Source of the DNA: Pseudomonadota bacterium
GTDB lineage: Bacteria; Desulfobacterota; Desulfobulbia; Desulfobulbales; SURF-16
Length of the DNA: 32,734 bases
Assembly: GCA_018816555.1 (NCBI GenBank)
Contig: JAHIVT010000127.1
Coordinates: forward strand, 1-32,734
Direction of reading: 5' to 3'
The translations under genes and the position numbers were made by a program. Numbering within the stretch: the first letter of the stretch is position 1; the number at the start of each line of letters is the position of its first letter. Positions 1-32,734 of the stretch are shown here, in pieces. The notes below the pieces were generated by a model. It did not search any database and was not told the origin of the DNA. It worked only from the letters and a program-made list of their open reading frames with translations.

Positions 1-303
1 GGGATAAAAGCCGGCCGCCCCGGTGTCATACTCGTCATAAACAACAGTGCCGTCGGTCAGGCGATCCATCTCCTGGTCCAGATAACCATAGAGGGAATCC
101 AGAGAGACTGTGGGAACAGGGCTCTCGATTTCGACGGTTGGGGTGGGGGAAAGGGGTGTTTCCTGCGGCTCGGTTTCTTGGGCAAGCAGGTTGCTGCCCA
201 AACCGGTCAATGGCAGAGAAAACAGGCAAATGATGATGACAGCCGGCAGGTAGCGGGTCTGAGACTTCAAAAGGACACTGAGCGCATCGATTAATGTCTT
301 CAT
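1..303 (-). CDS. Exported protein of unknown function, N-terminal part only (runs off left edge)
   Basis: An open frame begins at an ATG at 303 and reads leftward without a stop to the window edge (101 codons seen). The N-terminus has a short basic stretch (K13, R17) and then a hydrophobic segment at about residues 18-40 ending in a signal-peptide-like region near LLAQ. A Pro/Thr/Glu-rich linker follows (about 42-67), then a more ordered part starting near SLDSLYGYLDQEM. This fits an exported or membrane-anchored periplasmic protein with a flexible linker. Only a weak GAAG ribosome-binding site is visible. The fragment is too short to assign a family; codon use and composition match the neighbouring real genes. 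The catalytic or folded part lies outside the window. Confidence 0.7.
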   Translation of the reverse strand, partial: MKTLIDALSVLLKSQTRYLPAVIIICLFSLPLTGLGSNLLAQETEPQETPLSPTPTVEIESPVPTVSLDSLYGYLDQEMDRLTDGTVVYDEYDTGAAGFYP

Positions 304-486
304 TTTTTTATCTTCATTTCAATATGTTATAGGAAACATGGTTGGGGTGGTAAGAATTGGTGTTGGGAGAGGCATGATTTCCGGTTCCGGATTTTTTCAT
401 CATAAGTAATATAACGATTAGTCCTGACTCTGGTTCCACGGTATTTTCTGATTTAACTTTGGAGGCGGACCGTGTTGACGTGAAAT

Positions 487-1086
487 TTAGACATCAGTCC
501 CTTTACTGAATGCATCCAAAAGTTCCTTTGCCTCGCCCTTGAAATCTCGCATTCGCTGAATGCCTGACGGGATAAAATTATTGATCCCAAACAATTCTTG
601 GTCTTCCGCATGCATCAAGCGCACAGCCTGCTCCAATGCCTGTTCTTGCGTAAGCTGATTGTTACGTATTTTGAGATCACGAATAACATCATTAAGCTTC
701 GACTGGATATCGTATTTACGACGTTGCTGGTTCTCGAGTAGATTTATGTGGTCAGCACTACGATGGTAATATTTGAATAGCTTTTGCCTGAGACCTTCAT
801 CATTGATTAGGACCATCCAATCGCGATTCTTGAGATAGGTTTGCCGCGATTCTCTCAATTCGTTCAGAGTAGTAAACCATACAATTTGGCTCTTCTCCCA
901 CTCGTCTATTACGCGATCATATAGCTCGATGGACGATTTCAGGTCATCGGAAATTCCGACAATAAGAAGTTGTTTGAGACGCTTCAAACGAGACACTTCG
1001 ATCCTATTTTGCAAAAACCACCCAGTCCCTGCCGCAAGAAAGCCCCCAACGAGTGCTGCAATAATTTGATCCACAATGTTCCTCAA
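487..1086 (-). CDS. Orphan membrane-anchored coiled-coil protein, hypothetical
   Basis: 199 residues with one N-terminal transmembrane segment (about residues 7-26, rich in Ala/Gly/Leu) followed by a soluble, strongly charged helical region with heptad-like Leu/Ile spacing (about 27-160), so probably a coiled coil facing the cytoplasm or periplasm. The ATG at 1086 is preceded by GAGG at a normal distance. I recognise no family. The gene is visibly more AT-rich than the exporter operon beside it, and the AT-rich stretch continues to 1320, which suggests separate acquisition. It is transcribed divergently from the TetR gene. Nothing in it points to an enzyme; a small accessory membrane protein is the most that can be inferred. 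Confidence 0.72.
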   Translation of the reverse strand: MRNIVDQIIAALVGGFLAAGTGWFLQNRIEVSRLKRLKQLLIVGISDDLKSSIELYDRVIDEWEKSQIVWFTTLNELRESRQTYLKNRDWMVLINDEGLRQKLFKYYHRSADHINLLENQQRRKYDIQSKLNDVIRDLKIRNNQLTQEQALEQAVRLMHAEDQELFGINNFIPSGIQRMRDFKGEAKELLDAFSKGTDV

Positions 1087-1243
1087 ACTTGACGTTTAAC
1101 TAACAAGTTTATGCTTTTTTGATAACTATCATATCCTAATATAGATTGCCAAATGATATTGTTTAAGCAGCAATTTTTCTACCTTGATATCCTTCCAAGT
1201 ATCTGTAATAAGAGATTTTCGCATTATCCATAACAAAATATTC

Positions 1244-1272
1244 TTGACACAAACCAACCACCCTTTTATTAT
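1244..1272 (+). promoter_or_regulatory. Sigma-70 type promoter for the TetR/RND operon
   Basis: A perfect -35 hexamer TTGACA (1244-1249) is followed after exactly 17 bp by TATTAT (1267-1272), a good -10. The predicted start of transcription is near 1279, about 40 nt before the TetR ATG. It is the best housekeeping-type promoter I found in the window. Confidence 0.7.
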
Positions 1273-1302
1273 TAAACACGTTCAACAACAAAACACGTTT
1301 AA
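1272..1302 (+). promoter_or_regulatory. Probable TetR operator overlapping the transcription start
   Basis: Two arms, TTAAACACGTT (1272-1282) and AACACGTTTAA (1292-1302), form an imperfect inverted repeat with 9 of 11 positions matching; AACACGTT is also present as a direct repeat. The element starts at the last base of the -10 and covers the expected start site, just upstream of the TetR gene. This is where an autorepressing TetR protein would bind. That the gene product binds here is inferred from position. Confidence 0.5.
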
Positions 1303-1320
1303 TTTCTCTATAGGCACACA

Positions 1321-1941
1321 ATGAGCCGACGCGAAACCACAAAACTTGAGACCAGGCAACTGATCCTGGAGGCTGCCCGGAAACTGTTTCACACCAAAGG
1401 GCCCGAGCAGTGCACCATGCGGGACATTGCCAGGGAGGCGGGGGTGTCGCCGGCATCGGTGGTGGTCCACTTCAAAAACAAGACCGCCCTGCTAGAAGTG
1501 GCCCTGTACGAGGATATCGAAAAGGCAATTGCCGGTGCCGTTGCCACCATGCCCCAAGATGCCTGCCTGCATGACAGGCTCATGCATATCGCCCAGTGCA
1601 TGTACGGGTTTTATGATAATGACCGTGAGCTCTACCGGGTGCTGATCCGGGATACGACTTTTGAAAAGGCAGGTCAAAACCCCTATCTGACCAAACAACT
1701 GGAGGATTATCTGCAGTTTTTCGGGGCCATGATCGAACAGGAGAAGTTGCTGGGCACGGTGCGGTTTGACGCCGATGCACGGATTGCCGCCTCATCACTT
1801 TTTTCCCTCTATTTCAGTGTACTGATGGAGTTTCTGAGGAATCCAAACATGCCCCTGAACATGGCCTTGGAGTGGCTCGCCGCCTCGGCACACCAGCATC
1901 TTACCGGCATTCTGACCTCAAAGGAGGGTAAGGGAAAATGA
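1321..1941 (+). CDS. TetR/AcrR family transcriptional regulator
   Basis: 206 residues, the usual TetR length. The N-terminal DNA-binding domain is clear: a helix with LILEAARKLF (about 14-23), then the helix-turn-helix at about 31-50 containing TMRDIAREAGVSPASVVVHF, followed by the typical KxxLLEVAL helix. The C-terminal part (about 70-195) is a helical ligand-binding domain without specific similarity that I recognise; ligands of such domains are usually hydrophobic compounds. Its stop overlaps the start of the RND permease gene by four bases (ATGA), so the two are translationally coupled. It most likely represses its own operon from the inverted repeat at 1272-1302 and senses the exported substrate or a related lipid-like molecule; that last part is inference. 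Confidence 0.93.
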   Translation: MSRRETTKLETRQLILEAARKLFHTKGPEQCTMRDIAREAGVSPASVVVHFKNKTALLEVALYEDIEKAIAGAVATMPQDACLHDRLMHIAQCMYGFYDNDRELYRVLIRDTTFEKAGQNPYLTKQLEDYLQFFGAMIEQEKLLGTVRFDADARIAASSLFSLYFSVLMEFLRNPNMPLNMALEWLAASAHQHLTGILTSKEGKGK

Positions 1942-4352
1942 CCACGGTGCATAAGAAGTTCGAGAACTGGTTCTCGCGGCTCGCCGCCCTGGTTTACCAG
2001 CGCAAATATATTGCCTTGCTGTTTATTTTTCTTCTCACTGCTGCCCTGGCCGGACAGATGTCAAAACTCACCATCGATACCCGGGATGAAAGCTTCTTTG
2101 CCGCGGATGATCCGGCTCTGATCGCCTACAACAATTTCCGGGACACCTTTGGCCAGGACGACATGTTCATCATCTCCATGCGTCCGCACCATGGCCTGAC
2201 CCGTGAATTTCTCGCCACGCTTAATGAGTTGCACTACGAATTGGAGACCAAGGTCCCTTACTTATACGATATCACCAGTCTGGTTAACGGCCGCATCGTT
2301 TACGGCAAGGGCGACACCCTGGTGGTCGATGAGCTGATGCCCCAGCCGCCCCGGACGGAGCAAGAGCTTGAGTCCATGCTGACCCAGATCGACCGCTACC
2401 CGCTTTATGACAAACTGCTGGTCTCGTCTGATAAGTCCATGACCTCCATTCTCATCAAGGCCCAGGCAGTCAAGCCGGTGGCGGAAAAGGACCTGCTGGA
2501 CGGATTTGGGGATGATACCCCGGCACAATCTCCCAAAGAACACAGGTATCTCAGCAATGAGGAGAGCATTGAGATCGCCGGGGCGATCAACAAGGTGGTG
2601 GCCGGCTTCCAGGGCCGGGGCATTGACTTTCATCTGACCGGCACCCCTTTTGTGGTGGCCGAACTGACCAGCAGTATTGCCGATGATCTGCGCACCATGG
2701 TGCCGCTCTCCTTTCTGCTCATTGTCCTTTTTCTTGCCGCACTCTTCCGCAGGCTTTCCGGGGTGCTCTATCCCCTGCTCATCGTCTTTCTGTCGCTGAT
2801 CTCCACCATGGGCATCATGGGCATGTGCGGCATCCCCATCACCACGGTCATCCAGATCCTGCCATCGTTTCTTGTGGTGGTGGGCATCGGCGACAGCGTG
2901 CATATTCTGACGATCTTCTATCGTCTGTACCGCAAAACCAACGATAAAGAACAGGCCATTATCGAGGCCATGGGCTATGCCGGCCTGCCGGTGCTGATGA
3001 CCAGCGTCACCACCGCCTGCGGCCTGCTCTCCTTTGCCTGGGCCGATCTGGACAATGTAGCCCACCTCGGCCTTGTGGCGCCGGTGGGTGTCATGCTGGC
3101 CCTGCTCTATACCGTGGTGCTGCTGCCTGCCCTCATCGCCATCTTCCCGATCCGGCCGGGTAAAACCGTGGCAGCGCAAAGACTGCCCCTGGCCGACCGG
3201 ATCTTTACCTGGATCGCCGCCGTCACCACCAGGCGGCCGCTGCTGGTATGCGTTGTCTCGGCGATCATTGTCAGCGGCGCCCTGTGGAGTGCGCTTTCCG
3301 TAAGCTTTGCCCATAACGCCCTGACCTGGTTTCCACAGGGCTCCCCCATCCGGGTGGCCACGGAACTGCTGGACAGGGTCAATGGCGGCACGGTCATGCT
3401 CGAGGTGCTGGTTGATTCCGGCCGGGAAAACGGGCTGCATGATCCGGACCTGCAGCGCCGCATGAGCGAGGCTGCGGCATTCATCCCCACCATGGAGGTG
3501 CAGGGCATCAAGGCGGCCAAGGCCTGGTCCCTGGCCGATGTGCTCAAGGAGACCAACCGGGCCCTGCATGAGGGGCGGGATGAGGCTTACGCGGTACCCG
3601 TCAGCCGGGAACTCATCGCCCAGGAACTCATTCTCTTTGAATCAGGCGGCAGCGATGACCTGGATGATTTCGCGGACAGCTCCTATCAGACCGGACGCCT
3701 CTCCATCCTGGCCCCGTGGAAAGATGCGGTCCTGTACAAGGATTACATTGACCTGGTTTCGACCTATCTCGCCAAACAGTTCCCCAATGAAGAGGTGACG
3801 CTCACCGGCCACATCGCCCTGTTCATGCAGATCATCAAAAACGTCATCACCAGCATGGCCAAGAGCTATGTCATTGCCCTAGTGGTGATCTCGCTCTTGA
3901 TGGTGCTGCTGGTGGGCCGAGTCCGCATCGGCCTGCTCAGCATGATTCCCAATGTGGTGCCGATTATCTTTATTCTGGGGTTGATGGGCATGCTCAATAT
4001 CCCCCTGGACCTGAGCACCATGCTCATCGGCAGCATTGTCCTGGGCCTGGTGGTGGATGATACCATCCATTTTCTGCACCATTTTCGCCGGGCTTTTGAG
4101 GAAAGCGGTTGCGTGGAAACGGCGGTGCGCGAGACCATGTTTACCACGGGCCGTGCCATGGTGATCACCAGCCTGGTGCTGTGCGGCGGGTTTTTCATCT
4201 ACACCGCCGCCTATCTGGCCAGCAGCGTACGCTACGGCCTGCTGACCGGCTGTGCGGTAATCTTTGCCTTGGCCGCGGATTTCTTCCTGGTGCCGGCCCT
4301 GCTCAGTCTGGTTTATAAAAAAGATACAATCAGAAAAGTGAGACCAATATGA
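1938..4352 (+). CDS. RND superfamily permease (MMPL/HAE3-like)
   Basis: 804 residues with the duplicated RND plan: TM1 at about 28-46, a periplasmic loop to about 250, TM2-6 at about 253-420, TM7 at about 436-456, a second periplasmic loop, then TM8-12 at about 650-795. The two halves carry matching acidic motifs in the membrane: VVGIGDSVHIL (D near 318) and VVDDTIHFLHHF (DD near 705), the likely proton-relay residues. The length (about 800, against over 1000 for HAE1 pumps such as AcrB) and the motifs fit the HAE3/MMPL branch, whose members include hopanoid and other lipid transporters such as HpnN. No membrane-fusion protein or TolC gene is nearby. It overlaps both neighbours by 4 nt. The substrate cannot be read from sequence; a hydrophobic or lipid-like molecule is the best inference. 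Confidence 0.92.
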   Translation: MTTVHKKFENWFSRLAALVYQRKYIALLFIFLLTAALAGQMSKLTIDTRDESFFAADDPALIAYNNFRDTFGQDDMFIISMRPHHGLTREFLATLNELHYELETKVPYLYDITSLVNGRIVYGKGDTLVVDELMPQPPRTEQELESMLTQIDRYPLYDKLLVSSDKSMTSILIKAQAVKPVAEKDLLDGFGDDTPAQSPKEHRYLSNEESIEIAGAINKVVAGFQGRGIDFHLTGTPFVVAELTSSIADDLRTMVPLSFLLIVLFLAALFRRLSGVLYPLLIVFLSLISTMGIMGMCGIPITTVIQILPSFLVVVGIGDSVHILTIFYRLYRKTNDKEQAIIEAMGYAGLPVLMTSVTTACGLLSFAWADLDNVAHLGLVAPVGVMLALLYTVVLLPALIAIFPIRPGKTVAAQRLPLADRIFTWIAAVTTRRPLLVCVVSAIIVSGALWSALSVSFAHNALTWFPQGSPIRVATELLDRVNGGTVMLEVLVDSGRENGLHDPDLQRRMSEAAAFIPTMEVQGIKAAKAWSLADVLKETNRALHEGRDEAYAVPVSRELIAQELILFESGGSDDLDDFADSSYQTGRLSILAPWKDAVLYKDYIDLVSTYLAKQFPNEEVTLTGHIALFMQIIKNVITSMAKSYVIALVVISLLMVLLVGRVRIGLLSMIPNVVPIIFILGLMGMLNIPLDLSTMLIGSIVLGLVVDDTIHFLHHFRRAFEESGCVETAVRETMFTTGRAMVITSLVLCGGFFIYTAAYLASSVRYGLLTGCAVIFALAADFFLVPALLSLVYKKDTIRKVRPI

Positions 4353-5161
4353 CCAAAAAGATCATCATGATCCTCCTGCTGTTGCTGCTGCCTGTTGTCG
4401 CCTATGCCGGGACTGACAACAACGAGGCCCTGGCCATCATGCAGCAGGTTGACGCCCGGGACGACGGGGACCGCTCCATTGCCGACATGCAGATGGTCCT
4501 CATTGACAAACACGGCAAGAAACGCAACCGCACCATCCGCTCCTTCAGCCTGGACCGGGGCAAGGACCGGTACAATTTAATGTTCTTTCTCGCCCCGGCC
4601 GATGTCAAGGACACCGGCTTTCTCACCTATGACTATGATGAGGCGGGCAGGGACGATGACCAGTGGCTTTATCTGCCGGCCCTGAAGAAAACCAAACGCA
4701 TTGCCTCAAGCGACAAGAGCGGCAGCTTTATGGGCTCGGATTTCAGCTACGCGGATCTGACCAAGCGACGGCTCGATGATTACACCTATTCATTCAACAC
4801 GGAGCAGCCCGAGGCAACGGTGTACGGACAGAAGACCTGGGTCATCGACTGCCTGCCCGACAGTCCCCGGGTGATTGAGGAAACCGGCTATACCCGTTCA
4901 ATGCTCTTTGTCAGACAGGACAACTTCATGGTGGTGCGCGCCATCCATTTTGTCAAACATGGCGGCCTGCGCAAGTATTTTGATGTAAAACGGATGGAGC
5001 TGGTGGACAACATCTGGACCAGTCTGGAAATCCATATGACCGCGAGAAAGGGGGATGATATCGTGCACCGGACCATACTCACCCTTGATAATGTCCGCTA
5101 TAACCAGGAAGCAGTGGATGAAAAACTGTTTACGGTCCGCATCCTTGAAAAAGGACTGTAA
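4349..5161 (+). CDS. LolA-like periplasmic protein (outer membrane lipoprotein-sorting family)
   Basis: 270 residues. A classical signal peptide is evident: MTKK, a run of leucines, then VVAYA at about residues 17-21 with cleavage expected after AYA. The mature part has features of the LolA-like family commonly annotated 'outer membrane lipoprotein-sorting protein': an early ADMQMVLIDKHGKKRNRTI strand pair, the segment DDDQWLYLPALKKTKRI, then SGSFMGSDFSYADL, and a C-terminal strand-rich half. The fold is a half-barrel that carries lipids or lipoproteins through the periplasm. The gene overlaps the RND permease stop by 4 nt and its own end lies inside the next gene, so the three are one translation unit. 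It probably hands a hydrophobic cargo between the RND permease and the outer membrane protein (inference). Confidence 0.88.
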   Translation: MTKKIIMILLLLLLPVVAYAGTDNNEALAIMQQVDARDDGDRSIADMQMVLIDKHGKKRNRTIRSFSLDRGKDRYNLMFFLAPADVKDTGFLTYDYDEAGRDDDQWLYLPALKKTKRIASSDKSGSFMGSDFSYADLTKRRLDDYTYSFNTEQPEATVYGQKTWVIDCLPDSPRVIEETGYTRSMLFVRQDNFMVVRAIHFVKHGGLRKYFDVKRMELVDNIWTSLEIHMTARKGDDIVHRTILTLDNVRYNQEAVDEKLFTVRILEKGL

Positions 5162-6500
5162 GTCGGTCGCATTGGCCTTGGTGATGGGTGGCTTGTTCCT
5201 GCCGGCGGCACTCCCGGCAGCGGCAGCCGAGATCGACCTGTTCAAGGGCTTTGAGGAAGCTTCTCAGCCCGGCAAGGAGGTGATCTCCCCGGATAATGAT
5301 TCCAGCCTGTTCAGCGGCTATGCCAAGCTGGGAACCACCTATAATACCGCCCACCACGCCCCGACCGCGGGAGAAACCGACTGGCGGGGCCTGTCACGGC
5401 TGCGGGCAGAGCTGCAACTGGAGGCGGATTACCAACTGCGGCAATGGAGACTTTTTGCTTCGGCCAAGGGGGCATACGATTTTGCCTACACCATCAATGG
5501 CCGCAGCGACTATACGTCTGAGGTGCTGGATGAGTATGAATGGGAGGCTGAACTGCGCGAGGCCTTTGTACAGGGGGCTCTCACCGACAGCCTTGATGTG
5601 AAGCTCGGCCGCCAGATTGTCGTCTGGGGCCGCTCCGATAATTTTCGGGTAACCGATATCCTCAATCCCCTGGACAACCGGGAACCGGGGCTCACCGATA
5701 TCGAGGACCTGCGTCTGCCCACCACCATGAGCAAACTGGATTATTTCCGCGGCAACTGGCAGCTTTCCGTAATCGCCGTCCACGAACACCGCTTTGACAA
5801 ACTGCCGCCTTTTGGTTCTGATTTCTATCCGGCAGCTTTACCTGCCCCACACGAAGAGAAACCGGCAGCCACCCTGGACAACACAGGCCTCGCCCTTGAG
5901 TTGCAGGGTATCTTTTCCGGCTGGGACATCTCTTTTTACGGGGCTGATGTCTATAATGATCAGAGCACTATCGTTCCCTCTGTTCCCCTTACCCAGGTGC
6001 ATCGCCGCATCAAAATGGCCGGAGCCGCCATGAACCTTGCCCAAGGGAATTTTCTCTACATCCTGGAAGCCGCGCATTTCAGAGGCCTGCGCTTCATGAC
6101 CTATTACGCTACTGACTACAACCGCACAGACCTGCTGGCCGGTATCGAATACCGGGGCTTTACCGACACCACCATCAGTGTTGATCTGGTCAACCGCCAC
6201 CTGCATGACTACCGTCCCATCCTGAAAGACTCTCCGGAATTTCCCCAACGAGACGCGAGCCAGGTAGCTCTTCGCATTACACACGAGCTATTAAACAACA
6301 GGCTGAACCTCACCGCCCTGCTGATCGTCATGGGCGAACGGGCCCAGGACGGGGCGCTGGGACGTTTCACCGCCACCTATGATCTGGCCGACAACTGGAG
6401 CATGACCGGCGGCATGGTCTTTTATCAATCCGGCAACGGGGTGATGGCCAACGCCGGTGACAATGACCGGGTCTTTCTGGAAATACGCCTTGATTTCTGA
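5118..6500 (+). CDS. DUF1302 family outer-membrane protein
   Basis: About 460 residues. A longer frame is open from 5055, but the ATG at 5118 has an AGGAAG ribosome-binding site 6 nt upstream and gives a proper signal peptide (basic residues to about position 15, hydrophobic core, AAAA|E cleavage near 37), so I chose it; it overlaps the LolA-like gene by 44 nt. The mature protein is rich in alternating aromatic/polar strands, as in a beta-barrel, and contains the DUF1302 hallmark around KLGRQIVVWGRSDNFRVTD and NPLDNREPGLTDIEDLRLP. It ends in an aromatic residue (LDF), typical for outer-membrane insertion. DUF1302 proteins often sit beside RND permeases and lipid-related genes. Here it is the likely outer-membrane exit of the system; the transport role is inferred. 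Confidence 0.88.
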   Translation: MKNCLRSASLKKDCKSVALALVMGGLFLPAALPAAAAEIDLFKGFEEASQPGKEVISPDNDSSLFSGYAKLGTTYNTAHHAPTAGETDWRGLSRLRAELQLEADYQLRQWRLFASAKGAYDFAYTINGRSDYTSEVLDEYEWEAELREAFVQGALTDSLDVKLGRQIVVWGRSDNFRVTDILNPLDNREPGLTDIEDLRLPTTMSKLDYFRGNWQLSVIAVHEHRFDKLPPFGSDFYPAALPAPHEEKPAATLDNTGLALELQGIFSGWDISFYGADVYNDQSTIVPSVPLTQVHRRIKMAGAAMNLAQGNFLYILEAAHFRGLRFMTYYATDYNRTDLLAGIEYRGFTDTTISVDLVNRHLHDYRPILKDSPEFPQRDASQVALRITHELLNNRLNLTALLIVMGERAQDGALGRFTATYDLADNWSMTGGMVFYQSGNGVMANAGDNDRVFLEIRLDF

Positions 6501-6839
6501 AATCGTTTCCTGATTTTTGTCAAAGTTGATGGCTTCGCATTTTGCCCTTTAAGGGTATTTATGCCCCTTGCGGGTATTATCCACGACAATCAAAAATATT
6601 TCTCATTCTGAAACGGCCGTTCTTTTTGCATCTTGCTGCTCCAGAAAAAAAACAAAATTTCGCCCAAGCAAATCCTGACAAATAAATAATTTAAAATTAC
6701 TTTTTTTACCTTACATTTACCGCGTATTATGAGTAAATTTATATCAATGGCTTTATCAGGCTGGTCATCAGCAGAGGGAACGGGTTGCGGATTCTGCTTT
6801 CTGACCCCACTCATAAGCCCGGTGATAGAAGGATCCGAA
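6501..6839. other. Intergenic region with a small tandem hairpin repeat
   Basis: No gene is supported in these 339 bases; an in-frame extension of the methyltransferase from 6729 lacks a ribosome-binding site. At 6544-6580 there are two imperfect tandem copies of a roughly 18-base unit, GCCCTTTAAGGGTATTTAT then GCCCCTTGCGGGTATTAT, each with a self-complementary head. A short palindrome AACGGCCGTT lies near 6614. An AT-rich stretch (6655-6720) with CTGACA near 6674 could hold the methyltransferase promoter, but I cannot place it firmly. No T-tailed terminator is obvious after the DUF1302 gene. Confidence 0.5.
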
Positions 6840-7517
6840 ATGAAACAGCAACAGGTGAAAGAACATTTTGCCCGGCAGGCGGATGAATATGAAGAACTGA
6901 TGGTGAAGCTTGTCCCGCAATATCTTTTCCAGCATCAGGTAATACAGGATCTGCTGCCCCATGAAAACAGGGAGTATCATGTTCTTGACCTGGGATGCGG
7001 TAACGGCATTCTCTCGGAACTGATTTTCAGCAAACTTCCCCGCGCCCGCGCCGTGGGCTTTGATCTGACGGAAAACATGCTGCAGGCTTACCGGAAAAAA
7101 CTGGCCCGCTTTGCCGACAGGTTTTCTCTGCAATCAGGCGATTTCCGCGTTGACCCCATCGGCAGCGACTTTGATATCATCCTTGCCGGGCTCACTCTGC
7201 ATCATCTCACCTGGCCGGAAAGAAGGGCATTTTATCATCACCTTTACGCTGCCTTGAACAGCGGCGGGAAATTTATTACCAGGGATATCATCATCGATGA
7301 GGACCGTGCCGTGACGGAGGATCATTACTCCCTGTGGAAAAAATTCATGCTGTCCCAGGGAGAAAACCCGGAGTTCTGGTACGAAAAACATCTTGAAAAA
7401 GATCACCCCATGACCTTGACGGACCATTTTTCCTGGCTGCACGAGGCCGGTTTCATCAAAACAGCCTGTCATTGGCGGCTGTATAATTTTGCCGTCACAT
7501 CAGCCGAAAAACCCTAG
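6840..7517 (+). CDS. Class I SAM-dependent methyltransferase
   Basis: 225 residues from the ATG at 6840, which has AGAAGG about 8 nt upstream; the longer frame from 6729 has no such site. Motif I is intact as VLDLGCGNG (about residues 48-56), followed by an acidic residue at the end of the second strand (VGFDLTENML) and a motif-IV-like stretch FDIILAGLTLHHL, all typical of the Methyltransf_25/11 group. The N-terminus (VKEHFARQADEYEEL) resembles small-molecule methyltransferases of the UbiE/tRNA-mo5U type. It is cytosolic. The substrate cannot be told from sequence. It is followed on the same strand by the small cysteine protein and the cupin gene, but with a 72-nt gap. Confidence 0.9.
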   Translation: MKQQQVKEHFARQADEYEELMVKLVPQYLFQHQVIQDLLPHENREYHVLDLGCGNGILSELIFSKLPRARAVGFDLTENMLQAYRKKLARFADRFSLQSGDFRVDPIGSDFDIILAGLTLHHLTWPERRAFYHHLYAALNSGGKFITRDIIIDEDRAVTEDHYSLWKKFMLSQGENPEFWYEKHLEKDHPMTLTDHFSWLHEAGFIKTACHWRLYNFAVTSAEKP

Positions 7518-7589
7518 AGAACTGCCCCAGGCATCAGGATTTACCTGTTGCCTGTGACAATTAAAACGACAAAATAAAAGGATACTATT

Positions 7590-7775
7590 ATGGCTCAGGA
7601 AAACACCACCATATGCCCAACCTGCCAGGGGAAAAACGTTATTTCCGGCACCTGCGAATGCAGCATGGAGTGGCGCGGGACCCAGAAAGGAGATGACTGG
7701 GAAGACTGCCAGTGCACCCCTGAGGTACAGTGCCCCACCTGCCACGGCACAGGATATATCGAGTCAGGCAAGTGA
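7590..7775 (+). CDS. 61-residue eight-cysteine zinc-ribbon-like protein
   Basis: Tiny acidic protein with cysteines at 9, 12, 22, 24, 40, 42, 48 and 51, that is CPTCQGK ... CEC ... CQC ... CPTCHGTG. The pairing of CxxCxG knuckles with CxC pairs resembles the zinc-binding centre of DnaJ and other rubredoxin-like knuckles, so two metal sites are likely. AAGGA lies 9 nt before the ATG. It is followed after 30 nt by the cupin gene on the same strand, so the two may be co-transcribed. There is no signal peptide, so it is probably cytosolic. The function is unknown; a structural zinc protein or an adaptor is plausible. The regular Cys pattern argues strongly that this short frame is real. Confidence 0.78.
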   Translation: MAQENTTICPTCQGKNVISGTCECSMEWRGTQKGDDWEDCQCTPEVQCPTCHGTGYIESGK

Positions 7776-7805
7776 TATATCGCAGCAATTCCCTCAGGTG
7801 AAACA

Positions 7806-8171
7806 ATGAGAGCAGAAATAAAAAAAGGCTCATCAATTAAAGAAATCATGACCGATGAGCGATGCATGATTGCGGAGATCGCCAACGACCCGGACGACGA
7901 ACAGGTTTCCATTGCCCGCGCCCGGGTAAGGCCGGGCATTGCCACGGCCTGGCATCGTGTGCGCGGCACCATGGAGCGTTATCTTATTGTTGCCGGTCAG
8001 GGCCGGGCCGAGGTGGAGGGTCTGGAACCTGCAGACGTGACAGTCGGCGATGTGGTCAGAATACCCGCTCAATGCGCCCAGCGGATCATCAATACCGGTA
8101 AGACCGACCTTATTTTCTACTGTGTCTGTTCACCACGGTTCCGGCAGGAAAATTATGAGACGCTTGAGTAA
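7806..8171 (+). CDS. Small cupin-domain protein
   Basis: 121 residues forming one cupin barrel. The first cupin motif is recognisable as TAWHRVRGTMERYLIVAGQG (about 48-66), the second as VGDVVRIPAQCAQRIINTG (about 80-98), and the end is the family-typical PRFRQENYETLE. Of the usual four metal ligands only H50 and E57 are in place; the second His of HxH is Val and the His of motif 2 is Gln (Q92). As far as I recall this is normal for this PRF-ending cupin group, so it may bind metal weakly or act as a small-molecule-binding protein. AGGTG precedes the ATG at a good distance. It follows the eight-cysteine gene after 30 nt. Confidence 0.88.
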   Translation: MRAEIKKGSSIKEIMTDERCMIAEIANDPDDEQVSIARARVRPGIATAWHRVRGTMERYLIVAGQGRAEVEGLEPADVTVGDVVRIPAQCAQRIINTGKTDLIFYCVCSPRFRQENYETLE

Positions 8172-8288
8172 CATAACCATTCGGGCAGCCTGGGACCGGA
8201 ACAATACTCTTGGCGGACGTCACCAGGATGACAGACTCTGTCCAGCGCTGACAACCTCTCAATCCCCCATGAGGTTTTCAGGACGGCC

Positions 8289-8960
8289 ATGACAATTCCC
8301 GAGTACGCGGTATCTTCCGTGTCCCACCCCTTTGCACTGCAGAAGCAGTGGGACAGTCCTCTCTGGCAGCAGGCCTCTGCCTTATCCATTGCCACCTTCA
8401 GGCCGGAAAGTACCAGCCATCGTCCGCAGACCGAGGCGAAACTGCTTTGCAGTCCCGTGGCATTGCATGGTTTCTTCCGGGTCAGGGACCGCTATGTCCG
8501 CTGCGTCCATGACCGCTTTCAGCAACCGGTTTACCAGGACAGCTGCGTGGAGTTTTTCGTCCAGCCCACAGCAGGCAGCGGTTATTTCAACTTTGAGTTC
8601 AACTGCGGCGGGGCCATGCTTGCATCATACATTGTCGATCACACCCGAACCGACAACGGTTTCAGGGATTTCACCCGTCTGACCATGGAACAGGGCAGTC
8701 AGGTCAGTATTTATCATTCATTGCCGGCACTGGTTGAGCCGGAAATTTGTGATGACATCACCTGGTTCATCGAGTTCCACCTGCCCTTTGGACTGTTGGA
8801 AAAGTATGTGGGTCCGCTGGGAGAGATCAAGGGGCAGGTCTGGCGGGCCAATTTTTATAAATGCGGAGACAAGACCTCCCACCCGCACTGGGCATCCTGG
8901 TCGCCGGTTGATGACCTGAATTTTCACCTGCCCCGCTGTTTCGGCAGAATCAGCTTTTAA
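8289..8960 (+). CDS. Carbohydrate-binding family 9-like (CBM9-like) protein
   Basis: 223 residues, no signal peptide. The C-terminal half shows the family signature: WRANFYKCGDKTSHPHWASW (about 183-202) and then LNFHLPRCFGRISF at the very end. Upstream are VYQDSCVEFFVQP and YFNFEFNCGG, which belong to the beta-sandwich core. The family is related to CBM9 modules that bind sugar ends, but free-standing bacterial members of this kind are uncharacterised. AGGA lies 6 nt ahead of the ATG. It follows the cupin gene by 117 nt in the same direction. A role in binding or modifying a saccharide is possible but not shown by the sequence. Confidence 0.85.
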   Translation: MTIPEYAVSSVSHPFALQKQWDSPLWQQASALSIATFRPESTSHRPQTEAKLLCSPVALHGFFRVRDRYVRCVHDRFQQPVYQDSCVEFFVQPTAGSGYFNFEFNCGGAMLASYIVDHTRTDNGFRDFTRLTMEQGSQVSIYHSLPALVEPEICDDITWFIEFHLPFGLLEKYVGPLGEIKGQVWRANFYKCGDKTSHPHWASWSPVDDLNFHLPRCFGRISF

Positions 8961-9098
8961 CGCGCCCAGCTAAAAAAAATTTGATTATCACTTTATTTCA
9001 GCCGTTTATCGCTTGCGTTTTCCTATGCGAAACTACTACTGTTTGACAAGGCGGCAGCAGACCGTATCCCCAAAATACAATGATGAGAGAGGTGCCTT

Positions 9099-9869
9099 AT
9101 GACAATGCCGGTAAAAAAAATTCAGAAAATAGCAACTGTAATCGCCATATCAGGTTGCATGACGATTCCCATCCTTGCCTCTGGGGTGCATGCCCAGAGC
9201 AACTGGCTTGAGCAGGGATCAAAAATTCTCGGTACAATGCAGTCGAAAACAGGGGGAAGCAGCCTTTCCAATGAAGAAATCGGCGGGGCTTTCAAGGATG
9301 CGCTGCACATCGGCACGAAAAACGTAGTGAGCAGACTGGGCAGCCTCGACGGTTTCAATGCCGACCCCTCCATCCATATCCCCTTACCTTCTCAACTCGA
9401 TACTGCAAAAAATATGCTGTCCAAGGTCGGCATGTCCCATCTTCTCGACGATCTCGAATTGAAGCTGAACCGGGCAGCCGAGGCGGCGACACCGAAGGCC
9501 AAGGAACTTTTCCAGCAAGCCATAACTGATATGACCTTTGATGACGTCATGAAAATCTATAAAGGTCCGAAAGACTCGGCCACAAAGTATTTTCAGAGCA
9601 AGATGTCCCCTGCCCTTGCCAAGGAAATGAAACCCATCGTTCAACAGAGTCTGTCACAGGTCGGGGCGGTCCAATCCTACGATAATGTCATGGCAAAATA
9701 CAAGGACATCCCCTTCGCCCCGGATGTCAATGCCGATTTAACCAGTTACACCGTGCAGAAAGGACTGGACGGCATCTTCCATTATGTGGCCAGGGAGGAA
9801 GCCGCCATCCGCGAAAATCCCGCCAGACAGACCACTGAACTGCTGAAAAAAGTGTTTGGAGCAAAGTAG
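9099..9869 (+). CDS. DUF4197 family exported protein
   Basis: 256 residues with a signal peptide (MTMPVKKIQK, hydrophobic core, cleavage near VHA|QS at about 33). The mature part matches the DUF4197 pattern: EEIGGAFKDALHIGTKNVV near the start, IPLPSQLDTAKNML, LELKLNRAAEAATPKAKELF, then DALTDMTFDDVMKIY-like and ATKYFQSKMSPAL segments, and a C-terminal GLDGIFHYVAREEAAIRENP. It is an all-helical periplasmic protein of unknown function found widely in Proteobacteria and Bacteroidetes. The ATG at 9099 is favoured by AGAGGTG 7 nt upstream; an in-frame ATG at 9105 is possible. It appears monocistronic; TTGACA near 9042 could be a -35, with no convincing -10. Confidence 0.9.
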   Translation: MTMPVKKIQKIATVIAISGCMTIPILASGVHAQSNWLEQGSKILGTMQSKTGGSSLSNEEIGGAFKDALHIGTKNVVSRLGSLDGFNADPSIHIPLPSQLDTAKNMLSKVGMSHLLDDLELKLNRAAEAATPKAKELFQQAITDMTFDDVMKIYKGPKDSATKYFQSKMSPALAKEMKPIVQQSLSQVGAVQSYDNVMAKYKDIPFAPDVNADLTSYTVQKGLDGIFHYVAREEAAIRENPARQTTELLKKVFGAK

Positions 9870-10276
9870 ACCAAGGTTACCCGACACCATGGCTGGGATA
9901 CACCGTATAAAAACGCCAGGAAACATCAGAAGGTACCTCAGTCAAACATGAGGGACTCGTAACAACTGAAAAATTACCACGGAGAGCACAGAGCCCACAG
10001 AGCTAAACAACTGTAATAAAAAATATTTTCCTGTGATCTCTGTGTGCTCTGTGGTGAAAAAACACTTATTGCGAGTTCATCAAACATGGAAGCATCTGAT
10101 TGAAGAGGAGGACGGGCGTGAGTTCAGGGTATAAAAGATATGAACAATTCCGCTGACCGCTTCTGCCAGATCTACGGCAGGAAGGCATCCGAAACAGATC
10201 TCCCAAGTAAATACAGGAACGGCTCCCGCGACACAGCCCATGCAGCAGGGTTGCTTTTATTCATAACGGAGGGAAG
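9870..10276. other. Intergenic region holding a MITE-like inverted repeat
   Basis: The 407 bases between the DUF4197 and NfeD genes contain no supported gene. The left half carries the long inverted repeat listed at 9974-10058. A short frame from 10141 (48 codons) lacks a ribosome-binding site and overlaps the NfeD start, so it is not called. The hairpin CTGCC/GGCAG lies near 10166-10181. The NfeD ribosome-binding site (GGAGG) closes the region. Confidence 0.5.
9974..10058. repeat. MITE-like imperfect inverted repeat of the CCACGGAGAGCACAGAG type
   Basis: The left arm (9976-10000, starting ACCACGGAGAGCACAGAG) and right arm (about 10032-10056, reading CTCTGTGTGCTCTGTGGT on the plus strand) match at 20 of 25 positions and are separated by an AT-rich loop of about 31 nt. 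Each arm is itself quasi-periodic, GAGAGCACAGAGCCCACAGAG, with a step near 8-9 bases. Elements of this look are known as dispersed non-coding repeats in many bacterial genomes. There is no ORF inside it. Transcribed, it would form a long hairpin, so it may also influence the 3' end of the DUF4197 transcript. Confidence 0.65.
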
Positions 10277-10738
10277 ATGGCCTTGACAATCCTCTACTGG
10301 CACTGGCTGGTATTCGGCATGGTACTCATTATTGCCGAGATGTTTATCCCCAGCTTTACCATCTTCTGGTTCGGACTGGGTGGTCTCATCGTGGGAGGAG
10401 TACTCTGGCTTATTCCCGAGCTGTCCCTGAGCTGGCAACTCTTTCTCTGGGCCGTGGCCTCATCGCTCTTTACCCTGCTGTGGTTCAAGTTCTTCAAGCC
10501 CCTCATGCCGGACAGAACCAAGGCCGGTATTTCCAGAGAGGCGATCCTGGGTGAAACCGGCCAGGTCGTCAAAGTCCCCATGGAAAAGAATGAGGGGATT
10601 GTTCGTTTCACCACCCCGGTACTTGGTTCGGATGAATGGCCCTTTATCTGTGAAGAAAAAGTCAATCCAGGCGATCGGGTATTTATCAAGGATATCTCCG
10701 GCAACACCTTGATTGTCGGCAAACGAGCAGCAAATTAA
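10277..10738 (+). CDS. NfeD family membrane protein
   Basis: 153 residues: three N-terminal transmembrane segments (about 5-25, 28-47, 51-72) and a C-terminal soluble OB-fold-like domain (about 85-150) that begins with GETGQVVKV and ends with VNPGDRVFIKDISGNTLIV. This is the short NfeD form without the ClpP-like protease domain. GGAGG lies 5 nt before the ATG. The next gene, an SPFH protein, starts 20 nt downstream; NfeD-SPFH pairs are a conserved arrangement in which the two proteins form a membrane complex in lipid-raft-like domains. A role in envelope quality control or membrane organisation is assigned from the family, not from this sequence. Confidence 0.92.
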   Translation: MALTILYWHWLVFGMVLIIAEMFIPSFTIFWFGLGGLIVGGVLWLIPELSLSWQLFLWAVASSLFTLLWFKFFKPLMPDRTKAGISREAILGETGQVVKVPMEKNEGIVRFTTPVLGSDEWPFICEEKVNPGDRVFIKDISGNTLIVGKRAAN

Positions 10739-10758
10739 GCCCCAAATTGGAGAAAAGC

Positions 10759-11613
10759 ATGCCTGAAGTTGCCGTTGTTTTTGTTTTCGTGATTCTGGTC
10801 ATCGTCACCATCGCTCTGGGCGTCCGCATTGTGCCCCAGGGGTCCAAGCATGTGGTGCAGAGGCTGGGCAAATTCCATAAGACCCTCGGCCCGGGGCTCA
10901 ACATCATCGTCCCCTACATCGATACCGTTGCCCACAAGGTAACAACCAAGGATATCGTGCTTGACATCCCCTCCCAGGAGGTGATCACCAGGGACAATGC
11001 TGTCATCATCGCCAACGCGGTGGCCTACATTAATCTGGTATCACCGGAAAAGGCGGTCTATGGAGTGGAGGACTATGCCCTGGCGATCAGGACCCTGGTC
11101 CAGACCTCCCTGCGGGCAATCGTCGGGGAGATGGACCTTGATGACGCCCTGTCGTCCAGGGATCAGATCAAGGCAAAACTCAAGGCCGCCATATCAGACG
11201 ATATCGCTGACTGGGGTATCACCTTGAAAACCGTGGAGATTCAGGATATCAACCCTTCCCAGACCATGCAGAAGGCCATGGAAGAACAGGCTGCCGCGGA
11301 AAGACAGCGCCGGGCCACCGTAACCCGGGCCGAAGGGGAAAAAAGCGCGGCCATCCTGGAGGCCGACGGACGTTTTGAGGCCTCCAAACGAGACGCCCAG
11401 GCAAAGATTGTCCTGGCCGAGGCCAACCGGACAGCCATTGAAATGGTTACTCAGTCGATCCAGAACAACGAACTGCCCGTCATGTTTCTGCTGGGCGAAA
11501 AATACATCGAGGCCGTTAAAACCATATCCACCTCGGAAAATGCAAAAATTATCGTCTTACCCGCGGATATTCCGGCCGCTGTGCGGGGCATCATGAGCAG
11601 CTTGGGTAAATAA
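10759..11613 (+). CDS. SPFH/band 7 (stomatin, QmcA-like) membrane protein
   Basis: 284 residues from the ATG at 10759, which has GGAG 8 nt upstream; an earlier TTG at 10747 would place that site inside the gene. One N-terminal membrane anchor (about residues 4-20) is followed by the SPFH domain: RIVPQGSKHVVQRLGKFHKT, LDIPSQEVITRDNA, the segment YALAIRTLVQTSLRAIVGEM, and DWGITLKTVEIQDI. A coiled coil rich in Ala/Glu/Arg follows (about 170-220, ERQRRATVTRAEGEK). This is the stomatin/QmcA pattern. With NfeD just upstream it forms the familiar NfeD-SPFH operon, and a strong terminator follows at 11672-11704. It should oligomerise as a ring at the inner membrane (family knowledge). Confidence 0.93.
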   Translation: MPEVAVVFVFVILVIVTIALGVRIVPQGSKHVVQRLGKFHKTLGPGLNIIVPYIDTVAHKVTTKDIVLDIPSQEVITRDNAVIIANAVAYINLVSPEKAVYGVEDYALAIRTLVQTSLRAIVGEMDLDDALSSRDQIKAKLKAAISDDIADWGITLKTVEIQDINPSQTMQKAMEEQAAAERQRRATVTRAEGEKSAAILEADGRFEASKRDAQAKIVLAEANRTAIEMVTQSIQNNELPVMFLLGEKYIEAVKTISTSENAKIIVLPADIPAAVRGIMSSLGK

Positions 11614-11671
11614 ATGTAATTTACGTACGGCCCACAGGGGCACATTTCCCATGTGTGCTGTTTTTAAACAT

Positions 11672-11704
11672 AAAAAGGAAGCTGCCCTGGCAGCTTCCTT
11701 TTTT
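11672..11704 (+). terminator. Rho-independent terminator, usable from both sides
   Basis: A perfect 10-bp GC-rich stem GGAAGCTGCC / GGCAGCTTCC (11677-11686 and 11689-11698) is flanked by A5 on the left and T6 on the right. In the plus direction it ends the NfeD-SPFH operon; in the minus direction it can end the PEP-CTERM gene transcript. Confidence 0.88.
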
Positions 11705-11754
11705 GATCCGGTTGCGGATTATGTGAAAAGATCATTTTTTTAAAGCGAACAACT

Positions 11755-12444
11755 TCAACCCTTCTTTGATTTTTTCCTGGCATACCCGGCAAGTCCGGCA
11801 AGGCCGGTGCCAAAAAGGAACATGGTGGCAGGTTCCGGAACCGGGGTGGCAACGTCAAAACATCCTTCTAGGTTGACGTTGGTGATGCCAATGGTTTTGT
11901 TCCCCAAAGTACTTAGTCCGGTCAGGGTTACTGTGATTGTATAATCATTGTCGACTATATCGTACTCATCAGAGACCGAGCCACCTTGAACTCCCCAATC
12001 ATAGAGGCGAATGGGGTCATTCCAGTTTTTAATTTCTTTGTCATTTACTTCCAGTTTTATATACGTCGATGTAGGGAAACTACCGGTACCACCACCACTG
12101 GAAAAATTATTCGGGTCTATTCGCAACGTCACATAGTGAAGATCGTAAAGCGGGTTGTATGAGCCCGTGTAATCCGCCGTAGTGACATCAGGAGTTGTCT
12201 CGCCGGGTATGGAAGTGGGTGAATCAAGTTCCCAGAGGTACATAGAGTCGTCTGTTAGGTCAAATGTCCACGTCCATGTGTCAGAGGAACCAATTTTTAC
12301 AATGTTGTCCTCACTTATTACTGGACTATTTATATCTGTACTTACATGTGCAAGATCAACGTACTGAATATGGGTGGCCTGGGCCGGGGAGTAAAGCATT
12401 CCGGTAAATAAAAGAAAAGCTGCTCCTGTGATACAACGATTCAT
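11755..12444 (-). CDS. PEP-CTERM sorting-domain protein
   Basis: 229 residues. The start is set at 12444 because GAGGAGG lies 6-7 nt upstream; an in-frame ATG at 12465 would swallow this site. An N-terminal signal peptide (MNRCITGAAF..., cleavage near AQA|TH) leads to a beta-rich, Asp/Thr/Tyr-rich secreted domain. The C-terminus is a textbook PEP-CTERM tail: VPEPATMFLFGTGLAGLAGY and then ARKKSKKG, that is the Pro-Glu-Pro box, a hydrophobic helix and a basic end, recognised by exosortase (EpsH) for processing and surface display or exopolysaccharide association. No exosortase gene is in this window. The promoter region has a sigma-54 signature (12516-12530) and a palindrome (12656-12679). The central domain is not one I recognise. 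Confidence 0.92.
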   Translation of the reverse strand: MNRCITGAAFLLFTGMLYSPAQATHIQYVDLAHVSTDINSPVISEDNIVKIGSSDTWTWTFDLTDDSMYLWELDSPTSIPGETTPDVTTADYTGSYNPLYDLHYVTLRIDPNNFSSGGGTGSFPTSTYIKLEVNDKEIKNWNDPIRLYDWGVQGGSVSDEYDIVDNDYTITVTLTGLSTLGNKTIGITNVNLEGCFDVATPVPEPATMFLFGTGLAGLAGYARKKSKKG

Positions 12445-12515
12445 GTTTCTCCTCCTCAATTTCATTTTCTCAGTTTCATCATCATTTTTTAGACAAAATG
12501 CTGTTGTTTAATTAT

Positions 12516-12530
12516 GCAAATTAAAAGCCA
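12516..12530 (-). promoter_or_regulatory. Sigma-54 (-24/-12) promoter for the PEP-CTERM gene
   Basis: Read on the minus strand the sequence is TGGCTTTTAATTTGC followed by AT. It has the invariant GG and GC dinucleotides 12 bp apart and the flanking TGGC and TTGCA of the RpoN consensus (TGGCAC-N5-TTGC). It lies about 72 nt before the start codon. Known PEP-CTERM genes are often controlled by the PrsK/PrsR system through RpoN, which supports the call. Confidence 0.68.
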
Positions 12531-12655
12531 TTGATACAAATTCTGATACACATAAAAAACTTACACGATTTCAGGTTGTTACAGAATAAAATTACTCAAC
12601 GTGATTGTCGTATTTAGCAAATGTTTGAATTTATATTCATTTTAATGGATATTTT

Positions 12656-12679
12656 GTCCGTTTTTCCGGAAAAACGGAC
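12656..12679. promoter_or_regulatory. 24-bp perfect palindrome, candidate enhancer site
   Basis: The half-site GTCCGTTTTTCC is followed directly by its exact complement, giving 24 bp of perfect dyad symmetry. It lies about 126-149 bp upstream of the -24 element of the PEP-CTERM promoter, the usual distance for a sigma-54 activator binding site, and between that promoter and the terminator of the transglycosylase gene. A second partial copy of its core (ATTCCGGAAA) follows at 12680-12689. As RNA it could form a hairpin, but it has no T-tail. Confidence 0.55.
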
Positions 12680-12776
12680 ATTCCGGAAACCAAAACTTGA
12701 ACCAGCAAAAACCGTCATTCACGAATATCCTGGCTTTTTACAAGAGGGAAAACCATGGCGTACTACAGAAAAAAAG

Positions 12777-12842
12777 AAGGAATTCCATCCGGGCATGGGC
12801 AGCGCATCAGCGCGAACCAACGCCCGGATGGAATTCCTTTTT
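12777..12842 (-). terminator. Bidirectional terminator, 18-bp perfect stem
   Basis: The arms 12777-12794 and 12822-12839 are perfect complements (AAGGAATTCCATCCGGGC and its reverse complement) with a 27-nt loop containing a small GCGC pairing. On the minus strand the stem is followed by a long T-rich tract (TTCTTTTTTTC), as expected for the end of the lytic transglycosylase gene that stops at 12861. In the plus direction it has T5. The rest of 12445-12860 holds only the sigma-54 promoter and palindrome. Confidence 0.8.
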
Positions 12843-12860
12843 GAAAGGAGAAAACTTGTT

Positions 12861-14738
12861 TTACGGAGACTCGTCAACAGCGATATCGCAGACGGATAGG
12901 TCTACTGTTCCTCCGGCCTCGATGCCCTGATAGATCGACCAGAACCTTTCATCAACCCGTTTTTCCCGGGAAGTGCTGCCCGGTTTCATAAACCGCCTGG
13001 CAGCACGGGGACCGGCATTATACACTGAGTAGGTTGATCGTGGCGCGTAACCGGGGTCGCCATTTTTAGCGGCAACGGCCATACCGTGTTGTTGCAGATA
13101 ATGCATGAGAATCTGGGAACCCGCCCGGATATTGTAAGGAATCTCCCAGCGCAGCCGCTCCAGGTTATAGAAGCCGCGCCAGACATGCTGATTGATCTGC
13201 ATGATGCCGATGCTGCCGGCAGTGGAACGCAGGTAGGTGACCTGATCTCCATCTGCCACGAACTGCCGCCAGCAGCTTTCAATCAGGGCGGTGGACGGCA
13301 CCAGATGCTGAAAAATCTCTGTATAGAGAGGGTCGAGATTATTGCGTTTTATCTCCTCATCCGCAGCAGATTGCAGGAGCATTCCGATCTGTTGCCGGTA
13401 TTCTTCCAGCTCTTCGGAACGAGGAACCCAGCGATCCAGTGACCGGCTCAATGGGACCTCTTCGGCATAAACCATCGGCAAAAGAAAGTTCCAAAGACGC
13501 TGACTGAGCGGCAACGGTGATTGTGAAGGATCAGCGTCAGGGACAGGTTCGGGTGCCGGTTCGGGTGCAAATTGAAAAAGCTCCCGTAGGACGGGATCAA
13601 CTTGCCAGTCAAAATTGAGCGGGTCTACGTTGCCTCCCGGCTGCAGCGTTCGGGCCAGCCGGCGCAGGCCGTCCGTGGTGATCTGCATGCCGAGTCGCGG
13701 CGCTGCAGCATCCAGGGCAAGCAGGGCTTCGCCGGCGTTGACAAAAGTCATGTAACGGAGCGGTTGCTGCTGGATCAGGCCACGCTCTTCAGCCTCTTCT
13801 ATGATCGACCGCATCTGACGCCAGGCATCGACAAACAGGGTTCGCAAGGGATCACCGCTCTCAAGCGAGACCTCGCCGGCCAGAATCGGCAGCAGTTGAT
13901 ACCGGCTGGAAATGAGAAGATCAAACAGCTGCTCGCGCATTTTGGCATCGACAAAATCGCCCCCGGCGCTCTTAATGACAAAAACAAGAAATGCATCCCA
14001 GGGCTCCAGTACCTTCTGAAAACCCTCAATCTCGGTAGAGTCAAGTGGTGCCTGGGCAGCCAAAGGCATCTCGGCAGCTGGCGGACTGTCCGGGAGGCTG
14101 AGCAGCAACGGCACCACGATGCCGTTGACATCAATGCGCAGCGTGCCGATCACAATCGAATTCAAGGCGGCATCGACCTGTTCCATCTCTGCGGGTGATG
14201 CACAAGCCCTGAGAAAAGCAAGAATCTCCTGCTGGGGGGGCTTGAGATCAAGAGAAAAATCCTCCAGCCGGGGATGGAGAAATCGCTTGGCAAGGTTCCA
14301 GACAAAGCCGGATATCATCGGCCTCGCGCCGGCATTATCGTAAATAATCGAATCAACTATATGATAGCGCAACTGCCACTTCTCATCCACGTATGGAGAA
14401 AGAGTCATATCGATGGAGCCGTTCCATTTCAGAGCCACAGGCCATATGCCCAGTAATTTGAAGCCCAGATTGGCGGAAATACGGGTTGAGAAGTGCGGCT
14501 GGCTGTCACGGATATACAGCCGCGGCTGGTCTGAATGCAGATAACGGTAAGGCCCTTCCTGATAAAGAACCGCAGGCTTGTCAACTTGAGGATTCAGATA
14601 CCTGGCGATTGAGTAATGCAGAAGTGATGTTCGCAACGTGAGCGGCACTTCAATCGTGGTGGCTGCCGACAACCTCGACGGTGTAGTCAACAGGCAAAGC
14701 AAAATTGAGCAGACAAGCAAGCAACTCCTGACGATCAT
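12861..14738 (-). CDS. Large periplasmic lytic transglycosylase (C-terminal SLT domain)
   Basis: 625 residues from the ATG at 14738, preceded by GGGAG at 7-8 nt; an ATG six codons further out has no such site. A signal peptide (MIVRSCLLVCSILLCLL..., cleavage near LSA|A) is followed by a long N-terminal region without clear similarity (about 30-395), a Pro/Glu/Ala-rich linker near 400-415, and the SLT domain at about 470-610. The catalytic Glu is in ALIESCWRQF (near 487), then GSIGIMQINQHVW (near 514) and YSVYNAGPRAARRF (near 574), the standard family 1 motifs. It cleaves the MurNAc-GlcNAc bond of peptidoglycan. The very large N-terminal region is unusual for the family and could be a partner-binding domain. 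It is monocistronic, ending in the terminator at 12777-12842. Confidence 0.92.
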   Translation of the reverse strand: MIVRSCLLVCSILLCLLTTPSRLSAATTIEVPLTLRTSLLHYSIARYLNPQVDKPAVLYQEGPYRYLHSDQPRLYIRDSQPHFSTRISANLGFKLLGIWPVALKWNGSIDMTLSPYVDEKWQLRYHIVDSIIYDNAGARPMISGFVWNLAKRFLHPRLEDFSLDLKPPQQEILAFLRACASPAEMEQVDAALNSIVIGTLRIDVNGIVVPLLLSLPDSPPAAEMPLAAQAPLDSTEIEGFQKVLEPWDAFLVFVIKSAGGDFVDAKMREQLFDLLISSRYQLLPILAGEVSLESGDPLRTLFVDAWRQMRSIIEEAEERGLIQQQPLRYMTFVNAGEALLALDAAAPRLGMQITTDGLRRLARTLQPGGNVDPLNFDWQVDPVLRELFQFAPEPAPEPVPDADPSQSPLPLSQRLWNFLLPMVYAEEVPLSRSLDRWVPRSEELEEYRQQIGMLLQSAADEEIKRNNLDPLYTEIFQHLVPSTALIESCWRQFVADGDQVTYLRSTAGSIGIMQINQHVWRGFYNLERLRWEIPYNIRAGSQILMHYLQQHGMAVAAKNGDPGYAPRSTYSVYNAGPRAARRFMKPGSTSREKRVDERFWSIYQGIEAGGTVDLSVCDIAVDESP

Positions 14739-15223
14739 GGTCTGCTCCCATGGCACATTATGTTCTTATGGTCTAATAATTGTTGCATAAATGGGTTACG
14801 TAAAATTGAGATTACAAAGAAATTGGAGATAACTGAGATCTTTTAACGGATAGGTCGCTGCCGGTCCGGTCTTCCGGTTTCGGACAGGGAACAAATCAAA
14901 TGGGTCATGAGATATAATTGTTATTGAGCACCGTAAAAAGCGGGAACCCGCTCAGCCCCTACTATAGACAAACGCCTTCCCGCTGTCAATCTTTCCGATA
15001 AAATGTCAGGGTCAGGAAGAGAACCATTTGACAATTTTACTTTTTTTTCACATATGTATCGATGAAGATCTTTTCACCGATCATGCTGCATTCCAGGCGC
15101 CCTGCTCAATGATTATCCGGAAGGCATCTCTGCGTGCCTGCCTTTGCTGTTTTTCAGATATCGCTATGTAACAGTTAAATTGTTTCATATATCCTAAAAT
15201 TTAACCAACAGAGGTGAAACGAA
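14739..15223. other. Intergenic region between divergent genes; no gene seen
   Basis: These 485 bases separate the minus-strand transglycosylase from the plus-strand DsrE gene and must hold both promoters. There is no supported frame longer than about 20 codons. The clearest structure is the repeated complementarity at 14939-14984. GAGGTGAAACGAA at the right end is the DsrE ribosome-binding site. I cannot place either promoter with confidence. Confidence 0.5.
14939..14984 (-). promoter_or_regulatory. Inverted repeat with two alternative pairings, T-tailed on the minus strand
   Basis: AGCGGGAA (14939-14946) is the exact complement of TTCCCGCT (14977-14984), and its first six bases are also complementary to CCCGCT at 14947-14952. 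On the minus strand, which leads to the transglycosylase about 200 nt away, the structure ends in TTCCCGCTTTTTA. It looks like a terminator or attenuator whose 3' arm can pair with either of two 5' arms. There is no evidence that a transcript passes through it. Confidence 0.35.
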
Positions 15224-15583
15224 ATGAATGACAACGTATTGATCATCCTATCCTGCGGCACAGACAACCCCAATCGCTCCACTCGGGCCATCCATCTCGC
15301 CAAGGTCGCTAAGGAAAACGGCAAGAACGTGGCCGTCTTCCTGCTTGACGAGGCCGTCTACATCGCCAAAAAAGGCATTGCCGACAATCTTAAGGCAGCC
15401 ACCGGCGATGTTGCCGATGACCTGCTGGCCTATCTTCAGGAGTATGAAGTCCCTATTTATGCCTGCACCCCCTGCGCCAAATCCAGGCAGATATCGGAGG
15501 CTGATCTTATTCAAGGCGCCCAGATGGGAACCGCAGCAAAAATGATCGAAATGGCTTGCAACAGCACCGTGATCAGTCTGTAA
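15224..15583 (+). CDS. DsrE family protein
   Basis: 119 residues, a single DsrE/DsrF-like domain. The first strand (VLIILSCGTDNPNR), the helix with STRAIHLAKVAKENGK, the strand VAVFLLDEAVYIAKKG and the conserved cysteine region YACTPCAKSRQI (C81, C84) are in the family order. In the sulfur-relay members a cysteine near this position carries persulfide; related small proteins occur in sulfate reducers and sulfur oxidisers. GAGGTG precedes the ATG. No dsr, tus or rhodanese gene is adjacent, so a role in sulfur transfer is only suggested by family. It is cytosolic and probably forms homo-oligomers like its relatives. The gene stands alone, with a terminator at 15749-15774. Confidence 0.92.
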   Translation: MNDNVLIILSCGTDNPNRSTRAIHLAKVAKENGKNVAVFLLDEAVYIAKKGIADNLKAATGDVADDLLAYLQEYEVPIYACTPCAKSRQISEADLIQGAQMGTAAKMIEMACNSTVISL

Positions 15584-15659
15584 CTGAGAACCGTTTTTTT
15601 CAGCAAAACACCATTTCCCCCCATGGGGAATGCAAAAAAAAGAAGTCGCAAAAGATAAG

Positions 15660-15720
15660 CCGCTGCCGGACACTGAAGCACGCACCCCATTCAGGGAGCT
15701 TACGAATGGATCGGCAGCGG
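15660..15720 (+). ncRNA. Candidate structured element downstream of the DsrE gene
   Basis: A perfect 9-bp pairing, CCGCTGCCG (15660-15668) with CGGCAGCGG (15712-15720), encloses an inner hairpin CCATTC/GAATGG (15687-15692 and 15704-15709). An alternative pairing CTGAA/TTCAG uses overlapping bases. It lies 77 nt after the DsrE stop and just ahead of the terminator at 15749-15774. It could be a small RNA or a 3'-UTR structure. It matches no riboswitch class that I can recall; support is structural only. Confidence 0.35.
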
Positions 15721-15748
15721 AATCATCTCACCCGGGACAGAGAAAATG

Positions 15749-15774
15749 AAAACCGTTTTTGCCCCGGTTTTTTT
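15749..15774 (+). terminator. Terminator shared by convergent genes
   Basis: Stem AAAACCG / CGGTTTT (15749-15755 and 15765-15771) with a 9-nt loop and a T7 end ends transcription from the DsrE side. On the minus strand the same stem is followed by CATTTTC and may serve the gene ending at 15834. Confidence 0.72.
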
Positions 15775-15833
15775 ATTGCCATAAGAACCGCCCCCTTCCC
15801 TGCCGCACTTCTCACCGTCTGTCATCCAATAAA

Positions 15834-16463
15834 TCAATGGGATTTGTAGACCCTTGGCACCATCTTGATCACCATTGTCCCCTGCACGGTCTGGATATCA
15901 GCAGGCAACAGTTTGACGGGAATATCGCGCGTACCCACCTTGAAAAGAAAGGGCTGCATGGAATCAAGCGCAACCGGGTACTCTTTGCCGCCAAGGGAGT
16001 GCAGCAACGGCAGAAGTATATCAGAGGAATCAACACTGTCATTTTTTTCCGCCTCCGGGAAAACCGGGGTAACAAAAAGAATCTTCTGCTGTTTATCGAA
16101 ACGGAGAAAAAGCTCGCATTTCACAGGCAGCTTCACACTTCCCAGCTGCATTTTGATATTCTGTCCGGCGATCTTGGTATTCATCGCAATATCCCGGCCA
16201 AGGACAACCCCCTCCAGAAAAATCGATTTTTCATTTATCTGCAGTTTTTCCAGGGAATCGAAGACAATACTCCCTTCCATATAATTGTTCTGTGGTTCAA
16301 TCGGCAGGGGCAGAGAGTCGCTGATAACCTGCCGCAGCACTTCCGCGGGCATGGTGATTGTCACCACCTGTTCACCGGCCTCGATCTGTTTACCGCCGGA
16401 CAGAAAAACAAGAAAAAAAGACAGGAGAATAAATTGGAATAATCTGATTCGCGTTGATTTCAT
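15834..16463 (-). CDS. Secreted protein of unknown function at the end of the ion-transport cluster
   Basis: 209 residues with a signal peptide (MKSTRIRLFQF, leucine/phenylalanine-rich core, cleavage near IEA|GE at about 30). The mature part has alternating strands (VVTITMPAEVLRQVISDSLPL, then GSIVFDSLEKLQI, FLEGVVLGRDIAMNT) and ends KMVPRVYKSH. The shape recalls periplasmic lipid-binding or DUF1439-like folds, but I cannot assign a family. The ribosome-binding AAGG is about 12 nt from the ATG, rather far. It lies 106 nt downstream of the KtrA-like gene on the same strand. A plus-strand frame over the same bases is His/Gln-rich and lacks a signal peptide or any family look, so the minus frame is the real one. 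Confidence 0.75.
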   Translation of the reverse strand: MKSTRIRLFQFILLSFFLVFLSGGKQIEAGEQVVTITMPAEVLRQVISDSLPLPIEPQNNYMEGSIVFDSLEKLQINEKSIFLEGVVLGRDIAMNTKIAGQNIKMQLGSVKLPVKCELFLRFDKQQKILFVTPVFPEAEKNDSVDSSDILLPLLHSLGGKEYPVALDSMQPFLFKVGTRDIPVKLLPADIQTVQGTMVIKMVPRVYKSH

Positions 16464-16569
16464 AAAATTGATATACCTTGTAATGATGCGTAAGCCTTTT
16501 ATAGATCTCCATCATCAATAACCCTTTTCAGGTGACAGAGATCCGGACAAGAGGAGGATTTTTGCCTGC

Positions 16570-17229
16570 TCAGGGATCAAGCTTTGACAGTGCCGTATTA
16601 TAGCCGATGACCATCAGCGTGTCATCCGCTTCGAGAATGAGATCAGCCTTGGGAATAAAGGAATATTTCCGGTCCCCGCTTTTTTTGATGGAAATGACCT
16701 GAACACTGAAGCGATTGGTCAGATCGATATTGCGCAATGTTTTTCCGGCCCAACGCCGGACTACCAGTTCCTTTATCGACATATCATTCGCAAACGGCAG
16801 TTCGCTGATGAATCCGGGCATGGCCACACGGTTGGCGAGTTGCCTGGCTGCCAGGTGCTCGGGAATAAATACTTCATCAACCCCGATTTTGAGCAGCAGT
16901 TTCTGATGGTCACTGTTGATCGCCTTGACCCAGACCTGGGGCACCCCGAGCTCCTTGAGATACATGGAGATCATCGAACTGGCGGCAATGGAATCGCCCA
17001 CACTGACCAGGACATGGCTCATATCGCCGAAACCAAGCTGCTGCAGCGCTTCTTTATCCCCGGCATCGGCCTGATAAACAAAGGGAATAATGTGCTGGGC
17101 CTTTTTGATATTATCCGGGTTTGCATCAACCCCGATGACCTTTCTGCCGAGTTCGACCAGGGTCTGGCCGAACTGTAAGCCGAATTTTCCCAGCCCTATT
17201 ATACCTATATCTGATACGTTCATCTTCAT
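16570..17229 (-). CDS. ktrA: TrkA/KtrA-type potassium channel regulatory subunit (RCK protein)
   Basis: 219 residues from the ATG at 17229, which has GAGGA about 9 nt upstream; a longer frame to 17268 has no good site. The N-terminal RCK domain has the nucleotide-binding GLGKFG (about 12-17) and the acidic end of strand 2 (VIGVDAN, D35), then VYQADAGDKEAL. The C-terminal TrkA_C domain (about 130-219) includes SIKELVVRRWAGKTLRNIDL and ends LEADDTLMVIGYNT. This is the single-RCK KtrA arrangement, not the double TrkA of enterics. It forms a cytosolic octameric ring that gates the KtrB/TrkH pore in response to nucleotides (family knowledge). The pore gene ends 70 nt upstream on the same strand. 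Confidence 0.94.
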   Translation of the reverse strand: MKMNVSDIGIIGLGKFGLQFGQTLVELGRKVIGVDANPDNIKKAQHIIPFVYQADAGDKEALQQLGFGDMSHVLVSVGDSIAASSMISMYLKELGVPQVWVKAINSDHQKLLLKIGVDEVFIPEHLAARQLANRVAMPGFISELPFANDMSIKELVVRRWAGKTLRNIDLTNRFSVQVISIKKSGDRKYSFIPKADLILEADDTLMVIGYNTALSKLDP

Positions 17230-17299
17230 TTTAACTTGTCCTCGCGGCATCTCCGCCTGGTATCCCATTGAATAGCCGGAATACCTGCAACCGGTTTCA

Positions 17300-18652
17300 T
17301 CAGCCGATCATCATTTTTTCTTCGGGATGGGTGTAAAAACGTTCCCGGTAAAAACTGTGCATGGCATCCAGAAAGATGAGCGGTCCGAGTCGCCCGATGA
17401 ACATCAGAATAATGACAATGCATTTTCCTGCAATGGAAAGCTTGGGCGTCAGACCAGTGCTCAACCCCACGGTACTGAAAGCCGAGGTCGCTTCAAAGAG
17501 TGCATCAAGAAACAATCCTCTGATGCTCTGATGGGAAGCTCCCCCTCCCTCGGTCATATTAAGCAGAATTGTTGCACAAAAAATAATAGTCACAGCAAAA
17601 ATCATCAAGGTAAAGGCCTTGTTCATTGTCTCCTCTTCAATGCCGTACCCTTGCACCACCGCCTGTTTTCGTCTGAAGATCTGTGCCCATGCAAAGGCGA
17701 TAAGAACCCGGAAAGTGGTCACTTTGATACCACCCGCACAGGAACCGGGGGCTCCGCCGATGAACATGAGAATCAGCATGAAAAGAAGCGAGACGTTTGA
17801 CATCCGACCGATGTCCAGGGTGTTAAATCCGGCCGTGCGGCAGGTAACGGACTGAAAGAGAGAAGACAGAGCGGCATCAGTGAGGGGCATCTGCACTTTG
17901 CCGATGTACTCGGCAAGATAGATGCAGAGACCGCCAATCACAATCAGGGCCAGTGATGTTTTGATGACCACCCGGCAATACCAGGTAATCGGTCTGACTG
18001 GTTGCTGGCGGAGTTGTTTCCCGGTCCGACTGCCCAGTTCCACCAGCACGGAAAAGCCGATACCGCCCAAAATAATCAGCGCCATGATGACGATGTTGAC
18101 AACAAAATCACCCCGCCAGGCCATGAGATTATCGGCAAAAAGGCCAAAACCGGCGTTACAGAAGGCGGAAACGGCATGAAAAAGGGCGGAGAAAGGATGA
18201 AAAGAGATTGGACTGCGCACATAGAGCAGAAACGCCCCGACAATTTCGATGGAAATAGTCCACAGCACAATCTGCACAAGAAAATGACCGAGATGAAAGC
18301 TTTTGTCATGCAGCAGACCCTGACCGATAATAATCCTGTCAGTCATTGAAACCTTATGGCGCCAGAGATAAAAGGCCAGAGCGCTGAATGTCATAATACC
18401 CAGACCGCCAAGCTGAATGAGAACCAGTATAACGGATTGCCCCAGCTGATTGAAACTGGTGCCGGTATCCACAACGGTGAGGCCGGTAACACAGGTGGCT
18501 GATGTGGCGGTGAAAAGTGCATCGATCAAAGGCAACTGTTTCCCTTCCCGGCTGCATTGAGGCTGGTGAAGAGCCATGGCTCCGGCTATGACAACCAGCC
18601 CGAAAAAAATAATCGGCAACCAGATTACCGGAAACGAAAAACGTTTTTTCAT
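17300..18652 (-). CDS. ktrB: KtrB/TrkH family potassium transporter pore subunit
   Basis: 450 residues, the normal KtrB length. Four M1-P-M2 repeats are recognisable by their filter loops: ATCVTGL (about 52-58), SAFCNAGFGLF, SVTCRTAGFNTLD and SAFSTVGLSTGL, each with the conserved filter glycine. The intramembrane loop in the third repeat (LFMLILMFIGGAPGSCAGGIK) is also present. It is an inner-membrane K+ (possibly Na+-coupled) uptake protein and needs the RCK subunit encoded just downstream. It begins 85 nt after the mgtE stop on the same strand. I see no terminator between the two, so mgtE-ktrB-ktrA may be one transcript. Confidence 0.95.
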   Translation of the reverse strand: MKKRFSFPVIWLPIIFFGLVVIAGAMALHQPQCSREGKQLPLIDALFTATSATCVTGLTVVDTGTSFNQLGQSVILVLIQLGGLGIMTFSALAFYLWRHKVSMTDRIIIGQGLLHDKSFHLGHFLVQIVLWTISIEIVGAFLLYVRSPISFHPFSALFHAVSAFCNAGFGLFADNLMAWRGDFVVNIVIMALIILGGIGFSVLVELGSRTGKQLRQQPVRPITWYCRVVIKTSLALIVIGGLCIYLAEYIGKVQMPLTDAALSSLFQSVTCRTAGFNTLDIGRMSNVSLLFMLILMFIGGAPGSCAGGIKVTTFRVLIAFAWAQIFRRKQAVVQGYGIEEETMNKAFTLMIFAVTIIFCATILLNMTEGGGASHQSIRGLFLDALFEATSAFSTVGLSTGLTPKLSIAGKCIVIILMFIGRLGPLIFLDAMHSFYRERFYTHPEEKMMIG

Positions 18653-18737
18653 AGTACTTTAACTTACTCCAGAGCAATCGTGGCTGTCGCCTATGGCAGA
18701 TGCCTGTTTTGCCCCTAGAGATAGTATAATTTCCCTC

Positions 18738-20084
18738 CTATTGCAAGAGGGGCATCATCAGGGTGGCAAGGCTCAGGAAAACGAAAAAACCGCTGATATC
18801 GGTGGCAGCCGTGATAAAAATACTGGAACCGAGAGCAGGATCAAGCTTTAAAGCCTTGAGGGCCAGTGGGATGGCTGAACCGAGCAGACCCGCGATGATG
18901 AGGTTACAGACCATGGCAAGAAGCATGATCAACCCCAGCCACGGTTTATGAAAAACAAAAAAGGCGATGGAGCCGACAAGCAGGCCGATAATGGCGCCAT
19001 TAAGCAACCCCACACTCGCTTCCCGCATAATGATTTCCCGACCGCGGCCGACCGGTATCTTGCCCAGGGCTATACCGCGAACGGTTACCGCCAGGGTCTG
19101 AGTCCCGGCGTTGCCGCCGAGTCCGGCGATAATCGGCATGAGGGCGGCCAGCATGACGTAACTGGATATGGTATCCTGAAAGCGGCTGACTGTAAACGAA
19201 GACAGCATGGCCGTAGCAAGATTAAGGGTCAACCACGGACTGCGCAGGCGAATACTCTGCAAAATGGAGGAATTTTCATATTCTTCCGAGTCGGTGCTGG
19301 CCATGCGCAGCATATCCTCGGTGGCCTCTTCGGTAACAACGTCAAGTGCATCGTCATGGGTGATGATGCCGATCAGGGAAGCCCCGCCGTTGACCACGGG
19401 AAGGGCAATGAGATCATACTTGGCTATGAGATCAGCCGCCTTTTCCCGAGGATCAACAGCACGGATATAAATGACCTCGGCTTTCATGATATCGCCCACG
19501 TAGGCTGAGGGTTTTGCCAGAATAAGTTTGCGCAGGGAGACAAAGCCGAGCAAGCGTCTTCCTTCACCGATGACATAGACGTAATAGATGGTTTCCTTGC
19601 CAGGCCATTGCAGGCGGAGCTTTTCCAGCGCCTCGGTAACGGTGAGATCAGGGGTGAGGGTTACATATTCCGAGGTCATGACCGATCCGGCCATGTCTTC
19701 TTCATATGAACTGAGCTTGCGGATATCTTCCCGTTCAGCTTTTGCCAGGAGAGGAAAAACCGATTCCTTGGCATCTTCAGGTAATCGCTTGAACAGATCG
19801 ACCCGCTCGTCAGCCGACATCTCGGTAAGCAGGTCGGCCAGCTCGTCCTTGTTGATATTCTCGGTAAGATATACCTGAAAATCGAGATTAAAGTAGCCGA
19901 AAACCGCAGCCCGTTTCCATGGCCGCATCAGGGAGAGCAACTCCCAGACAGACTGGGGAGACTGGTCTGTCAGAATCTCAGCAAGTGTTGCCTCGGGAAG
20001 CTCGGCGCAAAGATCGCGACGAATTTCTGCCTCGCCGCTAAGAAGAAGGGTGCGCAGATCTTGCGCATATTCAGGAGTGGTCAT
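18738..20084 (-). CDS. mgtE: MgtE family magnesium transporter
   Basis: 448 residues with the complete MgtE plan: an N-terminal helical superhelix domain (about 1-130), a pair of CBS domains (about 135-255, with AGSVMTSEYVTLTPDLTV and GDIMKAEVIYIRAVDP), a plug helix, and five transmembrane segments (about 275-448). The Mg2+ pore motif is present as LGGNAGTQTLAV (near 320-331). The CBS and N domains sense cytosolic Mg2+ and close the channel. GGAGG lies 6 nt before the ATG, but it is part of a strong hairpin (20092-20127) that could hide it. It is the first gene of a minus-strand cation cluster with ktrB and ktrA. Confidence 0.95.
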   Translation of the reverse strand: MTTPEYAQDLRTLLLSGEAEIRRDLCAELPEATLAEILTDQSPQSVWELLSLMRPWKRAAVFGYFNLDFQVYLTENINKDELADLLTEMSADERVDLFKRLPEDAKESVFPLLAKAEREDIRKLSSYEEDMAGSVMTSEYVTLTPDLTVTEALEKLRLQWPGKETIYYVYVIGEGRRLLGFVSLRKLILAKPSAYVGDIMKAEVIYIRAVDPREKAADLIAKYDLIALPVVNGGASLIGIITHDDALDVVTEEATEDMLRMASTDSEEYENSSILQSIRLRSPWLTLNLATAMLSSFTVSRFQDTISSYVMLAALMPIIAGLGGNAGTQTLAVTVRGIALGKIPVGRGREIIMREASVGLLNGAIIGLLVGSIAFFVFHKPWLGLIMLLAMVCNLIIAGLLGSAIPLALKALKLDPALGSSIFITAATDISGFFVFLSLATLMMPLLQ

Positions 20085-20699
20085 TGTTCACCTCCAGTCT
20101 GGACAGTATCAAAAAGACTGACTGGAGAGGAACCGTTGGGAAGGATAGTCTCAGGGAATCATGATTGACACCCTGGCACCTTTCGCATTGCACCACTGCA
20201 GTCGGTCAGCTTTTGGTCTTGCTGCCAGCAATTTATGCCTACCAGGGCTAGGGTCGTCCATTTATAAACCTTTTTACAGATTTTAGAAAAATCCAGGGGG
20301 CTGATCTGTTACGGTTAAACGCTTATCAAGCGCTACAGCCTACCCTGAGTTTTATACCACGCAAAACTTGTTTATTATATCCCTTAAGATCAGAATGTCA
20401 AAAGAATTTTAACCAGAAAATGAGTCGCCAATAATTGTTTTCAATAACTCTGCTGAAGCCATTTCCTCAGACATGGAAGGCCCACCCAAAAAATCATTAA
20501 AAATATTTCTCGGGCACCCTGCTCGACCCGGACAATTTTTCAAAAAAAAAATCAAAAGCGGTTATTGCCCGGCGAAATGATAAACGACCGGCGAAAACAA
20601 CATACAATTTCAGCAAGCACAAACAAACATCGGAACCGCTATCCGGGTTCTGCTGCAATGGGCAGAGTAGTTTTTACGTGCTGCCAGCACAACCTGCCC
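20085..20699. other. Long intergenic region: mgtE leader and KamA 3' region
   Basis: The 615 bases between two minus-strand genes hold no supported gene. From the mgtE side there is the SD hairpin, a CCCTGG...CCAGGG pairing (about 20170 and 20241), and a near-palindrome CGCTT-ATC-AAGCG (20320-20332). From the KamA side there are nested pairings near 20655-20700 (GTGCTG/CAGCAC inside GGGCAG/CTGCCC), a short direct repeat CCGGCGAAA (20570 and 20589) and a long A-run at about 20542-20551 (T-run on the minus strand) that could be the KamA terminator tail. I do not see the M-box motifs in the leader. Confidence 0.5.
20089..20127 (-). promoter_or_regulatory. mgtE leader hairpin covering the Shine-Dalgarno
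   Basis: On the minus strand CTCCAGTC (20127-20120) is perfectly complementary to GACTGGAG (20099-20092), with a 20-nt loop. The last four bases of the stem, GGAG, are the core of the mgtE ribosome-binding site GGAGGTG, which sits 6 nt before the ATG. The folded form would block ribosome entry. This is a direct reading of the sequence; regulation by Mg2+ or a protein is inference. Confidence 0.6.
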
Positions 20700-21752
20700 T
20701 TACCTGACGCTTTCGTAAAAACAGGTTTTACCTCGGTAATTGGTAAAGATCAGCCGTTCTCCATCCTCGCTGACATAATCCGGCATCAAGGGAATTTTGC
20801 CGCCTCCACCCGGTGCATCCAGGGCATACATCGGTACGGCAAGCCCTGAGGTATACCCTATCAGAGATTTCATGATCTCCTTGCCCGTGGCGATTGATGT
20901 GCGGAAATGATTGGTGCCGCGGGTCATGTCCCCCTGAAACAGATAATAGGGCCTTACCCTGATACGCAGCAACCGGTGCATGAGTTCTCGCATGACCAGC
21001 GAATCGTCATTGACTCCACGCAGCAGAACGGTCTGGCAGCCGAGCGGAATACCGGCGTCAGCCAGCCGTGTGCATGCTTGCGCCGCCTCGGGGGTGATTT
21101 CAGCCGGATGGTTGAAATGGGTGTTGATGTAAAGCGGGTGAAATTTCTTCAGAAGTCTGGCAAGCCTTACCGTTATCCGCATGGGCAGGGTGCAGGGTAC
21201 TCTGGTGCCGATGCGGATAATCTCGACCGAGGGGATTGCCCTTACTGCCGATAGGATTTCATCAAGGCGCTCATCGGTAAGCAGCAAAGGATCTCCGCCG
21301 GAAATCAACACATCCCTGATTTCCGGGTGACTGCGGATATAATCAATACCTTCTGCGACCGTCTCCCTGGTGATAACCATCCGGTCAGTGCCCACCTTGC
21401 GTTTGCGGGTGCAGAAACGACAGTACATGGCACACTGGGAAGAAACAAGAAAGAGCACCCGATCCGGATATTTATGAATCAGGTTGGGGACCGGACTGAG
21501 ATTTTCTTCGTTTAACGGATCCTCAAAACAGACGTCGTCCTGCAGTTCCTCAAGGGAAGGCACTGCCTGCTTCCACAGCGGATCATCTTTTTTCCGGATT
21601 AATCCCAGATAGTAGGGATTAATCCGCATGGGAAAGACCTGTGCCGCCCGATCAATACCACTGACATCAGATCCGAAGTACCCTGGGATATCGTCAGCCC
21701 TGGTGATGCTTTTTTTAAGTATATCTTGCCATCCTTGCATGGACAGATTCAC
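20700..21752 (-). CDS. KamA family radical-SAM aminomutase
   Basis: 350 residues, starting best at a GTG at 21752 with AGGAA 5-6 nt upstream; the ATG four codons later is an alternative. The radical-SAM cluster motif is CAMYCRFC (C107, C111, C114). The SAM-binding stretch LISGGDPLLL and the PLP lysine in PGGGGKIPLMPDY (K319) are both present, so the protein should carry PLP as well as the 4Fe-4S cluster. This separates it from EpmB, which modifies EF-P. It lacks the cysteine-rich C-terminal tail of clostridial lysine 2,3-aminomutase. The substrate could be lysine, glutamate or another amino acid; no ablB acetyltransferase is adjacent. It is divergent from a second radical-SAM gene 80 bp away. 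Confidence 0.92.
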   Translation of the reverse strand: MNLSMQGWQDILKKSITRADDIPGYFGSDVSGIDRAAQVFPMRINPYYLGLIRKKDDPLWKQAVPSLEELQDDVCFEDPLNEENLSPVPNLIHKYPDRVLFLVSSQCAMYCRFCTRKRKVGTDRMVITRETVAEGIDYIRSHPEIRDVLISGGDPLLLTDERLDEILSAVRAIPSVEIIRIGTRVPCTLPMRITVRLARLLKKFHPLYINTHFNHPAEITPEAAQACTRLADAGIPLGCQTVLLRGVNDDSLVMRELMHRLLRIRVRPYYLFQGDMTRGTNHFRTSIATGKEIMKSLIGYTSGLAVPMYALDAPGGGGKIPLMPDYVSEDGERLIFTNYRGKTCFYESVR

Positions 21753-21832
21753 TGAATTCCTGTTAAGATTGTGTCCATCAATTGAAAATCTGCAACGGAA
21801 AGCCACACTATCATTTTTGCTTTATCCGGGAA

Positions 21833-22786
21833 ATGACAAAAAACAAAAAAACAGCAGGCTATCTCACTCTGCACCAGGCAGGCGAGCTGAGCAAAAGAAT
21901 CGAGCAGCTTACAACAATTCTCGCAGAATGTACACTCTGCCCGCGCCGCTGCAAGGTGAACAGGATTGACGGCGAGAAAGGCTTCTGCCGCACCGGTAAA
22001 AATGCGGTGGTGGCAAGTTACTGCGCCCATTTCGGCGAAGAATCCTGCCTGGTCGGGGTCAGCGGCTCCGGCACGATTTTTTTCGCCAACTGCAATCTTG
22101 GCTGTGTCTTCTGCCAGAACTACAGCATCAGCCATCAGGGTGAAGGCATCGAGGTGGACAGCGGTCAGTTGGCGGCCATCATGCTCAGCCTGCAGAAACA
22201 GGGCTGCCACAACATCAATCTCGTCACCCCGAGCCATGTGGTACCGCAGATTGCCGCCGCCCTGCCCACAGCCATCGAGAAAGGACTCACCCTTCCCCTG
22301 GTTTACAACAGCAGCGGCTATGACTCGGTTGACACCCTGCGGCTGCTTGACGGCATGGTTGACATCTACATGCCTGACTTCAAGTTCTGGAGCGGCAAGT
22401 CAGCCAAACGATTTGCCAATGCCCCGGATTATCCGGACATGGCCGGAAAAGCCATCAGCGAAATGCACCGACAGGTCGGAGACCTGCAAACCGATGCCCA
22501 GGGCATTGCTGTCAAAGGACTGCTGGTCCGCCATCTTGTCATGCCCGGCGGTCTTTTCGAGACAGAAGAGATCATGAAATTTCTGGCAAAACTTTCCGAG
22601 CACACCTATGTCAATGTCATGGAGCAGTACCGCCCCCTGTATAAGGCGGCTAAATACCCTCCCATCAACCAGCCCCTTTCCCATGAAGATTATGAGCAGG
22701 CTGTCAACCTGGCCAGACAGGCAGGGCTGAAAAGACTTGAACAGAATGGCCTGCTCTATCTTCTCAAGAAAATGCTGCACCGGTAA
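21833..22786 (+). CDS. PflX-like radical SAM protein (pyruvate formate-lyase activase relative)
   Basis: 317 residues from the ATG at 21833; an upstream TTG frame from 21782 has no support. The N-terminus carries a cysteine set, C33-x2-C36-x3-C40 and C52 (CTLCPRRCKV, GFCRTG), likely an extra metal site, and then the radical-SAM motif CNLGCVFCQN (C87, C91, C94). NLVTPSHVVPQIAAAL and the strand VDIYMPDFKFW follow the COG1313/PflX pattern. These proteins are related to glycyl-radical-enzyme activases but are widespread where no glycyl radical enzyme is linked; their role is not settled. No glycyl radical enzyme is in this window. It is transcribed divergently from the KamA-like gene over an 80-bp shared promoter region. 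Confidence 0.9.
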   Translation: MTKNKKTAGYLTLHQAGELSKRIEQLTTILAECTLCPRRCKVNRIDGEKGFCRTGKNAVVASYCAHFGEESCLVGVSGSGTIFFANCNLGCVFCQNYSISHQGEGIEVDSGQLAAIMLSLQKQGCHNINLVTPSHVVPQIAAALPTAIEKGLTLPLVYNSSGYDSVDTLRLLDGMVDIYMPDFKFWSGKSAKRFANAPDYPDMAGKAISEMHRQVGDLQTDAQGIAVKGLLVRHLVMPGGLFETEEIMKFLAKLSEHTYVNVMEQYRPLYKAAKYPPINQPLSHEDYEQAVNLARQAGLKRLEQNGLLYLLKKMLHR

Positions 22787-22972
22787 AAAATCGCGCGGCA
22801 TCCGGATGCGACCAATCAACAGATTTCACATCAATGTCAGCCACTTCCGATATTTGTGGGGAACTATTTTAAAAAACATCTTGCCTTACAAATAAATTTT
22901 ACCGAAAATGCGGCAGATAACCGAATCAATTTTATCTAACAATTTCGGCATAGACCGTACGAAAACGTTCCA

Positions 22973-22994
22973 TTACGCGGTATTTACGCGGTAT
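22973..22994. repeat. Two exact tandem copies of TTACGCGGTAT
   Basis: The 11-base unit occurs at 22973-22983 and again at 22984-22994, so the copies are offset by one helical turn. Such tandem direct repeats on one DNA face are typical of response-regulator binding sites. It lies about 50 bp upstream of the palindrome and 120 bp upstream of the sdhC start. Confidence 0.6.
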
Positions 22995-23045
22995 TTTCGA
23001 AAAAACAAAATAGGTAAATCTACTAGCATTTCATGACTCGATATT

Positions 23046-23067
23046 ATATAAACAAATTTGTTTATAT
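23046..23067. promoter_or_regulatory. 22-bp perfect palindrome, candidate operator of the sdh/frd operon
   Basis: The half-site ATATAAACAAA is followed by its exact complement. The element lies 48 bp before the sdhC ATG and overlaps a -10-like TATTAT. It does not match FNR/CRP (TTGAT-N4-ATCAA), HcpR or Rex consensus sites, so the binding protein is unknown. Confidence 0.6.
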
Positions 23068-23114
23068 TTTCTTCAGCCACTGAACAACCTCCTATTCATG
23101 AAAATTCATAATTT

Positions 23115-23762
23115 ATGACACTCGGTCAGTCAGTACGATCATCAGTCGGACAGAAAATTCTCATGGCAGCCAGCGGGGCGATGCTCTCCTTTTTTCTGCT
23201 TGTCCACGGGATAGGCAACTCCACGACATTTTTCGGCAGTGACGCCTTCAACGCCTATGCTGCGAAACTGCACTCCCTTGGTATTCTTGTCCCGTTGTTT
23301 GAACTCGGCCTGCTTGCCGTTTTTCTGCTGCATATTTTTTTAGGCCTTACGCTCTTCCTGCAGAACAACCAGGCCAGGCCTGTCCGTTATCAGGTGGAAA
23401 AATCATCCGGAGGCCGTACCCTGGGATCCCGGACCATGCCTTACACCGGAGTGGTCATCCTGATTTTTATTGCGGTCCATCTGGTGAACTTTCACTTCAC
23501 GGATCATTCCATTCCCATCTCCGACATTGTCAAAAACGTGCTGCACCAGCCCATCTACGCTCTCTTCTATATCTCCGCCATGGCCGTTCTTGCCCTGCAT
23601 ATCAGCCATGGTTTCTGGAGCCTTTTCCAGAGCCTGGGTCTGAACCACCCGAAATATAACACGACACTCCGTAACGGCACCCTGGGGGCTGCCTTACTTC
23701 TCTCAGCCGTCTTTATTCTTATCCCGCTCTGTACGGTACTGATAAAAGAGTTTCTCCTTTAA
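23115..23762 (+). CDS. sdhC: Succinate dehydrogenase/fumarate reductase cytochrome b subunit (B-type)
   Basis: 215 residues with five predicted membrane segments (about 20-36, 56-82, 112-130, 146-168, 186-210). The di-haem B-type pattern is met: His at 31, 73, 122 and 162, each inside or at the edge of a predicted membrane helix, are the likely haem b ligands. The family is that of Wolinella FrdC and Bacillus SdhC. The protein anchors the A and B subunits to the inner membrane and reacts with menaquinone. The flavoprotein gene starts 11 nt after its stop. Whether the enzyme runs as fumarate reductase or succinate dehydrogenase cannot be read from the sequence; the B-type subunit suits a low-potential quinone. 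Confidence 0.94.
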   Translation: MTLGQSVRSSVGQKILMAASGAMLSFFLLVHGIGNSTTFFGSDAFNAYAAKLHSLGILVPLFELGLLAVFLLHIFLGLTLFLQNNQARPVRYQVEKSSGGRTLGSRTMPYTGVVILIFIAVHLVNFHFTDHSIPISDIVKNVLHQPIYALFYISAMAVLALHISHGFWSLFQSLGLNHPKYNTTLRNGTLGAALLLSAVFILIPLCTVLIKEFLL

Positions 23763-23773
23763 TACAGTGAGAC

Positions 23774-25690
23774 ATGATGACACTTGATGCGAAAATACCG
23801 AGCGGTTCTCTGGCGGAAAAATGGGATAAACACTGTTTTGCCGGCAAACTCGTTAATCCGGCAAACAAGAAAAAATACAGTATTATTGTTGTGGGGTCCG
23901 GTCTGGCCGGCGCTTCCGCCGCGGCAACACTGGCCGAACTCGGTTATCAGGTGCAGGTCTTCACCATGCACGACAGCCCCCGCCGCGCCCACAGCATAGC
24001 TGCCCAGGGAGGCATCAATGCAGCCAAAAACTACCAGAACGACGGTGACAGCATCTTCCGTCTTTTTTATGACACCATCAAGGGCGGCGACTTCCGGGCC
24101 CGGGAGGCCAATGTCTACCGGCTGGCCCAGATCAGCAACAATATCATTGATCAATGCGTGGCCCAGGGAGTGCCCTTTGCCCGTGAATATGGCGGTTCCC
24201 TGGCCAACCGTTCCTTCGGCGGAGCCCAGGTCTCCCGTACCTTTTACGCCAGAGGCCAGACCGGCCAGCAACTCCTGCTCGGGGCATACAGCGCCCTCAT
24301 GCGCCAGGTACATCTGGGCAAGGTAACCATCCATACCCGCCAGGAAATGATGGACCTGGTGGTGGAGGCAGGCCTGGCAAAGGGCATTGTCACCCGTGAC
24401 ATGCGGACAGGCGCCATCGCCTCCCATGCAGCCCATGCCGTGGTGCTGGCCACCGGCGGCTACGGCAACGTCTACTATCTTTCCACCAACGCCATGTCCT
24501 CCAACGTGACAGCGGCATGGCGAGCCCATAAAAAAGGGGCATTTTTCGCCAACCCCTGCTTTGTGCAGATCCACCCCACCTGCATCCCAATGCACGGCGA
24601 CTACCAGTCCAAACTGACCCTGATGAGTGAAAGCCTGCGCAACGACGGCAGGGTCTGGGTACCCAAGAAATCAGGAGACAAAAGACCCCCCGACCAGATC
24701 CCGGAAACGGAGCGCGATTATTATCTGGAAAACAAATATCCCAGTTTCGGCAATCTGGTGCCCCGGGATGTGGCCTCCCGCAATGCCAAGGAGGTATGTG
24801 ACAGCAAAAAAGGAGTTGGTGAAACCGGACTTGCCGTCTATCTTGACTTTGCCGATGCCATCAAACGCGACGGTATTGAGACAATTCTGCGCAAGTACGG
24901 TAATCTCTTCCAGATGTATGAAAAGATCACGGCCCAGGACCCAGTCAAACAGCCCATGATGATCTACCCTGCCGTTCACTATGCCATGGGCGGGCTCTGG
25001 GTCGATTATGACCTGATGAGCACCATCCCCGGCCTCTTTGTGCTTGGGGAAGCGAATTTTTCCGATCACGGGGCAAACCGCCTCGGGGCAAGCGCCCTGA
25101 TGCAGGGACTGGCCGACGGCTACTTCATCCTGCCCAACACCATAGGTGCCTATCTGTCCGGCTGTGCCCCCGGCGTACCGGACAAATCAGCACGAGTCTT
25201 TGCCGAAACGGAAAAGAATGCCGAGGCCTACATTGCCAGACTGCTGGCAATAAAGGGCAAACGGACCACGGATGATATCCACAAGGAACTCGGCAAACTG
25301 CTGTGGGACCATTGCGGCATGGCCCGCAACCAATCAGGCCTGCAGCAGGCCCTGGCCAGGATACCGGAGATACGGGAGGAATTCTGGCACAATGTCCTGA
25401 TTCCCGGCACCGGCAAAGAGCTCAACCAGTCCCTTGAACGGGCGGGAAGACTGGCTGATTTTCTTGAATTTGCCGAACTCATGGTCACCGATGCCCTGGA
25501 TCGGCAGGAATCCTGCGGCTGCCATCTGCGGGAGGAAAGCCAGACCGCAGAACATGAGGCCAAGCGGGATGATGAAAAGTATGCCTATGTTTCCGCCTGG
25601 CAGTTTCAGGGCCCGGGGGAATCCCCCATACTGCACAAAGAGCCGCTTACCTTTGAAAATGTAACACCCAGCCAGCGAAGTTATAAATAA
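23774..25690 (+). CDS. sdhA: Succinate dehydrogenase/fumarate reductase flavoprotein subunit
   Basis: 638 residues, normal for the B-type enzymes. The FAD-binding GSGLAG is at 41-46, and the His that carries covalent FAD is H73 in [11 protein letters not shown]. The active-site stretches are present: [16 protein letters not shown], the [10 protein letters not shown] loop, and [13 protein letters not shown] near the second FAD contact. The C-terminal helical domain contains DQLPE-less but typical [11 protein letters not shown]. It oxidises succinate or reduces fumarate on the membrane surface (cytoplasmic, as there is no Tat signal). The start is one of two adjacent ATGs at 23774/23777 after GTGAGAC. 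The next gene starts 2 nt after its stop. Confidence 0.96.
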
Positions 25691-25692
25691 CG

Positions 25693-26454
25693 ATGCAGAG
25701 CAAAAAAATTGACATAAATCTCAAAATCTGGCGGCAGGAAAATGCCGACGCCCAGGGTAGTTTTGAACAGTACAGCCTTGCCGGCATATCAACCGACATG
25801 TCGTTTCTGGAAATGCTTGATGTGCTCAATGAAAAGCTGACCCTGGAAGGCAAGGAACCTGTAGCCTTCGATCATGACTGCCGGGAGGGAATCTGCGGCA
25901 TGTGCGGTGCTGTTGTCAATGGCCAGCCCCACGGGCCGGAACCGGGCACCACTCTTTGCCAGCTTCACATGCGGCACTTCAAAGACGGCGATCAGCTGGT
26001 TATCGAACCATTCAGGGCCAGAGCCTTCAGAATAGAAAAGGATCTGGTGGTTGACCGCAGCAGCCTGGACAAAATCATCCAGTCCGGCGGTTACGTCTCC
26101 GTCAACACCGGCGGCGCATCGGACGCCAACACCATCCCCATCGCCCAGAAAACAGCTGAACAGGCGATGGACGCCGCTGCCTGCATCGGCTGTGGCGCCT
26201 GTGTGGCTGCCTGCCCCAATGCATCTGCCATGCTCTTTGTCAGCGCCAAAGTTTCCCAGCTGGCCCTGCTGCCCCAGGGACATCCGGAACGCCGGGAGCG
26301 TGCACTCAGCATGGTCGGCAAAATGGATGAGCTTGGTTTCGGCAACTGCAGCAATGAGCGGGAATGCGAGGCAGCCTGCCCGAAGGGTATTTCAATCCGA
26401 CATATTGCCCGACTGAACAGAGAATTTATCAAGGCGGCTCTCTTTTCTGAGTAG
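25693..26454 (+). CDS. sdhB: Succinate dehydrogenase/fumarate reductase iron-sulfur subunit
   Basis: 253 residues. The N-terminal ferredoxin domain binds [2Fe-2S] through C63, C68, C71 ([10 protein letters not shown]) and C89. The C-terminal domain binds [4Fe-4S] and [3Fe-4S] clusters through [13 protein letters not shown] (C164, C167, C170, C174) and the set C219, C225, C229 ([16 protein letters not shown]). All ligands are present. It passes electrons from the flavoprotein to the haem b subunit. The gene starts 2 nt after sdhA, so the order C-A-B is a single operon, and the TAXI gene begins 22 nt after its stop. Confidence 0.96.
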
Positions 26455-26476
26455 GCTAGTCCTGATAACAACCTCA

Positions 26477-27460
26477 ATGGATAGAATAATGCTTTTCGCT
26501 TTTCACCATTCCCTGGGCAGAATATGTACCCTGCTGGCTCTTCTCCTGACTTTTCCCCATGTTGCTCGAGCAACGGATGTCTATGTCTTCGGCGGCGGGC
26601 CTGCCGGCGGCACCTTCCAGTTTATGGCTGCAGGTATTTCTTTATATGAACCGGTTAAAAAAATCAGTGATTTTACGCTACAGGCAAAGGCTTCCGCCGG
26701 ATCGGTGGAAAACCTGCGCAAGGTGCATTCAGGCACCTATGCCATGGCTGTTGTTTACTCCGGTGAGCTGTATATGGGACGCAAGGGGCTGCTGAAAGAC
26801 GATCCGACCAGGTATGACAATGTTCTTGCCGTCAGCTACTTCTATGGAGCTCCGGCCCAGCTCATTGTCCGTAAAGGTTCGGGGATAACAAAACTCAGCC
26901 AGCTTGCCGGACTGAATGTGGGGGTGGGCAATGAAGGGTCAGGCGCCTACGCCAACTGCGAACGTCTTTTCAGCCAGCTGGACCTGTGGGACGCAATCCA
27001 CAGACACCCCATGGGGTATAACGATGCGGCATTCTCCTTCATCAATAACCAGCTCGATGCTTTCTGGCTCTTTGTCGGTTTTCCCAGCGGCGCGGCCGTC
27101 ATGGCAGCAGAAAACAACGACATTGATCTCCTCGATCTTTATCAGACCGCAGAGGCAAACGGTTTTTTCAAAAAATACCCGTTTTTCTCCAAGGTCGTCA
27201 TTCCCGCAGGCACCTACAAGGGGGTGGATCGGGACGTTGAATCATACCAGGACTCCGCCCTGTGGGTAGCCAACAAGGACGTGCCTGCCGAACTTGTTTA
27301 CACCCTTCTTTCTTTAATCTATACGGATGAGGGTCTCGCCTATATGCGCAGCTTAAAGAAGACCGCGGAGGCAATGTCCGTCAAGGACGGTATCAAGGGT
27401 ATTGTTACCCCGCTTCATCCCGGCGCCATCAGATTCTGGAAAGAAAAAGGAATTCTGTAG
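26477..27460 (+). CDS. TAXI family TRAP transporter solute-binding protein (orphan)
   Basis: 327 residues. A signal peptide (MDRIMLFAFHHSLGRICTLL, hydrophobic to about 27, cleavage near ARA|TD) precedes a typical TAXI domain: VYVFGGGPAGGTFQFMAAGI near the N-terminus, ASAGSVENLRKVHSG, the segment LSQLAGLNVGVGNEGSGAY, and DAFWLFVGFPSGAAV. The known members bind small organic acids such as glutamate or other dicarboxylates for a DctM-type permease. No fused DctQM permease gene lies nearby. The gene starts 22 nt after sdhB and is probably co-transcribed with the sdh/frd genes, which suggests a link to a C4-dicarboxylate or a signal related to it. The start has only a weak ribosome-binding site; the ATG at 26489 is an alternative. 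Confidence 0.9.
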   Translation: MDRIMLFAFHHSLGRICTLLALLLTFPHVARATDVYVFGGGPAGGTFQFMAAGISLYEPVKKISDFTLQAKASAGSVENLRKVHSGTYAMAVVYSGELYMGRKGLLKDDPTRYDNVLAVSYFYGAPAQLIVRKGSGITKLSQLAGLNVGVGNEGSGAYANCERLFSQLDLWDAIHRHPMGYNDAAFSFINNQLDAFWLFVGFPSGAAVMAAENNDIDLLDLYQTAEANGFFKKYPFFSKVVIPAGTYKGVDRDVESYQDSALWVANKDVPAELVYTLLSLIYTDEGLAYMRSLKKTAEAMSVKDGIKGIVTPLHPGAIRFWKEKGIL

Positions 27461-27503
27461 GCATCCCCCCTTAGAGACGCCCTGCTCTCCTTTCCAGGTT
27501 CCC

Positions 27504-27959
27504 TTATCCCTCTTCCTTAAAGGTATTGACCACCAACACCGGACAGGGAGCCATCTTGATGACCTTTTCGGCAACGCTGCCGAAAATCATGCGGTCAAGC
27601 CCTGTAAAGCCGTGGGTGCCGATGATAATGAGATCGATATCTTCCTGTGCCGCACAGTTGATGATTTCACTGGCCGGATGCCCGATGAGCACAATACTTT
27701 GACATGCACAGTTTACCTGGGGACAGTTTTTCTCAAGAAAACTTTTCATATTCCGTAGCGCATACGACTCAAGGCCCTCATCAAATGGATCGAGTCGAAT
27801 GTCCACGGGAAGCCCTGTATAACTGTAAGGATCTTCCGCTACAAAAAGAAAAATAAGTTTCGCTGCAAATTTCTCGGCAATGCCCTTGGCGTATTGCACA
27901 AGAATGGTTGTGGCTTGGGACAAATCCACAGGCACCAGAATTTTTTTCACATCATCCAC
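27504..27959 (-). CDS. Universal stress protein (UspA family)
   Basis: 151 residues, a single Usp domain. The first strand is KKILVPVDLS (D12 is the nucleotide-contacting Asp) and the ATP-binding signature is GTHGFTGLDRMIFGS (about 114-128), matching G-2x-G-9x-G-S/T, so this member probably binds ATP. VLVVNTF ends the fold. A start at 27959 is preceded by AGGAGCAGCC-like purines on the minus strand. It converges on the TAXI gene with only 43 bp between the stops, where no clear terminator is visible. It is a cytosolic dimer by family; expression is usually linked to starvation or stress. Confidence 0.94.
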   Translation of the reverse strand: MDDVKKILVPVDLSQATTILVQYAKGIAEKFAAKLIFLFVAEDPYSYTGLPVDIRLDPFDEGLESYALRNMKSFLEKNCPQVNCACQSIVLIGHPASEIINCAAQEDIDLIIIGTHGFTGLDRMIFGSVAEKVIKMAPCPVLVVNTFKEEG

Positions 27960-28483
27960 AGGCTGCTCCTTTTTGTTTAATTCCTCTTGTCATCATGACC
28001 CTGGTTTTAAAAAAAAATACTAACAAACAATATGGCTCGAAATAAAGAAAAATATTTTTGATTGTCCTCAAATTTTCCCCTGAGTAATGCAGACAAGTCA
28101 CCCCTTTGCCCATCATTCCGTTTTTTCCCCTTATCTATGCACAAAATACAATAAAATCCAGTGCTAATTGATTTTTAATATTTTTCTAACGCAAATCTAT
28201 CTCTCTCTTTATCAAAATCTCACATTCTCCATTTAATCTGCCTTAAACCCCGGCTGACCCAGGAAATCGTCACCCAGTTCAAATACACATGGGGATCGTG
28301 GCCCATGAAATTTCCCGGATCTGCCCGAGAGCACGAAACTAACCGGAATTCCAGGATAAAGATTATTAAGAGAAATTCAATTCCATGGGGAGGTGACCAA
28401 AACAGCTTGACCGAGGGAGTGAAAACGAATTTCCGACTGACTTGTCCATTCAACATCAAATAAAGGAATAGAGGAATAAAAGA
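27960..28483. other. Long intergenic region, AT-rich left half, open block on the right
   Basis: These 524 bases separate divergent genes. 27990-28215 is strongly AT-rich with no clear structure and likely holds the promoters. From about 28216 to 28460 the sequence is more GC-rich and open in a plus-strand frame without a start codon (ending TAA at 28458-28460) and also in a minus-strand frame of 79 codons. Neither resembles a family I recognise, and neither has a ribosome-binding site. It could be a decayed gene or a dispersed repeat. GAGGA before 28484 is the ribosome-binding site of the next gene. Confidence 0.45.
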
Positions 28484-30178
28484 ATGAAAAGATATTTTAA
28501 AGCAATTGCCTTGACGTCAACCATAGCTGTGCCTTTCATGCTTACCACCGCAGCTTTTGCAGGTGACCATAAACATGACTACGACAAACACCATGACCAT
28601 AAAAAATGTGTGAACAGCAACTGGCTTACCGGTGATTTTCATCAGCACACCTTATACACCGATGGCTCAACAACATTTGATTTTGTCATGGAGAAAAACA
28701 ATGAATTCGGCCTTGACTGGTGGGCCAATTCCGAGCATGGAGGCGCCCGTAACCGGGATGGTGAGGGGGTAAGCTGGCTTGACACCAGCAAGTACCCGGT
28801 CAATCCGATCCTGGGCGACTTCCCGGAAAAGGGCTACATGTACCGCTGGCAATCCCTGCGTGATTTTGCCTATCCCGATATCGAGAGAAACCGAGACATC
28901 TACCCTGACAAAAAAATTGCTGCCGGCGTGGAATGGAATGTTCCCGGCCATGAGCATTGCAGCAGCGGCATTGTGGCCAAAGACCCGGGTGCCATCAGTG
29001 CCTGGGAGTATATCTTTGACAAATCAGACGACGATACCAGCCGGGACGGAGAGGTGACCCCGTATGGTGTGCTGGCCAAAGAAAACGGCAAGATTTACGA
29101 GTGGGTTGACGGCAGCAAGATCATCACCAGCAAATCCACGGAGGAGCTGCATGCCGATGCCGTTGCCGGCTGTGCCTGGATGCAGCAGCAGCTTGATGCG
29201 GGTAAAATAGACGGCGGTTGGATTGTTTTCGCCCACATTGAAAGAAACGGCGCCTGGAGCACCGGCGGCTACGACATCAATAACTTCCGCGATTTCAACA
29301 ATGCCGGCCCTGACGTCTGTTTCGGCTTTGAAGGCGCCCCGGGCCATCAGGCCAATTCAAGCCGCGGCGGCTTCAGTACCACCAAGGCTTTCGGCGGTAC
29401 ATATGGTGGAACAGGCTATTACACCGCCACCCTTGGCGGCCTGTGGGACGCCCTGCTGGGTGAAGGCCGCCACTGGTACAACTTTGCCAGCTCCGACTAC
29501 CATAGTCATCATACAGCCGGGGGTGACGACTTCTACCCCGGCGAATACCAGAAGACCTGGACCAAGGCGGTTGACGCAGACCGTGACGGCGATATTTCCC
29601 TGAAAGAAATCGCTGCCGGGCTGCGCTCAGGTAATTCATTCCATGTCATGGGCGATCTGATCAATGCCCTGGAGTTCACCGCCAGCTACAATTACCGCGT
29701 GGTGGAGATGGGTGGAGACCTGCAGCTTAGCAAACGCCATGCAGCCAAGGATCCTCTGGTGATCAAGATCAAGTTCATGAGCCCGGTGACAAACAACAAC
29801 GGTGACACCCCGGTGGTTGATCACATCGACCTGATAGCAGGCCAAATCACCGGCCTGGTTTCCCCGGACAGCCCGGATTACACCAAGGCAACCAACGAAT
29901 CCACCCAAGTGCTTGCCACCTTCACCTCAGCCGACTGGGAAATTGATGAGGATGGCTACAACGTCATCACCTACCCCATCAAGGGTCTGGACAAGAGCAT
30001 GTACTTCCGTTTACGTGGTACCAATCAGCCGGTCAATGCACCTTTTGAGACCGACGAAATGGGTAATCCGCTGGCCGACTCACTTGCCACAGCGGGTCTC
30101 GGCCTTGACGGTGCCGAGGAAGCCTGGGCGGATCTCTGGTTCTACTCAAACCCGATTTTTGTCAATGTAGACAAATAG
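28484..30178 (+). CDS. Secreted PHP-domain-like metalloprotein with His-rich N-terminus and EF-hand loop
   Basis: 564 residues. A signal peptide (cleavage after AFA at about 26) is followed by a metal-binding-looking stretch of alternating His/Asp/Lys (about 28-40). The PHP signature is GDFHQHTLYTDGS (about 50-62, with the HxH at 53/55), then WWANSEHGG (near 80), HIERNG and SSDYHSHH further on, which supply the remaining metal ligands of a tri-nuclear phosphoesterase-like site, as in DUF3604-type proteins. Near residues 364-375 lies a canonical EF-hand loop, DADRDGDISLKE, so calcium may bind too. The last third is a beta-rich domain. It is probably periplasmic or extracellular. The substrate is unknown. 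It is a single-gene unit ending in the strong terminator at 30212-30256. Confidence 0.82.
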   Translation: MKRYFKAIALTSTIAVPFMLTTAAFAGDHKHDYDKHHDHKKCVNSNWLTGDFHQHTLYTDGSTTFDFVMEKNNEFGLDWWANSEHGGARNRDGEGVSWLDTSKYPVNPILGDFPEKGYMYRWQSLRDFAYPDIERNRDIYPDKKIAAGVEWNVPGHEHCSSGIVAKDPGAISAWEYIFDKSDDDTSRDGEVTPYGVLAKENGKIYEWVDGSKIITSKSTEELHADAVAGCAWMQQQLDAGKIDGGWIVFAHIERNGAWSTGGYDINNFRDFNNAGPDVCFGFEGAPGHQANSSRGGFSTTKAFGGTYGGTGYYTATLGGLWDALLGEGRHWYNFASSDYHSHHTAGGDDFYPGEYQKTWTKAVDADRDGDISLKEIAAGLRSGNSFHVMGDLINALEFTASYNYRVVEMGGDLQLSKRHAAKDPLVIKIKFMSPVTNNNGDTPVVDHIDLIAGQITGLVSPDSPDYTKATNESTQVLATFTSADWEIDEDGYNVITYPIKGLDKSMYFRLRGTNQPVNAPFETDEMGNPLADSLATAGLGLDGAEEAWADLWFYSNPIFVNVDK

Positions 30179-30211
30179 CGCGGCAACCGTTGTTCTATTA
30201 CCCTTGACTGC

Positions 30212-30256
30212 GGCACAAAGGAATGGGAAAAAATCTCCATTCCTTTGTGCCATTTT
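30212..30256 (+). terminator. Rho-independent terminator of the PHP-like gene
   Basis: A perfect 14-bp stem, GGCACAAAGGAATG with its complement CATTCCTTTGTGCC (30212-30225 and 30238-30251), a 12-nt loop and a following ATTTTC tract. It lies 34 nt after the stop. Confidence 0.82.
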
Positions 30257-30473
30257 CATTTTCTGTTACTCACTGAAGGGAAGGAACGTCAGAAAAAAAT
30301 TTGATGACCATGCAATTTCAACAGGCAGAATTCAGGAAAGTAATTGATATTAGTTCCTTATCCGGATATAAATGATAAAGAAAACAAGAGCTGAAGAGGT
30401 TACGGTTCAGCTTGATAATAATATGAAAATTCTATGACGGGAAACCTATTCTGCCGTCATGCCGGAAGGGAGC

Positions 30474-31802
30474 ATGCCTAAAAAAAAGAAGATTTTCGTC
30501 CTCGATACCAACGTTATCCTCCACGATTCATCATGCATCCATCAATTTGAAGAACACGACATAGTCATCCCTATTACCGTCCTCGAAGAACTCGATCATT
30601 TTAAAAAAGGCGACGAGACGGTCAATTTTCATGCCCGGCAGTTTACCCGTGCTTTAGACGAACTCAGCGGCGACAAAATGTTCAACGGCGGCATCCGTAT
30701 CGGCCCCAAATGCGGCAAGATCAGCGTGCGGCTTGAACAGGACTTCCACCCCAATCTTCGGGCAAATTTCATTACCGCCAAGGCGGATCACCATATTCTC
30801 AACATTGCCTATCATGTTGCCCAGAATAATGCTTCCAGACAGGTCATCCTGGTTACCAAAGACGTCAACATGCGCATGAAGGCCAAGGCGGTGGGGCTCA
30901 TGGCAGAGGATTACACCACTGACCATGTGAAGGATATCTCGGCTCTGTACACGGGCTGCCGCTTGCAGGAATACATTGAGGAAGAGACAATTGAAAAATT
31001 CTATGTGGAACCCTACGAGGTGGATGCGGAGGAGATCAAGATAAACCCGCCCCTGCTGGCCAATGAGTACATGATACTGCGCAACGGCAAGAAATCGGTG
31101 TTGGCCTGCATGAACGCGAAAAGCGGACGCATCAGCCGCATTGATCGGCAGACGGCTTACGGCATCCAGCCCCGTAACGCCGACCAGACCTTTGCCCTGC
31201 ACGGCTTGCTGAACAGCGCAATTCCCCTGGTCACCATCACCGGCAAGGCCGGCACGGGCAAAACGCTGCTGGCTCTGGCCGCCGCCCTGGAAAGACGAAG
31301 CAGTTACCGTCAGATCCTGCTGGCCAGACCGGTCATCCCGCTCAGCAATAAAGACATCGGCTACCTGCCCGGCGATATTCAGTCAAAACTGAAGCCATAC
31401 ATGCAGCCTCTTTACGATAATCTAGGCGTTATACGTAATCAATTCTCGGAAACAAGCGACCGGGCGAAGAATATTTACCAGCTGCTGGAAGAGGACAAAC
31501 TGGTCATCGAACCCCTTGCCTATATTCGGGGCCGCAGTCTGGTCAATATCTTCCTCATCGTTGACGAGGCACAGAACCTTACCCCCCATGAAGTGAAAAC
31601 GATTATCACCCGAGCAGGGGAAGGCTCAAAAATCGTTTTCACCGGGGATATTTTTCAAATCGATCACCCTTATCTGGACAGCCTTTCCAATGGACTCAGC
31701 TGTCTCATTGAAAAGATGCAGGGGCAACCCCTTTATGCCCATATCAATCTGAAAAAGGGGGAAAGATCCGAGTTGTCCGAACTGGCAAGCGATCTGCTGT
31801 AA
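30474..31802 (+). CDS. PIN-PhoH fusion protein (PhoH2-like ATPase/ribonuclease)
   Basis: 442 residues from the ATG at 30474, which is directly preceded by GGAAGGGAG; the ATG at 30459 has none. The N-terminal PIN domain (about 1-135) has the acidic metal ligands in FVLDTNVILHD (D11), VLEELDHF and LVTKDVNMRMKAKA. The C-terminal PhoH ATPase domain (about 225-440) has Walker A GKAGTGKT (near 255) and Walker B IFLIVDEAQN (near 359), with GDIFQID as the sensor-like motif. Proteins of this design are reported as RNA helicase/ribonucleases and are often near toxin-antitoxin-like genes, but no small partner gene is seen here. It stands alone between the PHP-like gene and a convergent PEP-CTERM gene 23 nt away. 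Confidence 0.95.
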   Translation: MPKKKKIFVLDTNVILHDSSCIHQFEEHDIVIPITVLEELDHFKKGDETVNFHARQFTRALDELSGDKMFNGGIRIGPKCGKISVRLEQDFHPNLRANFITAKADHHILNIAYHVAQNNASRQVILVTKDVNMRMKAKAVGLMAEDYTTDHVKDISALYTGCRLQEYIEEETIEKFYVEPYEVDAEEIKINPPLLANEYMILRNGKKSVLACMNAKSGRISRIDRQTAYGIQPRNADQTFALHGLLNSAIPLVTITGKAGTGKTLLALAAALERRSSYRQILLARPVIPLSNKDIGYLPGDIQSKLKPYMQPLYDNLGVIRNQFSETSDRAKNIYQLLEEDKLVIEPLAYIRGRSLVNIFLIVDEAQNLTPHEVKTIITRAGEGSKIVFTGDIFQIDHPYLDSLSNGLSCLIEKMQGQPLYAHINLKKGERSELSELASDLL

Positions 31803-31825
31803 AAGATGTTTGTTTTCCGCGACGA

Positions 31826-32242
31826 TCAGGCATTATTCATGCTGCTGCGCCGGGCGAAAACCAGCCCTGCAACACCGGAGCCCAACAGCAGAATTGTACC
31901 GGGAACCGGTACGGCTGGCCCTGCACCGGATTGTTCGACATGCTGTACCATCCACGTTGGTGTATCATCACCATGATATGAATAAGCAGATGGGAAAAAG
32001 AAATCATCTGCCCAAGCTTCTCTGCCCCTGTCTGCCGCTTGACCATGAGAAACTATGCCCAGGGAATCTTCCTGGTCAAGGTAACTATCGCCTGTCAAAG
32101 CAAATATGCCGCCGGCATGACCGTATCCTTTCACACTGGATGTCAAGTCGCCCATCTCATGCCCACCCGGTACACCGGCGGCCATAACACTGCCGACACT
32201 GAGTAATACACTCAATACTGTTGTTAAAATGATCTTTTTCAT
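31826..32242 (-). CDS. Small PEP-CTERM-like exported protein with variant sorting signal
   Basis: 138 residues. A signal peptide (MKKIILTTVLSVLLSVGSVM, cleavage near MAA|G) precedes a Gly/His/Asp-rich mature region of only about 85 residues with no domain I recognise. The C-terminal tail is VPVPGTILLLGSGVAGLVFA followed by a basic RR: same layout as PEP-CTERM (box, hydrophobic helix, basic end), but the Pro-Glu-Pro box is Pro-Val-Pro-Gly. Such PxPGT variants are common in Desulfobacterota. It should be processed by an exosortase located elsewhere. AGGGGGCAG lies just before the ATG. Its stop is 23 bp from the PhoH gene stop. Confidence 0.88.
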   Translation of the reverse strand: MKKIILTTVLSVLLSVGSVMAAGVPGGHEMGDLTSSVKGYGHAGGIFALTGDSYLDQEDSLGIVSHGQAADRGREAWADDFFFPSAYSYHGDDTPTWMVQHVEQSGAGPAVPVPGTILLLGSGVAGLVFARRSSMNNA

Positions 32243-32734
32243 TCTGCCCCCTGAAATTCGAAATGAAGAGAATTAATTTCCAAAAATGTTTTCTTAAGTA
32301 ATTTCAATTCTCATACCAGATAGCACTAATTTTATATTTTTTTTGGGGGGAGCTCTGAAAAAACTTGCGGAACACTTATTTCTTTTCAGCTTCCCAACCA
32401 TGATTTTCCCATATAACTATTTGAAATAATATAATTTATACTGACTTCTTAAATTATATATTACAGGGCAAAAATAATCATATCCTGTAAGAAGGACGAC
32501 AATTTCTCTCATATTTCAAAAGGGATTTATTAAGAAAACAGCGAATGGCGTTGCGAGCAGAATGAATGCTTCAAGCTGAAAGTCGCAATTTTAAGACAGG
32601 GGAAATGGTTGCTTATCAAGGCCTTGCAGTTGCTGCCACAAACGGACTGTCGTCACATGGGAACAGAATTTCCTTAAAAAACAAAGGGGTTTGGCGTTCT
32701 CATCCCAGGAGAAATCAATCTTTACCATAGGAAA
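32243..32734. other. Right-edge non-coding region
   Basis: These 492 bases hold the promoter of the small PEP-CTERM gene and otherwise no supported gene. 32260-32520 is AT-rich with a T/G-run near 32335-32350. On the minus strand a frame of 46 codons from an ATG at 32728 is open into the right edge; it has no ribosome-binding site within the window and is not called. Confidence 0.45.
32304..32318 (-). promoter_or_regulatory. Weak sigma-54-like element of the second PEP-CTERM gene
   Basis: Read on the minus strand the sequence is TGGTATGAGAATTGA. It keeps the GG at -24 and TTG at -12 with the correct spacing to the PEP-CTERM promoter at 12516-12530, but the invariant GC is GA. It lies 62 nt before the ATG, like the first gene's element. 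It may be degenerate or accidental. Confidence 0.3.

Follow-up and report, generated by a model that had tools for sequence, protein, structure and literature searches.

Proteins of the PEP-CTERM/exosortase type are widespread among environmental bacteria that form biofilms. Sigma-54 activators are already known to control proteobacterial PEP-CTERM genes (PMC1569441; PMC9850573). In the PrsK/PrsR system (TIGR02916/TIGR02915), a sigma-54 box precedes single PEP-CTERM genes, and a dyad-type activator site, which may be repeated, lies upstream of it (PMC1569441). Motif 1 of Haft et al. (2006), which is tied to PrsR, ends in TTTACA and is separated from motif 2, the sigma-54 box, by 62.8 nt on average; this enhancer precedes 99 of 167 proteobacterial PEP-CTERM genes (PMC1569441). 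The RpoN1-dependent pepA of Aquincola tertiaricarbonis is likewise a PEP-CTERM gene with a -24/-12 promoter, and its dependence on RpoN was shown by experiment (PMC9850573). The locus described here resembles both systems in having a sigma-54-type box before a PEP-CTERM gene, and the former in having a repeated dyad-type upstream site, but the core of this site is TTTCCGGAAA. It further differs from the A. tertiaricarbonis case in that the genome of the latter carries prsK and prsR, and the relevant passages report a previously predicted enhancer with no mention of a CCGG site (PMC9850573). A literature search, in which sequence-string matches were checked in part and by title, retrieved no publication with a TTTCCGGAAA site at PEP-CTERM genes, and excerpts from a study of the sigma-54 regulome of D. 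vulgaris (PMC4641369) mention neither PEP-CTERM nor CCGGAA.

The window, meaning the whole stretch of 32,734 nt that was analyzed, belongs to a 4.93-Mb genome that is 97.14% complete (G000) and encodes RpoN (447.2 bits against a cut-off of 277.35) as well as exosortase (TIGR02602, 187.5 bits at C151 and 120.1 bits at C76, cut-off 105.55). The PEP-CTERM gene of interest, P0001 (11755-12444, minus strand), encodes 229 aa with a signal-peptide-like start and a VPEPATMFLFGTGLAGLAGYARKK C terminus, and its C-terminal PEP-CTERM domain exceeds the curated cut-offs of both TIGR02595 (24 bits against 16) and PF07589 (32 bits against 20.7). A Shine-Dalgarno-like sequence, GAGGAGGAG (12449-12457, minus strand), precedes it and has the same letters in the congener G001, whose protein is 76% identical to P0001. 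The upstream neighbor (12861-14756, minus strand) encodes 631 aa without a Pfam or NCBIfam match at an E value of ≤0.001 in profile searches. Between the two genes, an inverted repeat with 26-nt arms that are 88% complementary, followed by a T-rich stretch on the minus strand (12774-12842), probably terminates transcription of the upstream gene and would mark the upstream border of the control region; it falls below the loop limits of the terminator scan. By its criteria, the scan of 12400-12900 detected neither a terminator-like site nor a sigma-70-like promoter, and both were rejected as alternative explanations. A second PEP-CTERM-like C terminus, of the VPVPGT type (21.1 bits), is present in a 148-aa open frame elsewhere in the window (31847-31912, minus strand); the 320 bases upstream of that frame contain no GG/GC-type sigma-54 box.

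Upstream of P0001, a box of the form TGGC-N7-TTGC lies on the minus strand at 12530-12516, and the sigma-54-type element with -24/-12 spacing that the original prediction had placed before the PEP-CTERM gene is thus borne out. Transcription would be expected to start near 12504. The box alone is unremarkable, since the window contains three TGGC-N7-TTGC matches against 2.35 expected, and it fits 9 of 13 consensus positions. Further upstream, a palindrome scan identified a perfect 26-bp dyad, TGTCCGTTTTTCC/GGAAAAACGGACA (12655-12680), as the putative main enhancer site, with the core TTTCCGGAAA at 12663-12672. The original prediction had described the palindrome as perfect, although at a length of 24 bp rather than 26 bp, and its stated distance of 126 bp is right (12656 minus 12530), the gap between the box and the 26-mer being 124 bases. 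It is the longest perfect palindrome in the window and exceeds chance expectation, as 100 dinucleotide shuffles with up to three mismatches allowed gave no match. The next longest perfect palindrome in the window, ATATAAACAAATTTGTTTATAT, spans 22 bp (23046-23067). A putative second enhancer copy, TTTCCGGAAT, which had not been mentioned in the original prediction, lies on the minus strand at 12689-12680, its center 17 bp upstream of that of the first.

Alignment with G001 delimited the conserved portion of this region. Identity was 20 to 25 of 25 positions in every block from 12676 to 12454, 18 of 25 at 12701-12677, which contains the second copy, 13 of 25 at 12726-12702, and 16 to 21 of 25 per block further upstream; the control region is thus conserved from the second CCGG copy down to the start codon. 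TTTTCCGGAA, TCCGTTTTTCCGG and the box are kept in the congener, the second copy is unchanged, and within the box GG and GC are retained, a single change falling between them. In the right arm of the palindrome, two positions have changed with no matching change in the left arm. The half-site GTCCGTTTTTCC, which had been put forward as a marker for finding the regulon, therefore fails in the orthologue, where the outer arms change without compensation, and it fails across the genome as well: with up to three mismatches, the 24-mer occurs at a single place in the 4.93 Mb, which for that sequence is the outcome that the original prediction had named as refuting it. Because of this single occurrence, GTCCGTTTTTCC/GGAAAAACGGAC marks no regulon, and the full palindrome and its half-site were both rejected in that role.

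To identify shorter recurring elements, the regions upstream of 14 PEP-CTERM matches of the same genome and 22 PEP-CTERM genes of relatives were compared, the latter set being reached after L057 (a repeat of L005 from the same genome) was omitted and L050 was dropped for want of a start codon. Palindromes were enumerated over 34 regions, leaving out the window gene (L006) and its orthologue (L040). Start codons were picked by Shine-Dalgarno score and some upstream regions may be misplaced, as was that of L009, whose site sits further upstream. Within one mismatch, TTTCCGGAAA was found in 18 of the 34 regions, ranking first of 1,024 palindromic 10-mers, with the next best at 7; across 500 dinucleotide shuffles the best count of any palindrome was 15, and that of TTTCCGGAAA itself was at most 6. 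The signal came mainly from the relatives (15 of 21 regions). Without the window gene, the genome itself yielded TTTCCGGAAA in 3 of 13 regions, tied with several AT-rich palindromes, and with two mismatches allowed in 10 of 13 regions versus at most 8 in 300 shuffles. Exact TTTCCGGAAA alone was not enriched genome-wide (23 places versus 24 for the reversed control), and most of the first 15 such loci viewed lay within long open frames.

A collection of 49 sites gave the consensus TTTTCCGGAAAA, with a weaker G at +13 and A at +15. These sites lie 85 to 168 nt from the box, as opposed to about 62.8 nt for the PrsR-linked motif, and because they were picked by one mismatch and a distance of 85 to 190 nt, the distances partly reflect selection. 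A second dyad within one mismatch accompanied 12 of the 49 sites, always 17 to 22 bp on within a searched range of 12 to 39 bp; this spacing is close to two helical turns and would suit tandem activator sites on one face of the DNA. The putative transferable unit is TTTTCCGGAAAA, with YGGA as a weak addition toward the promoter. The palindrome thus contains an element that recurs upstream of the sigma-54 boxes of other PEP-CTERM genes, which upholds the proposed enhancer in part, without the activator and half-site that had been assigned to it. From these comparisons, it is highly probable that the CCGG element is an enhancer for sigma-54 promoters. That the palindrome is instead unrelated to the promoter and serves as a terminator, a mobile repeat or a repressor operator would agree with a perfect dyad able to form a hairpin and with operators often being perfect dyads; yet no terminator-like site was found in 12400-12900, one genomic copy means that there is no repeat family, and the core recurs at set distances from the sigma-54 boxes of non-orthologous genes, making this explanation very improbable.

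Composite searches joined the putative enhancer to a promoter. Among 38 genomes, the relaxed pattern TTTCCGGA-N101..161-TGGC-N8-TGCW gave 81 matches versus 12 for the reversed control, several of the 81 lying plainly within coding sequence. The strict pattern TTTTCCGGAA-N102..130-TGGCAY-N6-TGCW, which leaves out the window promoter with its TGGCTT, gave 16 matches, spread over 14 of 257 genomes, and none for the reversed control; the 16 are not all independent, as L081/L282 and L269/L270 are congeneric pairs. Eight precede PEP-CTERM genes above the curated cut-off (L271, L273 to L277, L281 and L282) and a ninth, L081, precedes one just below it. The remainder comprised a protein with a signal-peptide-like start (L278), a 140-aa frame (L283), a frame that appeared LysR-like by eye (L272), and four matches with no clear gene behind them (L269, L270, L279 and L280).

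Several loci have features of their own. At L269 (G050:C61) and L270 (G033:C49), a strong tandem site and box without a clear gene are followed, about 60 to 160 nt downstream of the box, by a stretch conserved between both genomes, GATGACGGTAACGCTGGACTCCTTGGTC..TTGCAATGAGGCCAATTAGTC, which may be a small RNA driven by sigma-54; Rfam gave no match on six loci that have sites and lack a clear gene. At L283/L096 (G000:C131) and L104 (G004:C29), a site and a TGGCACGC-GGTTGCT box lie about 290 to 300 nt before the conserved 140-aa frame, which has no Pfam match. The boxes before the PEP-CTERM genes of L208, L204 and L291 have TGT in place of TGC at -12 and possibly represent a variant promoter class. 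At L097 (G000:C7:17500-20700), a site and box precede a dockerin-like gene, with a second gene encoding a VPIPGAV C terminus (L015) close behind; the two are perhaps an operon of the regulon.

The activator named in the original prediction was PrsR, acting with PrsK through the palindrome, in line with the published control of proteobacterial PEP-CTERM genes, including the RpoN1-dependent pepA. PrsR was not found above its cut-off in the genome, where the best TIGR02915 match reached 409 of 502.6 bits, and PrsK (TIGR02916) gave no match at an E value of ≤1e-30 among the 22 of 149 candidates scored. TTTACA was absent from 32 to 92 nt upstream of the box at the window promoter. Across 31 PEP-CTERM regions with a box (at least 9 of 13 positions), a CCGG site at 80 to 190 nt was present in 19 and TTTACA at 32 to 92 nt in one, L058, a PrsK neighbor in G007. 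PrsK loci were examined in eight genomes, six with PrsK above its cut-off and two below, and four of the eight showed a PEP-CTERM gene with a candidate box. Three of these genes (in G007, G015 and G002) lack a CCGG site and have TTTACA at a distance of 61 nt from the box, and the fourth (in G012, where PrsK is below the cut-off) has neither; TTTACA was also seen near a few other boxes at PrsK loci, without a gene. With neither protein found at these thresholds, TTTACA missing and a different site at PrsK-linked genes, PrsR was rejected as the activator, and control of P0001 by PrsK/PrsR through the palindrome is regarded as extremely unlikely.

A more suitable candidate reader of the TTTCCGGAAA sites is encoded elsewhere in the genome, about 10 kb from an exosortase gene in a polysaccharide/exosortase region. 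P0002 (G000:C151:62727-64220) has a PAS domain, a sigma-54 activation domain (PF00158, 226.3 bits) with GAFTGA in its translation, and a Fis-type helix-turn-helix (HTH_8, PF02954, 37.2 bits). Its best NCBIfam and PDB matches are enhancer-binding proteins of the NifA/NorR/NtrC kind, with which it shares the AAA+ activation domain, the GAFTGA loop and the Fis-type helix-turn-helix; it is unlike them in that its NCBIfam matches, among those listed, are all below their cut-offs, and its N terminus holds a PAS domain and gave no match to a receiver domain. The gene lies behind nucleotide-sugar genes and is followed by a PilZ gene and, in convergent orientation, a PEP-CTERM gene. This PEP-CTERM gene, about 1 kb from P0002, has a TTTCCGGAAT site 151 nt ahead of its box, which is the strongest one (TTGGCACGACAAATGCT). 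The PilZ-domain gene (L094:8458-9018) directly follows P0002, hinting at a link to c-di-GMP.

Orthologues of P0002 were identified in 23 of 38 relatives, one each (E value of ≤1e-90), and in 112 of 257 genomes of the order (E value of ≤1e-130). In a named collection, where the search reaches close relatives only, 24 loci matched P0002 at 59 to 97%, with titles that included Desulfurivibrio, Desulfobulbaceae, Desulfocapsa, Desulforhopalus and Desulfogranum japonicum DSM 18378 (L208); over part of the protein, the remaining 56 of 80 retained loci matched at 34 to 48%. A credible PEP-CTERM gene was present at 11 of the 24 loci, with a site and box in four (L189, L190, L191 and L193), a site and a deviating box in two (L197 and L208), and no site within one mismatch in five. 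The 56 weaker loci contained one composite match, which did not precede a PEP-CTERM gene. Across the order, P0002 was found in 12 of the 14 genomes with a strict composite versus 100 of the 243 others (Fisher P = 0.0012, kinship ignored), so that 100 of the 112 P0002-bearing genomes are without a strict composite. Among P0002 orthologues, conservation is lower in the helix-turn-helix (0.72) than in the AAA+ domain (0.85); at the C-terminal end, (V/I/M)GKT(G/A)(L/F)Y(D/E)K was present in all 24 rows compared, and 8 of the last 25 positions were invariant.

P0002 is most likely the activator of the TTTCCGGAAA sites among the candidates, as suggested by gene order and co-occurrence, and provided that the CCGG enhancer is real, we consider with good confidence that P0002 reads it. 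It is unlikely, though the strongest of the alternatives, that the enhancer is real and read by another enhancer-binding protein of the genome. That reading would accommodate the 38 enhancer-binding-type (TIGR02915-like) matches in the genome, among whose enhancer-binding proteins the co-occurrence analysis covered P0002 alone, and the site-bearing genomes that show no P0002: sites occur in G010 and G034 and a strict composite in G050 and G015, the last two having congeners with P0002. Against it stands the conserved order of P0002, site-bearing PEP-CTERM genes and exosortase. All parts taken together, we think it reasonably probable that the region upstream of P0001 is a sigma-54 control region whose tandem TTTCCGGAAA dyads are read most likely by P0002 and not by PrsR.

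Sequence comparison shows that the site recurs, that it stands upstream of sigma-54-type boxes, that it differs from the PrsR motif and how the genes are ordered. From this we infer binding, activation, looping, an activator and its signal, as follows. RpoN polymerase would wait in a closed complex at 12530-12516, and P0002 or a similar enhancer-binding protein would bind the tandem TTTCCGGAAA dyads at 12655-12689, some 130 to 150 bp upstream. The bound activator would loop to the promoter and open it by ATP hydrolysis, and the PAS sensor of P0002 may provide a one-component signal input. The product of the promoter would be a surface protein sorted by exosortase, and the TTTCCGGAAA site would serve other PEP-CTERM genes and some other genes for secreted proteins in this and related genomes.

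The two types of site are distributed differently among related genomes. In the genus g1, G002 has PrsK/PrsR (PrsR at 563.9 of 502.6 bits) and TTTACA, with no P0002 orthologue found in a genome that is 88% complete, whereas in G000, G001, G003, G004 and G005 P0002 is present and PrsK does not reach the cut-off, which looks like a swap of regulator. G007 has both PrsK/PrsR and P0002 and both types of site, on different PEP-CTERM genes. It is somewhat more probable than its opposite that Desulfobulbales-type bacteria possess a second, PrsKR-independent sigma-54 system for PEP-CTERM genes, one that partly replaces PrsK/PrsR and coexists with it in at least one genome. Its parts would be a tandem TTTCCGGAAA enhancer and, reading it, a PAS-type single-component activator whose gene is linked to that of a PilZ protein and to the exosortase region. 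This would be a case of related genomes using two different activator codes for one gene class. With a second enhancer sequence and a named candidate activator, the rest of the PEP-CTERM regulon would become predictable and testable. In short, TTTCCGGAAA would represent a short DNA switch that recurs before surface-protein genes of sulfur-cycling bacteria, with a regulator that is probably not the known one.
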